From a bacterium (GTDB lineage: Bacteria; Myxococcota_A; Bradymonadia; UBA7976; UBA1532), in the NCBI GenBank assembly GCA_030426085.1, contig JAUHYW010000019.1, positions 1 to 64,000 on the forward strand: DNA of 64,000 bases, written 5' to 3'. The notes beneath the pieces are model-generated. The model was not told the DNA's origin. It searched no databases and saw only the letters and a program-made list of their open reading frames with translations. Made by a program: the position numbers and the translations under genes. Positions 1 through 64,000 of this stretch are shown here, one piece after another. Position 1 is the first letter of the stretch; every line of letters starts with the position of its first letter.

Positions 1-306
1 CCAGCCCTCCCAGATGCGGCTGATGTAGATGTAGACCCGGACCGGCATCAGCGGATCGACCGACGACTGGTGCTCGAACAGCAGGAAGAACGCCGTCTGC
101 TCGCCGATGCGGGCTCGGAAGACCAGATCGGCCCGCCGCGCGGTGAGGTCGTGCCCGATGGACTCGGCCGGCACCCGCTCGAGGGTGCTCCAGTCGATGC
201 GGTCGGCCACGTCGGGCGGGAGCTGCCTCCGCAGCACGTCCGCCGCCCGCCGGGGTTCGGAGAAGGTCGCCTTGAAGAGCGCGTCGTGGGGGTTCGTGTT
301 CGCCAT
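1..306 (-). CDS. Rpn family nuclease/transposase-31-like protein, N-terminal part
   Basis: This is the first 102 codons of a minus-strand gene that runs off the left edge. The start ATG is at 306-304. The protein begins MANTNPHDALFKATFSE and continues through an RIDWSTL segment to FFLLFEHQSSVDPLMPVRVY. These are signature blocks of the Rpn/PF04754 (transposase_31) family, PD-(D/E)XK-type nucleases associated with recombination. The family is recognised from memory of its conserved N-terminus. The catalytic residues further in lie outside the window, so activity cannot be judged. Its neighbour is a gene-free repeat block, a typical setting for accessory genes. Confidence 0.8.
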   Translation of the reverse strand, partial: MANTNPHDALFKATFSEPRRAADVLRRQLPPDVADRIDWSTLERVPAESIGHDLTARRADLVFRARIGEQTAFFLLFEHQSSVDPLMPVRVYIYISRIWEGW

Positions 307-950
307 CAGGGGGAACTAAGGACCCACGAGGGCGAAGTGTCCGAATCGGGCTTTTTTCACGGCGTGACCCCGTGCCGGGACCCGCGCGCGCCGCCGATCG
401 GCGGTCGACTAGAGCAAGATATGCCCCCACCGCGATCCCCGGAGCCGCCTCTAGAGCGGGGGCCGCCCCTCGACGATTCTCTGCCGGGTGAACAGCCCGG
501 GATCTGCCGTCGAGCGCTCCGCCGGACCCCCGTTCAGCTCGGCGACGACCCCTGCCGCGGCCCGCCGGGCCCGGCTTCAACGCGGCGAAGACCCCACCCG
601 CAAATCTCGGGCGGGCTTCCAGATCGGCGACGACGCCGGCCGCGGTTCTTGGGCGGTCGTTCCAATCAGCGGCGACCCTGCCCGCCGTCCGCGGGCTGAT
701 CGTCCAGACAGGGGACGCTCGTGGGCCGGTTCTTCGGCGCTCGACCAACCGCGGATCTGCTCGGGCCGCGATCGCCGAATTGAAAGGGGGCCCCCGGATC
801 TGCTCGGCGGCATGTCGCGACTTGGTCGGGGCGCCCCGGAGACGCCGCCGAGCGCTCGCCGCTCTGGTCGACGCACCGCGGATCGCGCGCGGGGTGCTTG
901 CCCGGGTCGTCGCCCCAGCCGCGGGACGGGCCGCCGACGCTCGCCGCAGT

Positions 951-997
951 GAACGGCGGGCTGCGGATCGCGGGTGGGGTGCTCGCCGCGGTGGTCG
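951..997 (+). repeat. 47-bp perfect direct repeat, unit 1
   Basis: These 47 bases, starting GAACGGCGGGCTGCGG and ending CCGCGGTGGTCG, are identical to 1035-1081 (84-bp period). They contain the core motif of the surrounding repeat block. A degenerate relative precedes them at about 875-910. Confidence 0.85.
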
Positions 998-1034
998 AGG
1001 GGGCGCAGGGGCGCGGGGCGGCGCCCGCCGCTTT

Positions 1035-1081
1035 GAACGGCGGGCTGCGGATCGCGGGTGGGGTGCTCGCCGCGGTGGTCG
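1035..1081 (+). repeat. 47-bp perfect direct repeat, unit 2
   Basis: Second exact copy of the 47-bp unit at 951-997. The bases on either side of the two copies differ, so the identity is confined to the unit. There are only two perfect copies and no regular spacer, which argues against a CRISPR array. Confidence 0.85.
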
Positions 1082-1172
1082 GGCGGCGCAGGGATGCCCG
1101 GTGGCGCGCGCGGGCGTGAACGGGGCGTGCCCGCGGCGCCTTCTCGGGCGCCGAGCGGGTCAGGCCGGTGCC

Positions 1173-2717
1173 CTACTGATCCTTGAGCTTCCTCAGCAGC
1201 GTATTGCGCCCGATCTCGAGCGTGCGGGCGGCGGCGCTGCGGTTGCCGTCGCACAGGGCGAGCACGTGCTCGACGTAGGCCTGCTCGACCTCGCGCAGCG
1301 GCTTGACCCCGGTCACGAAGACGTCGGAGTCCCCTGCCCCGTCCGTCGCCACCGCGGGCAGCTCGGCGTAGGTGATCGGGCCGATCGAGAGGTGCCCCCG
1401 CTCGACCTGGGGGCCCGGCGAGAGGACCACCGCCGACTCCACGCAGTGCTCCAGCTCGCGCACGTTGCCCGGCCAGTCGTGGGCGTGCAGCACCGAGCGG
1501 GCGGCGCGGGTCAACGTCAGCTCGGGGCGGCCGTGGCGCCGGGTGTATTCGAAGAAGAAGTGGTCGATGAGCCGGTCGAGGTCGGCCGCGCCCCGGGCCC
1601 GCAGGGGCGGGATGTCGATCTGCACGACCCGCAGCCGATAGTAGAGGTCCTGCCGGAAGCGCCCGGCGGCGACGTCGGCCTCCAGGTCGCGGTGGGTCGC
1701 GCAGACGAAGCGCACGTCGACCGTGATCGGCTTCGCGCCGCCCACCCGCAAGAACGTCTTCTCCTGCAAGAGCCGCAGCAGCTTGCCCTGCACCGTCGGC
1801 GGCAGCTCGCCCACCTCGTCGAGGAAGAGCGTGCCCCCGTCGGCCTGCTGCACCTTGCCGTCGGTCGTGCGGTCGGCCCCGGTGAAGGCGCCCCGCTCGT
1901 GGCCGAACAGCTCGTTCTCGATGAGCTGCTCGGGCAGCGCGGCGCAGTCGACCTTGACGAAGGGCTTCTCCCGGCGGGGCGAGTTGACGTGCACCGCCCG
2001 GCTGATGACCTCCTTGCCGGTGCCCGACTCGCCGCGCACGAGCACGGTGGCGTCGGTCCGGGCGGCGCGGGCGGTGCGGCGGAAGGCCTCCCGCATGGCC
2101 GGGGACTCGCCGACGATGTGGTTGAAGCGGAACTCGAGCGAGCGGGGGTGATCGGCCCGGAGCTGGCTGCGCAGGCTGGTCGAGTCGAGGACGGTCGCGA
2201 CCTCGTCGGCCAGCGCCTCGAGGCGGGCGGCGTCGGCCCGCACGAAGACGCCGCGCTTCTTGTTGAGCACCTGCAACACGCCGATGATCGTGCCCCCGGC
2301 GTCGCGCACGGGCACCGCGAGCAGGGTCCGGGTCTTGTAGCCGGTGCGCTGGTCGATGCGGGGCGCGAAGCGGGCGTCGGTGGTGCCCTCGGGCACGCTC
2401 ACCCGGCGGCCGTTCTGGGCGACCCAACCGGCGACGCCCTCGCCGATGCGCAGCCGGATCTCGCTGATCTCGGGCAGGTGGGCCACCCGGCTGACGAGCT
2501 CGCCCCGGGCGTGGTCGACGAGGTACAGCGTGCCCCGGTCGGCGTCGAGGTGGTCGACCACCTCGTCGACGACGCGCTGGAGGACCTGCTCGAGATCGAC
2601 CTGATCCTCGAGCCGCAGATCGCGCAGCGTCGACAGCTCCATGGCGGACTCCCCCTCGCCGCCCAGGGCCCGGGCGACCACCGCGGCAGCGTACTCCCGG
2701 GGCGCCGCGGCGGTCAA
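1173..2717 (-). CDS. Sigma-54-dependent transcriptional activator (GAF, AAA+, Fis HTH)
   Basis: An enhancer-binding protein that uses ATP hydrolysis to open promoters held by sigma-54 RNA polymerase. Residues about 40-180 form a GAF sensory domain. The AAA+ domain has Walker A GESGTGKE at 229-236, the sigma-54 contact loop GAFTGA at 276-281 and Walker B GGTLFLDE at 294-301. The last 35 residues are a Fis-type helix-turn-helix ([20 protein letters not shown]). The ATG at 2717 overlaps the TGA of the upstream hydrolase gene (ATGA), implying translational coupling. A second ATG at 2642 would still leave the GAF domain intact. The GAF ligand and target promoters are not evident. Confidence 0.93.
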
Positions 2718-3550
2718 AGCGCCACCGCCATGCCCTCCCGGGCGGCGAAGGTCGGGGTGTACAGCGCGCGGGCCTCGGCTTCGATGGCGTCGACCGCGTC
2801 GTCCCCCCGGGTCGGGTCGTGGTGGAAGAGCGCCAGCCGCCGGGCGTCGGCCCGCCGGGCGACCTGCACCGCCTCACCCCAGGTGCTGTGGCCCCAGCCC
2901 CGCCGGGGCGGCCCGCCCTCGCCGCGGTACTCGGGGGTCGTGTACTGCGCGTCGTGCACCAGCAGGTCGCAGCCCTCGGCCAGATCGACCAGCGCCCGGT
3001 CGATGCGCACCCCGCCGTGCTCGGTGTCGGTGGCGAAGACGAGGCTGCGTCCGCCGGCCTCGACCCGGTAGACGACGACCCCGTCGGGGTGGTCCTGCTC
3101 GAGCGGGGTGACCCGGAACGGGCCGATCTCGAAGGCGGCGGAGACCGGCGAGCTGCGCAGGTCGAGGTCGACGAACCGCTTGGCGCCGACGAGGGCCTCG
3201 AGCCCGATCGGGAACTGCGGGGGCCGCATCTGCAAGCCGAGCGCCTCCCGGATGCCCTGCCCCGAGCGGTCGGCGGCGGCGAAGGTGAGGTCGCTGTCGG
3301 GGTGGAAGGCGGGGGTGAAGAAGGGCACCCCCTGGATGTGATCCCAGTGCAGGTGGGTGAAGAGCACCGTCGCGCTCAGCGGCCGGAAGCCCCACCGCTC
3401 GCCGAGCGCCCGCAGGCCGGTGCCGCCGTCCAGGATCAGGCGGTGGCCTTCGTGCTCGACCTCCACGCAGGTGGTGTTGCCGCCGGTCCGCGCGAACCGC
3501 GCCCCGCTGACGGCGATGCTGCCCCGGACGCCCCAGAACTCGACCTGCAT
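2714..3550 (-). CDS. MBL-fold metallo-hydrolase
   Basis: A 278-residue metallo-beta-lactamase-fold hydrolase without a signal peptide, so probably cytoplasmic. It opens MQVEFWGVRGSI and has the metal-binding motif THLHWDHIQG near residues 85-94. Further ligands are in TDTEHG, LLVHDAQY and the C-terminal FHHDP. The layout fits the PhnP/cyclic-phosphodiesterase-like branch, but the substrate cannot be read from the sequence. It shares a 4-base ATGA overlap with the downstream sigma-54 activator, so the two are co-translated. A nucleotide or signalling substrate feeding the GAF domain is possible but is inference. Confidence 0.88.
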   Translation of the reverse strand: MQVEFWGVRGSIAVSGARFARTGGNTTCVEVEHEGHRLILDGGTGLRALGERWGFRPLSATVLFTHLHWDHIQGVPFFTPAFHPDSDLTFAAADRSGQGIREALGLQMRPPQFPIGLEALVGAKRFVDLDLRSSPVSAAFEIGPFRVTPLEQDHPDGVVVYRVEAGGRSLVFATDTEHGGVRIDRALVDLAEGCDLLVHDAQYTTPEYRGEGGPPRRGWGHSTWGEAVQVARRADARRLALFHHDPTRGDDAVDAIEAEARALYTPTFAAREGMAVAL

Positions 3551-3748
3551 GTGCGCTCTCCTCGGCCTGGCGCCGCGGCGCCGGATTCGGAGGGCTGTAT
3601 GAGCAAAGTGCGGGCCAGGGTCGGATCTGCGGAGATCGGGGCCAGGAGCCGCATCATCGTGTGCGGGGCGCGCCGTCCGAGGGGGTGGGCCCTGCCAGAT
3701 CGGGGCACCGGGTGATCCGGATCGGATCAGGTGAGCGCGGCGAGCGGG

Positions 3749-4171
3749 TCAGCCGGGCGCCGGGGGCAGCCCGTCCAGGCGGGGGGCGTCGGCGATCGTC
3801 TCCTCCCACCCGGCCCGGTCGGCGCACAGGATATGCGTCGCGCGCTCGATCCCGACGGCGGTGTCGAGGCTGCCGGCGGGCACCACGAGCAGGGCGCCGT
3901 CGCCCTGGCTCGACGGCAGCGGCGACCCGCAGGCGTCGCAGAAGCTGCGCATGTGGCGGGTGGCGGGCAGGCGGAAGGTCCGCACCCGGTCGGCGCCGGC
4001 GGACCACTCGAGGGTCGCCCGGGTCGAGACGAGGTTGGCCCCGTGCGCGGTGCCGGTGCCTTTGCGGCAGCGGCTGCAATGGCAGAAGACGATGTACGCG
4101 AGCGGGCCGTCGACGGTGTAGCGCACCGCGCCACACAGACAGCTCCCGCGGTGGGTCGCGGCGCGGGTCAT
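3749..4171 (-). CDS. GFA family protein (CENP-V/GFA zinc domain)
   Basis: A 140-residue protein of the glutathione-dependent formaldehyde-activating (GFA) family. The zinc-binding cysteines appear in order as GSCLCGAVRYTV near the N-terminus, FCHCSRCRKGTGT around residue 35 and FCDACGSPLP around residue 85. The pattern and length match the family. Most members have no proven enzyme activity, so formaldehyde chemistry should not be assumed. It lies 12 bases downstream of the PilZ gene on the same strand and may be co-transcribed with it. Confidence 0.87.
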   Translation of the reverse strand: MTRAATHRGSCLCGAVRYTVDGPLAYIVFCHCSRCRKGTGTAHGANLVSTRATLEWSAGADRVRTFRLPATRHMRSFCDACGSPLPSSQGDGALLVVPAGSLDTAVGIERATHILCADRAGWEETIADAPRLDGLPPAPG

Positions 4172-4183
4172 GGCTCGATCGGC

Positions 4184-4582
4184 TCAGGCGGCGCGGGCGA
4201 CGTAGTCCGCGAGCAGGGCCCGGGTGTCGGTCTCCCCGGGAGTCAGCGCGATGCCCAGCCCGCCCTTGCGGCCCCGGATCCGGCGCACGACCTCGCCCTT
4301 GAGCAGGCACAGCCGCCAGCCGCCGGCGTGGGGCAGCGGCACGAAGACCTTGACCGGCTTGCCCGGCCGCAGCCGCAGGTTCGAGGCGAGCTGCAAGCCC
4401 TCGGCGGACAGATCGACCACCGTCTCGGCCCGGCAGCGGCCGTCGTAGGTCAGGTAGGCCCGGCCGGCGAATGGCACCCGGGGGCGGGCCCGGCGGTCGT
4501 CGGCCAGGGCGTCGATCTCACGGGGCTGCGCCCGGGGCGCGGGCGCGTCGGAGAAGCGGGGGCCGTAGTGGGTGTCGGACAT
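4184..4582 (-). CDS. PilZ domain c-di-GMP-binding protein
   Basis: A single PilZ domain of 132 residues. The two c-di-GMP-binding elements are present: RRARPR (RxxxR type) near residue 31 and DLSAEG (D/NxSxxG) about 25 residues later. The start at 4582 is chosen over the ATG at 4609 because GGAGGT lies at the right distance before it. A receiver-GGDEF protein at 57-58 kb is a possible source of the second messenger within this window. The output partner is unknown. PilZ proteins often act on motility or exopolysaccharide machinery. Confidence 0.88.
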   Translation of the reverse strand: MSDTHYGPRFSDAPAPRAQPREIDALADDRRARPRVPFAGRAYLTYDGRCRAETVVDLSAEGLQLASNLRLRPGKPVKVFVPLPHAGGWRLCLLKGEVVRRIRGRKGGLGIALTPGETDTRALLADYVARAA

Positions 4583-4663
4583 GGTCACCTCCGTCGAGAT
4601 GGCACGCACATTATCCTACATCTCGGCACAGGGCAAAAAAGTGTGCCCCGGCGATGGCCCGGA

Positions 4664-6214
4664 TCAGGGCCCGTGGGGCTCGACGCAGTGGAAGTCGGTC
4701 AGCGTGAACAGCCCACCGGCCTCTTCCCCGTCGTCGGTCAGGCCCTCGGCGGCGTGGATCGTGTTGCCCGCCGCGTCGAAGCGCCAGTCCGAGCGCACGT
4801 CCCAGCGCCCGTCGGCGTCGTGGTCGATCCGGGCGGTCCGCACGCGCCCGGCCGCGTCGCGGGCCCACGCCGTCACCCGGGACGGCACCTCGTCGGGGCC
4901 GGTGAAGTCGGTGCGCCGGGCGGCCGCGTCGCCCTCGACCGGGTAGTCCCAGACGGTCGACGCTCTCAGCCCCTCCGGGCCATACCGCGCCTCGCGCGCG
5001 GCGCGGCCCGCCTCGTCGTACTCGGAGACCAGCCGATCGCCGCGGATGACGTCCTCCCGCTCGACGAGCCGCCCCGCCGCGTCGTAGCGCTCGATCCGGT
5101 GGGCCGTGGCCCGATCGCCGTCGAGCGTGCGATACACCACGGTGCGCCCGTCGTCCTCGACCCGCCGCTCGCGCACGGTGTCCACCCGGCCGTCGAGCCC
5201 GATGTCACGCGCGCTGCGCAGCAGCTCGCCGTCGGCGTCGTAGGTCCGCACTTCCCGCCAGATCTGGCTGCTGCGGTGCTCGACGACCTCCTCGGTGAGG
5301 GCGCCGTCCGCCCGCCGCGTATAGCGCCAGCGCTCCTCGACCAGCACCCGCTCGCCGCGGGCCCGGGTCCAGACCCGCTCGGCGAGGCCGGCCTCGTCGT
5401 AGACCGAGCGCGTCGTCTCGATCTGATCGGTCGTCGTATCGGTCACGGTCTCCTCGACGGCCCGCCCCGCCGCGTCGTAGACGTGCGCCGTCACGCCGAG
5501 CAGGGCCCCGCCGAGCCACATCTCGAGGCGCACCCGGCGGCCCTCGGCGTCGTAGGTGAAGCGCCGCTCCACCACCCGGCCGGGCGAGACGGTGCGCGCG
5601 TTGGTCAGGCGCCCGGCCGCGTCGTACGCCCGGCGGGTCACGGCCTCGACGCCCCCCCGCTCGTCGGTGTGCTCGACCCACTCGCCCGGCCCGTCGAAGA
5701 CCCAGCGCTGCACCCGGTCGACGGTCCCGTCGCCGCCCGCGTCGACGCGCTCCTCGATCGGCCGGCCGTCGGCGTCGTAGACCCGCTCGACGATCCGGCT
5801 CGCCGGCACCTCGTACGTCGACAGGTGGGCCACCGCGTCGGCGTCGAAGACGCGCCGCTCGGTGCGCAGGGGCCGCCCGGCCGCGTCGAAGGTCTGGGTG
5901 AACCGCTCCACGACGCAGCCGTCGCGGTCGAGGCGCTCGAGCGCGCGGATCGGCGGTCGCTCGATCGCGCACGCCGCGTCCAGATCGGCCAGCGTCAGCC
6001 GGGGGGCGACCGCGCAGCCGGTCGGCTCGGGCAGCGCGATCGGCTCGGGCTCGGGCTCGGCGGTGGCCGGCTCGGGGGTGGACGGCTCGGGGGTGGCCGG
6101 CTCGGGCGCCGCCGGGTCGAGCGGCGACTCGGGCACGGAGCGGGCTGGCTGCTGGCAGCCGGTGGCGAGCGCGAGGGCGAGCGACAGGAGCGGGACGACG
6201 GGCGGGCGATGCAT
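4664..6214 (-). CDS. Lipoprotein built of YD (RHS-type) repeats
   Basis: A 516-residue predicted lipoprotein. The ATG at 6214 has GAGG about 7 bases upstream and gives a clean signal peptide ending in LALATGC (lipobox). A linker rich in Pro, Glu, Ala and Thr follows. The rest is a chain of roughly ten degenerate YD repeats such as VYDADGRPIEERV, AYDAAGRLTNAR and RYDAAGRLVERED. YD repeats are known from Rhs and teneurin shells, where they build a beta-cage. Here there is no recognisable toxin or RHS core at the C-terminus, which ends TDFHCVEPHGP. Function unknown; probably surface-exposed or periplasmic. Confidence 0.78.
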   Translation of the reverse strand: MHRPPVVPLLSLALALATGCQQPARSVPESPLDPAAPEPATPEPSTPEPATAEPEPEPIALPEPTGCAVAPRLTLADLDAACAIERPPIRALERLDRDGCVVERFTQTFDAAGRPLRTERRVFDADAVAHLSTYEVPASRIVERVYDADGRPIEERVDAGGDGTVDRVQRWVFDGPGEWVEHTDERGGVEAVTRRAYDAAGRLTNARTVSPGRVVERRFTYDAEGRRVRLEMWLGGALLGVTAHVYDAAGRAVEETVTDTTTDQIETTRSVYDEAGLAERVWTRARGERVLVEERWRYTRRADGALTEEVVEHRSSQIWREVRTYDADGELLRSARDIGLDGRVDTVRERRVEDDGRTVVYRTLDGDRATAHRIERYDAAGRLVEREDVIRGDRLVSEYDEAGRAAREARYGPEGLRASTVWDYPVEGDAAARRTDFTGPDEVPSRVTAWARDAAGRVRTARIDHDADGRWDVRSDWRFDAAGNTIHAAEGLTDDGEEAGGLFTLTDFHCVEPHGP

Positions 6215-6373
6215 GGGCACCTCGATGCTGCTTGCCATGGTCCAGGATGCCGATCGCGATGCGTTCGGGGAATCGGGGATATGCGAAGCCCGGCGTTCGG
6301 CGATGCCGAATGGTGAGGGGCGCATGGCGCTGGCGGTGGATCCGAACCCGAACCCGGGCCGAGCGTCGGCGGG

Positions 6374-6931
6374 CTATCGGCTCTTGCGCGCGTCCTCGCG
6401 GGCGCGGGCCTGGAGCGCCTTCTGGTTGCGCTGGTGCTTCTTGAGCGCCCGCTTGCGGGTCAGGTGGGAGACGTGGTCGATCATCACCACCCCTTCGAGG
6501 TGGTCGATCTCGTGCAGGATCGCCCGGGCGCCGAGCCCCTCGCCTTCGATCTCGTAGGTCTCGCCGTCGGCGTCCCGAGCCCGGATGCGCACCTTCTGCG
6601 GCCGCTCGACCTGGATGAAGACCCCGGGGAACGACAGGCAGCCCTCCTCGCCGACCACCGTCTCGTCGCTCTCCCAGACGATCTCGGGGTTGATCATGAC
6701 GAGGTTGGGCTTGTCCTTGCCCGCCTCGCCTTCGAAGGCGTAGCGCGAGAGGATCAGCAGCCGCAGGTCGATGCCCACCTGGGTCGCGGCGAGGCCGATG
6801 CCGTCCTCGTCGGCCATGGTCTCTTCCATGTCGGCGACGATCTGTCGCAGGCGGTCGTCGAAGTCCTCCACGTCGCCGGCGCGCTTGCGCAGGAACGGGT
6901 TGGGGTACGGCAGGACGTCGAGCACGGCCAT
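6374..6931 (-). CDS. def: Peptide deformylase
   Basis: Removes the formyl group from the initiator methionine of nascent proteins. The three family motifs are present in order: GIGLAATQVG near residue 45, EEGCLSFPG near residue 92 and the metal site HEIDHLEG near residue 138. At 185 residues it is slightly longer than typical because of a basic tail rich in Lys and Arg. The start ATG at 6931 is preceded by GAGGTGAGCCG. Neighbours are unrelated, so it is probably transcribed on its own. Confidence 0.96.
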   Translation of the reverse strand: MAVLDVLPYPNPFLRKRAGDVEDFDDRLRQIVADMEETMADEDGIGLAATQVGIDLRLLILSRYAFEGEAGKDKPNLVMINPEIVWESDETVVGEEGCLSFPGVFIQVERPQKVRIRARDADGETYEIEGEGLGARAILHEIDHLEGVVMIDHVSHLTRKRALKKHQRNQKALQARAREDARKSR

Positions 6932-7035
6932 CGGCTCACCTCGCGGGCATTCTCGGTCGGGACTGTCAGGCTATACCGGATCCGACCCCGCGCCCGCCAC
7001 GGGGCGGGCCCGCGGGCGCCGGCCGGGGGACGGCG

Positions 7036-7506
7036 TCACAGCGCCTCGAGCGCCTCGATCACGGCGTCGGCGTGGCCCTTCACCCGGACCTTGGGCCAGC
7101 GCTGCGCGATGTTGCCCTCGGCGTCGATGAGCACCGTCGAGCGGATCGGGCCGATGCTGGTGCGGCCGTACATCTTCTTCTCGCCCCACGCGCCGTAGAG
7201 TTGGTGCACCGCGCCCTCGGGGTCGGCGTCGCTCAGCAGCGGGAAGTTCAGGTCGTACTTCGCGCGGAAGTTCTCGTGCCGCTTGAGGCTGTCCCGGCTG
7301 ACGCCGAGCACGACCGCGCCGGCGGCCTGCACCCGCGCCATGCGGTCGCGGAAGTCGCAGGCCTCCGTGGTGCACCCCGGGGTGTTGTCCTTGGGATAGA
7401 AGTACAGCACCACCGGCTTGCCCCGCAGGGCGGAGAGGGTCACGTCGCCCTCGGTGTCGGATGGCAGGGTGAAATCGGGCGCCGGCTGGCCCACCTCGAT
7501 CGACAT
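7036..7506 (-). CDS. bcp: Thioredoxin-dependent peroxiredoxin, Bcp type
   Basis: A 156-residue peroxiredoxin that reduces hydroperoxides using a peroxidatic cysteine. The start at 7506 (AGGAG upstream) gives MSIEVGQPAPDFTLP, the usual N-terminus. The active-site segment DNTPGCTTEACDFRD carries the peroxidatic Cys near residue 45 and a second Cys five residues later, the Bcp/PrxQ arrangement. VVLGVSRDS and FPLLSD are further family blocks. An in-frame extension to 7746 has no family similarity and was rejected. It is divergent from the deacetylase-MBL fusion at 7770. Confidence 0.95.
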   Translation of the reverse strand: MSIEVGQPAPDFTLPSDTEGDVTLSALRGKPVVLYFYPKDNTPGCTTEACDFRDRMARVQAAGAVVLGVSRDSLKRHENFRAKYDLNFPLLSDADPEGAVHQLYGAWGEKKMYGRTSIGPIRSTVLIDAEGNIAQRWPKVRVKGHADAVIEALEAL

Positions 7507-7769
7507 GTGTGCTCCTCGTCGGGTCTCGCCGAGTCGTTCGGCTGGTCGGGGGGATCGATTCCGCCCGCGCTCACCGGTTGCGTCCGGGCGTCGGCTCCGG
7601 GGCCCGGCGGCGGGGCTCCTGACAGACGCCGGACGGTGATACGCGGTTTCGGGGGGCCCTCCTGACATACTGACAGTCGGGCCCGCGGTGGACGCCGGGG
7701 GCGGTTGTGGCCCGGCGGCCCGGTTGACAGAATCGCCCGCACGCACGCCCGCCCCACCCGGAGGTTCGG

Positions 7770-9428
7770 ATGGTCCCCACCCTGCGCCCGCTCGTCCGGC
7801 TCGCCCTGCTCGCCGCGCTCGCCGCGCCCGGAGCGGCGGCGGCCGAATCGATCGCGATCACCATCGACGATCTGCCCTTCGTCGGCGGCCTCGGCCCGGG
7901 CGACTCGGCGATGGCCGCCAACCGGCGCATCCTGGCGGCCCTGGCGAAGCACCGCGCCCCGGCGGCGGGCTTCGTGGTGTGCGACCGGATCGGCCCCGAG
8001 GCGCCGGTCTTGAAGGCGTGGCTGGACGCGGGCCACCTGCTGGGCAACCACAGCTCGACCCACCGCCACTTCGACCGGCTCGATCTCGCGGCGTGGACCG
8101 CCGACGTGCGCCGGTGCAAGGCCCGCCTGGACGGGATCGTCGGCCGGCCGACCCGCTGGTTCCGCTATCCCTTCCTCCAGCGGGGGCGCACCCCGGCCGC
8201 CCGCGACGCGGGGGTGGCGGCGCTGAAGGCGATGGGGCACGACCCGGCTCCGGTCAGCGTCGACACCGGGGAGTGGATCCTGGTGGCGCCCTACGTCGCT
8301 GCGCTGCGCCGGGGGGACGCCGAGACCGCGGCGGCCATCGGCGCGGCCTACGTCGAGCACGTCGTCGCCGCGAGCCGCCACGCCCGGGCGGTGGCCCGGC
8401 AGCACCCGGGGCGCGCGATCCCCCACGTCCTGCTGCTGCACGCCAACGCGCTGGCCGCCGATCACCTCGATCCGCTGCTGGCCGCGCTCGCCCGGGAGGG
8501 CTTCGACTTCGTGACGCTGGACGCGGCCCTGGCCGATCCGGTCTACGCCGAGCCCGATCGCTACGCCGGCCCCATCGGGCTCTCGTGGCTGTATCGTATC
8601 GCCCCGGCGGGCGCGGCGGGCGAGCGCTGGCGGTGGGACGCGGGCCAGACCCGGGCCCTGGCCCGCCGCTTCGGGGGTGAGGCGGAGTCCGAGGCGCCCA
8701 TCGATCACGACCTGACGCTGCGCCCGGTCGCGCCGGGCACCTGGGTGGTGACCCACGACTTGTGGAAGGCCAACCTGCTGCTGGCCGAGATGCCCGACGG
8801 CACGCTGCTGCTGGCCGATACGCCCTCGACGCCCGACGCCACCGCCCGGCTGCTGGTCTGGCTGCGGGCCCGCTTCGGCGAGCGGCCCGTCGTGGCGATC
8901 AACAGCCATCATCACGCCGACGCGCTGGGGGGCAACGCGACGCTGAACGCGGCGGGGGCGACGACGTGGGGCTCCGATCGGACGGCGGCGCTGGTGGTCG
9001 AGAAGGCGGCCGCCATGAAGGCGGCGCTGGTCGAGCAGCAGCCGGGCCACTTCGACGATCTGGTCTTCACCCCGTCCGCCCGGCGCTTCCCGCTGGCCGA
9101 GGGCCTCGCGCTGGACTTCGGCGAGCCGGTGCGGGTCATCCACCCCGGGCCGGGGCACGCGGTGGACAACGTGGTCGTGTGGCTGCCGAAGCGGCGGGTG
9201 CTGTTCGGGGGCTGCGCGATCTTCGGCAGCCCGCGCCCGGGCTATGTCGGCGCGGCCGATCTCGCGCGCTGGCCGGCGTCGGTCCGCAGCCTGGCGGCGC
9301 TCGATCCGGCGGTGGTGGTGCCGGGGCACGGGCCGCGGCTCGATCCGGGGCTCATCGAGCACACCGCCGCTGCGGTCACCCGGTTCGTCGCCGAGCGGGC
9401 CGAGGGGGATCAGGGTCGGACCGATTGA
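7770..9428 (+). CDS. Secreted fusion of polysaccharide deacetylase and B1-type metallo-beta-lactamase domain
   Basis: 552 residues with a signal peptide (about 1-25). Residues 27-260 are a NodB-type polysaccharide deacetylase: TIDDLP with Asp33-Asp34, and metal histidines 94 and 98 in GNHSSTHRHF. Residues about 315-545 are a metallo-beta-lactamase fold. All ligands of subclass B1 enzymes are in order: His380-x-His382-x-Asp384 (NSHHHADALGG), His463 (HPGPGHAVDN), Cys482 (FGGCAI) and His520 (VPGHG). The cysteine in the second zinc site separates B1 from most MBL-fold hydrolases. Both halves look intact, suggesting a periplasmic enzyme acting on cell-wall material. Beta-lactam hydrolysis is plausible but unproven. 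Confidence 0.88.
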   Translation: MVPTLRPLVRLALLAALAAPGAAAAESIAITIDDLPFVGGLGPGDSAMAANRRILAALAKHRAPAAGFVVCDRIGPEAPVLKAWLDAGHLLGNHSSTHRHFDRLDLAAWTADVRRCKARLDGIVGRPTRWFRYPFLQRGRTPAARDAGVAALKAMGHDPAPVSVDTGEWILVAPYVAALRRGDAETAAAIGAAYVEHVVAASRHARAVARQHPGRAIPHVLLLHANALAADHLDPLLAALAREGFDFVTLDAALADPVYAEPDRYAGPIGLSWLYRIAPAGAAGERWRWDAGQTRALARRFGGEAESEAPIDHDLTLRPVAPGTWVVTHDLWKANLLLAEMPDGTLLLADTPSTPDATARLLVWLRARFGERPVVAINSHHHADALGGNATLNAAGATTWGSDRTAALVVEKAAAMKAALVEQQPGHFDDLVFTPSARRFPLAEGLALDFGEPVRVIHPGPGHAVDNVVVWLPKRRVLFGGCAIFGSPRPGYVGAADLARWPASVRSLAALDPAVVVPGHGPRLDPGLIEHTAAAVTRFVAERAEGDQGRTD

Positions 9429-9502
9429 CAGCCTGCGGAGGCCGGTGCGATCCTGGCCGCCTTTTTGCGCACGCCCGCCCGCCGGGTCACTGAGAGACGC
9501 CC

Positions 9503-10357
9503 ATGGCCCGCCAGACCGCCCGCCACCCGATCGATCTGCATATGCACAGCTCGATGTCAGACGGCACCCTGAGCCCACGACGGCTGGTGGCCGAGGCCGC
9601 GCGGCGCGGCGTGCGGGCCATCGCGTTGACCGATCACGACACGACCGCCGGCCTGGCCGAAGCCCGCGCGGCGGGGGCCCGGCTGGGGGTGCGGGTGCTC
9701 GCCGGCATCGAGCTGAGCGCGTGGATCGGTCGCGAGGTGCACATCCTGGGCTACTTCGTCGATCCGAACCACCCCGGCCTGATGGCGGTCACCGAGCGCC
9801 AGCGCACCGGGCGCGAGCGGCGGGCGCGGGCCATCTGCGCGAAGCTGGGCGAGCTGGGCATGCCCCTCGACCCCGAGCCGATCATCGCCGGCGCGGAAGG
9901 CAACGTGGGCCGGCCTCACATCGCCGCAGCGATGATCGCCGCCGGCTACGCCCGCAACAATCAAGAGGTCTTCGACACCTGGCTGGGCAATCAGGGCCCG
10001 GCGAACGTGCCCATCGAGCGGCTGAGCGCCGCCGAGGCCATCGACGTGATCCACGCCGCAGGCGGCGTCGCGGTGCTGGCCCACCCGGGGGTCGACGACT
10101 TCTCGGCCGAGGTCCCGACGCTGGTCGAGGCCGGCCTGGACGGCATCGAGATCCTGCACCCGGCCCACGGGGGCGACGCGATCGACCGGTTCCGGGCCCT
10201 GGCCCGGCAGCACGATCTGATCCAGACCGGCGGGTCGGACTTCCACCGGCCGGAGAGCCCGGTCAAGATCGGCCACTTCGGCGTCGACGACGGCACCCTG
10301 GCGGCTATGCTCGCCCGCCGCCCGCGCGACGCCGGGGCGCCGGGGGGCGTCCGATAG
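9503..10357 (+). CDS. PHP domain phosphoesterase (YciV/RNase AM-like)
   Basis: A 284-residue PHP-domain protein. Metal-binding motifs occur in order: DLHMHSSMSDGTL near residue 12, ALTDHDTTAG near residue 45, ILGYF and AHPG in the middle, and GGSDFHRP near residue 250. Length and motifs fit the YciV group, which hydrolyses 3',5'-nucleoside bisphosphates or trims RNA 5' ends in E. coli. Which activity applies here is not visible. It is followed after 3 bases by the 2Fe-2S protein gene, so it probably heads a short operon running to the rhodanese gene. Confidence 0.9.
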   Translation: MARQTARHPIDLHMHSSMSDGTLSPRRLVAEAARRGVRAIALTDHDTTAGLAEARAAGARLGVRVLAGIELSAWIGREVHILGYFVDPNHPGLMAVTERQRTGRERRARAICAKLGELGMPLDPEPIIAGAEGNVGRPHIAAAMIAAGYARNNQEVFDTWLGNQGPANVPIERLSAAEAIDVIHAAGGVAVLAHPGVDDFSAEVPTLVEAGLDGIEILHPAHGGDAIDRFRALARQHDLIQTGGSDFHRPESPVKIGHFGVDDGTLAAMLARRPRDAGAPGGVR

Positions 10358-10360
10358 AGC

Positions 10361-10687
10361 GTGAGCCGCCCCAACCCGCTGATCTACGGGCACTTCGAGC
10401 GACTGGTCCCCATCGTGGTCGACGGCGAGCGCTTCGAGGTGCCCGAGGGCATCCCGCTGATCCGGGCCCTGCAATACATGCAGTTCGAGCTGGGTCGGCT
10501 GCGCTGCGACTGGAGCCTCTTCTGCTTCAACGACACCATCGGCTGCTGCGCGTGCGTGATCCGAGCCCCGGGGGCCGAAGCCCCGGAGGGCGCCCGGGCG
10601 TGCTGTCGGCGGGTCGAGCCGGGGCTGACCGTCGTGCGCCTGCCGCGCAGCGCGCAGGTGCTGCCGGTTGCCGGAGACGGCCGATGA
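10361..10687 (+). CDS. Small 2Fe-2S-type Cys-rich protein (ferredoxin-like fold)
   Basis: A 108-residue protein starting at GTG 10361. An N-terminal beta segment (IVVDGERFEVPEGIPLIRAL) resembles the ubiquitin-like core of plant-type ferredoxin domains. Cysteines lie at 49, 55, 62, 63, 65, 81 and 82 (CDWSLFCFNDTIGCCACVI and ARACCRRV), enough for one 2Fe-2S cluster. It resembles the (2Fe-2S)-binding Fer2_4 proteins that usually serve as electron-transfer subunits. No oxidoreductase partner is adjacent; neighbours are the PHP protein and FolE. Confidence 0.7.
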   Translation: MSRPNPLIYGHFERLVPIVVDGERFEVPEGIPLIRALQYMQFELGRLRCDWSLFCFNDTIGCCACVIRAPGAEAPEGARACCRRVEPGLTVVRLPRSAQVLPVAGDGR

Positions 10688-10715
10688 CCCGCGCCCCGGC
10701 CCACGGGAGGCGCCG

Positions 10716-11270
10716 ATGACCGCGGCCGACGCCATCGCTGGGCTGCTGGCGGCGCTCGATCTCGACGGCCTGCCCGAGACCGACGGCACCCCGGATCGAG
10801 TCGCCCGCTTCTGGCGGGCGCAGCTCGTCTCGGGGCACGGGGTGGATCCCGCCGAGGCGCTGGGCAAGCTCATCCCGGTCGCCGAGCCGACGGTGGTCAG
10901 CCTGACCGGCATCCCGTTCCACGGCATGTGCCCCCACCACCTCGTGCCCTACTTCGGCGAGGTGCACCTGGCCTACGAGCCGGCGGATCACATCGTCGGT
11001 CTCGGCGGGCTCGAGGCGCTGGTCGCGGCGTTGTCCCGCCGGCTGGTGCTGCAAGAGCAGCTCTGCATCGATCTGGTCGACGCCCTCGAAGCCCACCTCG
11101 GCGCCCGGGGCACGGCGTGCGCCGTCGAGGCGACCCACCTGTGCCTCATCCTGCGAGGCCGCGAGCCACGCCGGGCCCGGGTGCACACCCGCCTCGCCCG
11201 AGGCACCCTGATCGGGCGGCCCGAGGTCCTGCCTCCGGTCGCCGCCTCGCCCCGAGGAGAACCCCGATGA
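10716..11270 (+). CDS. folE: GTP cyclohydrolase I
   Basis: Catalyses the first step of tetrahydropterin/folate synthesis, converting GTP to dihydroneopterin triphosphate. The start at 10716 (GGGAGG upstream) gives 184 residues. The zinc and active-site block MCPHHLVPYFGEVHLAY holds the Cys-x2-His pair, and the third zinc cysteine is in EATHLCLILRG. TPDRVARFW near the N-terminus is also typical. The more usual TRGV ending of that block is replaced by REPRRAR, a mild divergence. It overlaps the rhodanese gene by 4 bases (ATGA). Confidence 0.9.
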   Translation: MTAADAIAGLLAALDLDGLPETDGTPDRVARFWRAQLVSGHGVDPAEALGKLIPVAEPTVVSLTGIPFHGMCPHHLVPYFGEVHLAYEPADHIVGLGGLEALVAALSRRLVLQEQLCIDLVDALEAHLGARGTACAVEATHLCLILRGREPRRARVHTRLARGTLIGRPEVLPPVAASPRGEPR

Positions 11271-11590
11271 CCGTGCCTCAGCTCTCGCCGCGAGAGGTCG
11301 CCGCCCGCCTCGCGGCCGATGATCCGCCGCTGCTGCTCGACGTGCGCACCGCGCAGGAGCACGCCGCGGCCGCCATCGAAGGGGCCTTTCTGCTGCCGAT
11401 GCACGAGCTGACCGCGCGGGTCGCCGAGCTGGACCCCGATCGGCCGACGATCGTGATGTGTCACCACGGCGTGCGCAGCCTGCATGTCGCGCGCTACCTC
11501 GTCGATCGAGGCTTCGATCAGGTGGCCAATCTGGCCGGGGGCATCGAACGCTGGAGCCGGGAGATCGACCCGTCGGTCCCCCGATATTGA
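11267..11590 (+). CDS. Single-domain rhodanese
   Basis: A 107-residue single rhodanese domain. LLLDVRTAQEHAAAAIEGA is the first conserved block and the active-site loop CHHGVRS contains the catalytic cysteine near residue 65. GFDQVANLAGGIERWS is the usual C-terminal block. It likely carries persulfide sulfur, but the acceptor is unknown. The start ATG overlaps the TGA of folE, indicating translational coupling. Confidence 0.93.
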   Translation: MTVPQLSPREVAARLAADDPPLLLDVRTAQEHAAAAIEGAFLLPMHELTARVAELDPDRPTIVMCHHGVRSLHVARYLVDRGFDQVANLAGGIERWSREIDPSVPRY

Positions 11591-11633
11591 CCGCCCGACG
11601 CCCGGATCCGGGTACCGGGCCAGGGCATCGATC

Positions 11634-11663
11634 TTGTCACGCGCCATGCCGGACGGCTATCGT
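11634..11663 (+). promoter_or_regulatory. Candidate sigma-70 promoter for the DHH gene
   Basis: TTGTCA at 11634-11639 and TATCGT at 11658-11663 with an 18-base spacer, about 60 bases before the DHH start. The -10 match is partial. Confidence 0.4.
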
Positions 11664-11726
11664 CCGGTCAGGGATACGCCCGGATACCGGAGCCGCTGCG
11701 CGGCGGCCGCCGCACTTGGAGAGCCC

Positions 11727-12899
11727 ATGCCTGCGCTGAATCGACCGTCTACGCCCACCGGCGAAGTCGCGCCGGTGCCGGTCAACGGCAACGGCGACTA
11801 CGCCACGAACCGCCCGTCTGCCCGGGGATATTGCGAGGCGCCCGATCGCCTCGAGGCGATCCTCGCCACGCTCGAGCAGGCCCGGGGCAGCCGCCTCCTG
11901 ATCGTCATCAAGGGGCACCCCGACCCCGACAGCATCGCCAGCGCCATCGCCCAACGGCACATGGGCAAGGCCTACGACATCGAGTCGACCATCGTCTTCT
12001 TCGACCAGATCAGCCACCCCGAGAACCGGGCGCTGGTCAAGAGCCTCGACGCCGACCTGCGCCAGTACCGCGAAGGCATGGACATCGGGGCCTTCGACTA
12101 CATGTCGTTCATCGACACCCAGACCCCCCACCTGCCGGTGCGGGTGGCCAAGCCGCCCCCCATCCTGACCTTCGTCGACCACCACAAGATCGTCGGCGGC
12201 TTCGACGCCGGCTTCGTCGACATCCGGGAGGACGCGGGGGCGACGAGCAGCATCTACGCCGAGTACCTCGAGCACAGCCACCTCGGCCTGCGCCTGGGCA
12301 ACTCGGAGGACGCCCGGCTGGCGACGGCGCTGATGCACGGCATCCGGGCCGACACCGACAACCTGCTGCTCGCCCGCCCGATCGACTTCCGGGCCGGGGC
12401 CTACCTGCGGCAGTTCATCGACAACGACCTGCTGCGCCTCATCAGCAAGCAGTCGATCACCGCCCGCACGATGGAGATCATCCAGCGGGGGCTGAACAAC
12501 AAGAGCATCCGGGGCACCTTCCTGCTGGCCGGGGTCGGCTTCGTGCGCGAAGAGGACCGGGACGGCATCGCCCAGACGAGCGACTTCCTGCTGCGCCACG
12601 AGGGGGTCGAGACCGCCCTGGTGTTCGGCATCGTCAACGGGGACGTGGTCGACGGGTCGCTGCGCACCAACAGCCCGACCATCGACCCCGACGGCTGGCT
12701 CAAGGCCGTCTTCGGGGCCGACTCTGCCGGGCGGCACTACGGCGGCGGCCGGCGCAACAAGGGCGGCTTCCGCATCCCGCTGGGCCTCTTCGCCCGCTGC
12801 CGCGACCGGGACGCCCTGTGGGCCATCGGCAAGAAGACGATCGAAGATCTGGTCTTCGAGAAGATCGGCGTCGAGCAGGTCGACGGCGACGGCGGCTGA
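11727..12899 (+). CDS. DHH family phosphoesterase
   Basis: A 390-residue DHH/DHHA1-type phosphoesterase. The start at 11727 is preceded by GGAG. KGHPDPDSIASA near residue 61 is the first metal motif and TFVDHHK near residue 148 is the DHH motif. A C-terminal region with GGGRRNKGGFRIPLGLF corresponds to the substrate-binding DHHA1 part. Relatives include NrnA nano-RNases and pyrophosphatases. The extended N-terminus of about 35 residues looks disordered. Substrate (short RNA, pApA or similar) is not determined by sequence. Confidence 0.88.
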   Translation: MPALNRPSTPTGEVAPVPVNGNGDYATNRPSARGYCEAPDRLEAILATLEQARGSRLLIVIKGHPDPDSIASAIAQRHMGKAYDIESTIVFFDQISHPENRALVKSLDADLRQYREGMDIGAFDYMSFIDTQTPHLPVRVAKPPPILTFVDHHKIVGGFDAGFVDIREDAGATSSIYAEYLEHSHLGLRLGNSEDARLATALMHGIRADTDNLLLARPIDFRAGAYLRQFIDNDLLRLISKQSITARTMEIIQRGLNNKSIRGTFLLAGVGFVREEDRDGIAQTSDFLLRHEGVETALVFGIVNGDVVDGSLRTNSPTIDPDGWLKAVFGADSAGRHYGGGRRNKGGFRIPLGLFARCRDRDALWAIGKKTIEDLVFEKIGVEQVDGDGG

Positions 12900-12994
12900 G
12901 CGCCCGCCGATCGGGCCGACGCCGGGCTCGAAAGCACGCCGCTCGCACGAAAAAAGACCGCCGATCTTGAATAACGCGGGGTGGGGCCCATTCC

Positions 12995-13023
12995 TTGCGC
13001 CCCGCGAGGCCCGCTCCTATCCT
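12995..13023 (+). promoter_or_regulatory. Candidate promoter of the lpoB-COG3014 operon
   Basis: TTGCGC at 12995-13000 and TATCCT at 13018-13023 with a 17-base spacer, 38 bases before the lipoprotein start. The TTGCG hexamer recurs before both tRNA genes and prfB. Confidence 0.5.
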
Positions 13024-13061
13024 TCGCGGGCGTCATGCCCCATCTCACGAGGAAGATTTCG

Positions 13062-13673
13062 ATGCGCCGATTGCTCTCCCTGGCCTCCATCGTCGCCCTG
13101 ACCGCGAGCCTCGCCGCGTGCAGCGGCAAGCCGGCCTATGTGCGCGGCAGCGAGAACCCCGACCTCGACGAGGCCACGATGTCGACCGGGCTCGACAAGA
13201 AGGACCTCGAGAACCTGTTCGCCCAGAACAGCAAGAGCCTGCTCGAGAGCGGCGCCATGCGGCGCTGGCGCGACATGTCCCGCGAGGGCAAGGAGCCCCG
13301 CCTCGCGATCTTCCCCGTGCGCAACGAGACCAGCGAGCACATCGACAGCCAGCTCCAGGCGCTGCTGTCGAAGTTCGAGACCGATCTGGTCAACAGCGGC
13401 TACGTCACGGTGGTCAGCTACGAGAACCAAGGGGCGCTCGTCGAAGAGATCAAGAAGCAGCAGTCGGCCGCGTTCGACCCCGAGAAGACGGCCCAGCTCG
13501 GGCGCCAGCTCGGGGTGCAGTACTTCATCACCGGCAAGGTCTACGACTCGGCCGAAAAGAGCGGCGAGGAGCGCCGGGTGCAGTACTTCCTCTTCATGCA
13601 GGCCATCGAGGTCGATACCGGCGCCATCCGCTGGCAGAACGAGGCCAACCTGACCAAGGGCCTCGTCAACTGA
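13062..13673 (+). CDS. LpoB-like lipoprotein (penicillin-binding protein activator family)
   Basis: A 203-residue lipoprotein. The start at 13062 has GAGGAAG upstream and gives a signal peptide ending LAAC. The mature part has the CsgG/LpoB-type fold: LAIFPVRNETSEHID, YVTVVSYENQ, LGRQLGVQYFITGKVY and IEVDTGAIRWQNE. In E. coli, LpoB is an outer-membrane lipoprotein that activates PBP1b. This gene is more like the COG3417 relatives found beside COG3014 genes, as here. A direct role in peptidoglycan synthesis is inferred from the family. Confidence 0.85.
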   Translation: MRRLLSLASIVALTASLAACSGKPAYVRGSENPDLDEATMSTGLDKKDLENLFAQNSKSLLESGAMRRWRDMSREGKEPRLAIFPVRNETSEHIDSQLQALLSKFETDLVNSGYVTVVSYENQGALVEEIKKQQSAAFDPEKTAQLGRQLGVQYFITGKVYDSAEKSGEERRVQYFLFMQAIEVDTGAIRWQNEANLTKGLVN

Positions 13674-13701
13674 GACGCCGGGGCGGCCCCGCCGGAGATC
13701 C

Positions 13702-15054
13702 ATGCAGCGCCTGCTCCTCATCGCCATCGCCCTCGGCCTCGCCGGCTGCGGGGGCTACGCCTCGACCAGCGAGGCGTTCCGGCAGTCGCTGACCTCGGGC
13801 CAGCCGCAGATCGCGCTGATCGAGGTCAACGACGCGCTTGAGGTGGTCAAGGCCGAGGACGTGCCGAAGGATCCGGGGCCCGACACCCCGCTGCTGCTGC
13901 TCGAGCGGGGCACGATCCTCCAGGCGCTGGGGCGCAACGACCTCTCGGCCCGCGACTTCCAACTCGCCGACAAGAACCTGGACGTGCTCGACCTGACCGG
14001 CGATACGACCGGCGAGATCAGCAAGTACCTCTTCTCGGACGACGCGACGGTCTATAAGTCGCCGCCCTACGAGAAGCTGCTGCTCAACACCGTCAACATG
14101 ATCAACTTCCTGGTCATGGGCGACATCTCGGGGGCCAAGGTCGAGGCCCGCCGGATGACCATCAACCGCAAGTACCTCGAGACCGAGGCCGGCGCGGCGC
14201 AGTCGATGCTGGCCTTCGGCAGCTACCTCAGCGGCTTCGCCTTCGAGATGGCCGGCGACAGCGGCCCGGCGATACGCCACTACGGCGACGCCCACGACGC
14301 CGGCGGCCAGCCAGGGCTGCGGGCGGCCGTCACCCGGCTGGCGGCCCGCACCGGGGCCGGCGACAAGCGGCTGAAGGACTGGACCACCGACCCCGCGCCG
14401 CTGCCGAAGGGCGACGAGAAGCAAGGCGAGCTGCTGGTGATCGTGCAGACCGGCATGGCCCCCCACCGGCAGGCCGAGCGGCTGCCCATCGGGGCCGCGG
14501 TCGTCGCCGCCTCGAACCCGGGGCGCGGCGCCCGGCTGAGTCGCAGCGACCGGGCCCGGGCCCAGACCTTCGCCGCCAAGGGCGTGCTCAAGTGGGTGCA
14601 GTACCCCCGGCTCGAGCGCAGCGTGGCCGGCGCGGCCCGCATCGACGTGGGCGTCGGCGGCCAGACATGGACCACCGAGTCGGCGCTCGATGTCGAGGGG
14701 CGCACCATCGACCACTACGAGGCCCACAAGGGCACCCTCATCGCCGCCTCGATCACCCGGCTGCTCACCCGGGCGGTGGCCGGCGAGGTCACCGGCGCGG
14801 TGGCCCGGGGCGCGAGCGGGGACAACGTGATCGGGCTGCTCGCCGGGCTGGCCGTCGAGGGCGCCATGACCGCTGCCGACACCCCCGACACCCGGAGCTG
14901 GGTCACCCTGCCCGCCCGGTTCTCGATCGCCCGCGGCCGCCTGCCGGCCGGCGAACACACCATCACCGTGCGCTATCGCGGCCAGCAGCGCAGCCGCACG
15001 GTGAAGCTGAGCCCCGGCGGCTGGGCCGTGGTCAACTTCTCGGATCTGAGATGA
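13702..15054 (+). CDS. COG3014 family lipoprotein
   Basis: A 450-residue lipoprotein with signal peptide MQRLLLIAIALGLAGCGG. It has a helical TPR-like N-terminal half (YEKLLLNTVNMINFLVMGD, GAKVEARRMTINRKYLETE). A beta-rich C-terminal half contains DTRSWVTLPARFSIARGRLPAG, typical of COG3014. Members are uncharacterised and are often encoded next to LpoB-like lipoproteins. The 28-base gap to lpoB indicates an operon. A joint role in outer-membrane or cell-wall function is likely but not shown. Confidence 0.8.
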   Translation: MQRLLLIAIALGLAGCGGYASTSEAFRQSLTSGQPQIALIEVNDALEVVKAEDVPKDPGPDTPLLLLERGTILQALGRNDLSARDFQLADKNLDVLDLTGDTTGEISKYLFSDDATVYKSPPYEKLLLNTVNMINFLVMGDISGAKVEARRMTINRKYLETEAGAAQSMLAFGSYLSGFAFEMAGDSGPAIRHYGDAHDAGGQPGLRAAVTRLAARTGAGDKRLKDWTTDPAPLPKGDEKQGELLVIVQTGMAPHRQAERLPIGAAVVAASNPGRGARLSRSDRARAQTFAAKGVLKWVQYPRLERSVAGAARIDVGVGGQTWTTESALDVEGRTIDHYEAHKGTLIAASITRLLTRAVAGEVTGAVARGASGDNVIGLLAGLAVEGAMTAADTPDTRSWVTLPARFSIARGRLPAGEHTITVRYRGQQRSRTVKLSPGGWAVVNFSDLR

Positions 15055-15070
15055 CACGAAGGAGCCTCCC

Positions 15071-15655
15071 ATGAACACCCGACGCATCGGCGCCCTGCTC
15101 GCCGCGCTCATGGTCATCGGCCTCGCCGGCGAGGCCTTCGCCCTCGACGGCTGGCGCGACCGCAAGGGCATGTACTACGGCCTCGGCCTCGGCTTCGGGG
15201 CCGCCCAGCCCGACATCGACAACGCCGACAGCCGCATCGGCGTACACCTGCGGGGCCGGATCGGGGGCGGCGTCAACAAGCACGTCGCGCTCGACGGCGA
15301 GCTGGGCTGGCGCTACCAGTCCACCGACGAGGACCGCCCCGGCGGCGAGGCCACCATCTCGGAGCAGTTCGTCACCCTCTACGTAGGCGGCAGCTTCTTC
15401 GTCTTCGAGGGGCTCTACATCCGGGCGTTCGGCGGGCTGGCCTACCTCGCGCAGTCGATCGAGATCGAGACCCCCATCGGCGACAGCTCGGACGACGACA
15501 GCTACACCGGCCTGGGGGTCGGCGCCGGGCTGGGCTACGAGTTCTTCGCCAGCAGCGACCTCGCCATCGGCGTCGGCGGGGACTACCAGCACCAGATGTA
15601 CGACGACTTCGCGGTCAACCAGATCAACTTCGGGGTCACCGCGACCTGGTACTGA
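15071..15655 (+). CDS. Small outer-membrane beta-barrel protein
   Basis: A 194-residue protein with a signal peptide (about 1-25, MNTRRIGALLAALMVIGLAG...). The rest alternates hydrophobic and polar residues with Gly turns (YYGLGLGFGAAQPDID, SYTGLGVGAGLGYEF) and ends in NFGVTATWY. A terminal aromatic is the usual Bam recognition signal. This fits an eight-strand OmpA/OmpX-like barrel. It lies 16 bases after the COG3014 gene with AAGGAG before the start, as the third gene of that operon. No specific role can be named. Confidence 0.75.
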   Translation: MNTRRIGALLAALMVIGLAGEAFALDGWRDRKGMYYGLGLGFGAAQPDIDNADSRIGVHLRGRIGGGVNKHVALDGELGWRYQSTDEDRPGGEATISEQFVTLYVGGSFFVFEGLYIRAFGGLAYLAQSIEIETPIGDSSDDDSYTGLGVGAGLGYEFFASSDLAIGVGGDYQHQMYDDFAVNQINFGVTATWY

Positions 15656-15684
15656 CCCGCCTGCCCGGACGGTGCGCGCCGCAG

Positions 15685-15713
15685 TTGCGGCCCCGCCCCG
15701 CTTTGCATAGACT
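15685..15713 (+). promoter_or_regulatory. Candidate promoter of prfB
   Basis: TTGCGG at 15685-15690 and TAGACT at 15708-15713 with a 17-base spacer, 57 bases before the prfB start. Confidence 0.55.
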
Positions 15714-15769
15714 CCTCGCCCGATTCTGCGGCCGGCGCCCGCCGGTCCGCCCAGCGAGGAGCCTCCCCC

Positions 15770-16898
15770 ATGAACATCGAATACTCCCCGACCGAACTCG
15801 AGGGCCGGATCACCTCCCTGCGCGAGCGTCTCGCCGACCTCGGGAGGTATCTTTGACGCCCCGAGCCGCCGGGAACGGGTCGCCGAGCTCGATCACCTGA
15901 GCGCCCAGCCCGACTTCTGGAACGACCAGGAGCGGGCCCAGACGCTGCTCAAGGAGCGCAACGACAACAAGAGCGTGCTCGACGAGCTCGATCGGGTCGG
16001 CACCCTCTGCGAAGAGGCCGAGATCATGATCGAGCTCGCCGAGGACGAGCCGGCCGGGCTCGCCGAGGCGGCCGGGGCGCTCGCGAGCGCCGAGCGGGTC
16101 GTCGAGCAGATGGAGTTCCGCCGCATGCTCGGCGGCAAGCACGACGCCGACAACTGCTATGTCAGCGTCAACGCCGGGGCCGGCGGCACCGAGAGCCAGG
16201 ACTGGGCCGAGATGCTGCTGCGCATGCTCACCCGGTACTGCGAGCGCAAGGGCTGGAAGACCGAGATCACCGACTACCAGGACGGTGAAGAGGCCGGCAT
16301 CAAGGGGGCCACCTTCCGGGTCGAGGGCGACTACGCCTTCGGCTACCTCAAGGCGGAGAACGGGGTGCACCGGCTGGTGCGCATCAGCCCCTACGACGCC
16401 CAGAAGCGGCGCCACACCAGCTTCGCGAGCGTCGCGGTGCTGCCCGAACTCGACGACGACATCGACATCGAGATCAACGACGCCGACCTGCGGGTGGACA
16501 CCTACCGGTCGAGCGGCGCCGGCGGGCAGCACGTCAACAAGACCGACTCCGCGGTGCGGCTGACCCACATCCCCACCGGGGTGGTCGTCGCCTGCCAGGC
16601 CGAGCGCAGCCAGCACAAGAACCGGGCCAAGGCGCTGAAGCTGCTGCAAGCCCGGCTCTACGAGCTGGAGCTCGAGAAGCGCACCGAGGAGCGCGACGCG
16701 CTGTACGCCGGCAAGGCCAAGATCGACTTCGGCAGCCAGATCCGGAGCTACGTGCTCCAGCCGTACCAGATGGTCAAGGACCTGCGGACCCAGTTCGAGT
16801 CGAGCAACCCCCAGGCGGTGCTCGACGGCGACCTCGACGGGCTGATCGAGGCGTTCCTGCTGATGCACGCCGGCGAAGGCGGCGACGCCGAGGCCTGA
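15770..16898 (+). CDS. prfB: Peptide chain release factor 2 (programmed +1 frameshift)
   Basis: Recognises UGA and UAA stop codons and releases the peptide. Translation starts at ATG 15770 (CGAGGAG upstream), reads 28 codons to an in-frame TGA at 15854-15856, then must shift +1 to continue at GAC 15855 for another 347 codons (375 residues in all). The catalytic GGQ is in SGAGGQHVNKTDSAVRLTH. The codon-reading tripeptide, normally SPF, reads SPY here (LVRISPYDAQKRRHTSF). RF2 regulates its own synthesis through the frameshift: low RF2 lets the ribosome pause at TGA and slip. Confidence 0.96.
15842..15857 (+). promoter_or_regulatory. prfB: RF2 programmed frameshift signal
   Basis: GGGAGGTATCTTTGAC: a Shine-Dalgarno-like GGGAGG, the slippery CTT codon, the TGA stop and a following C. 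This is the canonical RF2 autoregulatory site, here with the usual internal SD at its usual spacing. Confidence 0.95.
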
Positions 16899-16997
16899 TC
16901 GGGTCTGCCCGCCGCCGCCGCGGTCGAGCGCAACGTCGGCGGGCCCTCACCCCCCGCAAACCACGCAGCGGCGGGCTTCTCGGCGGATGCCCGCGAT

Positions 16998-17222
16998 CCA
17001 TCCACAGACTTGTCCACAGGGGCCCCGGGCGCACATCGCTCACACCTACATGTAGTCCACGTAGGACCCCGCACGGATCGGGTCGGTGTCGGCGGCATCT
17101 GGCGAGAATCCCATTCTGTAGAAGGGCTTTACGCCGGAATTCGGCCGTCTGTCGCCGCGCCGGGCGTCGCCCGGGTATCGCCCACGGCAACCCGCGCCCG
17201 GCTGTGAACAGCCTGTGGATAA
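16998..17222. promoter_or_regulatory. Cluster of DnaA-box-like sites
   Basis: A perfect box TGTGGATAA (TTATCCACA on minus) is at 17214-17222. TTGTCCACA at 17010-17018 matches 8 of 9. CCATCCACA at 16998-17006 and CTGTGAACA at about 17202-17210 match 7 of 9. They could bind DnaA as regulator or titration sites. Binding is inferred from consensus only. Confidence 0.45.
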
Positions 17223-17284
17223 CTCGGCCCGAACCGGGGAAAAACCGCGCCGAGGCGGCCTTTCGGGCCCCGTGGGCGGGCCGC

Positions 17285-17313
17285 TTGACCCGGTGCAGAC
17301 CAGACGCTAGGTT
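17285..17313 (+). promoter_or_regulatory. Candidate promoter of lysS
   Basis: TTGACC at 17285-17290 and TAGGTT at 17308-17313, 17-base spacer, 54 bases before the lysS start codon. Confidence 0.5.
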
Positions 17314-17367
17314 ACGCAGCCGCGCTGCGGCGTGCTTGCCGCCGAGACCCCCGAGGAGTGCCGGCCG

Positions 17368-18843
<1,476 letters not shown>

Positions 18844-18848
18844 TCCCG

Positions 18849-20522
18849 TTGGCCGTCGGCGCCTATGAGGGCCTGGTCGGCTGGCGGTACATCCTGCGCC
18901 GCCGCCGCCGCCCGCAGGTCCTCGTCGCGGGGCTGGCGGTGCTGCTCCTCGGAGCCGCGCTGTTCGGCGCCGGGGCCTGGATGCACTTCCGCACCGGCGC
19001 CGAGCTGTCGGTCTTCGGCAACGCGCCGGGCACCGCCCAGACGCTGATGGGCGTCGGGGGCGGGGTCGTCGCCTTCGGCTTCTGCCTGTCGCTCTTCGGC
19101 GCGCTCAACACCTTCCTGACGGTCTTCAGCGCGTTCAGCGCGTTCATGGTCACCATCGGCGTGGCCGAGGTCATCCTGGTGCTGGGGGTGATGAACGGCT
19201 TCCAGGGCGACCTGCGGGCCAAGATCATCGACACCTACGCCCACGTCGTGGTCGAGCCCGGCGAGGCGGGGGCCCACATCGAGGACTACCGGGCGCTGAC
19301 CGCCCGCATCCGGGGCGTCGAGGGCGTCGTCGGCGCGACCCCCACCCTGCGCACCGAGGTCATGATCAGCGCGCCGACCAACCTCGCCGCGGTGGCGCTG
19401 CAAGGCATCGACATCGACTCCATCGGGCAGGCCAACACCCTGCCCCGCACGGTGCAGCACGGCTGCCTGGAGGTGCTCGACGACCCCCGGCACACCTGCC
19501 GCCCGTGGCTGCTGCGCAACGCGATGCGGCTGAAGCGGCCGACCCCGTTCCAGGCGATGCTCTTCGACGCGCCGCACCTCGCCTTCCGCATCCCGGCGAA
19601 GGATCTGCCGCCGCCGCTGCCGGTGGAGCCGAACCCCGAAGACGCGCCCCCGCCCGATGACGGCGCCGGCGCGGCGGACGAGGTCGAGGACGAGTTCGCG
19701 TTCCCCGCGCCCCGCCAGCAGCGGGCCGGCCCCCCGCCGGGGCTGATGGTGGGGGCCGAGCTGCGGCGCAACCTGGCGCTGTGGCCCGACGAGGTGATCA
19801 ACGTCGTCTCGCCGTTCGGCGAGCTGGGCCCCGAGGGGCCGGTGCCCAAGAGCCGCCCGTTCCACCTCGCCGGCTGGTTCGCCTCGGGCATGCTGGAGTT
19901 CGATACCAAGCTGGCCTACGCCGGGCTGGCCGCGGTGCAGCGGTTCATGGGCCTGGGCGACGTCGCGGGGGCGGTGCAGATCCGGGTGGACGACCTGGAG
20001 AACGCCCGGGCGGTGCGCGACCGGCTGCGGGCGGCGCTGCCCGGTACGCTGCGGGTGACCGACTGGCAGGAGCGCAACCGCAACCTCTTCAGCGCGCTGA
20101 AGCTGGAGAAGATCGCGATGTTCCTGGTGCTCACCATCAACATCCTGCTGGCGGCCTTCTCGATCACCAGCACGCTGGTGATGACCATCATCGAGCGCAA
20201 GCGGGAGGTCGCCATCCTGATGGCGATGGGCTCGTCCAACGGGTCGGTGGTCCGCATCTTCATGGCCCAGGGCGCGTTCACCGGGGCCCTCGGCAGCGCG
20301 CTCGGCTCGACCATCGGGCTGGGGCTCGGCCTGACGTTGGCCACGTTGGGGTTGCCCTTGAACACCGACGTCTATTACATCTCCGCCATCCCGGTCGACG
20401 TCCGCGCCCTCGACGTGGTCGCGATCATCGTCGTCGCGCTGCTCGTCAGCCTCGCGTCCACCATCTACCCCGCGCGCTACGCGTCCCGACTGCGCCCCGT
20501 CGAAGGGCTCAACGCCGAATGA
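18849..20522 (+). CDS. lolC: Lipoprotein-releasing ABC transporter permease (LolC/LolE family)
   Basis: Inner-membrane subunit that extracts lipoproteins for transfer towards the outer membrane. The start is TTG 18849, 5 bases after lysS. At 557 residues it is well over the usual roughly 410. There are extra hydrophobic segments near the N-terminus (residues 22-45 and 65-90) and an acidic, proline-rich insert in the periplasmic domain at about 255-300 ([20 protein letters not shown]). Family blocks include [38 protein letters not shown] and three C-terminal membrane helices. Only one permease gene is present, so it may work as a homodimer (LolF-like). Confidence 0.88.
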
Positions 20523-21208
20523 CCGCCCCCCTGCTCGAGACCCGCGGGCTCTGCAAGAGCTTCCACCACGACGGCCGCGCGCTGAACGTGCTGCAGGACG
20601 TCGATCTGGTGGTCGAGCGGGGTGAGCGCATCGCGGTGGTCGGCAGCTCGGGCGCCGGCAAGAGCACGCTGCTGCACGTCCTGGGCACGCTCGACCGGCC
20701 GACCGCGGGGCATGTGCTGTTCGAGGGCACCGACGTCTTCGCGATGGGCGGCCGGCGGCTGGCGGCGTTCCGCAACCGCTCGATCGGGTTCATGTTCCAG
20801 TTCCACCACCTGCTGCCGGAGTTCACCGCCCTGGAGAACGTGATGATGCCGGCCCTCATCGGGCGTCGGGCGAAGGGCGAGGCGCAGGCCGAGGCCGAGA
20901 AGTGGCTGGCGGCGGTGGGGCTGACCGAGCGGGTGAGCCATCGGCCGGGCGAGCTGAGCGGGGGCGAGCAGCAGCGGGTCGCGCTGGCCCGGGCGCTGAT
21001 GACCCGGCCGGCGCTGCTGCTGGCCGACGAGCCGACGGGCAACCTCGACAGTACGACCAGCGAGGGCATCCACCGGCTCTTCGACCAGATCAACGAAGAG
21101 CACGGCACGGCGATGCTGGTGGTGACCCACAATCACGCCCTCGCCAGCCGCATGCCGCGCCGGCTGCACATGGTCGACGGCCGCCTCGAGACGTGGGAGG
21201 GCGAGTGA
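20519..21208 (+). CDS. lolD: Lipoprotein-releasing ABC transporter ATPase
   Basis: Energises the permease encoded just upstream. 229 residues starting at ATG 20519, overlapping the lolC stop (ATGA). Walker A is GSSGAGKS near residue 41, the signature [15 protein letters not shown] near 147, Walker [13 protein letters not shown] near 168 and the switch His in VVTHNH. Longer upstream reading in the same frame lies inside lolC and is a shadow. The stop overlaps the bamA start (TGATG). Confidence 0.95.
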
Positions 21209-23517
21209 TGCGCCGGGGGCTCGTGATCGCGGTGGTGCTGCTCGGGCTGCTCACGCTCGCCGGGCCGGCGCTGGCCCAGGTGGTCGACGAGATCCGGGTG
21301 CAGGGCAACCGCCGCTCGGAGGCCGACGCGATCCTGCGGGTGATCGGCCAGCGCCCGGGGCAGCCGCTCGATCGGGATCAGATCCGGCGGGACATCGCCC
21401 GGGTCTTCCGGCTGGGCTTCTACACCGACGTCAAGGTCGATCTGTCGACGCTCGAGGGCAAGCAGGTGCTGACCTTCGTCGTCGCCGAGAAGCCCTCGGT
21501 GCGCCAGGTCCGCTACGTGGGCAACGACGAGCTGGACGAGGACGAGCTCGGCGAGGTGGTCGACATCCGCCCGTTCGGCATCCTCGATCTGGCCAAGGTG
21601 GCCCGCAACGCGGACAAGATCCGCGATCTGTATATCGAGAAGGGCTTCTTCCTCGCCGAGGTCGACTGGGACATCCTCGAGCTGCGCGACAATCAGGTCG
21701 ACGTGCTCTTCCGCATCGTCGAGAAGGAGGAGGTCACCGTCGCCCGCATGGTCATCGTGGGCAACGAGGCGCTGACCGACGAGTTCATCAAGGAGCGCAT
21801 CGAGACCCGCGAGGGCGACGCGCTCTCGTTCATGACCGGGGCCGGGGCGTTCCAGAACGAGGCGTTCGAGCGGGACCAGCTCCGCATCGCGCAGTTCTAT
21901 TACGACCAGGGCTACATCAAGGCCCGGGTCGGCCAGCCGCGGGTCGAGCTGAGCCCCGACCGGGCCCGGCTCTTCATCACCATCCCGGTCGAAGAGGGCG
22001 AGCGCTACCGCACCGCCGAGGTGGACGTCGTCGGCGACTTCCTCGAAGAGCACCCCAAAGAGCAGGTCATGACCCTCGTGGCCCTCGAACCGGGCGAGTG
22101 GTTCAGCTCGACCCAGCTCCGCATGACCATCGACGCGGTCGGCGAGCTGTACAAGGACGAGGGCTACGCCTACGTCAACGTGACCCCCGACACCCGGGTC
22201 GACGAAGAGGACAAGACCGTCGCGCTGACGATCTCGGTGCAGAAGGGCGAGAAGGTGCGCATCGGGCGCATCTCGATGGTCGGCAACACCCGCACCCGGG
22301 ACAAGGTCATCCGCCGCGAGATGCGGCTGTACGAGGGCGAGTACTACTCGTCGTCGGGGCTCAAGCGCTCCGAGCGGCTGATCAACCGGCTCGGCTTCTT
22401 CGAAACGGTGACCATCCGCACGATGCGGGGGGCCGACGACGGGCTGATGGACATCGTCGTCGAGGTCAAGGAGAAGCCCACCGGCACGTTCCAGATCGGG
22501 GCCGGCTTCAGCTCGATCGAGAGCTTCGTGGCCCAGGCCCAGATCTCGCAGAACAACCTCTTCGGCCGGGGGCAGACGCTGAGCCTGCAAGCCCAGCTCT
22601 CGTCGCTGCGCAGCATCGCCAACGTGCAGTTCGCCGACGACTACTTCCTCGACAGCCGGGTGCGCTTCGCCACCAACCTGTACCGCTACGAGACGAGCTA
22701 CGAGGACTTCACCCGGGAGAGCCTGGGCGGTGACATCACCTTCGGCTACCCGCTGACCGACGACTGGAGCGTGGCGGCGACCTACACCCTGGAAGAGGTC
22801 TCGGTCAGCGAGGGCGGCTACGGGGGCAGCGGCGGCGGGGTGCGCATCCACAACCTGTACGGGCGCGGCATCACCAGCTCGCTGAAGGGCAGCCTGTTCT
22901 ACGACACCCGCAACAACCGGCTCTTCCCCAGCGCGGGCATCTACGCGGCGGGCAGCGTCGAGCACGCCGACGAGATCTTCCTCTCGGAGAACGAGTTCAC
23001 CCGCTACACCCTCATCGGGCGCTACTACTACGATCTGGGCCTGGGCATCGTCGCCAAGGTCAACGGCAAGTGGGGGCTCATCACCAGCCCCGACCCCCGG
23101 GGCGTGCCGCTCTTCGAGCGCTTCTTCGTCGGCGGCCCGCTGTCGGTGCGCGGCTTCCGCCGGCTGACGCTGGGGCCCGAGATCGACGTGCCGGCCTCGG
23201 CCGAGCCCGACGCGCCCAACCGCAACCCGGCGGTCAACATCGGGGGCACCGAGCAGTTCATCGTCAACCTCGAGCTCGAGTTCCCCATCTTCGAGCGGGT
23301 GGGCATCCGGGGGGTCGGCTTCATCGACGGGGGCAACGCCTTCGATCGGGCCGAGCCCTACCTCGACAAGCTCACCGGGCTGCGCTACGCCTGGGGCTTC
23401 GGTATCCGCTGGTTCTCGCCGATCGGCCCCCTGCGCTTCGAGTGGGGTTTCCCCTTCGCGCCACGCGGGGATGAAGAAGAGAGCGTCTTCGAGTTCTCCA
23501 TCGGCAACTTCTTCTAG
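21208..23517 (+). CDS. bamA: Outer membrane protein assembly factor BamA
   Basis: Core of the Bam machine that folds beta-barrels into the outer membrane. 769 residues from ATG 21208, with signal peptide [23 protein letters not shown]. Five POTRA domains follow (about 25-420; starts such as VDEIRVQGNRRSEAD and VRIGRISMVGNTRTRDKVI). The 16-strand barrel has the family VRGF motif (GGPLSVRGFRRLTLG) and ends in SIGNFF with the expected terminal Phe. It overlaps lolD by one base, linking lipoprotein and barrel biogenesis in one transcript. Confidence 0.96.
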   Translation: MRRGLVIAVVLLGLLTLAGPALAQVVDEIRVQGNRRSEADAILRVIGQRPGQPLDRDQIRRDIARVFRLGFYTDVKVDLSTLEGKQVLTFVVAEKPSVRQVRYVGNDELDEDELGEVVDIRPFGILDLAKVARNADKIRDLYIEKGFFLAEVDWDILELRDNQVDVLFRIVEKEEVTVARMVIVGNEALTDEFIKERIETREGDALSFMTGAGAFQNEAFERDQLRIAQFYYDQGYIKARVGQPRVELSPDRARLFITIPVEEGERYRTAEVDVVGDFLEEHPKEQVMTLVALEPGEWFSSTQLRMTIDAVGELYKDEGYAYVNVTPDTRVDEEDKTVALTISVQKGEKVRIGRISMVGNTRTRDKVIRREMRLYEGEYYSSSGLKRSERLINRLGFFETVTIRTMRGADDGLMDIVVEVKEKPTGTFQIGAGFSSIESFVAQAQISQNNLFGRGQTLSLQAQLSSLRSIANVQFADDYFLDSRVRFATNLYRYETSYEDFTRESLGGDITFGYPLTDDWSVAATYTLEEVSVSEGGYGGSGGGVRIHNLYGRGITSSLKGSLFYDTRNNRLFPSAGIYAAGSVEHADEIFLSENEFTRYTLIGRYYYDLGLGIVAKVNGKWGLITSPDPRGVPLFERFFVGGPLSVRGFRRLTLGPEIDVPASAEPDAPNRNPAVNIGGTEQFIVNLELEFPIFERVGIRGVGFIDGGNAFDRAEPYLDKLTGLRYAWGFGIRWFSPIGPLRFEWGFPFAPRGDEEESVFEFSIGNFF

Positions 23518-23681
23518 GAGGCTGTAGTGCACAGCCCGACACTTCGCCCAGCACGGTTCCGTTCGCCGATTTCGGTGTCGTTCGGCGCTCGAAATACGTC
23601 GAGTATTTCTGCGGCCTCCCTCCTTGAACTCGACGAACGGCCCCGCACCGGGCTCGGTCGTCTGCGCCCTACAGTCTCCTA
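23515..23681. mobile_element. 167-bp palindromic element with inverted ends (MITE/REP-like)
   Basis: TAGGAGGCTGTAG at 23515-23527 faces CTACAGTCTCCTA at 23669-23681, 12 of 13 paired. The left end includes the bamA stop codon and the right end abuts the Skp ribosome-binding site. Inside, GAAATAC and GTATTTC (23591-23609) form a 7-bp hairpin with a 5-base loop. No gene is encoded. It could be a non-autonomous transposon remnant or an intra-operon processing or attenuation site. Confidence 0.5.
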
Positions 23682-23691
23682 GGGAGTCATC

Positions 23692-24222
23692 ATGCGTTCG
23701 TTCTCCGTCGGTCTCGCCGCCCTGCTCGTATTCTCCGGCCTCTCGCTCGCTGCGGCTTCGGCCTCGGCCGAGGTCAAGATCGCCTACGTCGACCTGCAGC
23801 GGGCGCTGCTCGAGGTGGAGGACGGCAAGAAGGCCAAGGCCGAGCTCGAGAAGCTCAAGGCCGACCGTCAGAAGGAGCTGGACGCGGCCCAGACCGAGGT
23901 CCGCAAGCTCAAGGAAGCCTTCGACGCTCAGGTCGAGTTCATGAAGCCCGAGGTGAAGCAGCAGAAGCAGATGGAGCTGGCCCAGAAGCTCCAGATGCTG
24001 CAGCAGACCTTCGCCGAGAAGCAGAAGGAGCTCGTCAAGCGCGAGGCCGAGCTGACCAAGAAGATCTTCGCCCGCATGGGCGCGATCCTGTCCCAGGTCG
24101 GCGAGAAGGAGGGCTACACGATGATCTTCGAGAAGACGGAGTCGTCGCTGCTGTGGGCCCCCAAGCACCTCGATCTGACCAACGACCTCATCCGGCGCTA
24201 CAACGCCGGCGAGGGCAAGTAG
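23692..24222 (+). CDS. skp: OmpH/Skp family periplasmic chaperone
   Basis: Periplasmic holdase that carries unfolded outer-membrane proteins to Bam. 176 residues with signal peptide (about 1-25, ending ASASAEV). VKIAYVDLQRALLEVEDGKKA is the family start. A long coiled-coil of Lys, Glu and Gln-rich helices follows (about 45-145), forming the tentacles. Position between bamA and lpxD is the classical arrangement. Confidence 0.93.
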   Translation: MRSFSVGLAALLVFSGLSLAAASASAEVKIAYVDLQRALLEVEDGKKAKAELEKLKADRQKELDAAQTEVRKLKEAFDAQVEFMKPEVKQQKQMELAQKLQMLQQTFAEKQKELVKREAELTKKIFARMGAILSQVGEKEGYTMIFEKTESSLLWAPKHLDLTNDLIRRYNAGEGK

Positions 24223-24283
24223 CCCCGACCCGCCCCGCGCTCGGCGAGCAGCCGACGCCCCACCCGACCCGACGCCACCGCTG

Positions 24284-25255
24284 ATGCGACTCGCCGACCT
24301 CGCCGCTCGCCTCGACGCCCGCCTCGACGGCGACGGTGATCGACGAATCCTGCGGGTCGCCCCGCTCGACACGGCCGGCTCCGATGCGCTGGCCGGGCTC
24401 TTCGAACGCCGCTTCCGCGAGGCCGCCGGCCGCACCGAGGCCGCCGCGGTCGTCGTCGACGAGGCCCTGGCCGAGGCGCTGCCCCCCGGCTGCGCGCGCC
24501 TCGTGCACCCCGAGCCCCGCGCCGCCTGGGGCAACGCGCTGCGCTTGCTGCACCCCCGCCCACCGCTGACGCCGCCGCCGCCGGGGATCGATCCCCGGGC
24601 GGTGGTGCACCCGACGGCGCAGGTGGCGCCCGACGCTCGGGTCGGGCCGTTCGCGGTGGTCGACGCCGAGGCCCGCGTCGGCCCCGGGGCGGCGATCTTC
24701 GCCTTCGTGCACGTCGGACCGGGCGCGGTGGTGGGGCCGGACGCGGTGCTCGCGACCCGGGCCAGCGTGCTCGATGGCTGCGCCATCGGCGCCGGGAGCT
24801 GGATCGGGCCGGGCGCGGTCATCGGCTCGGTGGGCTTCGGGATCGACCGCGCGGGGCGCCTGCCGCACGTCGGCCGGGTGCGCGTCGGCGCGGGGGTCAC
24901 CATCGGGGCTCAGAGCTGCGTCGACCGGGCCACGGTGGGCGAGACGGTGATCGGGGACGGAGCCCACCTCGACAATCTGGTGCAGGTGGGCCACAACGCG
25001 CACATCGGGCCCCGGGCAGTGCTCTGCGGTCAGGTGGGCATCGCCGGCGGCGCCCGGATCGGGGCCGGGGTCGTCATCGGGGGTCAGGCCGGCGTGGCGG
25101 GGCACGTCACGGTGGGGCCGGGCGTCCGGCTGGCGGCGCAGAGCGGAGTGACCAAGAGCCTGCGCGCGCCGGGGGATTACAGCGGTCACCCGGCCGAGCC
25201 GAACCGGGCTCGGCTGCGGCGACTGGCCCGCGAGCGACGGGGCGAGCATGAGTGA
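24284..25255 (+). CDS. lpxD: UDP-3-O-acylglucosamine N-acyltransferase
   Basis: Adds the N-linked acyl chain in lipid A synthesis. 323 residues. The N-terminal uridine-binding domain (about 1-100) is followed by a left-handed beta-helix of hexapeptide repeats (for example HPTAQVAPDARVGPFAVVD). The catalytic histidine is expected in NLVQVGHNAHIGPRAVLCG near residue 240. The last 8 bases overlap the lpxA start. The 61 bases after skp contain no obvious promoter, consistent with operon transcription. Confidence 0.92.
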   Translation: MRLADLAARLDARLDGDGDRRILRVAPLDTAGSDALAGLFERRFREAAGRTEAAAVVVDEALAEALPPGCARLVHPEPRAAWGNALRLLHPRPPLTPPPPGIDPRAVVHPTAQVAPDARVGPFAVVDAEARVGPGAAIFAFVHVGPGAVVGPDAVLATRASVLDGCAIGAGSWIGPGAVIGSVGFGIDRAGRLPHVGRVRVGAGVTIGAQSCVDRATVGETVIGDGAHLDNLVQVGHNAHIGPRAVLCGQVGIAGGARIGAGVVIGGQAGVAGHVTVGPGVRLAAQSGVTKSLRAPGDYSGHPAEPNRARLRRLARERRGEHE

Positions 25256-26048
25256 CGGCGCGCGGGTCGACCCCGGGGCGCGGATCGACGCCACCGCGCA
25301 GCTCGGCGAGGGCGTGCGGGTCGGGGTCGGTGCGGTCATCGGGGCCCACGCAGTCCTGGGGCCCGGCTGCCGGGTCGAGCCCTACGGCGTCGTCGGCCCC
25401 CACACCGCGCTCGGATCGGGGTGCCACGTCTTCTCGTTCGCCGTCGTCGGGGCCGCGGCCCAGGATCGACACACCGATCCCGACGCCCCCCACCGACTCG
25501 TCTGCGGGGCCGACAACCGTTTCCGGGAAGGGGTGACGGTCTCGCGGGGCACGGCCCACGGCGGGGGCGAGACCCGGCTGGGCGACGGCAACCTGTTGAT
25601 GGCGCACAGCCACGTCGGGCACGACTGCCGGCTGGGCGACCACAATACGCTGGCCAACGGGGTGAGCCTCGCCGGCCACGTCGAGGTCGGCGATCGGGTG
25701 ACCCTCGGGGGGCACGCCGGGGTGCATCAGTTCGTGCGGGTCGGCGATCTGGCGCTCGTCGCGGCCAACGCCATGGTCAGCCGGGACGTGCCGCCGTACT
25801 GCATCGCCGCCGGCGACCGGGCGACCGCCCGGGGCCTGAACGTGACCGGTCTGCGCCGGGCGGGCCTCTCGAGCGAGGTGCGAGGCGCGTTGAAGCGGGC
25901 CTTCCGGGCCGTCCTGCGCAGCCCGGCCGAGCACGGCGGGCGACGGGCCGCGGCCGAAGCCCGGCTTCGGGATCCGGTGCCCGAGGTGGCCGCTTTCGCC
26001 GCCTTCGTGCTCGGCGCCCGGCGGGGCGTCATCGCCCCCCGCCGATGA
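25248..26048 (+). CDS. lpxA: Acyl-ACP--UDP-GlcNAc O-acyltransferase
   Basis: First step of lipid A synthesis. 266 residues: hexapeptide repeats at the N-terminus, the catalytic-His block NLLMAHSHVGHDCRLGDHN near residue 120, the LGGHAGVHQFVRVGDLA block and a C-terminal helical domain. The gene overlaps lpxD by 8 bases. The fabZ gene that commonly separates lpxD and lpxA is absent. Together with lpxD it implies a lipid A-bearing outer membrane. Confidence 0.93.
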   Translation: MSDGARVDPGARIDATAQLGEGVRVGVGAVIGAHAVLGPGCRVEPYGVVGPHTALGSGCHVFSFAVVGAAAQDRHTDPDAPHRLVCGADNRFREGVTVSRGTAHGGGETRLGDGNLLMAHSHVGHDCRLGDHNTLANGVSLAGHVEVGDRVTLGGHAGVHQFVRVGDLALVAANAMVSRDVPPYCIAAGDRATARGLNVTGLRRAGLSSEVRGALKRAFRAVLRSPAEHGGRRAAAEARLRDPVPEVAAFAAFVLGARRGVIAPRR

Positions 26049-26072
26049 CCGGAAGCGGTGGTCACAGGGTGG

Positions 26073-26101
26073 TTGACACACCCCCCCGACGCCGATATTT
26101 T
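26073..26101 (+). promoter_or_regulatory. Strong sigma-70-type promoter
   Basis: TTGACA at 26073-26078 (perfect -35) and TATTTT at 26096-26101 with a 17-base spacer, 53 bases before the SCP2 gene. Confidence 0.7.
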
Positions 26102-26154
26102 CGTGCGCCTCGCGATCCACAGAGGCTCAGCCTACTCACCGGGAGAATAAGCCA

Positions 26155-26481
26155 GTGACCGACAAGGAAAGCGTCAAGAGCATCTTCGAGGACAAGATCG
26201 CCGAGCGGGCGCCGAAGGCCACCGACATCGACGCGATCTTCTTCTTCGACATCACCGGTGACGACCCCGGCAAGTGGATCGTCGACCTCACCGACACCGG
26301 CGAGGTCCGGCCCGCCACCGGCGACGAGAAGGCCGACTGCACCATCGAGATGGACGCGGGCGACTTCAAGGATCTGGTGCACGGGCGGCAGAACGGCCAG
26401 ATGCTGTTCATGGCCGGCAAGCTCACCGTCAGCGGCAACATGGGCCTGGCGCTCAAGCTCGGCCAGCTCGTCCAGGGCTGA
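26155..26481 (+). CDS. SCP2 sterol-binding domain protein
   Basis: A 108-residue single SCP2 domain, a lipid-binding fold found free-standing in bacteria. It starts at GTG 26155 with GGGAG upstream. DIDAIFFFDITGDDPGKWIVDL, ADCTIEMDAGDFKDLVHGR and the C-terminal LTVSGNMGLALKLGQL are conserved blocks. The gene ends 4 bases before the acyl-CoA transferase gene, so both may act on fatty or steroid acyl-CoAs. This link is inference from context. Confidence 0.92.
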   Translation: MTDKESVKSIFEDKIAERAPKATDIDAIFFFDITGDDPGKWIVDLTDTGEVRPATGDEKADCTIEMDAGDFKDLVHGRQNGQMLFMAGKLTVSGNMGLALKLGQLVQG

Positions 26482-26485
26482 GCCG

Positions 26486-27691
26486 ATGCCCGACGAGGGC
26501 GCCACCCGCCCGCTCGACGGGCTGCGGGTCCTCGACCTCACCCGCCTGCTGCCGGGGCCCTTCGCGACCCTGCTGCTGGCCGATCTCGGCGCGCGCATCA
26601 TCAAGATCGAGGCGCCCCGGATCGGCGACTACGCCCGCCACATGCCCCCGCTTGGCGGCCGGATGTCGGCCGTCTTCGCCGCGCTCAACCGCGACAAAGA
26701 GAGCGTCGGCCTCGACCTCAAGCAGCCCGAGGGGCGGGCCGCCTTCGAGCGGCTCGTCGCGCAGGCCGACGTCGTCGTCGACAGCTTCCGCCCGGGGGTC
26801 ATGGCCCGGCTGGGGCTCGATCCGGCCCGGCTCGAGGCCATCAACCCCCGCGTGATCACCTGCTCGATCACCGGCTACGGCCACACCGGCCCGCTGGCCC
26901 GCAAGGCGGGGCACGACCTGAACTACGTGGCGGTCGCCGGGCTGGCCGGGATCACCGGAGCCGACGGCGCGCCGGTCACCCCCGGGCTGCAGATGGCCGA
27001 CATCGCCGGCGGGGCGCTGTACGCCGTCATCGGCGTGCTCGCCGCGCTGCACGCCCGCCACCGCACCGGGCGGGGGCGGTTCGTCGACGCCTCGATGACC
27101 GACGGCGTCGCCGGGCTGGGCCTGATGCTGCACGCCAAGCAGCACCTCGACGGCCAGCCGGTGCCTCCGGGCTTCGATCTGCTGGCCGGCGACCGGCCGT
27201 GCTATCGCATCTGGCCGTGCAAGGACGGCGCGCTGGCCGTCGGCGCGCTCGAGCCCAAGTTCTGGATGGGCCTGTGCGCGGCCATCGGGCGCCCCGATCT
27301 GGCGACCGACGGCCTCGCGACCGGGCGGCACAAGGCGAAGGTCGAGGCCGAGCTGACCGCGCTCTTCGCCAGCCGCACCCGAGACGAGTGGGTGGCCTTC
27401 TTCGCCGAGCACGACGTCTGCGTCGAGCCGGTGCTGTCGCTCGAAGAGGCCCGCCGGTCGCCGCACGCCGAGGCCCGGGGGCTGTACGGCGCCCACCACC
27501 ACCCCGTCGAGGGGGTCGAGTTCTTCCACCAGTACCCCAACCCGGGGCTGCTGCCGGGCCTCGAGCCGCCGAAGACCCCCCGCCCCGCGCCCCGGCTGGG
27601 CGAGCAGACCCGGGACGTGCTGATCGAGTCCGGCCTCGACCCGGAGGCCGTCGACCGCCTGATCGCCGCCGGCGCCGCCGCCATCCCCTGA
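26486..27691 (+). CDS. CaiB/BaiF family III CoA-transferase or racemase
   Basis: 401 residues of the family III CoA-transferase fold. LDGLRVLDLTRLLPGPF is the usual N-terminus. ADLGARIIKIEAPRIGD, FRPGVMARLGLDPARL and GHDLNYVAVAGLAGITG follow. The GHDLNY block resembles alpha-methylacyl-CoA racemases (AMACR) more than CoA-transferases. The start at 26486 lies 4 bases after the SCP2 stop; longer reading upstream overlaps SCP2 and was rejected. Likely works on branched or sterol-derived acyl-CoAs. Confidence 0.88.
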   Translation: MPDEGATRPLDGLRVLDLTRLLPGPFATLLLADLGARIIKIEAPRIGDYARHMPPLGGRMSAVFAALNRDKESVGLDLKQPEGRAAFERLVAQADVVVDSFRPGVMARLGLDPARLEAINPRVITCSITGYGHTGPLARKAGHDLNYVAVAGLAGITGADGAPVTPGLQMADIAGGALYAVIGVLAALHARHRTGRGRFVDASMTDGVAGLGLMLHAKQHLDGQPVPPGFDLLAGDRPCYRIWPCKDGALAVGALEPKFWMGLCAAIGRPDLATDGLATGRHKAKVEAELTALFASRTRDEWVAFFAEHDVCVEPVLSLEEARRSPHAEARGLYGAHHHPVEGVEFFHQYPNPGLLPGLEPPKTPRPAPRLGEQTRDVLIESGLDPEAVDRLIAAGAAAIP

Positions 27692-27788
27692 GCCGCGCCC
27701 GCAGAGCACGAATCTCGGCCCCACGCCTTTCGCCGACCGGCCGATCCCCCTACCCTGCCAGCCCCCGCAACCCCGGGCAGGAGATCCA

Positions 27789-29861
27789 GTGCACATCGAG
27801 ACCATCCCCCTCGGCGACGCCAGCATCCGACTCGAGACCGGCCGCATCGCGCGCCAGGCCGACGGCGCGGTGGTGCTGCGCCACCGGGACACCTTCATCC
27901 TGGCGACGGTGGTCGTCGGCCCGCCGGGCGACGGAGACTTCCACCCGCTGACGGTCGACTACCGCGAGCGCAGCTCGGCGGTGGGGCGCATCCCGGGCAA
28001 CTACTTCCGCCGCGAGCTGCGCCCCGGGGAGCACGAGGTCCTGACCAGCCGGCTCATCGACCGCAGCCTGCGCCCGCTCTTCGCCTCGGGCACCCGGGCC
28101 CGGACCCAGATCGACGTCACGGTCTACAGCGCCGACGCGGGCAGCGATCTGCCCGGCCTCGCGCTGACCGCAGCGGCGGCGGCGGTGCACGTCTCGGGGG
28201 TGCCCTTCGCCGGGCCGGTGGCCGGGACCCGCCTGATCCGCATCGGCGGCCGTCACGAGGCGTTCGCCGCCGACGAGCGAGCCGCGGCCGGTGATCTGGA
28301 TCTGCTGATCGCCGCCACCCGGGACGGGCTGGTGATGATCGAAGGCGACGCCCGGGCGGTGCCGGAGGCCGGGTTGCTGGCGGCGTTCGAAGCCGGCGCC
28401 GGGGCCCTGACGCCGGTCCTCGACGGTCTGGATCGCCTGCGAGCCGCCGTCGCGCCGACCCCGACCCCAGACACCACCGAGGGAGCCGACGGGGGCGACG
28501 CGCCGGCCATGACCGCGCTGCTCGAGCCGTTGAGCGACGCCATCGACGCCGCCCTGAGCACCGCCGACAAGCAAGCCCGAAGCGCAAGGGTCGAGGCGGC
28601 CCGCCGCGACGCGCGCCGCCTCGCCGCCGACGCTGGGCAGGATCCCGAAGCGGCCGAGGCCGCGTTCTCGCGGCAGTACAAGCGCCGGGCCCGGGCCGCC
28701 ATCCGCGCCGGAGCGCGCATGGACGGCCGCGGCCCGCGCGACATCCGCCCCATCGACTGCGAGACCCACCTGCTGCCGGCCAACCACGGCTCGGCGCTGT
28801 TCACCCGGGGCGAGACCCAGGCGCTGGTGAGCGCGACGCTGGGCAGCGGCCGGGAGGGGCAGGACGTCGAGACGCTCTTCGGGCAGAGCAAGTCCCGCTT
28901 CCTGCTGCACTACAACTTCCCCGGCTTCTCGGTCGGCGACGCCCGCGCGAGCCGGGGCCCCGGGCGGCGGGAGATCGGGCACGGGCACCTCGCCCGGCGG
29001 GCGCTGGCGGGGGTGATGCCCGGCGAGCAGACGTGGCCCTACTCGGTGCGGCTGGTCTCCGACATCACCGAGTCCAACGGCTCGTCGTCGATGGCCACGG
29101 TGTGCGGCGGCACCCTGGCCCTGCTCGCCGCCGGGGTGCCCGTCGCCGCGCCGGTGGCCGGCATCGCCATGGGGTTGGTGCGGGACGCCGACGGGGCGAC
29201 GGTGCTCAGCGACATCCTGGGCGACGAGGATTGGCTGGGCGACATGGACTTCAAGGTCGCCGGCACCGCCGACGGGGTCACCGCCATCCAGCTCGACAAC
29301 AAGCTCGGCGACCTGCCGCTGTCGCTCCTGGCCGAGGCGCTGGAGCAGGCCCGGGTCGGCCGGCGGCACATCCTCGACGCGATGGCCCCGGCCATCGAGG
29401 CCCTGCCGGCCCAGAGCGCCGGGCGCACCCCGCGGCACGCCAGCTTCCGCATCGATCAGGGGCGGGTGGGCCACGTCATCGGCAGCGGCGGGCGCACCCT
29501 CAACCAGATCCAGAGCCGCACCGGGGCTCGGGTCGAGGTCAGCCGGGACGGCATGGTGCTGCTCCTGGGCGGCAGCGAGGCCATCCGGGCCGCCCGGCGG
29601 GAGATCGAGGCCATCGCGCTCGAGCTGCGGGCCGGCGGGCTCTACCGGGCGACGGTGCGCAACGTGAGGGATTACGGGGTCTTCGTGCGCATCGCCGACC
29701 ACGACGGGCTGGTGCACCAGAGCGCGTGGGGCGAGGGCGACCACCGGCAAGCCCGGGAGGGCGACGCGCTGATGGTGCGGGTGGTGGGCGCCGACGACAA
29801 GGGGCGGCTGGTCATCGAGCGGGCCCCCGACGCCAGCGAGCTGGACGCGCTCAACGGCTGA
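27789..29861 (+). CDS. pnp: Polyribonucleotide nucleotidyltransferase (PNPase)
   Basis: Phosphorolytic 3'-to-5' exoribonuclease of the degradosome. 690 residues from GTG 27789 (CAGGAG upstream). Two RNase PH-like cores: the second has RREIGHGHLARRAL, ITESNGSSSMATVCGG and the catalytic DILGDEDWLGDMDFKVAGT. A KH domain (GHVIGSGGRTLNQIQSRTGA) and an S1 domain (YRATVRNVRDYGVFVRIADHD) follow. The inter-core helical segment contains a Pro/Thr-rich insert. The rpsO gene that often precedes pnp is absent. Confidence 0.95.
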   Translation: MHIETIPLGDASIRLETGRIARQADGAVVLRHRDTFILATVVVGPPGDGDFHPLTVDYRERSSAVGRIPGNYFRRELRPGEHEVLTSRLIDRSLRPLFASGTRARTQIDVTVYSADAGSDLPGLALTAAAAAVHVSGVPFAGPVAGTRLIRIGGRHEAFAADERAAAGDLDLLIAATRDGLVMIEGDARAVPEAGLLAAFEAGAGALTPVLDGLDRLRAAVAPTPTPDTTEGADGGDAPAMTALLEPLSDAIDAALSTADKQARSARVEAARRDARRLAADAGQDPEAAEAAFSRQYKRRARAAIRAGARMDGRGPRDIRPIDCETHLLPANHGSALFTRGETQALVSATLGSGREGQDVETLFGQSKSRFLLHYNFPGFSVGDARASRGPGRREIGHGHLARRALAGVMPGEQTWPYSVRLVSDITESNGSSSMATVCGGTLALLAAGVPVAAPVAGIAMGLVRDADGATVLSDILGDEDWLGDMDFKVAGTADGVTAIQLDNKLGDLPLSLLAEALEQARVGRRHILDAMAPAIEALPAQSAGRTPRHASFRIDQGRVGHVIGSGGRTLNQIQSRTGARVEVSRDGMVLLLGGSEAIRAARREIEAIALELRAGGLYRATVRNVRDYGVFVRIADHDGLVHQSAWGEGDHRQAREGDALMVRVVGADDKGRLVIERAPDASELDALNG

Positions 29862-29876
29862 GGCGGCGCGCGGCCG

Positions 29877-30362
29877 TCAGCCGTTCCAGGCCCGCAGCCA
29901 GCGGCGATCCAGCGCGGCGATGCGGGCCGCCGCCTCCCCTTCGATCAGGCTCACCGCGCCCTCGGGCGACTCGCAGACCGCGACCCGGCCCGACTCGAGG
30001 CGCCCGAGCGTCTCGGGGTCGACCTCGACGTAGGGCAGCCGCCCGTCGCGGGCCTCGAAGTAGAACCGCTTGCGGCCCGAGGTCTTGCCCGACACCCGCC
30101 CGCTCTCGGCGATCTGCCCCACCCGCCAGCCATCGGCTTCCGCCTGCTGATCGGCGTGGCGGGCCTGCTCCCGGGCCCGATCGGCCGCCCGCTGGTCGGC
30201 GTCGCGCCGGTCGTGGGCGTCCTGCCGGGCGGCCCGCTCGGCGCTGGTTCGCTTGCGGCCCTTGCGCTTGCGGCTCTTGCGCTGATCAGTGTCGGCCTGC
30301 TGCGCCTGCTTCGCCGAGACGAGGCCCATCTTCAGGAGCTGTTCCTTGATCGAGTCGGCCAT
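29877..30362 (-). CDS. DUF2058 family protein
   Basis: 161 residues from ATG 30362 (AGGAG upstream). The N-terminus MADSIKEQLLKMGLVSAKQA and a strongly basic helix (KSRKRKGRKRTSAERAARQ) are the hallmarks of DUF2058. A small beta domain (RKRFYFEARDGRLPYVEV) closes the protein. Function is unknown; the basic helix suggests nucleic-acid binding. An in-frame extension upstream crosses the tRNA-Val gene and was rejected. Confidence 0.88.
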   Translation of the reverse strand: MADSIKEQLLKMGLVSAKQAQQADTDQRKSRKRKGRKRTSAERAARQDAHDRRDADQRAADRAREQARHADQQAEADGWRVGQIAESGRVSGKTSGRKRFYFEARDGRLPYVEVDPETLGRLESGRVAVCESPEGAVSLIEGEAAARIAALDRRWLRAWNG

Positions 30363-30384
30363 CGGTCTCCTGCGTCGGCCTGAA

Positions 30385-30419
30385 CAAAAAAAGCCCCGGT
30401 CGCGGGCGACCGGGGCTTT
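30385..30419 (-). terminator. Rho-independent terminator of tRNA-Val
   Basis: On the minus strand AAAGCCCCGGTCGC pairs with GCGACCGGGGCTTT around a CC loop, followed by a run of T. It directly follows the tRNA-Val gene. Confidence 0.9.
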
Positions 30420-30424
30420 CGGGG

Positions 30425-30496
30425 TGGGCGATACTGGATTTGAACCAGTGACTTCTTCCGTGTGAAGGAAGCACTCTCCCGCTGAGTTAATCGCCC
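30425..30496 (-). tRNA. tRNA-Val (anticodon CAC)
   Basis: 72 nucleotides reading GGGCGAT on the minus strand. The acceptor stem GGGCGAT/ATCGCCC is fully paired. The D-arm is ACTCAGCGGGAGAGT. The anticodon stem CTTCC/GGAAG holds loop TTCACAC with anticodon CAC, and the T-arm is ACTGGTTCAAATCCAGT. The 3' CCA is not encoded (CCC follows the discriminator A). It has its own promoter and terminator. Confidence 0.95.
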
Positions 30497-30526
30497 ACGG
30501 GAGCACCCCTCATCGGGTGGACCGGG

Positions 30527-30555
30527 TGTATATCAACGGGTCGGGGGCCGCGCAA
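30527..30555 (-). promoter_or_regulatory. Promoter of tRNA-Val
   Basis: On the minus strand TTGCGC (30555-30550) and TATACA (30532-30527) are 17 bases apart, placing the start about 25 bases before the tRNA. Confidence 0.7.
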
Positions 30556-30591
30556 GATGTTTTTCGGCGACCCCCGTGCCATCCTCCCACG

Positions 30592-31488
30592 ATGCTCGCT
30601 CACGTCCGCGCGCTCCGGCCGCACCAATGGGTCAAGAACGGCTTCGTGCTGGCGGCGCTGGTCTTCTCGCGCAAGCTCACCGACATGGCCGCGGTGGTCG
30701 ACAGCCTCACCGCCGTCGCGGCCTTCTGCGCCATCGCCAGCAGCATCTACCTCGTCAACGACATCGCCGACTTCGAGCGCGACCGGGTGCACCCCAAGAA
30801 GCGCGACCGCCCCATCGCCAGCGGGGCGGTGAAGCGGCGCACCGCGGGGGTGATGGCGCTGCTGCTCGCCCCCGTCGGCCTCGGCCTCGGCTTCTGGCTC
30901 AACAGCCGCACCGGGCTGACGCTGGGGGTCTACGGGGTGATGAACCTGGCCTACTCGTTCCGGCTCAAGCACATGGTGTTGCTGGACGTCTTCATCATCG
31001 CCGCCGGCTTCCTCCTGCGGGTCAGCGCGGGGGCCTTCGCCATCGACGTCGGCATCAGCCCGTGGCTGCTGCTGTGCACCTTCTTCGTGTCGCTCTTCCT
31101 CGCCTTCTGCAAGCGGCGCCACGAGCTGGAGAGCCTGGGGGCCGACGCCGCCGACCACCGGGGCATCCTCGCCGAGTACTCCACCGGCTTCATCGACAAG
31201 ATGATCTCGGCGCTGGCGGCGATGACGACCATGAGCTACGCGCTGTACACCATCGACCCCGCGGTCATGCGCAAGCTGGGCACCGACGCGCTGGTGGTGA
31301 CGCTGCCGCTCGTGCTCTTCGGGGTCTTCCGCTACCTGTACCTCGTGCACCGCCACGGCCTCGGCGGCTCGCCGACCGAGGTGGCCCTGACCGACCGCAG
31401 CGTGCAGGTCATCGTCGGGCTGTATGTGGCGCTGACCGTGGTCTTCATCTACTTCGAAGTGCAGCTCGGCCTCACCCGCCCCGGGTGA
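30592..31488 (+). CDS. UbiA-type prenyltransferase (decaprenyl-phosphate phosphoribosyltransferase-like)
   Basis: 298 residues and eight or nine membrane segments. MLAHVRALRPHQWVKNGFVLAAL and the first Asp-rich motif NDIADFERDRVHPKKRDRP match the DPPR-synthase-like branch of the UbiA family. Members of that branch transfer phosphoribose to polyprenyl phosphate in arabinan-making bacteria. A second charged region with KRRHELESLGADAADHRG follows. The lipid substrate is not certain and other UbiA roles are possible. The start at 30592 is preferred to one at 30517, which adds non-family sequence. Confidence 0.8.
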   Translation: MLAHVRALRPHQWVKNGFVLAALVFSRKLTDMAAVVDSLTAVAAFCAIASSIYLVNDIADFERDRVHPKKRDRPIASGAVKRRTAGVMALLLAPVGLGLGFWLNSRTGLTLGVYGVMNLAYSFRLKHMVLLDVFIIAAGFLLRVSAGAFAIDVGISPWLLLCTFFVSLFLAFCKRRHELESLGADAADHRGILAEYSTGFIDKMISALAAMTTMSYALYTIDPAVMRKLGTDALVVTLPLVLFGVFRYLYLVHRHGLGGSPTEVALTDRSVQVIVGLYVALTVVFIYFEVQLGLTRPG

Positions 31489-31492
31489 CGGC

Positions 31493-32539
31493 TCACGGCG
31501 GCGGCAGCGGGATCCAGGTCGCGTCGACCCGCACCAGGTAGCCCTCGGCGGCGCACTCGGGGCCCTCGAACGAGACAGCCCGCTCCTCGGCGCCGACGAG
31601 GCGCCAGCCCGGCTCGAAGGCGTCGTAGCGCCCCCGCTGAAACCGCAGCTCGACCCCCTCGCAGCCCTCGGGTGCCTCCACCGGCAGCGCGTACTCGAAC
31701 TGATAGCGCCCGGGGCCGTCCGGCGAAGCGAAGTCGGCCTCGGCCCGGTGCTCGAAGGCCCCGTCGGTGGTGTAGACCTCGACCCGGTGGCGGGTCCCGT
31801 CCAGGCGGGTCAGGTGGTGGATGCGGCGCAGCTCGTCGCCGCTGGCCAGCGCGCCGCCGGTGGCCACGACCACCGCCGTCGTCACCGCGTAGAGCCCGGT
31901 CAGGTCGACGCCCGCGCCCCCGTCGGGCCCGCCGTCCGAGCCCCCATCGAGCAGGCCGCCGTCGGTCGGGTCGCCGTCCGTCGGATCCAGATCGGGCGGG
32001 CCGAGCTCGAACGGGCCGCTGTCCACCAGCCGCATGTCGCCCACCCCGCCGTCGCGGCCGGCGTCGGGATCGGGGGCCGCGTCGGGGTCGGGGCCGGCGT
32101 CGGGATCAGGCGGCTCCGGGCCGAGATCGAACGCGTCGTCGACCGCCCGATCGAGCACCGCCAGATCGACCACCATCGCGTCCGGCTCGGGGCAGCCGGT
32201 GTCCTCCCGGCACGGGGGCCGCTCGCCCGGGGCCAGGGACCGGCAGCCGCCGCCCAGGCAGAACTGCTCCAGCGGGCACTCGAGATCCACGGTGCACGGG
32301 GTGCGGCACTGCCCGTCGAGGCACACCTCATCCCCCGGGCACTCCCCGTTGAGCAGGCAGGTCTCGGTGCAGCCCGCCAGCAGCGTCAGGAGCGCGGCGG
32401 TGGCCACGGCGAGGGCCCGCCGAGCCCGAGCGGTCGCGCCCGCCGACGCCCGCCGACGCCCCCGGACGGGCCAGGGGCTTGCCCGCCCGTGGCGATCGAC
32501 GTTAGCCTCGATCCCAGAGTGCGGTGCGCAGCCGCACAT
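31493..32539 (-). CDS. Cys-rich lipoprotein with acidic linker
   Basis: A predicted lipoprotein of up to 348 residues with hydrophobic stretch and lipobox ALLTLLAGC. The only plausible ATG near it (32539) leaves an unusually long 47-residue N-region, so the start is uncertain. After the lipobox come Dickkopf/EB-like cysteine motifs (CLLNGECPGDEVCLDGQC, CPLEQFCLGGGC). A long Asp/Pro/Gly linker (PDPDAGPDPDAAPDPDAG) leads to a C-terminal beta-rich domain of about 130 residues with no match I recognise. Function unknown. Confidence 0.65.
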   Translation of the reverse strand: MCGCAPHSGIEANVDRHGRASPWPVRGRRRASAGATARARRALAVATAALLTLLAGCTETCLLNGECPGDEVCLDGQCRTPCTVDLECPLEQFCLGGGCRSLAPGERPPCREDTGCPEPDAMVVDLAVLDRAVDDAFDLGPEPPDPDAGPDPDAAPDPDAGRDGGVGDMRLVDSGPFELGPPDLDPTDGDPTDGGLLDGGSDGGPDGGAGVDLTGLYAVTTAVVVATGGALASGDELRRIHHLTRLDGTRHRVEVYTTDGAFEHRAEADFASPDGPGRYQFEYALPVEAPEGCEGVELRFQRGRYDAFEPGWRLVGAEERAVSFEGPECAAEGYLVRVDATWIPLPPP

Positions 32540-32560
32540 GGACGGGGTCCTCACGCCGCG

Positions 32561-33154
32561 TTGAATCCGAACAGCCGCCATCCTCAGGCTCTCCCCCAGA
32601 CCGATTCACGCCGTACGCCCACAGTGATCGCGCTCGGCGCGCTCGCCGTCATCCTCGCTTCGACCGCAGTGGTTGCAATCCTCGCACCGACACCCGCCAG
32701 GGCCCAGAGCCTCGACGTCGTGCTCGACGCGGCCGTCGGCAGCGGGCTCCTGCTCGGCGCGGGCGACGACGGGACCGCGGTGGGCCACACCCCGGTGTAC
32801 ATGGAGGTCGAGGCGGGCTTCATCTTCGATCGGGACGTCAGCATCGAGTACGTGCTCGGCGCGACGCTCCAACTCGAGGACACCCCGGGGGTCGGCTTCA
32901 CGCCCCAGGTGCGGCTGCTGCGGCCGTTCGGCCTGATCACGGGGTACATCTCGGCCGGGGTGCCGGTGTACGTCTTCCCGTTCACCCGCTTCGGCTTCGA
33001 AGTGGGCGGCGGCGCGCTGTTCCCCATCGTGCCCGAGCGGTTCGCGGTGGGGGCCCAACTCCAGATCGACACGTTCTTCGGCGGCAGCGACTTGCCGCCC
33101 GATACGACCGTGCTCATGTTCAACCTCGGCCTCGGAGGACGGGTCTGGTTCTGA
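32561..33154 (+). CDS. Predicted outer-membrane barrel protein
   Basis: A 197-residue protein if translation starts at TTG 32561, which supplies a positively charged N-region (RRTP). The hydrophobic core ALGALAVILASTAVVAIL and cleavage site ARAQ follow. A GTG at 32624 is an alternative start but lacks the charged N-region. The mature part alternates polar and hydrophobic residues (EAGFIFDRDVSIEYVLGATL, RFGFEVGGGALFPI) and ends GLGGRVWF, a terminal Phe typical of barrels. No family recognised. Confidence 0.6.
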   Translation: MNPNSRHPQALPQTDSRRTPTVIALGALAVILASTAVVAILAPTPARAQSLDVVLDAAVGSGLLLGAGDDGTAVGHTPVYMEVEAGFIFDRDVSIEYVLGATLQLEDTPGVGFTPQVRLLRPFGLITGYISAGVPVYVFPFTRFGFEVGGGALFPIVPERFAVGAQLQIDTFFGGSDLPPDTTVLMFNLGLGGRVWF

Positions 33155-33247
33155 CCCACCGACGCCGGGAAACCGGAGGCGCCCCGAAGCCCGCGGCGCC
33201 TCGCACACACGCGGATTCCGCCGGAGCGGGACCGCAGGGAGGAACGG

Positions 33248-33571
33248 ATGAACATCGAATTCGCCGCGAAGGGTGATCTCAACCCGTCGGACGCGCTCAA
33301 GGAGCGCATCGAGCAGAAGCTCGAGAAGCTCGAACGCCGCTTCGGCCAGAGCCTCTTCGTCCGGGTCAAGCTCAGCGAGGCGGCGAACAACCAGTACACC
33401 TGCGGGATCCACTTCAACGTCTCGGGGAACGAGTTCGTCGCCCAGTCGAGCAACGGCGACCTGTTCAAGGCCTCGGACGAGGCGATGCACAAGATCGAGC
33501 GGCAGGTGCGCAAGGCGCACGACAAGATCGAAGCCCACCGGGGCGATACGATCCGCGGCGAGGCCCCGTGA
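33248..33571 (+). CDS. Ribosome hibernation factor (HPF/RaiA family)
   Basis: A 107-residue short-type ribosome-associated inhibitor. MNIEFAAKGDLNPSDALKERI begins the beta-alpha-beta-beta-beta-alpha fold, and FKASDEAMHKIERQVRKAHDK is the C-terminal helix. GGGAGGAACGG precedes the start. It lacks the C-terminal dimerisation domain of long HPF. It would bind the 30S decoding region in stationary phase. Not adjacent to rpoN, its frequent partner elsewhere. Confidence 0.93.
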   Translation: MNIEFAAKGDLNPSDALKERIEQKLEKLERRFGQSLFVRVKLSEAANNQYTCGIHFNVSGNEFVAQSSNGDLFKASDEAMHKIERQVRKAHDKIEAHRGDTIRGEAP

Positions 33572-33628
33572 GCCGGGCGGCCGCAGCGACGACGGGCGCC
33601 TGCCCGGCTGACGGCCGCCAGAAATAGC

Positions 33629-33657
33629 TTGCGTTCGCCGGGGGCGGAGAGTAGAAC
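33629..33657 (+). promoter_or_regulatory. Promoter of tRNA-Arg
   Basis: TTGCGT at 33629-33634 and TAGAAC at 33652-33657, 17-base spacer, 17 bases before the tRNA. Confidence 0.65.
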
Positions 33658-33674
33658 ACCCTCCGCTCCGGCAT

Positions 33675-33748
33675 GCACCAGTAGCTCAGCTGGATAGAGC
33701 GCCGGCCTCCGGAGCCGTAGGTCGCAGGTTCGAATCCTGCCTGGTGCG
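33675..33748 (+). tRNA. tRNA-Arg (anticodon CCG)
   Basis: 74 nucleotides. Acceptor stem GCACCAG/CTGGTGC, D-arm GCTCAGCTGGATAGAGC, anticodon stem CGGC/GCCG with loop CTCCGGA (anticodon CCG) and T-arm GCAGGTTCGAATCCTGC. The 3' CCA is not encoded. It reads the CGG codon, common at this base composition. Confidence 0.95.
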
Positions 33749-33755
33749 CTTCGAG

Positions 33756-33787
33756 ACCCCGTGGTGACCCCACGGGGTTTCGTTTTT
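33756..33787 (+). terminator. Rho-independent terminator of tRNA-Arg
   Basis: ACCCCGTGG (33756-33764) pairs perfectly with CCACGGGGT (33770-33778) around TGACC, followed by TTCGTTTTT. Confidence 0.9.
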
Positions 33788-33801
33788 CGAATACCCGCCC
33801 C

Positions 33802-34899
33802 TCAGATCACCCGCCGCTCGGCATGCAGCAGCACCACCGCCGCCTCTTCGGGCGCCACCGGGCGGCCGTCGGCCGAGCGCGCCGCGACCCCCAGCACCGC
33901 GAGGCCCGCCCGGCGACACGCCCGCTCGACCATCGCCGGACTCAAGCGCAGCGGCGTCGGCCAGTCGGCCCGGGGCCCGGCGCACAGCAGGTGGAGCTGG
34001 CCCTCGTGGGTCAGCGCGGCGGTGATCTGGCGCAGCGCCTCGACCGGCGACAGGCCCTGCTCGAGCCACAGCGCGGCCACGGCGTGCAGCCAGCGGCTCG
34101 GGGCCACCGGCAGGGCTTCGGGATCGGCGATCACGTCCCCGTCATGAGCCGAGCCGACGCACACCAGCCGCCCGTGGGCCACCAGCGGCCGCAGCGGCCC
34201 GGGCTCGGGGGTCAGCAGCAGCGTGCGCTCGCCGCTGAGCACCTGGCGCCCGGCGGACCAGGCCCAGGAGAACACCGCGTCGGCCGCCGGCCCGGTCCAC
34301 GCCGCGCGAAAGGCCGCCCGCCCGTCGAGCGGCGGGCTGAACGGGCGCGCCTCGGGGGGCACCGGCGGGGGCGGACCGACGCGGGCCTCGGGGCAGGCGG
34401 CCTTCGCCGCGAGGTGGCCCCGGGCCGCCAGATCGTCCCGCCCGCAGCGCACGAGCTGCTGCAGCATCGCCCGCAGACCCCAGGCCACCTCGGCCCGCGC
34501 CAGATCGAGCGGCTGCGGGGGGTCGCCCTCCCAGACGTCGAGCAGCCAGCGCACGAGGCGATGGCTCAGCAGCGGGGCCTCGTCGGTCAGGGTGCCGGCC
34601 ACGTCGTACAGCCCCAGCGCCAGCGAGGCGAAGGCCAGGCGGGCCCCCAGCTCGGGCTCGTCCCAGCCGGCTTCCCAGGCGGGGATCATCGCCTCCAGCG
34701 CCGCGGCGGCGTCCCCTCGGGCCAGCGCCCGCTCGCCCCGGCGCAGCGCGAAGTGGGGGCCGGTGACGTGGCGCCCGGCGAGCGCGAGCGCCTCGGCTGC
34801 GGCCGGGCCATCGCCTGCATGGATCAAGGCGTCGGCGAAGGCGTCGGCGACGGGCTCGAGGGGCTCGGCGGGGCGCAGGCGGTGAGAACCGGCGAACAT
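33802..34899 (-). CDS. Helical-repeat protein with partial methyltransferase-like C-terminus
   Basis: 365 residues, no signal peptide. The N-terminal half is Ala-rich helical, TPR-like (ALALAGRHVTGPHFALRRGERALARGDAAAALEAM). The C-terminal 130 residues resemble a class I SAM-methyltransferase: an SRWLHAVAALWLEQGLSPVEALRQI helix, HEGQLHLLCAGP in place of the usual LkPGG strand, and a final VVLLHAERR. The SAM-binding GxGxG motif is not evident, so catalysis is doubtful. The gene converges on tRNA-Arg. Function unknown. Confidence 0.6.
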   Translation of the reverse strand: MFAGSHRLRPAEPLEPVADAFADALIHAGDGPAAAEALALAGRHVTGPHFALRRGERALARGDAAAALEAMIPAWEAGWDEPELGARLAFASLALGLYDVAGTLTDEAPLLSHRLVRWLLDVWEGDPPQPLDLARAEVAWGLRAMLQQLVRCGRDDLAARGHLAAKAACPEARVGPPPPVPPEARPFSPPLDGRAAFRAAWTGPAADAVFSWAWSAGRQVLSGERTLLLTPEPGPLRPLVAHGRLVCVGSAHDGDVIADPEALPVAPSRWLHAVAALWLEQGLSPVEALRQITAALTHEGQLHLLCAGPRADWPTPLRLSPAMVERACRRAGLAVLGVAARSADGRPVAPEEAAVVLLHAERRVI

Positions 34900-35130
34900 G
34901 GGCGACTCCTGGGGCGGGCGCCCGGCTCTTCAGCAAGGGCCGGACCACCGGCGAGACGCCCGCCCGACGCCCATCCGGCGCCCGCCCCCGGGCAGCCGCT
35001 TGACGCCGGGCGCCAGCCGCTTGACGCCCACCGCCGCCCCGCAGACCACCGAGCGGCGGCCAGGGGTCGAACCGGCCCGCCGGTCGGTGTAGATTGACCG
35101 CCGCCCTCATACCGCCGGGAGATCCGCCCC

Positions 35131-37542
35131 ATGTCGCTCGCCGACCGCCCGCTCGCCCTGACCCCGTCGCGGCTCCTGCCCCTGCTGCTGCTGCCGCTCG
35201 CCCTCGGCTGCGCCCCCATCCGGGACAACGACGCCGTCGCCGGCAAGCGCAACGACCCCTGCGAGGCGGATATCGTCTGCGGCCCGGGGCTGGTCTGCGC
35301 CCAGGACGGCACCTGTCAGGCGGTGGGCGAGCCGGGCACCTTCGAGTCGGGCGACGCGTGCCTCGTCGACGGCGACTGCCGCTTCGGGCTGTTGTGCAGC
35401 GGCAACGGGCGCTGCGGCACCGTCAGCCGCAACCCCGCCGGGGAGACCTGCCTGTCCGACCGGGCCTGCGAAGAGGGCCTGCGCTGCACCCAGGACGGCC
35501 TGTGCGCCGCGCCGGGCGACCCGGGCACCGCGCCGCTCGGCGACGCCTGCGCGGCGGACGACGACTGCGGATTCGGCCTGATCTGCGGGCCCGACGGGGC
35601 GTGCATCGACAGCCCCCGCTGGGGCGGCGTCGACTGCCCCGATCCGGCCGACGGCCCGCCGCGCGTCCTCTTCGAAGTGCCCCGGGGCGACGTGCTGCCG
35701 GCGTTCTTCGCCCTGCCCTTCCCCAACGACGTGCGGGCCCGGGGCGACAGCGTCGACCTCTCGGGCTTCCCCGGGGCCGACGAGTCGCCCGAGCCGGGCG
35801 ACCTGCTCGGGCGCTACCTGTCGGCGGTGCGGGAGGACGGCGCGACCTTCGGGCCCAACAGCGCGGTGATCTTCCGGTTCAGCACGTCGGTCGAATTCGG
35901 CACCCTCGAGTTCGGCGGCGAGGCCCCCAACTTCCTGTTCGTGGACGTCACCCCCGGCAGCGACTCCAGAGGACGGGCGCCGCGCTCGCGGTTCTACGCC
36001 ACCGGCGGCCGCGACCGGTACATCTGCGCCCGCTGGCTCGGCATCCGCCCCAGCGAGGGCACCCCGCTCAACTACGGCAACACCTACGCGGTGGTCTTCC
36101 GCCGGGGGCTGACGACGACCAGCGGCGCCCCGCTCGAGCCGTCCGAAGACCTGAGCGCCCTGCTCGGCGACGTGCCCCCGCTGCACCCGGCCCTGCTCGC
36201 CGGCTGGCAGCGCTACGCCCCGCTGCGGAGCTGGCTGGCCGAGGCCGACATCCCGGCCGACGATGTCATCGGGGCGGCGGTCTTCACCGTCGGCGACCCC
36301 CGGGCCCGGCTGGCGACCGTGCGGGAGGCGGTGCGCGCGGCGCCCGCGCCGACGATCGAAGAGGCGGTCGCCTGCGACGGCGGCCCCTCCCCCTGCCCCG
36401 GCCGGGCCTGCCCCGCGGCGGGCGCGACCCGCGAGTACCACGCCCGCCTGAGCCTGCCCGGCTTCCTGCAAGGGGTGCCGCCCTACCGCGAGTGGGGCGG
36501 CGAGGCGATCTATCAGGACGGGCGCCCCCGGGTGCAGCGGTCGGAGTCGATCTGCGCGGTGGTCACCACCCCCGGGGGCACCCCGCCGGCCGGCGGCTGG
36601 CCGGTGGCGCTCTTCGCCCACGACCTGGGCGGCGAGGCCCGGACCGCGGTCGACACCGGGCTCGCCGGGCGGCTGGCCGACGCCGGCTGGGCCACGCTGA
36701 GCTACGACGGGGTGCTCCAGGGCGCGCGCTACGACGGGGAGACGCTGCCCGACGCCGCCGCGGCGGCCGCGCTGCTCGACGAGCCGAGCCGGCCGGGCCT
36801 CATGCGGGACCAGATGGTGCAGGGCGCGGCCGACCTCTTCGCGCTCACCCGGCTGGTGCAAGGCGGCGTCGAGTTGCCCGGCGGCGCCGCGCTGTCGACG
36901 ACCCGGCTGGCGTTCATCGGCCACGGCCGGGGCGGGGTCTACGGGGCGCCGTTCCTGGCCTACGAGCCGGGCGTCGAGGCGGGCGTGCTCGCCGGCGTCG
37001 GCGGCGATCTGGTCGACTGGCTCCAGAAGCGCGCCGCGCCCCGCAACCTCGCCTCGGAGCTGCTGCTGGCCTTCGCCGAGCGCCGGTTCAACGGCATGCA
37101 CCCCGCGCTGCACCTGATGCAGACCTGGCTCGACCCCCGCGACCCGGTGCACTACGGCCCCCTGATCCGGCGCCCGCCGGACGACGTGGGCGGCAAGCAC
37201 ATCCTCTTCATGTACGGCGCCGAAGACCCGATCACGCCGCCCTCGACGATGAACCACATGGCCATCTCGCTGCGCATCGCCCAGGTCGGATCGGGCGTCG
37301 ACGACCTGACCGCCATCACCGTGGCCGCCGACGCCGACGGCGCCCCGCTGCCCGAAGTGCGGGGCAACGTGCGCCTCAGCGGCGCCGACTGGACCCAGGC
37401 GCTGCGACAGTACGCCCCGTCGGCGGACAGCGACGGCCACCGGGTGCTGTTCGACCACCCCACGGCCACCGCCGATCTGACCCGGTTCTTCGAAGGGCTG
37501 CTCGACGACCCCGAGGGCGTGCCGACGGTGCGCGCCGAGTAG
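35131..37542 (+). CDS. Large lipoprotein with Cys-rich repeats and alpha/beta-hydrolase-like domain
   Basis: 803 residues; signal peptide and lipobox LALGC at residue 30. Residues about 45-170 hold five Dickkopf-like cysteine modules (CEADIVCGPGLVCAQDGTC and similar). From about residue 480 the fold resembles an alpha/beta hydrolase: VALFAHDLGGEARTA, WATLSYDGVLQGARYDGE, then LAFIGHGRGGVYGAPF where GxSxG would be, and HILFMYGAEDPITPP as the acid region. The nucleophile serine position is glycine (GHGRG), so ordinary hydrolase activity is unlikely. Probably an outer-membrane or surface protein of unknown role. Confidence 0.7.
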   Translation: MSLADRPLALTPSRLLPLLLLPLALGCAPIRDNDAVAGKRNDPCEADIVCGPGLVCAQDGTCQAVGEPGTFESGDACLVDGDCRFGLLCSGNGRCGTVSRNPAGETCLSDRACEEGLRCTQDGLCAAPGDPGTAPLGDACAADDDCGFGLICGPDGACIDSPRWGGVDCPDPADGPPRVLFEVPRGDVLPAFFALPFPNDVRARGDSVDLSGFPGADESPEPGDLLGRYLSAVREDGATFGPNSAVIFRFSTSVEFGTLEFGGEAPNFLFVDVTPGSDSRGRAPRSRFYATGGRDRYICARWLGIRPSEGTPLNYGNTYAVVFRRGLTTTSGAPLEPSEDLSALLGDVPPLHPALLAGWQRYAPLRSWLAEADIPADDVIGAAVFTVGDPRARLATVREAVRAAPAPTIEEAVACDGGPSPCPGRACPAAGATREYHARLSLPGFLQGVPPYREWGGEAIYQDGRPRVQRSESICAVVTTPGGTPPAGGWPVALFAHDLGGEARTAVDTGLAGRLADAGWATLSYDGVLQGARYDGETLPDAAAAAALLDEPSRPGLMRDQMVQGAADLFALTRLVQGGVELPGGAALSTTRLAFIGHGRGGVYGAPFLAYEPGVEAGVLAGVGGDLVDWLQKRAAPRNLASELLLAFAERRFNGMHPALHLMQTWLDPRDPVHYGPLIRRPPDDVGGKHILFMYGAEDPITPPSTMNHMAISLRIAQVGSGVDDLTAITVAADADGAPLPEVRGNVRLSGADWTQALRQYAPSADSDGHRVLFDHPTATADLTRFFEGLLDDPEGVPTVRAE

Positions 37543-37560
37543 CCCCGGGGCTACTCGGCG
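37533..37560. terminator. 28-bp perfect palindrome shared by two convergent gene ends
   Basis: CGCCGAGTAGCCCC is followed directly by its reverse complement. Each arm contains the TAG stop of one of the two convergent genes. It could act as a bidirectional terminator, but there is no T-run on either side. Confidence 0.6.
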
Positions 37561-38723
37561 AACGGATCGGCGAAGCGGGGATCGGTGAGGAAGCTCTCGT
37601 CCGTCAGGCTCTCGAGGAAGGCCACCAGATCGGCCTTCTCGCCGTCGGTCAGCGCGAACCCGCCCACGAAGCCGCTCTTGTAGCGGTTGCCCCGCCCGTC
37701 CCCGGCGAGCGGCCCGTCCTCGACGAGCCGGCCCCCCGCGGCGTAGATCGCGACGACCTCTTCGAGGGTCTCGACCGACCCGTCGTGCATGTAGGGCCCG
37801 GTGACCGCCACGTTGCGCAGCGTCGGCGCCCGAAAGCGCCCCATGTCTTCGGGGCGGCCGGTGATCTCGAACAGCCCGGTGTTGTCGGCGGGGTAGGCCC
37901 CCTCGCCGTCGACGTCGTACAGCCCGGTGTTGTGGAACGGCTGCTCGGGGAAGACCTGCCCGGCGTGCACCGTCGACTGGGTGAAGTTGAAGCCCCCGTG
38001 GCAGTGGTGGCACTCGAGCCGCTCGCTGAAGAACAGCGCCATGCCCCGCCGGGCCGCCAGGCTCAGCGCCTCGCCGTCGCCCGCGGCGTGGCGATCGAAC
38101 GGGCTGTCCCCCGAGATCATCGTCCGCAGGAAGCAGGCCAGCCCGTCGACCACCCGCTCGAAGCGGACCGGATCGACGTCGCCCGCCACGTCCTCGGGGA
38201 AGGCCGCCGCGAACAGATCGACATACAGCGGATCGGCCCGGAAGCGGTCGAGCACCGCCTCTTCGTGGCCGGCGATGCCCAGCTCGACCGGCGCGTCGCC
38301 GAACATCGGGATCACGATCTGCCGCTCGAGCGCGACGAGCCCCGGGTTGGCCCAGGTGAGCGTCGCGTTGTAGACCACGTTGGCCAGCGTCTGTGAGTTG
38401 CGGGGGTGCATCGCCCCGGTCGACCCCTCGGCCACCGCCCGCCCGTCGGTGAACGCCCGGGCCTGCTCGTGGCACGAGGCGCACGCCTGAGTCCCGTTGC
38501 CCGAGAGCCGGGCGTCGTAGAACAGGTGGCGCCCCAGCTCGACCCGGGCCTCGGTCATCGGGTTGTCGGCGGGCACCGACGGCTCGGGGAAGCCCGGCGG
38601 CAGCGCCCACACGTAGCCCGCGACCCCCGCGTCGGGCGCCGCCGACGGGGTCTCTTCGCCGCACCCGGCCGCCAGCGCGGCGAGCGCGACGAGCGCGGCG
38701 CGCGGCGCGCACACGGCCGGCAT
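37551..38723 (-). CDS. Di-heme cytochrome c peroxidase family protein, MbnH-like
   Basis: A 390-residue lipoprotein (LAAGC, Cys21) with two c-type heme motifs: CASCH at 81-85 and CHHCH at 238-242. ELGRHLFYDARLSGNGTQ, FTDGRAVAEGSTGAMHPRNSQTLAN and FRAPTLRNVAVTGPYMHDGSV are blocks of the CcpA/MauG superfamily. Its partner gene, one base upstream, encodes an MbnP protein. In methanotrophs MbnH oxidises a tryptophan of MbnP to kynurenine, creating a copper site. That role is inferred here from the pairing. The gene start overlaps the MbnP stop (TGATG). Confidence 0.88.
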   Translation of the reverse strand: MPAVCAPRAALVALAALAAGCGEETPSAAPDAGVAGYVWALPPGFPEPSVPADNPMTEARVELGRHLFYDARLSGNGTQACASCHEQARAFTDGRAVAEGSTGAMHPRNSQTLANVVYNATLTWANPGLVALERQIVIPMFGDAPVELGIAGHEEAVLDRFRADPLYVDLFAAAFPEDVAGDVDPVRFERVVDGLACFLRTMISGDSPFDRHAAGDGEALSLAARRGMALFFSERLECHHCHGGFNFTQSTVHAGQVFPEQPFHNTGLYDVDGEGAYPADNTGLFEITGRPEDMGRFRAPTLRNVAVTGPYMHDGSVETLEEVVAIYAAGGRLVEDGPLAGDGRGNRYKSGFVGGFALTDGEKADLVAFLESLTDESFLTDPRFADPFAE

Positions 38724-39646
38724 CACTCGCCCCCGGCCACCCGGAAGAACGCCTGCCCCGCGCAGCCGTCGACGCAGCCCCCGTCGTCCCAGCTCAGGCC
38801 GAAGCCATCGAAGACCGCCGGGCACTCGTCCACGTCGACCGGGTTCGACATGCAGCCGGGCGGGGTCATCGGGGTGTTGACGCTCACGTCGGCGTCGACG
38901 AGCAGGGCCGCGGCGTCGACGACGATCGTATCGGCCTCGGGGTCGAACTCGGCCAGGGTCACCGTCGGGCGGTTCGGCCGGGCGCAGGCCACCGCGGGCG
39001 CCGTCGTCGGATCGGCGCTCTCGCAGCCGCCCGAGCCGAGGTGCACGAACCACTTGTCGTTCGGCGCCTCGTTCTCGTTCGACAGATCGAGCCGCAGGAA
39101 CTTGTAGCCGCTCTGCCAGACCCAGAAGAGCGAGCCGACGTTGAGCGGAGCCGGGGCCAGGGTGGTGTCGGCGTGGTTGAGCGCCTCGGGCACGCCCAGG
39201 CCGAAGCGCAACCCGACGTAATCCCCGGCGGGCGCGGTGCCCACGACCACGTCGCGCAGGGCGCTGTTGCCGGTCTCGGCGCAGCCGGCCGAGCCGTCCT
39301 CGAAGTCGAGCAGGGCCACGCCCTCGTGCTGCCACATGCCGTCCTGCTCGAGCGCCAACGGCACCTCGCCGCCGTCGGCCGTCAGCAGGGTCAGCCCGTT
39401 GACATACATCCGGAAGTCGAGCAGCTCGACCGTCGTGCCCGCGGTGCCGATGTCGGAGAACGGGGTCCCGCAGGCCGCCGGCGCATCGCCGAACTGCCCG
39501 GCGAAGCGGATGGTGTAGGTCGCCTCGCCCGGCGACCCGACGTCGGGGATCCGGGCGTCGGGGGCGTCGGCGCTCTCGCCGTCGTCACAGGCCACGAGGG
39601 TGAAGGCGGCCGCGAGGGCCAGGAGCGTCAGCGTGCGACTGCGCAT
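38723..39646 (-). CDS. MbnP family copper-binding lipoprotein
   Basis: A 307-residue lipoprotein (LVAC, Cys20). The MbnP fold is recognised by YTIRFAGQFGDAPAACG, VELLDFRMYVNGLTLLTADG, GLRFGLGVPEALNHAD and LFWVWQSGYKFLRLD. Tryptophans in GMWQHEG and FWVWQSGYKF are candidates for conversion to kynurenine by the adjacent di-heme enzyme. Expected to sit in the periplasm or outer membrane and bind copper. No methanobactin genes are present, consistent with the wide spread of MbnP/MbnH pairs. Confidence 0.88.
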   Translation of the reverse strand: MRSRTLTLLALAAAFTLVACDDGESADAPDARIPDVGSPGEATYTIRFAGQFGDAPAACGTPFSDIGTAGTTVELLDFRMYVNGLTLLTADGGEVPLALEQDGMWQHEGVALLDFEDGSAGCAETGNSALRDVVVGTAPAGDYVGLRFGLGVPEALNHADTTLAPAPLNVGSLFWVWQSGYKFLRLDLSNENEAPNDKWFVHLGSGGCESADPTTAPAVACARPNRPTVTLAEFDPEADTIVVDAAALLVDADVSVNTPMTPPGCMSNPVDVDECPAVFDGFGLSWDDGGCVDGCAGQAFFRVAGGE

Positions 39647-39717
39647 CGATGTCCTTTCGAGAGGGTTCCCCGCAGCGTGGGTAGCACGAACCCCGGGGAC
39701 GATGCCGGCTGTATATC

Positions 39718-39759
39718 CCCCGAGCAGCCGGCCCCGAGCAGCCGGCCCCGAGCAGCCGG
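39718..39759. repeat. Three tandem copies of a 14-bp unit
   Basis: CCCCGAGCAGCCGG is repeated three times without change in the intergenic region between the divergent MbnP-like gene and the lipoprotein gene at 39827. It could be a slippage repeat influencing either promoter. Confidence 0.85.
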
Positions 39760-39826
39760 GGGGCCTTGATCCTCACCGGACCCCCGACCGACCATGCCTC
39801 ACGTCGTCCCGACCCGGAGCCGCCCG

Positions 39827-40459
39827 ATGCGCGCCGCCCTGATCCCGACGCTGATCCTGCTCACCGGCCTGGCCGGCTGCGTCGAGCAGGAGCCGGGCCT
39901 GACGGTCATCGTGCGCGTCGACCCCGAGCCGGCGACGACGCTGCCGCTGCCCGACGGCCCGCTGACGGTCGAGCGCGCCCGGCTGTTCCCCGGCCTGATC
40001 GAGCTGGTGCCGTGCGAGACCACCGCCGCCCGATTCACGCCCTGGCGCTGGCTGATCGGATCGGCGCAAGCCCACGGCGAGGGCAGCTCGGCCTTCTCGG
40101 CGGCGCTCGACCCCATCGACGCCGGGGACGACACCGACCGCGAGATCGCCCGCATCCCGCTCCCGCCCGGCGTCTCGATCTGCGCCCTGCACTTCGGCGC
40201 GGGCGCGGGCACCGGCGTGGGCCTCGCCGGCCGGGTCGACGGGGCGCCCCGCGAGTGGCTCGTCGAGTTCGAGACCGCGCCCCGCCTGCCGCTGCGCCCG
40301 CTGACCCTCGGCGACGGGCAGACCATCGCCACCCTCACCGTGCGCTTCGCCCTGCGCGACTGGGCCGCCGATCTGCCCGACGGTGACGACGCCGCGGTGT
40401 CCCGGGCCATCGCAGCCAACGCCGCCGCCGCGCTGACGGTGCAGACCGCGGCGCGCTGA
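39827..40459 (+). CDS. Lipoprotein divergent from the MbnP/MbnH pair
   Basis: A 210-residue predicted lipoprotein: MRAALIPTLILLTGLAGC, with GGAG before ATG 39827. The mature protein has a beta-rich start (LTVIVRVDPEP), a His-containing loop (QAHGEGS), a CALHFGAGAG segment and an Ala-rich C-terminal helix. No named family recognised. The divergent arrangement and shared intergenic repeat suggest common regulation with the copper pair. Metal binding through Cys and His is possible, not shown. Confidence 0.7.
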   Translation: MRAALIPTLILLTGLAGCVEQEPGLTVIVRVDPEPATTLPLPDGPLTVERARLFPGLIELVPCETTAARFTPWRWLIGSAQAHGEGSSAFSAALDPIDAGDDTDREIARIPLPPGVSICALHFGAGAGTGVGLAGRVDGAPREWLVEFETAPRLPLRPLTLGDGQTIATLTVRFALRDWAADLPDGDDAAVSRAIAANAAAALTVQTAAR

Positions 40460-40496
40460 TCCCCGTCTGGCCGCAGCCCGACGGTTGAAGCGGCGC

Positions 40497-40895
40497 TCAG
40501 AGCCCGAAGACCACCTTCGCGTGGTGGGTGTCCATGTACTCCTTCATGCGCTTGACCCGGCCGTCCTCGATCACGAAGAGGAAGTGGTAGGCGTTCTCGT
40601 ACATCGTGCCCGACGCAGTCTTCGCCCGGAACTCGGCCTCCGCGGCCACCTTGTCGCCCTCGGCGATCATCGAGGTGGGCGCGAACGCGGCGCCATCGGG
40701 GAAGAGCGAGGATCCCTGGAAGAAGTTCAGGAAGAACTCGGTGTCGTGCTCGCCGGCCGTCGCGAGGTAGGCCGGCTTGCCGATGATCCACCAGCTGAAG
40801 TCCTGGGTGATCAGGGCGGCGAGCCGATCGGTATCGGACGTGCGCATCGCTTCGATGAACTCGGCGACGAGTTTCTTGTTGGCTTGCAGGCTCAT
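40497..40895 (-). CDS. NTF2-like/SnoaL-type protein
   Basis: A 132-residue cone-shaped NTF2-like domain. ANKKLVAEFIEAMRTSDTDRLAALI is the first helical block, and EFRAKTASGTMYENAYHFLFVIEDGRVKRMKEYMDTHHAKVVF is the diagnostic C-terminal sheet (a limonene-epoxide hydrolase/SnoaL style ending). AGGAG lies before ATG 40895. Such proteins include isomerases and cyclases, but many have no known activity. It is divergent from the LysR gene, a typical target arrangement. Confidence 0.88.
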   Translation of the reverse strand: MSLQANKKLVAEFIEAMRTSDTDRLAALITQDFSWWIIGKPAYLATAGEHDTEFFLNFFQGSSLFPDGAAFAPTSMIAEGDKVAAEAEFRAKTASGTMYENAYHFLFVIEDGRVKRMKEYMDTHHAKVVFGL

Positions 40896-41072
40896 GTCGA
40901 CTCCTGTTCGAGGGTTTCGGTGCGCCCGGCGACGGTCGGCGAGGGATGACCCCCGGGGGGCCAGCGCGGCGCCGCGTCGAGTATGCTCCGAGCAGGAAAT
41001 ACGCTAGTCTTGCGTCATTTTCGGCACAACAGGCACTCGCATCACACACACCGACCACTGAGATCACACAAC

Positions 41073-41996
41073 ATGAGCCCGAGCGCCGATCGACTCGCCG
41101 AGTTCGTCACGATCATCCGCGAGGGGAGCATCTCCCGGGCCGCGCGGGTGCTCGACATCCCGCGGGCCACGCTCTCCCGGCGGATCAACAGCCTCGAGCG
41201 CGAGCTGGGCGTGCGCCTGCTGCAACGCAAGTCGCGCCCCATGCGCCTGACCCCCGCCGGCGAGGCCCTCTTCGAGCGGGCCCATCGGATCGTCGAGGAC
41301 ACCCGCTCGGCGTGGGAGGCGGTGCGCATGCACGACGGCGTGCCCCGGGGGCTGCTCCGGGTCTCGCTGCCGCCCAGCGTGCCGGCGATCCACGGGTACA
41401 TCCTCGAGTTCGCCGCGGCCTGCCCCGAGGTCCGGCTGGTGGTCTCGGTCGACGCCCGCCACGTCGATCTGCAGGCCGAGGGCGTCGACGTCGCGATCCG
41501 CGTCGGCGAGGTGCGCCGGGAGAGCGTCATCGCCCGCCGCATCTGGTCGTGCCCCGCGTGGGCGGTCGCGGCGCCGGCCTACCTCGAACGCCGCGGGCGC
41601 CCGCAGAGCCTGGACGACCTCGCCGACCACGCGTGCATCACCACCTTCGACGGAGAGGGCGTGCACCGGCCGCGCTGGCCGACGGCGGATGGCGGCGCGG
41701 TGGACGTCACGAGCCCGCTGGTCTGCGGCGACATCGCGCTGCTCGAGCGCGCCGTGCGGGCCGGGCTCGGCGTCGCGATGTTCCCCGAGGATCTGATGTG
41801 GGACGCCCTGCACGCGGGCGCGCTGGTCCGGGTGCTGCCCGAGGCCCTGCGCGGTGAGGCCCGGGCCTACGCGGTGTACGCGGACCGGGAGTACGTCCTG
41901 CCCCAGCTGCGGGCGTTCATCGACGGGCTGGTCGAGTACATGCAGCGGCTGCTCACCGAGCGGGTGCCCGCCCGGCGCCGATTCGACGCCGAGTAG
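41073..41996 (+). CDS. LysR family transcriptional regulator
   Basis: 307 residues. The winged helix-turn-helix is at about 5-62 (FVTIIREGSISRAARVLDIPRATLSRRINSLERELGVRLLQR) and the LysR substrate-binding domain at about 90-295 (GVDVAIRVGEVRRESVIARRI, VRAGLGVAMFPEDL). It resembles the DhcR/AaeR group. Start 41073 is chosen because the 30 codons before it do not resemble the family. The 177-base gap to the divergent NTF2-like gene is comparatively AT-rich and contains TGCTCCGAGCA near 40983, a possible operator. Confidence 0.92.
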   Translation: MSPSADRLAEFVTIIREGSISRAARVLDIPRATLSRRINSLERELGVRLLQRKSRPMRLTPAGEALFERAHRIVEDTRSAWEAVRMHDGVPRGLLRVSLPPSVPAIHGYILEFAAACPEVRLVVSVDARHVDLQAEGVDVAIRVGEVRRESVIARRIWSCPAWAVAAPAYLERRGRPQSLDDLADHACITTFDGEGVHRPRWPTADGGAVDVTSPLVCGDIALLERAVRAGLGVAMFPEDLMWDALHAGALVRVLPEALRGEARAYAVYADREYVLPQLRAFIDGLVEYMQRLLTERVPARRRFDAE

Positions 41997-42019
41997 GCCG
42001 GCCGGGCAGGTGCTCGGGC

Positions 42020-42298
42020 AGGTGTCCGGCCCGTCGTTCACTGCGACGAGCGTCGGCGGCCCGCCCCGTGGCCGGGGTCGTCGCCGATCTGAAGGACCGC
42101 CCGAGATTCGCGGGTGGGGTCTTCGCCGCGCTGAAGCCGGGCCCGGCGGGCCGCAGCAGAGGTCGTCGCCGAGCTGAACGGGGGTCCGGCGGAGCGCTCG
42201 TCGGCAGATCCCGGGCTGTTCACCCGGCAGAGAATCGTCGAGGGGCGTCGCCCAGGCTAGACGCGCCGGGGATCGCGATGGGGGCATATCTCGCTCTG
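42020..42298 (-). repeat. Degenerate dispersed repeat, copy B
   Basis: Occupies most of the 422-base gene-free interval 41997-42418. On the minus strand it starts AGAGCGAGATATGCCCCC (42298) and follows copy A (411 onward). Near-identical blocks include the stretch 42179-42245 and the CCCCACCCGCGAATCTCGGGCGG segment. It ends with a match to copy A bases 905-960. Inverted orientation relative to copy A. No gene is supported inside it. Confidence 0.8.
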
Positions 42299-42418
42299 GA
42301 TGACCCGGACGCGAGTGCCGATACGGGGGCGGCGCTCGCCGCTGTGGACGAAGACCCCGCCCCGAGGGTCGCACCCGGGGCGAGCGGCGTGCATCCTCAG
42401 ACCGGTGCCGGGAGGTGT

Positions 42419-43219
42419 GTGATCGAGAGTCTGGCCGCCGAGAGTCTGGCCTGGGTGTGCGCCGTCGGCTGGCCGCTGGCCATGGTGGCGGCGGCGGCGC
42501 TCAACATGGCGCTGAGCCGCACCTTCAGCTCGACCGAGCTGATCTTCGCCGCGGCGGCGGGAGCCGCGGCCGGCGGGGCGCTGTATGTGGGGCTGGGGCC
42601 GGACCCGGGCCCCGCCGCCCGGGGCGTCATGTCCCTCGCCCACGGGGTGCCGCTGGCGCTGGGGTCGACGGCGGGGCTGCTCGACGCGCCCGCCGCGGGG
42701 CTCGCCGCCGTGCTGGCGCTGCTGCGGGTGGCGGCGACCGCGCTGGCCGGGTGGCTCGACCGCCGGGCCCTGGCCCGCGGACCTCGCTGGGCCGGGGTCG
42801 GGTGGGGGCTGCCGCTGGCCGCGCTCCGGGCGACGATGTCGCCGGTCACGTCGACGGTGGGGCTCGCGCTCTTTGGCGCGGCGTGGCTGCGCAGCCTGAG
42901 CGGGCGGGGCCGGGTGGGCCGGGTGGGCAGCGTGCTCGTCGCCGAGTGGAACCCCGACGCCCGGTGCGGGTCGGCGGTGAGCCTGGGCTCGACGGTGCAC
43001 GGCTGGGCCGCCCGGGCGCCGCTGCCCCACGAACTGTACCACGCGCGGCAATACCTCTATCTGGGCGACTCGCTGGTGCCGCTGTGGCTCATCGGCTGCG
43101 GGTGGGGGCTGGCCTCGGCCAAGGCGACCGGGCGGCGGCCGTGTCGCCGCCTCGCCATCGGCGCCGACCGCTGCGCCGAGGTGGGCAACCCCCTCGAGGT
43201 CGCGGCCTATCGGCTGTGA
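42419..43219 (+). CDS. Membrane protein with HELxH-type motif
   Basis: 266 residues from GTG 42419 (GGGAGG four bases upstream). Five or six hydrophobic segments occupy the first 180 residues (WVCAVGWPLAMVAAAALNMAL, LIFAAAAGAAAGGALYVGLG and others). The C-terminal part has LPHELYHARQYLYLGDSLVPLWLIG. The HELYH motif with a following ARQ resembles a metallopeptidase-like site seen in uncharacterised membrane proteins (HExxHxxQ pattern). Function unknown. It precedes the ECF sigma gene by 111 bases. Confidence 0.7.
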   Translation: MIESLAAESLAWVCAVGWPLAMVAAAALNMALSRTFSSTELIFAAAAGAAAGGALYVGLGPDPGPAARGVMSLAHGVPLALGSTAGLLDAPAAGLAAVLALLRVAATALAGWLDRRALARGPRWAGVGWGLPLAALRATMSPVTSTVGLALFGAAWLRSLSGRGRVGRVGSVLVAEWNPDARCGSAVSLGSTVHGWAARAPLPHELYHARQYLYLGDSLVPLWLIGCGWGLASAKATGRRPCRRLAIGADRCAEVGNPLEVAAYRL

Positions 43220-43330
43220 GCGGGGGCATGAGATCCGCGGGGCCCCGCTTTTTCTGGGGGCGGCATGTCCCACGCCCGGGGTCCGCCGCGTCAGCCTCGA
43301 CATGACCCCGCTCGACTCAGGTCCCCCGCC

Positions 43331-43807
43331 GTGACGCTCTCGTCGGATGAGCTCACCGAGCTCTACACCCGCTACGGGCCCATCGCGCTGGCCCGCGCCC
43401 GGCGCCTGCTGGGCGACGAGGCGTTGGCCTGGGACATCACCCACGACGTCTTCGTGCGCCTCAGCGCCCGCCGCGCGCCGACCCGGCAGCCGGTGCGCTA
43501 CCTCTACCGGGCCATCACCCACGCCTGCATCGACGCCTGGCGCCGGGCCGAGGTCCGCCGCCCGGTCGAGCTCGACGCGGATCTGGCCGGGCCCGACCCG
43601 TTCGCGGCGACCCTCGCCCGCGACGTCCTGCGCGCGGTGTGGCACGAGCTCGACGAGACGGACCAGCAGATCGTGGTGCTGCGCTTCGTCGACGGGTTGC
43701 CGCAGAGCGAGATCGCCGAGATCCTGGGCGTGTGGCGGCGCACCGTCGGCCGACGGCTCAAACGCATCGAGGGCCGCGCCCGGGCGCTGGCCGAGGAGGG
43801 CCCATGA
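43331..43807 (+). CDS. ECF-type RNA polymerase sigma factor
   Basis: 158 residues from GTG 43331. Sigma region 2 is in LYTRYGPIALARARRLLGDEALAWDITHDVFVRL and region 4 in LDETDQQIVVLRFVDGLPQSEIAEILGVWRRTVGRRLKRI. Longer starts upstream add unrelated sequence. It overlaps the following zinc-finger gene by 4 bases (ATGA), the usual sigma/anti-sigma arrangement. Its regulon probably includes this operon, but no promoter pair could be defined. Confidence 0.92.
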   Translation: MTLSSDELTELYTRYGPIALARARRLLGDEALAWDITHDVFVRLSARRAPTRQPVRYLYRAITHACIDAWRRAEVRRPVELDADLAGPDPFAATLARDVLRAVWHELDETDQQIVVLRFVDGLPQSEIAEILGVWRRTVGRRLKRIEGRARALAEEGP

Positions 43808-44574
43808 CCCCGTCTCCGCACCTGTCGCGCTTCGCGCTCGATCGCTCGCTCGGCGGGTCGGCGTCACCCGAGGCCGACGCGCATGTGCAGCGCTGCGCCG
43901 AGTGTCGGGCCCGGCTCGACGCCCGGCGGCGGACGCTGGACGCCATCGCGGCCGAGCCGGCGTTCGCCCGTGGCCGGGCCCGGCTGCTCACCGCCACCCG
44001 ACCCCCGCCGGCGATCCGAAGGCGGTGGCGGTGGTCGGCGGGGGCCCTGGCCGTGGCGGCGGTCGCGGTCGTCGTGTGGGTCGGGCTGGGCGGCGGGCCG
44101 GGCGGTGATCCGGGCGGCGTCACGGCGCCCGGTCGGACCGGCGGCGACGGGCTGCGGGCCAAGGGCGACTTCGCGCTGTCGGTCGTGCGCACCGCCGATG
44201 GCCGGGCGACCGGGCCGTTCCCGCCCGGCGCCGAGGTCGAGCTGCGGGTCGGCGGCTGGCAGGCGGCGGCCCTGGTGCTGGCCCTCGACGACCAGGGCGG
44301 GGCGTCGGTGATCTGGCCGCCGGGCGGCACCGAGAGCGGGCTCATCACCGCCGACGGCCGGCTCGAGCCGCGGTTCCGGGTGACGCCGGGCGATCTGCTC
44401 CTGCTCAGCATCTTCTCGGCCACCCCGATCGACGCCGAGGCCGCCCGCCGGGCGCTGGCCCGCTCGGCCCGGGGCTGCGCCGGCCGGCCGACCCCGGCGT
44501 GCAGCGCGCCGCCGCGCCAGCCGGGGGAGCTGGGCCGGGCGTGGACCGCGCTGCGCACGGCGGATCCTCGATGA
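43804..44574 (+). CDS. Zinc-finger (zf-HC2-like) transmembrane protein, putative anti-sigma factor
   Basis: 256 residues. The N-terminal HVQRCAECRARLDARR is an HC2-type zinc finger, cytoplasmic in known anti-sigma factors. One membrane helix follows (WSAGALAVAAVAVVVWVGLG, about 76-95). The exterior domain of about 155 residues has VELRVGGWQAAALVLALDDQGGASVIWPPGG, resembling DUF4384 proteins, which often accompany caspase-like genes. It overlaps both neighbours by 4 bases. Likely role: hold the sigma factor until an envelope signal arrives. Confidence 0.8.
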   Translation: MTPSPHLSRFALDRSLGGSASPEADAHVQRCAECRARLDARRRTLDAIAAEPAFARGRARLLTATRPPPAIRRRWRWSAGALAVAAVAVVVWVGLGGGPGGDPGGVTAPGRTGGDGLRAKGDFALSVVRTADGRATGPFPPGAEVELRVGGWQAAALVLALDDQGGASVIWPPGGTESGLITADGRLEPRFRVTPGDLLLLSIFSATPIDAEAARRALARSARGCAGRPTPACSAPPRQPGELGRAWTALRTADPR

Positions 44575-46076
44575 AGAGCGTCGCCTGTCTGCTGCTCGTC
44601 GGCCTCGCGCTGAGCCTGCCGTCCCCGGCGTCGGCCCGGCGCTATCTGGTGGCCCTGGGCCAGAACGCCGGGGCGGGAGACGACCTGCCGCTGCGCTTCG
44701 CCGAGCGGGACGCCGAGCGGGTGGCCGAGGTGATGCTGACGGTCGGCGGGGTCGACGAAGGGGACGCGACCCTGCTCTTCGGGGCCGACGCCGAGCGGCT
44801 GGTCGAGGCGCTCGAGGCGGCGAGCCGGCGCCTGCGGGCGGCGGGCGACGCGCCGTTCGATCAGCTCGTGGTCTATGTCTCGGGCCACGCCGCCGACGGC
44901 ATGCTGCACCTCGACGGCACCCGCTACCCGATCGCCGCCCTGCGCGACTTCGTCGAGCGCGCCCCGGTGGGGCTGGCGATGCTGGTGCTCGACACCTGCG
45001 ACGCCGGCCGGCTGACCCGGCGCAAGGGGCTCGCGCCGCTGCCGGGGCCGGCGGTGCGCGTCGAGCGGCCCGACGCCGAGGGGCGGATCTACATCGCCGC
45101 GTCGGCGGTCGGCGAGGCGGCCTACGAGTCCGATCGGCTCGAGGGGGCCTTGTTCACCCATCACCTGACCACCGGCCTGCGGGGGGCGGCCGATCGGGAC
45201 GGCGACGGGCGGGTGACCCTCGACGAGGCGTTCGGCTATGCCTACGTCGGCACCCGGGCGTCGACCTTCGGCAGCCGCCGTCGGCAGACGCCGAGCTATG
45301 CGGTCGACCTGCGCGGCGAGGGCGCGGTGGTGCTCACCGAGACCGGGCGGGCGGCGGCCCGGCTGACCCTCGACGACGGGCGACCGGGCGAGTGGACGAT
45401 GCTGGCGACGGCCACCGGCGAGGGCCTGCGCCTGAGCAAAGGGGCCGCCCCCCTGGTGCTGGCGGTGGCCCCGGGGCGGTGGCGGGCGCGCACGACCCGC
45501 GACGGGCGGCCGGTGGAGGCCCGGGTCGAGGTGCCCGCCGGGGGCGAGGCGACGGTGCGCGCCGAGGCGCTGCGGCCGACGGCGTCCGACGCGCTGGCCA
45601 CCCGGGGGTCGGGCCGTCGGTGGTCGGTGGCGCTGGCCGCCGAGCTGGCCCCGAGCGCGGTCGACGGCGGCGCGGGCGCGGCGGCTACCGGCGGCGGGCT
45701 GACGCTGCGCCGGGTGGGCCTCGACGGCTGGGCTGCGGCCGATCTGGGGGTCCGGGTGAGCGCCGCCGCCGATGTGAGCCAGGTGGAGTACACCGCCGGG
45801 CTGGCCGGAGGTCGGGTGTGGTGGTTCGATCGCGCCGCGGCCCGGGCCGGCCTGCGGGCCGAGGCGGCGGCGGTGCACCAGCGCGGGGTCCCCGGCGGCG
45901 CTCGGTGGTCGGTGGTGCCCCGGGCGGGGGCCGAGGTGGGCCTCGACTGGCCGGTGCTCGAGCAGTGGTCGGTCATCGCCGAGGTCCGGGGCGGCGCTCA
46001 GCTCGTGCGCCGGGTCGACGGCTGGCGGATCGGGCCTCACGCCGTCGGCCGGCTGGGGGTCGCGTGGCGGCTGTGA
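44571..46076 (+). CDS. Secreted caspase-like (C14) peptidase with barrel-like C-terminus
   Basis: 501 residues; signal peptide MKSVACLLLVGLALSLPSPASA. The caspase fold at about 23-260 has the catalytic pair His106 (VVYVSGHAADG) and Cys143 (LVLDTCDAGRL). DRDGDGRVTLDEAF is an EF-hand-like calcium loop before the end of the domain. About 100 residues of beta-sandwich type follow. The last 140 residues alternate in the manner of an outer-membrane barrel and end GRLGVAWRL. The protein may be tethered in the outer membrane with the protease facing the periplasm. Substrate unknown. Start overlaps the previous stop. Confidence 0.85.
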   Translation: MKSVACLLLVGLALSLPSPASARRYLVALGQNAGAGDDLPLRFAERDAERVAEVMLTVGGVDEGDATLLFGADAERLVEALEAASRRLRAAGDAPFDQLVVYVSGHAADGMLHLDGTRYPIAALRDFVERAPVGLAMLVLDTCDAGRLTRRKGLAPLPGPAVRVERPDAEGRIYIAASAVGEAAYESDRLEGALFTHHLTTGLRGAADRDGDGRVTLDEAFGYAYVGTRASTFGSRRRQTPSYAVDLRGEGAVVLTETGRAAARLTLDDGRPGEWTMLATATGEGLRLSKGAAPLVLAVAPGRWRARTTRDGRPVEARVEVPAGGEATVRAEALRPTASDALATRGSGRRWSVALAAELAPSAVDGGAGAAATGGGLTLRRVGLDGWAAADLGVRVSAAADVSQVEYTAGLAGGRVWWFDRAAARAGLRAEAAAVHQRGVPGGARWSVVPRAGAEVGLDWPVLEQWSVIAEVRGGAQLVRRVDGWRIGPHAVGRLGVAWRL

Positions 46077-47512
46077 GGGGCGGTGGCATCTGGCGGCCGA
46101 TGCTCCTGGTCGGTCTCGCGTGGCTCGCCGGGTGCGACCCGCTGTACAGCGTCGACGATCTCGCCGACGGCGATGGCCGGGCCGACGCAGGGCCCGACGC
46201 CCGCCCGGGAGACCCGCTCGACGCCGGGCCCGATCCCGGCCCGCTGGCGCCGCTCGACCCCGCGCCGCTCGATTGCGCCCGCATCGCCGAGCGGCCCCCG
46301 ATGACCCCGCTCGGCCCCCACCCCCCATCGGCCCCGCTGGACGGGGTGTGCGCGCCGGGTGACCCGGGGCCGTCGCATTACACCTGGGCCGACCCCGACG
46401 GCCCCTACGCCGTGCATGTGATCGCCGTCGGCGAGGCCATCCCCGAGACCCCCGGCGGCGCGGTCGTCGTCCGGGTGCGGGCCACCGCCGCGCCGGCGGT
46501 GCTGGTGCTGGTGGCCGACAGCCCCACCGCGTGGGAGCTCGCACCCGACGCCGACGCCCGCGTCGCCGGGGTGATCGTCGCCGGACCCCAGCCGCGGGCC
46601 GTGCAGGGATCGCCGGTGGCGGTGCAGAGCCTCGACGGCGATCACTTCTGCGCGTTCGGCGCCGGCTGGGAGGCGCGGCATCAGGTCGACGACGGCGCGC
46701 ACCACACCATGATCACCGCCATCCGCGAGGCGCTCGGCCAGCGCGAGACCGCCTTTCAGGGCTGCGCCCGCGGGCGGCGCTTCACCGTGCCCCACAGCGA
46801 CAGCCCCGAGACCGAGCCTCCGCCGCTGGCGCCGATCGAGGCCGAGGCGGGCGAGGTGCTCGGGTGCGGCGACATCGCCCGGGAGTCGGTGCGGTGCATC
46901 CTCGCCGCGTACGAGGGGACCGACCTCATCGGCCTCGACACCGGGCGGACCTGCCCGATCGAGCGCATGGACCCCGGCACGCCGTACCTCGAGTCGATGG
47001 CCTGGCGCGGCGCGGCCCTGTGGCGCTGCGGCCCGTCGGGGTTGACCCGCCTGCGGCTCGACACCTTGAAGCGGGACGTGCCCGAGGTGCTGTGCGGGTG
47101 GCTCGTCGACGACGGTGACGGCTTCCTGGCCGCCGAGCCCGGCACCCCGCCCGATCGGGCGATCCAGCGCTTCGACGGCCCGGCCGATCTGATCGCGGGC
47201 CGGTCGTCGCGGGCCTTCGCCCCCGAGATCTCGCTGTCGGTCTTCGCCGCCCACGACGGCATCCTGTACGGGGCCCACTTCTCGACCGACCGCATCGAGC
47301 GCTTCGACCTCGCCGAGCGGCGGGTGCTCGCGCCGCTGATCCTCGAAGACTTCGACGCCCGGATCCACGGCTTCGACGTGCTGCCCGAGGGGGTGATGGT
47401 CCTGACCTCCGACACCTTGCACCGCTTCGACCGCGCGACCGGCGCCGCCCTCGACGCCCTGCCCTTCGGTCGGGACCAGGCCTTCTTCGGCCTCGTGTGC
47501 CAGTCGGACTGA
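46073..47512 (+). CDS. Lipoprotein, paralogue 1 of a tandem pair
   Basis: 479 residues from GTG 46073, overlapping the caspase stop by 4 bases; an ATG at 46100 is an alternative. Lipobox LAWLAGC. After an Asp/Gly/Pro linker the protein shares blocks with the gene at 47880: DGDHFCAFGAGWEARHQVDDGAHHTMI, IREALGQRETAFQGCARGRRFTVP and a C-terminal IERFDLAERRVLAPLILEDFDARIHGFDV. The last part looks like beta-propeller blades. Being coupled to the sigma/caspase genes, it is probably a partner or target of them. No family recognised. Confidence 0.75.
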   Translation: MRGGGIWRPMLLVGLAWLAGCDPLYSVDDLADGDGRADAGPDARPGDPLDAGPDPGPLAPLDPAPLDCARIAERPPMTPLGPHPPSAPLDGVCAPGDPGPSHYTWADPDGPYAVHVIAVGEAIPETPGGAVVVRVRATAAPAVLVLVADSPTAWELAPDADARVAGVIVAGPQPRAVQGSPVAVQSLDGDHFCAFGAGWEARHQVDDGAHHTMITAIREALGQRETAFQGCARGRRFTVPHSDSPETEPPPLAPIEAEAGEVLGCGDIARESVRCILAAYEGTDLIGLDTGRTCPIERMDPGTPYLESMAWRGAALWRCGPSGLTRLRLDTLKRDVPEVLCGWLVDDGDGFLAAEPGTPPDRAIQRFDGPADLIAGRSSRAFAPEISLSVFAAHDGILYGAHFSTDRIERFDLAERRVLAPLILEDFDARIHGFDVLPEGVMVLTSDTLHRFDRATGAALDALPFGRDQAFFGLVCQSD

Positions 47513-47528
47513 GCCCCGCGGTATTTTT

Positions 47529-47761
47529 GGCTCCGTCAGGAAATTACTCGGGCTGCGGCCGCGATCTCGACCCCCATTCGCCGCTTTCCTCCTCGCCTGG
47601 TCTCCGCGCTGCGCGCCTCGACCCGGGCCTACGCCCCGTCGGGTCGTGGGCTTGACCCCCTCGCCGCACCTCTGGTGCGACTGCGTCGCCGGCTGTGGGG
47701 GCGCTGGCGACTGGGGGCCGACCTCACGCCCTCGCTGTCCGAGTAATTTTCTTCCGGAGCC
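47529..47761. mobile_element. 233-bp element with 23-bp terminal inverted repeats (MITE-like)
   Basis: The 367-base gap 47513-47879 is mostly filled by this element. Left end 47529-47551 (starts GGCTCCGTCAGG, ends ATTACTCGG) and right end 47739-47761 pair at 20 of 23 positions. It carries no gene. Both flanks have TTT, which may be a 3-bp target duplication but is too short to be sure. It separates the two paralogous lipoprotein genes. Confidence 0.6.
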
Positions 47762-47879
47762 TTTCTGCCGGGGGCGATGTCCCATCTCGGGCGGGTGATC
47801 CGTCGAACCAGACAGAGCGCGCGGTCGAGAGTGATGGCCGCGCACCCATCGCCGCGATCCCATCAAGCGAGGACGAAGC

Positions 47880-49463
47880 ATGTTCCCGAGACACCCACTC
47901 ATGGGTCTGGCCGTCGTGTGCCTGGCCCTGACCGCCTGCAACATCGACCTGGGCGGCCTGCCCGACCCCGGCGCCGACGCGCCCGCCGACCCGGGTGAGG
48001 ACCCGATGGCGCCGGATGCGCCCGACGAGCCCGACGCGCCCGAAGAGCCCGACGCGCCCGAAGAGCCCGACGCGCCCGAAGAGCCCGACGCGCCCGAAGA
48101 GCCCGAAGAGCCCGCCGACTGCGCCCCGATCGACCCGCCGGCCATCGCCCAGGCCGACATCGAGCCCATCGATCCGCTGCCCGCCGTCGACTGCGACGAG
48201 ATGCTCGAGCCCATCCGCCCCTATCGCCACGGGCCCCACCCGCCCTCGATCCCGCTCGACGCCGCCTGCGGTGATCGGGTCTCGAACTACACCATCGCCG
48301 GCGCCGCCGACGACGCGCCCTACGAGGTCCACGTCGTCAGCGTCTACGAGGGCCGCATCGACCTGCCCGGTCTGGTCGGCATCGGCGGGGCCGAGGTCGT
48401 CATCGAGCGCACCGCCCGGCCGGTGGTGCTGGTGCTGACGGCCAACGATCCGGTGCACTGGCGCCTGCGCCCGACGGCCGACGCGCGCATCGCGGGGGTG
48501 CTCGTGGCCGGCGACGACGGCCAGCAGATCGAGGGGTCCCCGGTGCCGGCCCAGCGCCTCGAGCGGGACCACTTCTGCGCGGTGGGCTACGGCTGGGAGG
48601 TGGACCACAACACCGGCGGCGGCGACCACCGCAGCATGATCCGCGGCATCCGGGCCGCGCTGGGCCAGACCGAGAGCAGCTTTCAGGGGTGCTATGGCGG
48701 CCAGCAGTTCACCGTGCCCTACGCCGCGTGCCCCGAGACCGAGGCCGAAGAGCCGGCGGCGCTCGACGAGGGCCTGACCCCGGCCGACGCCGACCTCGGG
48801 GAGTGCGCCTTCATGGCCCAGGAGTCGCTCTACTGCGCCACCAACAGCCAGCGGGGGCTCGAGCTCCTCGGCCTCGACACCGGCAGCCGCTGCGTGGTCG
48901 GTCCGGCCGCGGGCTCGATGTCGACGCTGACCTGGTTCGGGGACGCGATCTACGCCTGCGACGAGACCGGCCTGACCCGCTTCCGCTTCGACCTCGGCGC
49001 CTGGGAGCCCCTCGAGGTGCCCTGCGCGAGCGTGGCGGCCGACGGCGGCGACCTGCTCGTCAGCATCGTCGGCCATCGCTTCGACCTCGACCTCATGCGG
49101 CTGGGCAACGTCTTCCGCTACGCCGGCGCGGCCGGGCTGCTCGCGGGGCAGGTGCTCGAGCAGTTCGACCCCGGCGTGCTCGTCGAGCGCCTGGACGTCG
49201 ACCGGGGCATCCTCTACAGCGCGCGGCACGCCACCGACCACCTCGAGCGCTTCGATCTGGACCGGGGCGTCGATCTGGGGCCGGTGATGCTCGAAGGCTA
49301 CGACGATTGGATCCACGGCATGGACGTCATCGACGGGCAGATCGTGGTGCAGGGCCGCGCGGGCATCTACATCTTCGACGCCGACGACGGCACCCGCCTG
49401 GCCGACTTCGCGATGCAGCGGGTCATGCACATGGGGCTGGCCTGCGCCGCCGCCGAGCCCTGA
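47880..49463 (+). CDS. Lipoprotein, paralogue 2 of a tandem pair
   Basis: 527 residues with signal peptide MFPRHPLMGLAVVCLALTAC (lipobox). An unusually regular DAPEEP repeat linker follows (residues about 50-75). The body repeats the blocks of the gene at 46073: ERDHFCAVGYGWEVDHNTGGG, IRAALGQTESSFQGCYGGQQFTVP and LERFDLDRGVDLGPVMLEGYDDWIHGMDV. Conserved cysteines suggest disulfides and a periplasmic or surface location. It is outside the overlapping operon and may have its own promoter. Function unknown. Confidence 0.75.
   Translation: MFPRHPLMGLAVVCLALTACNIDLGGLPDPGADAPADPGEDPMAPDAPDEPDAPEEPDAPEEPDAPEEPDAPEEPEEPADCAPIDPPAIAQADIEPIDPLPAVDCDEMLEPIRPYRHGPHPPSIPLDAACGDRVSNYTIAGAADDAPYEVHVVSVYEGRIDLPGLVGIGGAEVVIERTARPVVLVLTANDPVHWRLRPTADARIAGVLVAGDDGQQIEGSPVPAQRLERDHFCAVGYGWEVDHNTGGGDHRSMIRGIRAALGQTESSFQGCYGGQQFTVPYAACPETEAEEPAALDEGLTPADADLGECAFMAQESLYCATNSQRGLELLGLDTGSRCVVGPAAGSMSTLTWFGDAIYACDETGLTRFRFDLGAWEPLEVPCASVAADGGDLLVSIVGHRFDLDLMRLGNVFRYAGAAGLLAGQVLEQFDPGVLVERLDVDRGILYSARHATDHLERFDLDRGVDLGPVMLEGYDDWIHGMDVIDGQIVVQGRAGIYIFDADDGTRLADFAMQRVMHMGLACAAAEP
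48030..48101 (+). repeat. Four perfect 18-bp tandem repeats in a coding sequence
   Basis: CCCGACGCGCCCGAAGAG repeats four times without change and encodes PDAPEE units of the lipoprotein linker. In-frame slippage would change linker length. Confidence 0.9.
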
Positions 49464-49652
49464 GGCGCGGTCGGCTCACGGCTCGCCCGATCCCCCGGCC
49501 CGCCGCATGCGCTCGCGGCTGCGGCGGGCGGCCAGTCGGGCGAGGTGCGGGCCGAGGCGCGAGGCGCGGGCGGCGGTCACCGGGCGCGGCTCGATCGTCG
49601 AGCGGCTCCCCGAAGAAGCCCACGTCCCGCGCGCCGACGGCGCCGGCCCCCC

Positions 49653-51251
49653 TCACCCGTCCAGCATCGTGCGCAGGTGCTTGGCGTCCCGGGCCACCCG
49701 CAGCGCGGCCTCGCGGCTCAGGTCGCCCTGGCGCACCAGCTCGGCGAGGCTGGTGTCGAATGGCAGCATGCCATCCTTGCGCCCGCTCTGGATCGCGGTC
49801 GTGAAGTGATGGGTCCGTCGCTCGCGGATCATATTGGCGATGGCATAGTTGGCCCGCACGATCTCGACCACCGGCACCCGGCTGCTGCCATCGTGGGTCG
49901 GCAGGAGCCTCTGGGTCACCACCGCCCGCAGGACGTCGGCCACCTGCATCCGGATCTGCTGCTGCTGGTGCTCGGGGAAGATGTCGATCATCCGGTCGAT
50001 CGCCTGGCTGGCGCTGCCGCTGTGCAGCGTCGAGAGCACCAGGTGGCCGGTCTCGGCGGCGGTGATGGCGGCGGCGATGGTCTCGAGATCCCGCATCTCG
50101 CCGACGAGGATGACGTCCGGCGCCTCGCGCAGGCCGTCGCGCAGGCCGGCGGCGAACGAGGTGACGTGCACCCCCACCTCGCGCTGGTGGATGATGCTCT
50201 GCTTGTCTTCGAACAGGTACTCGATGGGGTCTTCGAGGGTCAGGATGTGCCGCCGGTGGTGGGCGTTGATGTGCTCGACGAGCGCCGAGAGCGTCGTCGA
50301 CTTGCCCGAGCCGGTGGGGCCGCAGACCATCACCAGCCCGTAGGGGAACTCGCCCAGCTCGGCGATGGCCTCGGGCAGCCGCAGCTCGCCGAGGCCGGGC
50401 ACCTCGCCCCACACCGGGCGGAAGGCGGCCGCCAGCCCGCTGATGGTGCGGAAGACGTTGACCCGGAACCGATGGCGGTCGGCCCCGTCGGCCGGCAGCT
50501 CGAAGCCGAGGTCGACGCTGCCTTCCTCTTCGAGCCGGGCCTTGCGGGCGGGGGTCATCATGTCGCCGAGGGTCTCGAGCAGGGCCTTCTCGCGCACGGT
50601 GTGCCCGGTCACCGCGCGGTAGTCGCCGATCTTGCGCACCCGGGGGTCGCGGCCGGTGGAGAGCACGAGGTCCGACGCCCGCTCGAGCATCATCAGGCGC
50701 AGCATGTCGGTCAGCGTGCGGCACTGGCGGAAGCGGGCCAGCCACGGGGGCTCGTCGATGGCTTGCAGGCTCTCGTCTTCCCGGGCGGGCGCGCTCGGCG
50801 GGCGGGCGCGGGCCGACGCGACGGGGGGCACGACGCCCGAGGCCCGGGGCGGCGGCCCGGCGACCTCCGGCTCGGGTTCGGGCGCCTCGGTCCTGATCCG
50901 GGGCGCGGGGATCCGGGGCGCGGGGCGTGATCCCTTGCCCGGCGACCGCTTCCCGGTCGGGCGGAAGGCGACCGCCATGCCTTCGGGCAGCCGGCGCACC
51001 CGGTATTGGAAGCGCCCCGACTCGTGCACGTAGACCCCGTCCACCTGCCCCCGGGCGACGAGCGCGGCGAGCTGGTCGGCGTCGACGACGGCGTCCATGA
51101 GCTGGGACAGCGCGGCCTGGCTGAGCGGGCCCCCGTCCAGCGCCCGCGGCTCGCCGCCTTTGAACAGCAGCGGCGGCTGCCCCGGCCGGAACTGCAGCGA
51201 GTCGGCCCCGGCGCCGGTCAGCGTGCGCAGCATCTCGGTCAGGCTGAGCAT
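49653..51251 (-). CDS. PilT/PilU-type pilus retraction ATPase with duplicated N-terminal domain
   Basis: 532 residues. The ATPase core has Walker A GPTGSGKS at 311-318, LTLEDPIEYLFEDKQSIIHQREVG (Asp box), GEMRDLETI (Walker B) and AAETGHLVLSTLHSG (His box). Residues 175-280 are the usual PilT N-terminal domain. Residues 4-98 look like a second, diverged copy (SLTEMLRTL... AVAFRP against TLTDMLRLM... AAAFRP), joined by a Pro-rich linker. Normal PilT is about 350-380 residues. It would drive pilus retraction for twitching; no other pilus genes are nearby. Confidence 0.88.
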   Translation of the reverse strand: MLSLTEMLRTLTGAGADSLQFRPGQPPLLFKGGEPRALDGGPLSQAALSQLMDAVVDADQLAALVARGQVDGVYVHESGRFQYRVRRLPEGMAVAFRPTGKRSPGKGSRPAPRIPAPRIRTEAPEPEPEVAGPPPRASGVVPPVASARARPPSAPAREDESLQAIDEPPWLARFRQCRTLTDMLRLMMLERASDLVLSTGRDPRVRKIGDYRAVTGHTVREKALLETLGDMMTPARKARLEEEGSVDLGFELPADGADRHRFRVNVFRTISGLAAAFRPVWGEVPGLGELRLPEAIAELGEFPYGLVMVCGPTGSGKSTTLSALVEHINAHHRRHILTLEDPIEYLFEDKQSIIHQREVGVHVTSFAAGLRDGLREAPDVILVGEMRDLETIAAAITAAETGHLVLSTLHSGSASQAIDRMIDIFPEHQQQQIRMQVADVLRAVVTQRLLPTHDGSSRVPVVEIVRANYAIANMIRERRTHHFTTAIQSGRKDGMLPFDTSLAELVRQGDLSREAALRVARDAKHLRTMLDG

Positions 51252-51428
51252 GGTGTCTCCCCCCTCGGCGGCGCCCGCGCTTCCCCGCGCGCCCGGGGGT
51301 CAATGTAGCCCACTCCCGGGCGAGGGCCCAATCCGCTGCGCGGCCCTCCGGGTGCGTTGAATCCCGGCCCGTCCCGGTGGAGTATGCGCCGGTCCCCGAG
51401 TCGCCGCCGTCTGCCCCGAGGAGGCCCC

Positions 51429-54389
51429 ATGCGCCGCGCCGCCCGGCTGCTGGCCCTGCTGATCCCGCTCGCCCTCACCCCGCCCGCCGCGGCCGGGGCC
51501 CCCGACGCCGTGGCGCCCCCCGCGGGCCCCCCGGGCAGCGCGTCGGTCCGCCTGGTCTGGTTCGGCCGCACCGGCGGCGTCTCGGGGCAGGTCGGGCGCA
51601 ACCGGGCCCACCTGGCGCTCTACGATCGGGTCGGCGACGCGCTGGCCTCGATCGTGCCCCGCTTCGAGGGGCCCCGGGTCTTCGTCTGGCGCGATCGGGT
51701 GGCGTTCGCCCCCGGCGGCCTCGACATCGGGACGTTCCACCGCTTCTTGTCGGGCGGGCCGCACGATCGGGCGGTCGTCTTCGAGAGCATGCCCGCCGTC
51801 GAGAGCCCGTTCGAACTGCTGCTCGAGCTGCCCGGCCCCGACGGGGCCTCGCTGGCCGAGACGCCCGTCCTCGACATGTTCCTCGGCTCGAGCGCGGTGC
51901 TGCCCGGCCTGCGGGCCAGCCGGCTGCGCTGGGTGCGCTACACGGCCGTCGACGGGTCGGAGGTCGACCTGCTCGAGCCGGTCGACAGCCGGCCGATGCC
52001 CGCCCTGCCCGCCGATCCGGCGGTGTGGGAGATCCGGTGGGCGTTCCAGGCGACGGTGACCCCCACCGGCGGCGCCCCCCGCACGCTGTTCAACGTCGGG
52101 CGCCCGCTGCACGACGGCGCCCGGCGGCTGGCCCTGATCGAGCGGCTGCGGGCCGAGGCGCCCGAGCGCACGCTGGTCCTCGCCGCGGGGGATGACATCG
52201 AGACGTTCAGCTTCACCGCGGCGGGGGTGCCCGACAAGCAGCGGCCCAACACCTGGGAGGCCTTCCGCCGGATGAAGCTGACCGCGCTGGTGCCCGGCGG
52301 AGCCGAGGCGGCGTTCGGCCTCGATCGGCTCCAGCGGGACGCGCAGGCCCACGACGTGCGGGTGCTGGGGGCCAACGTGCAGGACGCGCCGTTCGCCGGT
52401 TGGCGGCTGGTCGAGGCGGGGCCGGTGCAGGTGCTGATCGTGGGGCTGGTCGACCCCGACATGCGCCCCGCCGAGCGGCGGCGGGGCTTCGGGGAGCGGG
52501 CCTTCGCCGACGAGGGGGCGGCGGTCGACCGGGCGGTGGCCGAGGCCCGCGAGCGGCTGGGGCGCCGGCCCGATCTGGTGGTGGCGGTGGGGCTGCTGAG
52601 CCCGAGCGCCCGGGCCCGGCTGATGCGCGACTCGGGCGAGCTCGATCTGCTGCTGGCCGACTTCACCGATCACGGGATCCACCGGGAGGCGATGACGACC
52701 GCCCTGGCCACCCCCGAGCAGCAGGCGGCCCGGGCCCGGGAGCGGCACCCGCTGTCGGTGGCCCCCGCCGGCTCGACCCGGCTGGGGCTGGCCGAGGTGC
52801 AGCTCGTCGCCGATCCCGACACCGGGCGGTGGCAGGTGGCGGCGGTCGAGAGCCAGGCGGTGCCGGTGCCCGGCGACCTGCCGGCCGATCGCGAGATGGC
52901 GGTGGCGGTGCAGGCGGTGCGCCAGGCGGTCTACGCCCCGGCCCAGGTGACGCTGCTGCCCGATCCGGGCCCGGCCATCGCCGACGATCCGGCGCTGTTC
53001 GCCCGGTTCCTGGCCAGCGATCGGGTCAAGCGCCTCAGCCGCGGCGGGCGGGCGGTGCCGGCCCGGGTGACGGCCGATCTGTGGCGCACGATGGTGGCCA
53101 ACGCGGTCGCCGAGCGGCTCGACGCCGAGGTGGTGCTGCTGCCGGCCATCCCCTTCCCCTGGAGCCTCGACGGCCCGATCACGACCCTCGAGGCGGTGGC
53201 CAACCTCAACGTGCCCGACCGGCTGCGGGCCACGAAGCTGACCGCCGCCGATCTGCGCGCCCTGGCCGGCACCCCGGCCTTCGCCCGGCTGGTCACCGCG
53301 GGCGTCACCACGACCCCGGACGGCCTGACCGTACGCGGGCGGCTGGTGGACGACCGCGAGGTGTACCGGGTGGCCTTCGCCGACGGGCTGGTGGCCGAGC
53401 CGGCCCTGGCCCCGATCCTGGGGCGCCCGTCGAGCGAGCGCTTCGTGAAGAGCGGCGGCGACCGGTCCCCGAGCGCCGCGGGCGAGCCGCTGGCCCTGCG
53501 CGATCTGGCGCTCGAGGCCCTCGCCGCCCGGGGCGCGGGCGGGCCGACGGCGCTGACGGCGTGGATGCACCCCACCGGGGCCGACAAGCGCGCCCGGTGG
53601 GTCCTCGACCTGCAACAGCTCGCCTTCGAGGGCAGCGTCTACGCCGCGGTGGGAGCCGGCGCGGGGGCCGACGACGGCTACGCCGAGGTGCGCGAGACCC
53701 GGGTGCGCACCGCCAGCCACCGGCTGGTCGCCGCCCGGGGCGACGTCTACCTCAACCGGGAGGGGGTCTCGGTGGACTGGGTGAACCGGCTGCACCTCGA
53801 GTTCGCCAAGGGCTTCTACGAGGACGCCGAAGACCAGGAGACCGCCGACGATCTGCGCCTGTCGACCGAGCTCCAGGTGCCACCGTGGACGCTGCCGGTC
53901 ATCGACGGGGTGCCCTTCGCCAACGTGGCGCTGGTCAGCGAGTTCACCCCCACCGAGGGCAACCCCCGCAAGAAGCAGATCGAGGGCGCGCTGGGCCTCT
54001 TGTGGAAGGGCGGCATCGTGACCCAGGCCCGGGGCGCGGCGCTGGTGGTGCACGACTTCTCGACCGACACCCCCGACCCCCAGCTCGGCGCGCTCGCCGC
54101 GCTGGGTCTGCGGGTCGAGCTGCCGTCGGCGGTGTGGAGCGCGGACGGCGAGGTGCGCTACTTCATCCCCGACATCGGCGCCGACGAGCCGAGCGAGCTG
54201 GGCCTCGTGGCCAAGCTGCGCACCGGCCTCGACGTGCCGCTGGTCGCCCGGCTGTCGCTGGGGGTCTACGTCGACCTCTACGCCTACCGGGGGCAGGTCC
54301 CCGCGACCCACGACCCCGGCGCGAGCATCATCTCGGGGCTGAGCCTCAAGTACGACCACCGGCTGAAGCTGGCCGGGCTGGCGTGGTGA
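51429..54389 (+). CDS. Degenerate 5'-nucleotidase-like protein fused to a C-terminal barrel
   Basis: 986 residues; start 51429 with GAGGAGG upstream and signal peptide [23 protein letters not shown]. The middle (about 260-640) follows the UshA/5'-nucleotidase outline: [39 protein letters not shown], then [17 protein letters not shown]. The GNHE metal block is missing (PGGAEAAFG instead), so catalysis is doubtful. The last 280 residues look like outer-membrane beta-strands ([21 protein letters not shown]) with a terminal Trp. Probably an outer-membrane protein. Role unknown. Confidence 0.65.
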
Positions 54390-54414
54390 GCCCGACCGGC
54401 AGAGGAGCGACCGC

Positions 54415-55173
54415 ATGAAGAGCATGGACCGCTGGAGGGGCCGGGTGGCGCTGGTGACCGGGGCCTCGGCCGGCATCGGCCGGGCGGTGGCGCAGCGGCT
54501 CGCCGAGGCGGGCATGAAGGTCGCGCTGACCGCCCGCCGCCAGGAGCGCCTCGACGCGCTGGCCGCCGCCATCGGCGAGGCCGGCGGCGAGGCGCTGGCC
54601 CTGCCGGCCGACGCCCGGGACGAGGCGGCGCTGATCGAGGTCTTCGAGCGGGTGCGGGCCGCCTGGGGCGGGGTCGACGTGATGGTCAACAACGCCGGCC
54701 TGGGCCGCGACGCGCCGCTGTGCGACGGCGACACCGCCGGCTGGCGGGAGATGCTCGACGTCAACGTGCTCGCGCTGGCCATCTGCACCCGGGAGGCCGT
54801 CTCCGACATGCGCCGCCGGGGGGACGCGGGCCAGATCATCCACATCTCGTCGATGTCCGGGCACCGGGTGCCGCCCGGCGGTGGGGGTTTCTACGCGGCC
54901 ACCAAGCACGCCGTCCGGGCGCTGACCGAGGGGCTGCGCCAGGAGCTGCGCGCGGCGGACAGCGCCATCCGGGTGTGCGCGATCAGCCCGGGCTCGGTCG
55001 AGACCGAGTTCGCCGAGGTGATGCGGGGCCCGGCGGCCGCCGCCGAGGCCTACGGCCGCTTCCCGTGCCTGCAACCGCACGATGTGGCCGACGCGGTGCT
55101 GTTCGCGCTCGGCCGCCCGCCGCACGCCCAGATCCACGACATCCTGCTGCGGCCGACCCGCCAGCCGAGCTGA
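54415..55173 (+). CDS. SDR family oxidoreductase
   Basis: 252 residues of the classical short-chain dehydrogenase fold. The NADP-binding TGASAGIG is at 15-22, NNAGLG near 88, the catalytic Ser in HISSMSG and the YxxxK pair in FYAATKHA. The C-terminal [10 protein letters not shown] is usual. The pattern resembles YdfG/serine-dehydrogenase-like members, but the substrate cannot be told. It starts 25 bases after the barrel gene. Confidence 0.92.
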
Positions 55174-55290
55174 TGGGCGTCGCGCGCGAGGTTCGATGTA
55201 TCCCCGGTTCCCGGTCCCGCGTTCGAGAGACCGCGTGACACGTCTTCGGGAACGATCCACACTGAGGCCTCCGACGTCACGGGAGCGATG

Positions 55291-56502
55291 ATGGGCGAAT
55301 TTCTCCTCGATCTCTTCGATACCGGCGACTTCCCCGCCCGCTGGTACTGCGGAGAGTGGAGCCCGGGGCACGGGTGGCTGCACATCGTGTCCGACATCGC
55401 CATCTTCGGGGCCTACGCCGCCATCCCCATCACCATCGCGCTCTTCGTGCTGCGGCGGGACGATGTGCCCTTCCCCCGCATCTTCTGGCTCTTCGCCGCC
55501 TTCATCTTCTCCTGCGGTTCGGTGCACCTCGTCGAGGCGCTCATCTTCTGGCACCCGGTGTATCGGGTGTCGGGCGTGATGAAGCTGGGCACCGCCGTGG
55601 TGAGCTGGGCCACCGTCGTCGCGCTGGTGCGGGCGATGCCGATGGCGATGTCCCTGCCCGGCCTCAAGAAGATGAATGACGCGCTCGAGGAGGCCAACAG
55701 CCGGCTGCAGGACGAGATCATCGAGCGAGCGGCGGTCGAGGCCCAGCTCCGGGACAACCACGCCGAGCTCGAGGCGGCCCTCGAGGCGCTCAAGCACAAG
55801 AACAAGGAGCTGGCCGACTTCACCTACATGGCCAGCCACGACTTGCAGGAGCCGCTGCGCAAGCTGATGTCGTTCAGCGAGCTGCTGCGGGAGGACGCCG
55901 GCGACGCGCTGCCCGAAGATGCCGTCGAGGATCTGGACTTCATCACCGACGCCGCCGAGCGCATGCGCACCCTGGTGCAGTCGCTGCTACGGCTGTCCCG
56001 GGTGGGCCGGGCCCAGCTCGAGCTGACCGAGGTCCCGGTCGCCGACTGCGTGCACGAGGCGGTGGGCATCCTCTCGACCCGCATCGAGGACGCCGACGCC
56101 GAGGTGAGCGTGCCCGACACGCTGCCCACGCTGACCGCCGACAGGGCGCTGCTGGTGCAGCTCTTCCAGAACCTGATCGGCAACGGCATCAAGTTCGTCT
56201 CGCCCGGCGAGCGCCCCCGGGTCGAGATCACCGCCGAGGAGGTCGAGGACGGCTGGCTGATCGGGGTGCGGGACCACGGCATCGGCATCGACCCCGAGCA
56301 GATCGATCAGATCTTCACCCCCTTCCGCCGGCTGCACACCCGCTCGGAGTACGCCGGCTCGGGCATCGGGCTGGCCATCTGCAAGAAGGTCGTCGAGCGC
56401 CACGGCGGCGTCCTGCGGGTCGAGTCGTCCCCCGGCGAGGGCTCGCACTTCCTGTTCCTGCTCGGCGTCGTCGAGCCGGCGCCCCCCAGCGGGACCGACT
56501 GA
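55291..56502 (+). CDS. Hybrid membrane histidine kinase with ethylene-receptor-like sensor
   Basis: 403 residues from ATG 55291 (GGGAG five bases upstream; an ATG at 55288 is the alternative). Three membrane helices at about 30-117 match the plant ETR1 ethylene-binding domain as I remember it. Asp35, Tyr42, Ile45, Pro46, Cys75 and His79 keep exactly the ETR1 spacing of D25, Y32, I35, P36, C65 and H69. In ETR1, Cys65 and His69 hold the copper ion. A conserved Lys precedes TAVVS. A coiled-coil leads to HisKA (FTYMASHDLQEPLRKLMSF, His183) and HATPase with N, G1 (DHGIGID) and G2 (GSGIGLAI) boxes. No receiver or GAF is present. Two receiver genes follow. Confidence 0.9.
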   Translation: MGEFLLDLFDTGDFPARWYCGEWSPGHGWLHIVSDIAIFGAYAAIPITIALFVLRRDDVPFPRIFWLFAAFIFSCGSVHLVEALIFWHPVYRVSGVMKLGTAVVSWATVVALVRAMPMAMSLPGLKKMNDALEEANSRLQDEIIERAAVEAQLRDNHAELEAALEALKHKNKELADFTYMASHDLQEPLRKLMSFSELLREDAGDALPEDAVEDLDFITDAAERMRTLVQSLLRLSRVGRAQLELTEVPVADCVHEAVGILSTRIEDADAEVSVPDTLPTLTADRALLVQLFQNLIGNGIKFVSPGERPRVEITAEEVEDGWLIGVRDHGIGIDPEQIDQIFTPFRRLHTRSEYAGSGIGLAICKKVVERHGGVLRVESSPGEGSHFLFLLGVVEPAPPSGTD

Positions 56503-56641
56503 TCCACGGGTCGGACGGCGCGCCCCGGGTGTCACCACCCCGGCTCGACGTAGGGCCCGGCAAGAAACACCTCGGCCAGGCGAGCACGGTCAGGTTCAGT
56601 GGCTGGTTGCTGTATCACCCGTCCGGACCTAGACTGCCCGG

Positions 56642-57085
56642 GTGAGCATGCCTACGATCCTGATCGCCGACGACGACCCTGCCGATCGCCACCTGCTCCG
56701 CCTCGCCTTCGACCGCATCGGCTGCCGGGCCCGCATCGAAGAAGCGGCCGACGGCCGGGAGCTCGCCCAGCGCCTGAGAGCCGCCGATCCGCCCGATCTG
56801 GTGCTGCTCGACCTCAACATGCCGTTCATGTCCGACGAGGTCCGCGCGCTGCTGCACCGGCCCGGCGGATCGGGCCCGGTGGTGCTGATCCTGTCCGGCT
56901 CTTCGGCGGAGTCCGACGTGCGCCGCAGCCTCGCTCAGGGCGCCCGGGCCTACATGCACAAGCCGGACGGGCTGCGGGGCTTCGAAGCCCTCGCCTCGGC
57001 CATCGACGCCTTCTGGCTGCGGGTCGCCCGACTGCCCCCGGTCTTCGCCCCCGACACCGATCAGAGCGAGGGATCGCATGGATGA
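56642..57085 (+). CDS. Single-domain response regulator (Rcp1-like)
   Basis: 147 residues (GTG 56642; ATG 56648 possible). Receiver domain only: acidic pocket ADDDPADRHLLRLAF, phosphoacceptor Asp in VLLDLNMPFMSD, Ser in ILSGSSAES and Lys in MHKPDGLRGF. The long DLNMP form and position fit Rcp1-type receivers that pair with phytochrome-like HisKA kinases. It lies 140 bases after the kinase gene and overlaps the GGDEF gene by 8 bases, so it is the likely first phosphate acceptor. Confidence 0.92.
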   Translation: MSMPTILIADDDPADRHLLRLAFDRIGCRARIEEAADGRELAQRLRAADPPDLVLLDLNMPFMSDEVRALLHRPGGSGPVVLILSGSSAESDVRRSLAQGARAYMHKPDGLRGFEALASAIDAFWLRVARLPPVFAPDTDQSEGSHG

Positions 57086-58043
57086 TCTCAACCTGGTGCT
57101 GCTCGTCGAGGACGACCCGCAGGACGTCATCATCGTGCGCCGCTTCCTCAATCGGGCCCGCCGACGCCGCTTCTCGGTCAGCCACGTCTCCCGACTCGAG
57201 GATCTGCCCGACGCCTTGCAGGTGAGCGTGCCCGACGTGCTGCTCGTCGACCTCACCCTGCCCGACGCCAGCGGCCTCGAGATGGTGCAGGCGGCGGCCC
57301 GCTTCGCGCCCGACACGCCGCTCATCGTGCTGACCGGCGTCGAGGACGAGGGGCTCGGGCTGCAAGCGATGCAGTACGGGGCGCAGGATTATCTGGTGAA
57401 GGGCGAGTGCGACGCCCGCGAGCTGGAGCGGGCCATCGTCTACGCCATCGAGCGCAAGCGGCTCATCCGCCAGATCGAGCACGCGGCGATGTACGACGCG
57501 CTCACCGGCCTGCCCAACCGCAGCCTGCTGCTCGACCGGCTGCGCCAGGCGGTGGCCCGCAGCGTGCGTGATGGGACCCGGGTCCACGTCGTGTGGTTCG
57601 ACATCGACGGCTTCAAGACGGTCAACAGCGAGCTGGGGCACGCGGCGGGCGACGTGCTGCTGTCGCAGTTCGGACAGCGGCTGCAAGAGCGCATCGACCC
57701 GTCCGACACGGTGGCCCGCATCGGGGGCGACGAGTTCGTGTGCGTGCTCGAGGGCGACGGTGACGCCCGGACCCGGACGCCCATGTTGCAGGTGCTCATC
57801 CAGCGGGCCTGCGAGCCCTATCGCCTGTTCACCCCCGCCCACCCCAGCGGCCGCACGGTCGAGCTGGCGATCTCGGCCGGGGTCTCGGTCTTCCCCGACG
57901 ACGCCGCCAACGCCGACGCCCTGCTCGTCACCGCCGATCAGGCCATGTTCGCCGCCAAGCAGGACGGCGGAGCCCGGCTCACCTGGTTCGCCGAGGTCGA
58001 CACCGCCCGCCTGCCGCCCGACACCGCCGACTGGCGCCGCTGA
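57078..58043 (+). CDS. Response regulator with GGDEF diguanylate cyclase
   Basis: 321 residues. The receiver domain (residues 7-125) has EDDPQD, the phosphoacceptor Asp in LLVDLTLPDASG and Lys in YLVKGE. The GGDEF domain has ALTGLPNRSLLLDRL, DIDGFKTVNSELGH and an intact catalytic RIGGDEF near residue 218. The inhibitory I-site RxxD is replaced by DPSD, so product inhibition is probably lost. It would make c-di-GMP upon phosphorylation. The PilZ protein at 4.2-4.6 kb is a possible effector. Confidence 0.93.
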   Translation: MDDLNLVLLVEDDPQDVIIVRRFLNRARRRRFSVSHVSRLEDLPDALQVSVPDVLLVDLTLPDASGLEMVQAAARFAPDTPLIVLTGVEDEGLGLQAMQYGAQDYLVKGECDARELERAIVYAIERKRLIRQIEHAAMYDALTGLPNRSLLLDRLRQAVARSVRDGTRVHVVWFDIDGFKTVNSELGHAAGDVLLSQFGQRLQERIDPSDTVARIGGDEFVCVLEGDGDARTRTPMLQVLIQRACEPYRLFTPAHPSGRTVELAISAGVSVFPDDAANADALLVTADQAMFAAKQDGGARLTWFAEVDTARLPPDTADWRR

Positions 58044-58062
58044 GCCCGCCCGGCCACACCTC

Positions 58063-58794
58063 TCAGCGCCCGTGCAGCCACGGGTCGAGCCAGCCCACCC
58101 CCGCCCCGAGCGCCGCCCCTGCGATCACGTCGGTCGGGAAGTGGTTGGCCGCGCTCACCTGCGCCGCCCCCGCCGCCAGCGCCAGGGCCGGCCCCACCGT
58201 CCACAGGACCCACCGCCAGCCGCTGCGCGGATGCCGCCGCGAGAAGAGGTACGCCGCGCTGACGGCCGCCGCCATCGGCACGGCGGTGTGGCCCGAGGGA
58301 AACGAGGCGTAGTTGATCCCGTCGCCGTTCTGCCCGGGGTGCTCCGCCGGGCCATACATGTAGGGGTAGGGCCGCCCCACCAGCGCCTTGAGCCCGGCGG
58401 TGAGCAGCCCGGCGACCGCCGCCGATTGCAGCACGATCAGGCCATCCCCCACCCGGGCCTCGGCCGGGCCGTCGAGGGCCACCGCGGCCAGCGAGAGGCC
58501 CACCCCCGCCGCCAGCAGCCCGTCGGCCAGCGGCTCGCCCCAGCTCAGGCGCTGCTCGACGGCGAAGCGGTCGAAGCCGTTGACCGCGTCCCGGGTGCAG
58601 GGGCAGTCGGTGTCGACCAGCGAGGGCCCGGCGAGGTGCAGCCCGACCCAGCCCGCGCCGGCGCCCACCGTGACGGCGGCGTCCAGCCAGCGGGTGTCCG
58701 GCGAAGGCTCCGGTGAGGCCGGCGCGGGCGCGCCCCCGGCCGCCAGGGGCCACCCGAGCGCGAGCGCGAGCAGCGCAGGGGCCGCCCGGCGCAA
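58063..58794 (-). CDS. PAP2 superfamily membrane phosphatase
   Basis: 243 residues from TTG 58794, directly after the stop of the MopE-like gene. Signal or first helix at the N-terminus and about five more helices. PAP2 motifs: KALVGRPYPY (motif 1), FPSGHTA (motif 2) and NHFPTDVIAG (motif 3). The motif 3 arginine, normally six residues before the His, is Gln (AQVSAANH), which may reduce activity or be compensated. Candidate roles are undecaprenyl-diphosphate or lipid phosphatase. Confidence 0.85.
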   Translation of the reverse strand: MRRAAPALLALALGWPLAAGGAPAPASPEPSPDTRWLDAAVTVGAGAGWVGLHLAGPSLVDTDCPCTRDAVNGFDRFAVEQRLSWGEPLADGLLAAGVGLSLAAVALDGPAEARVGDGLIVLQSAAVAGLLTAGLKALVGRPYPYMYGPAEHPGQNGDGINYASFPSGHTAVPMAAAVSAAYLFSRRHPRSGWRWVLWTVGPALALAAGAAQVSAANHFPTDVIAGAALGAGVGWLDPWLHGR

Positions 58795-61674
58795 TCAGAA
58801 GCCGCGCGTATTCGACGAGATGTGGGTCATGCCGCCATACACCGAGCGGAAGTCGGCCCCGTCGAAGTCGAAGTCGCCCAGCCGGCCCAGCCCGTAGCAC
58901 GAGATGCGCATCTCGACCCGGTCGTCCACCGGCGTATCGCGCACGTCGATGAAGCCTGCGTCCCCCCCGCGGGGCCAGTCGCCCGGCACCCGGGGCAGGG
59001 TCAGCGTGCCCGGATCACCCGCCACCCACGCGCTCCACACCGGCAGCTCGTAGGTCTCGACCCGGTTGGCGTTGGTGCACTCGCCGGGGTCATAGAGCGT
59101 GCGCATCGAGCGGATGACGTCGACCCGGCACAGATCCACCGCCGGGCTGTCGGCCGTCTCGACCTGCTCCCAGGTGAACGTGAACTGATCGCGGGTCATC
59201 GCGGTGGTGCCGAAGAAGCCGGCGAACGGCGCCCGCCCCCCGTCGGCGGCGAGGCTCTCCCGGTCGAGCACCGCGGTCACCGCGTTGGCCTTGCCGTCCG
59301 GGGTGCGCTCGGCGTCGAGGTACAGCCCCAGGGCGATCGCCATGTAGTCGATGCCCTGGAAGAGCCCCGCCGCGGCCACGGTCGTCAGATCGAGCGCGAC
59401 CCCCTCGGCCCGCACCTCGTCCACCTGCTCCGGCGACGCGCTGGCCAGGCCCATCGGGAACAGCCGCCCCGCGCCGTCGGCCCCGTCCCAGTCGCCCACC
59501 GCGAAGCACAGCACCCCGGCGTCGGCCGGCAACCCGTCGACGTCGCACCCCGCGTTGGGCACCAGCGCGTTGGCCAGGGGCAGGTTCACCCCGGCCCGAT
59601 CACCGTCGACGGCGAAGTCGGCCAGCACCCCGATCTCCTGCGGATCGAGGAGCTGGATCAGCGTCGCCAGATCGGCCCCCGCCAGCAGCGCGTCGGTGAT
59701 GGCCTGGACCGCCACCTTGCCCGCCAGCGACATGAGCTGATCGCCGGCCGGATCGACCGGGTAGCGGTACAGCGAGAACCGGTGCTCGTCGACAGTCACC
59801 GGGAAGTTGAAGAGCTGCTCCGGCTGCTGGGGCACGTAGAGGTTGCCCGGCACCAGCGACGGCGGGATGAGATCCCCCACGAAGTTCATGTCGGTGGACG
59901 GATCCCAGCAGTCGAAGCGGGACAGCAGCCGCGACAGCACCAACGTCGACAAGAAGGGCAGGTCGAACGACGGCAGCACCAGCGCGAAGTCGGCCTCATT
60001 GTCCCGGGCCAGATCGTCGAACTCGGTCACCTGCCCCTGCAACAGGGCCACCGGCGCCGGCGGCGGGTCGGACGCCCGCAGCGGGATGCTCAGCGCGCTG
60101 GCGTCGACCCCGATCAGCGTCACGTTCTCATAGCCTTCGGCCCCCGCGGTGACCGTCTGCGGCCCCTCGAGGCCGCCGCTCAGGTCGAGGGCGAGCGCGT
60201 CGCCCGCCGCGTCGGTGCGCAGCACGTTGGACCCGTCGCCGTCCTCGCCCCGCACGAAGGCCGCGACGTCCGTCTGCCAGTTGGCCGACGGCCGCCCGCC
60301 GAGCATCACCCACGCCCCCTCGATGGGCAGCCCGGTGTCCCCGTCGAAGACCCGCACCTGCACGTTGTCGTCCACCGGGCGGCACCCGCCGGTCACCAGC
60401 GCCTCGGCGCCGCCCAACCCGGGCGCCACCGTCAGGGTCGGCCGGGCGTTCAGCGAGATCCGCGAGCCGTCGCCGCAGCCCACGCTGATGTCGAACGCCA
60501 CCTCGCCGGCCTCGTCGGGCGCGGTCACCGGCCGGTAGTAGAGCGTGCCCGCGCTGCCCAGGGGCCCCATCGGCGCCGGCCCCTCGATGAGCACGTCGGC
60601 CGCCGGGATCAAGCCGCCGTCCACATCGCGGATGGTCGCGCTCACGATCGCCGTCGCCCCGCTGCCGGCGGTGACGCACGCCACGCTCAGCTCGACCGGC
60701 GCCCCCGCATCCAGGGCGGGGCACGTCGGGTTGTCGCAGCCCTCGTCGGCGCTGCCGTCGCAGTCGTCGTCCACCCCGTCCCCGCACACCTCGGCCCGGG
60801 GCAGCACCTGCCCCTGACACGCGCCGAAGGCACCCGCCGCGCACACCCGCTCGCCCGCCCGGCAGCCGGCGACGCCCTCGGTGCCATCCGGCCCGGCATA
60901 GCACGGCTCGCGCAGCCCGTCGGTGACCTCGTCGCAGTCGTTGTCCAGCCCGTCGCACACCTCGGCGTTGCCCGGGAAGACCTCCGGGTTGCCGTCGTCG
61001 CAGTCCCCCGCGTCGACCGTCACCCCGTCGCCGTCCTCGTCACAGCCCTCGTCCACCGCCCCGTCGCAGTCCTCGTCCAGCGCGCCGTCGCACGCCTCGA
61101 CCCCCGGCAGCACCTGCCCCACGCAGGCCCCGAACTCACCCGCGGCGCACACCGCGGTGCCCGCCCGGCAGATCCCGGTGCCCAGGGTCGGCTCGGGCCC
61201 CTCGTAGCACTGCTGGGCCAGCCCCTCGTCGACCACGTCGTCGCAGTCGGCGTCGACCCCGTCGCACACCTCGGCGTTGCCCGGGAAGCGGCCGGGATCG
61301 TCGTCGTCGCAGTCGCCCTGCTCGATGGTGAAGTCGTCGTCGTCGCAGTCCGAGACGCAGGGCATCATGTCCGGCTCGGGCTCGGCCATGTCCGGCTCGG
61401 GCTCGGCCATGTCCGGCTCGGGCTCGGCGGCGTCGGGCGCGGCCATGTCCGGGTCGGGCTCGGCGGCGTCGGGCTCGGGCTCCGCCGCGTCGGGCTCGGG
61501 CTCGGCCGCGTCGAGCTCGCCCCCGTCGGCGTTGCCCTCGAAGGCGTCGTCGTCGTCCGGCCCCTCGTCGGCCGGCGCGGTCGAGTCCGCCTGCGGCGGC
61601 GCCGACGGCTTCGGATCGTCACAGCCGATGAGAACGAGGGCCACTCCGAGCCCCCACAACGCGCGTCGCCGCAT
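58795..61674 (-). CDS. Large lipoprotein with MopE-type metal-binding repeats
   Basis: 959 residues; signal peptide and lipobox VLIGC, with GGGAGAGGAAT before ATG 61674. A run of PEPD, AAEPEPD and MAEPEPD units (residues about 50-105) is followed by three Cys/Asp modules such as GDCDDDDPGRFPGNAEVCDGVDADCDD. These match the PF11617 MopE-type putative metal-binding motif. Beyond about residue 330 there are Ig-like beta regions and a 500-residue C-terminal part with no match I recognise. Probably surface-exposed and metal-binding (calcium or copper). The downstream PAP2 gene begins at its stop. Confidence 0.78.
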   Translation of the reverse strand: MRRRALWGLGVALVLIGCDDPKPSAPPQADSTAPADEGPDDDDAFEGNADGGELDAAEPEPDAAEPEPDAAEPDPDMAAPDAAEPEPDMAEPEPDMAEPEPDMMPCVSDCDDDDFTIEQGDCDDDDPGRFPGNAEVCDGVDADCDDVVDEGLAQQCYEGPEPTLGTGICRAGTAVCAAGEFGACVGQVLPGVEACDGALDEDCDGAVDEGCDEDGDGVTVDAGDCDDGNPEVFPGNAEVCDGLDNDCDEVTDGLREPCYAGPDGTEGVAGCRAGERVCAAGAFGACQGQVLPRAEVCGDGVDDDCDGSADEGCDNPTCPALDAGAPVELSVACVTAGSGATAIVSATIRDVDGGLIPAADVLIEGPAPMGPLGSAGTLYYRPVTAPDEAGEVAFDISVGCGDGSRISLNARPTLTVAPGLGGAEALVTGGCRPVDDNVQVRVFDGDTGLPIEGAWVMLGGRPSANWQTDVAAFVRGEDGDGSNVLRTDAAGDALALDLSGGLEGPQTVTAGAEGYENVTLIGVDASALSIPLRASDPPPAPVALLQGQVTEFDDLARDNEADFALVLPSFDLPFLSTLVLSRLLSRFDCWDPSTDMNFVGDLIPPSLVPGNLYVPQQPEQLFNFPVTVDEHRFSLYRYPVDPAGDQLMSLAGKVAVQAITDALLAGADLATLIQLLDPQEIGVLADFAVDGDRAGVNLPLANALVPNAGCDVDGLPADAGVLCFAVGDWDGADGAGRLFPMGLASASPEQVDEVRAEGVALDLTTVAAAGLFQGIDYMAIALGLYLDAERTPDGKANAVTAVLDRESLAADGGRAPFAGFFGTTAMTRDQFTFTWEQVETADSPAVDLCRVDVIRSMRTLYDPGECTNANRVETYELPVWSAWVAGDPGTLTLPRVPGDWPRGGDAGFIDVRDTPVDDRVEMRISCYGLGRLGDFDFDGADFRSVYGGMTHISSNTRGF

Positions 61675-61983
61675 ATTCCTCTCCCCCGGAGATCAATCGG
61701 GCCGAAGGTATCGCGGTCGTCCCGGTGACATCCAACTCTCGTGGCGGCGCGGGGCGGCGCGGGGGGCGAGATCGACCCCGCCCGCCGGCAACTGTCGATC
61801 GCCGAGCGGGACGAATCGTACCGTTTCCGGCCCATCGGATGATGCCATCAAGGACCCCTCTCTCCCGAGCGAGCACTCATGCAGGTGCTGCCGTCGACAG
61901 GCATCCACTTATCGTTGCACGACATGTCACCACAGGGCAGGATGACCCGGCCACGATGGCAGCACTTCGGCAGGAGGACCTCG
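61675..61983. other. Gene-free interval before the right-edge ATPase gene
   Basis: 309 bases between divergent genes. Small frames inside it lack ribosome-binding sites and family features. A TTGCAC at about 61914 with CAGGAT 17 bases on could be a weak promoter, and GGAGGACC lies before the ATPase start. Composition is a little less G+C-rich than its surroundings. Confidence 0.5.
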
Positions 61984-64000
61984 ATGGGCGAGACGAGCGG
62001 GCAGGGTGCGAACACGTCCAAGGATGGCAAGGGCGGAGGCTCGATCATCGTCGAGCTCGATACATCCAACCGGGCCCGTTCGTTCGACGAGTCGGGTTCG
62101 TTCTTCGGCAGCGAGATCACCCGGGTGCTCGAGATCCTCGAGCAGGACGTGAAGTCCCTCCCCGATGATCAGGCCTCCATCGACATCGAGGAGCAGATGC
62201 TCAACGCCCGCGATGTCATCTGCGTCTATGGCTCACGGGGCGCAGGCAAGACCAGCTTCCTGCGGTCGGTCGGCCATCGCCTGAGAGTAGAGCGGAAAGA
62301 TCTGCACGTCCTGCCTCTGCTCGATCCGACCCTGATCGAGCGCAACGAGGTGTTTCTGGCCACGATCGTCAGCAATGTGCTGGCCGCCATCGAGAAGAGA
62401 ACCCGGCGGGGCAGCGGCTTCTCGCCGCTGGCTGACGACGTCCTCGCCCACAACGAGCGCTTGAGGGAGACGCTCGACGCGCTCGCCCGCGCTTTCCGTC
62501 TGCTGGCCCCCGGGGGGATCGCGTCGAGCTGGGGCGAAGCGATGGCCGATCCACACCTCTTCGCCCACGAGGTCTTGCAGGACGCCGCCAGCGGCCGCGA
62601 GCTGGCCGTGCGATTCCACACGTTCGTCGCCGAGGCGGCCCGGGCGATCGGTGTCCGGGCATTCGTGCAGCCGCTCGACGATGTCGACACCGCCTATGGG
62701 CAGGGCTGGCATGTGCTCGAGACCACCCGCAAGTACCTCTCGACCCGGATCTTCATCCCGATGATCTCGGGCGATCTCGACCTGTATCGCATGCTGGTCC
62801 GCTCGAACCAGATCGAGCACGTACGAGGGCTGATGCAATTCGAGCAGGCCGTCGGAGGCGGCGAGGCCTCCCGGGCCGATCTGCGACGCTATCAGCGGCA
62901 GATCGACCAGCTCGAAGAGCAATACCTGCTCAAGGTGATGCCCGCCGAGCGTCGGGTGCGCCTGCGCTCGGTCCGGGAGCGGGTCTGGGACAAGGCGAGC
63001 AATGGCGAAGAGTTCCTCAGCCTCGACTCGGGCCGGCTCGCTGCCGATAAAGGGCGGCGGCGCCCGCTCAGCGGGGTGTTCGCCGAGTATTGCGAGGATG
63101 TCTTCGGCTGGCGCCGGGCCGGCACACCGTCGACCGCGGTGCTCGACCATCGGGAGTGGGCCGTCGCCCGGCTGCTGCCGGCTCGGACCCGGTCGCTGAT
63201 CAGCCTCTTCCAGGCGATGGTCGACTGGGTCGGGGCACCCGAAGAGAGCCGGCAGCGGCCCGTCGATGGCCTGGCCCGCGTCTTCCGCCAGGCGCTGGTG
63301 ACCCGCGACGTCGACGATACGCTGCTCGACGCGCTCGTGCAGGGGCACGGTCTGGGTCGCCTCGGGGCCTGGGCTCTGCGCTGGCGGGGTGAGGTGGCGC
63401 AGCTCCACCTGCTCGACCCCGAGCGGGTCCGCGATCTGGTCGACGCCGAGGAGTGGACCCAGACCGTGCTGACGCTCAACGCCGCGCTCTTCCAGCGGTG
63501 GCGGCGCGATCCGGGATCTGCGCTGCGCTTCGGGGCCAAGGTGGTCCAGCCGGCGCTGTTCGCTGACGCCGAGGGTGACGGCACGGCCATCCGGCGGGTC
63601 ATCAACGCGATCGCGTTGGAGGCCAACGAGCCCGCATATCGCACCGCGACGCGGCAGCAGGCGCTCATCGTCGGCGAGGGCAAAGACCCCCAGGGGCGCT
63701 CGCCGGGCCTCATCTGGCTGCCTCGGCGCACGGTCAAGGATCACAAGCAACGTCTGCTGCAGGCGTGGATGCGCCATCTCAAGGGTCGCGGCCTCGACCC
63801 GAGTGACAAGGCCTCCAAGCAGGACTCGACCGATCTGCTGCCGCTCTTGTCGGCGGTCGCGAAGTCGGTCGCCCAGGCAGAGAAAGACGCGAAGAAGTCG
63901 CTCACGGACACGGACAAACAGGAGATGGCGAAGGCTCTCTTCGTCAGCTGGACGAGCTTTCGAAACAAGGCGGGCGCAAACCTGCAATTGCTGCTCGATT
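61984..64000 (+). CDS. Large P-loop ATPase, C-terminus beyond window
   Basis: At least 672 codons, open to the right edge, starting at ATG 61984 with AGGAGG 6 bases upstream. Walker A is CVYGSRGAGKTSF near residue 86 and a probable Walker B AFVQPLDDVDT near residue 232. LPLLDPTLIERNEVF and RIFIPMISGDLDLYR are other ATPase-like segments. No signal peptide or membrane helix. The outline resembles large AAA+/STAND-like ATPases found in bacterial defence loci, but I cannot assign a family. The last visible region is rich in Lys and Gln. Partners would lie downstream, outside the window. Confidence 0.75.
   Translation, partial: MGETSGQGANTSKDGKGGGSIIVELDTSNRARSFDESGSFFGSEITRVLEILEQDVKSLPDDQASIDIEEQMLNARDVICVYGSRGAGKTSFLRSVGHRLRVERKDLHVLPLLDPTLIERNEVFLATIVSNVLAAIEKRTRRGSGFSPLADDVLAHNERLRETLDALARAFRLLAPGGIASSWGEAMADPHLFAHEVLQDAASGRELAVRFHTFVAEAARAIGVRAFVQPLDDVDTAYGQGWHVLETTRKYLSTRIFIPMISGDLDLYRMLVRSNQIEHVRGLMQFEQAVGGGEASRADLRRYQRQIDQLEEQYLLKVMPAERRVRLRSVRERVWDKASNGEEFLSLDSGRLAADKGRRRPLSGVFAEYCEDVFGWRRAGTPSTAVLDHREWAVARLLPARTRSLISLFQAMVDWVGAPEESRQRPVDGLARVFRQALVTRDVDDTLLDALVQGHGLGRLGAWALRWRGEVAQLHLLDPERVRDLVDAEEWTQTVLTLNAALFQRWRRDPGSALRFGAKVVQPALFADAEGDGTAIRRVINAIALEANEPAYRTATRQQALIVGEGKDPQGRSPGLIWLPRRTVKDHKQRLLQAWMRHLKGRGLDPSDKASKQDSTDLLPLLSAVAKSVAQAEKDAKKSLTDTDKQEMAKALFVSWTSFRNKAGANLQLLLD

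Follow-up and report, generated by a model that had tools for sequence, protein, structure and literature searches.

What is a caspase for when it is encoded in one operon with a sigma factor and an anti-sigma factor? The question is raised by a locus in a stretch of 64,000 nucleotides from a Bradymonadia genome (assembly GCA_030426085.1, contig JAUHYW010000019.1, positions 1 to 64,000), which we call the window. To our knowledge, few bacterial caspase homologues have a known function; the usual guess is death or defence. The original prediction for the locus was an envelope-stress or self-proteolysis module. Envelope signalling turned out to be the best reading of the data, and we found no support for self-proteolysis in the sense of cell death. 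More specifically, the module may regulate itself and signal from the envelope, with the caspase as the protease that makes the site-1 cut in the anti-sigma factor, a proposal that we give an even chance of being correct. The anatomy of the module is well supported by computation, and it is from this anatomy that we infer cleavage of the anti-sigma factor.

Four Overlapping Genes

All four genes lie on the forward strand. The first (43331..43807, 158 aa) encodes a sigma factor that matches TIGR02937 (6.1e-20) and the Pfam families Sigma70_r2 (6.5e-9) and r4_2 (2.6e-10) in profile searches; with sigma2, sigma4 and no further domains, it is of the ECF type. The genes for a class I zinc anti-sigma factor (43804..44574), a caspase (44571..46076) and a 479-aa lipoprotein with the lipobox LAGC (46073..47512) follow. 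At each of the three junctions, the start codon overlaps the preceding stop codon by 4 bases. Coordinates and junctions had been predicted exactly to the base, and the pair of an ECF sigma factor with a zinc-finger membrane protein and the lipoprotein as fourth gene were also correctly recognized.

A 233-bp intergenic repeat (47529-47761) with terminal inverted arms of about 56 bp and strong folding (z -5.9) is found in at least nine near-full-length copies in the genome (94-100% identity), and the sister genome has a relative. The repeat looks like a MITE- or REP-like element. A gene for a PilT-like ATPase (49653-51251, reverse strand) adjoins the module on the opposite strand.

The Module Is Widespread in Myxococcota and Inherited as a Unit

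The set does not stand alone. It represents a family found throughout the Myxococcota, including Myxococcus xanthus (L048), with five caspases of the module kind in the source genome and ten caspase matches, one of them with an internal stop, in the sister genome. A profile of the anti-sigma factor gave five strong matches in the source genome, in the same five places as the caspases. Scanning 84,980 species genomes with a caspase pattern identified 375 relatives. The 80 that were kept are mostly from Myxococcota; isolated loci carry the labels Gemmatimonadaceae and Latescibacterota.

Gene order is conserved in these relatives, as the original prediction required of a genuine module. Among 95 unique caspases, for which the caspase sequence was the sole criterion of retrieval, 86 have an anti-sigma gene upstream, and likewise 86 have an upstream sigma gene. 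For the others, anti-sigma and sigma genes are partly present in other orientation; three family caspases (L062, L064 and L065) are without an anti-sigma gene nearby. The commonest spacing at both junctions is again the 4-base overlap (57/82 and 49/83 loci), which together with the upstream pairing shows that the arrangement is more than chance.

Co-occurrence was also evident at the level of genomes. Among 237 Myxococcota genomes, 75 contain the caspase, 75 the anti-sigma factor and 72 both (24 expected; P = 5e-53), with per-genome counts that are lower bounds, because few candidates were scored. When source and sister genome were compared, the sigma factor, anti-sigma factor and caspase of four modules each picked the same partner module; the fifth module has no counterpart in the sister genome. 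Distance matrices for the three proteins from 84 loci correlate with r values of 0.86-0.88, and 0/2000 permutations reached such correlation. Sigma factor, anti-sigma factor and caspase are inherited as a unit.

This degree of coupling bears on a different explanation, in which the caspase would be made under control of the sigma factor, not activate it, and would process proteins of the envelope or surface during stress, while another site-1 protease cuts the anti-sigma factor, and a motif common to the two proteins (R-x-K-G, see below) is structural in both. One-to-one pairing of caspase and anti-sigma factor and matched phylogeny across paralogues exceed the needs of a target gene, and we consider this explanation rather unlikely.

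The Caspase Is Predicted to Be Anchored on an Outer-Membrane Barrel

The window caspase alone matches Peptidase_C14 with an E-value of 2.4e-4, and 44/45 proteins of the family match. His106 and Cys143, originally described as intact, are invariant in all 45 caspases, and the family alignment has no variation in the catalytic Ser-x-His and Asp-x-Cys. The AlphaFold2 model (45 sequences, pLDDT 90.2) consists of a signal helix, the caspase domain (24-257), a beta-sandwich (264-330) and then eight strands of 12-18 residues (350-500). Foldseek related the caspase domain to MALT1, caspases 6 and 7 and metacaspases, and VIA-align gave a Z of 21.9 to metacaspase-4 and caspase-7. For the tail, Foldseek returned OmpA (1bxw, 8e-7), NspA (1e-6) and also Ail. 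Model and fold search together predict that this tail, noted earlier as barrel-like, is a complete 8-stranded OmpA-like outer-membrane barrel.

The N-terminus is signal-peptide-like in 42/45 family members. The C-terminal residue is F, W or L in just 40/45, so the textbook barrel end is not universal. A domain that precedes an even-stranded outer-membrane barrel is expected in the periplasm. The caspase domain is predicted to be located there, anchored on the barrel; signal peptide and barrel agree, by prediction, with the secretion that had been proposed. In L010 and L129 (fifth module), the tail has a VKGVQLGGV-type repeat before the last strands, unlike the other copies.

A periplasmic caspase anchored at the outer membrane would sit away from cytoplasmic targets. 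This argues against a self-proteolysis or programmed death module, as do the five copies in the source genome and about ten in the sister genome. Caspase homology, and nothing else, speaks for such a module, which we regard as highly improbable.

Three acidic residues of the caspase are conserved, Asp141 and Glu182 without exception (45/45) and Asp47 in 43/45. The P1-Arg of MALT1 substrates is held by Asp365, Asp462 and Glu500 (PMC4626109), which D47, D141 and E182 match by position. This match was drawn by eye, following the succession of elements along the chain; a profile alignment that includes metacaspases spans the first part only. Bacterial orthocaspases cleave after Arg or Lys in P1 (PMC7475262), and the conserved acidic S1 residues fit the Arg/Lys cleavage to be expected of the module caspase.

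Assignment to the EACC1-associated caspases (NF047832) was rejected (48.6 bits versus a curated 140 bits), and a CHAT-type caspase system was likewise set aside.

The Anti-Sigma Factor and Caspase Have a Motif in Common

The anti-sigma factor carries the zinc motif H27-x3-C31-x2-C34 in an N-terminal helical domain, and has one transmembrane helix. The ligands H27, C31 and C34 are kept in 46, 48 and 48 of 53 anti-sigmas, and 26/53 match zf-HC2 (PF13490). Judged by sequence, the window protein is a class I zinc anti-sigma factor, with putative sigma binding and inhibition. In its model (pLDDT 85.6), the helical zinc domain is followed by a membrane helix (76-95), a linker that is disordered (96-118, pLDDT<50), and a beta-sandwich that is predicted to be periplasmic. 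Fold searches with this exterior part gave beta-sandwich matches, all weak. DUF4384 (PF14326) is matched by 36/53 anti-sigma relatives (best 2.4e-8) and not by the window protein itself. With PF14326 alone, 0/5 module anti-sigmas of the source genome were found, so the Pfam model understates the family, and we call the domain DUF4384-like.

Fusions of orthocaspases with DUF4384 are known from 23 cyanobacterial proteins (PMC8283722), which indicates that the two domains belong together. L174 and L178 contain a DUF4384 protein and a caspase in one locus, with the caspase loop SGTATRG that is without K-G; these loci appear to be a different Myxococcota arrangement of DUF4384 and caspase.

In the anti-sigma factor, the disordered juxtamembrane linker ends with R118-A-K120-G121 (44155..44166, forward strand), the predicted cleavage site. 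The caspase has R150-R-K152-G153 (45018..45029, forward strand) behind the catalytic Cys143, a predicted site of self-cleavage or self-docking. Conservation is high in both proteins. Lys120 (52/53), Gly121 (51/53) and Arg118 (48/53) are among the best conserved anti-sigma residues, Lys120 even above the zinc ligands; two module anti-sigmas, L179 (RGD) and L186 (RLKAG), lack KG. The caspase K and G are present in 45/45 and R150 in 39/45, at a distance of 7-10 residues behind Cys143, and residues 156-165, just after the motif, have pLDDT<50. Human caspases are activated by a cut in a comparable position after the Cys.

In the source genome, K-G was absent from four other caspases (four further ones are outside the scan), and R-x-K-G from five other Hx3Cx2C proteins (two of these entries are the same gene). 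The corresponding place of six DUF4384 proteins from outside the module also lacks R-x-K-G, and two caspases that share a locus with other DUF4384 proteins lack K-G (counts are for loci read in frame). The simplest reading is that R-x-K-G would serve as a single recognition sequence, both in cis and in trans. K-G may also be structural, or in the caspase a subfamily signature that would look alike. The anti-sigma K-G is at a near-fixed distance to the DUF4384 core and at a variable distance to the transmembrane helix. Such a fixed position relative to the domain core would suit the explanation of the caspase as sigma output; absence of the motif from non-module DUF4384 domains and caspases, and its position in the AlphaFold models, bordering disordered residues in both proteins, count against it.

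A motif common to both proteins would also be consistent with control in the reverse direction. The periplasmic domain of the anti-sigma factor, with R-x-K-G as pseudo-substrate, would fill the active site of the caspase and keep it off, and release would be coupled to sigma activation. Alternatively, the caspase domain would shield the anti-sigma factor from cleavage, for which there is a precedent, as the signalling domain of the outer-membrane protein FoxA protects the anti-sigma factor FoxR from proteolysis (PMC11637429). We think this quite unlikely, since a pure binder would not need invariant catalytic residues, and a basic residue with Gly after it, placed in a disordered linker, resembles a substrate more closely than it does an inhibitor.

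A Probable Promoter Motif Connects the Operon with Lipoprotein Genes

TGTCCCA-N16-CGTC upstream of the sigma operon (43266..43292, forward strand) is a predicted ECF promoter and suggests autoregulation. A second copy (47778..47804, forward strand) lies upstream of a second lipoprotein gene (47880..49463, forward strand). The box was spotted first in the window and afterwards tested on other loci, where TGTCCCA-N16-[CT]GTC was found upstream of the sigma gene in 18/82 module loci (shuffled mean 0.025), always with a spacer of 16 and never with one of 11-15 or 17-23. Ten of the 18 loci are closely related and of Corallococcus type, so that there were fewer than 18 independent events; the remaining ones include Myxococcus, Pyxidicoccus, the sister genome and other Myxococcaceae. 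As the motif is present in just 18/82 loci, other subgroups must use other sequences. No third site was found in the 1.65 Mb (16%) of the source genome that were scanned. GGAAC-type ECF promoters were not enriched upstream of the sigma genes, and a consensus search of the region gave no sigma-70-like promoters and no terminators. The motif, which we take to resemble the ECF41 type TGTCACA-N16-CGTC, is probably the promoter of the module sigma factor.

A downstream lipoprotein gene is present in 43/90 loci, versus 4% at random positions, and is the least constant part of the module. In the ten Corallococcus-type loci, a divergent lipoprotein gene has this promoter motif in front of it; L050 likewise has a second motif copy before a lipoprotein gene. 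These lipoproteins start with GCFDPLYE, similar to GCDPLYS of the window lipoprotein. Such motif-preceded genes outside the operon suggest that the lipoprotein is part of the module even there. The window lipoprotein has an ortholog in the sister genome (L041, 46% identical). The second lipoprotein is its paralogue (40% identity) and a predicted regulon member; the shared promoter motif suggests that the module extends to its gene.

Behind its lipid anchor, the second lipoprotein has Pro-Asp-Ala-Pro-Glu-Glu-type repeats. In the sister genome, a second motif precedes a gene whose 560-aa product is secreted but no lipoprotein (L041 8070), as a target or by chance.

Operon structure and an autoregulatory promoter would suit any target of the sigma factor, and hence also a caspase that is mere output. 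The promoter targets that were found, the operon itself and lipoproteins, are a further argument against a death module.

Proposed Mechanism

The common predicted compartment, paired inheritance, a basic motif in a flexible region and the S1 acids lead us to judge the site-1 protease model most likely. According to this model, the inner-membrane zinc anti-sigma factor would hold the ECF sigma factor, with its outer DUF4384-like domain on a flexible linker. An envelope signal, for which the barrel, the DUF4384 domain and the lipoprotein are possible sensors, would activate the caspase; in this step, the R-x-K-G loop that follows the catalytic Cys would probably be cut or released by the caspase itself. 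Active caspase would then cut the anti-sigma factor at the juxtamembrane R-x-K-G, after R or K (site-1 cleavage), and a site-2 protease (M50) and cytoplasmic proteases would free the sigma factor. Finally, the freed sigma factor would transcribe its own operon and lipoprotein genes via TGTCCCA-N16-[CT]GTC. What we infer beyond the anatomy is that cleavage takes place and where, which signal starts it, in what order the events occur, and what the lipoprotein does.

Candidate M50 site-2 proteases are present in the source genome and also in every control genome, so their presence is what the model needs but not evidence for it. The caspase would have to bridge the distance from the outer to the inner membrane, which beta-sandwich and linker may span. 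Other points that count against the model are the family caspases with no nearby anti-sigma gene, the module anti-sigmas that lack KG, the barrels whose end departs from the textbook form, and the presence of the promoter motif in just 18/82 loci. In a more general form, outer-membrane-anchored caspases would be dedicated self-processing site-1 proteases of a large Myxococcota sigma/anti-sigma family, with one R-x-K-G motif common to enzyme and substrate, a form of cell-surface signalling whose outer-membrane partner carries its own protease. We put this forward tentatively, with a probability slightly short of even.

Comparison with Known Systems

FecA/FecR/FecI and FoxA/FoxR/FoxI resemble the module in an outer-membrane barrel with a periplasmic domain, an inner-membrane anti-sigma factor, an ECF sigma factor and autoregulation. 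In contrast to FecA and FoxA, the module barrel is 8-stranded and not a TonB-dependent receptor, a caspase forms the periplasmic domain, and a DUF4384-like domain is part of the anti-sigma factor. A TonB-dependent transducer (22-strand receptor, plug and signalling domain) was rejected as the identity of the protein, because an 8-strand barrel and a caspase are predicted instead. With the RseA/DegS/RseP pathway of sigma-E, the module would have in common, as proposed here, a periplasmic site-1 cut of an inner-membrane anti-sigma factor followed by M50 site 2; it differs in a caspase that is encoded with its own anti-sigma factor, anchored at the outer membrane, and found in many paralogous sets.

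A caspase-like protease, an anti-sigma factor and an ECF sigma factor also occur together in type III-E CRISPR (Csx29/Csx30/CASP-sigma), where cleavage of a flexible loop by the caspase-like protease relieves anti-sigma inhibition (PMC10028731). The type III-E protease is TPR-CHAT, works with Cas7-11 and is activated by target RNA inside the cell, whereas the module caspase is of the C14 kind, secreted and attached to an outer-membrane barrel, and its anti-sigma factor is a membrane protein. Identity with the type III-E protease was rejected, as the window caspase has a signal peptide, no TPR, and C14 plus barrel. Orthocaspases, metacaspases and MALT1 are like the module caspase in fold, His/Cys dyad, acidic S1 and expected Arg/Lys in P1, but differ from it by the absence of the outer-membrane barrel tail and of T-R-x-K-G behind the catalytic Cys. 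ECF54 sigma factors have proteases, including CHAT, in their neighbourhood like the module; unlike the module, they have no anti-sigma factor, and proteolysis of the sigma factor itself has been proposed (PMC8999054).

Protease-controlled anti-sigma factors, signalling from the outer membrane to sigma factors, and the action of a caspase-like protease on an anti-sigma factor (PMC10028731) are each already known singly. The pairing of an outer-membrane barrel caspase with a membrane anti-sigma factor was not found in the literature searched and is new relative to it. In searchable full text there is no description of a caspase with a sigma/anti-sigma set, although the main ECF reclassification and Calp papers might mention it.

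Implications

For a whole family of caspases, there is now a candidate substrate with a candidate cleavage motif, as well as a compartment and a read-out at the level of transcription. Since the family includes the tractable Myxococcus xanthus, caspase function is directly testable. If the proposal is true, caspases would be envelope sensors in Myxococcus relatives and not only death enzymes, and there would be a new route for an outer-membrane signal to RNA polymerase. Caspase-controlled sigma factors, so far from CRISPR type III-E, would then be linked to the cell envelope.
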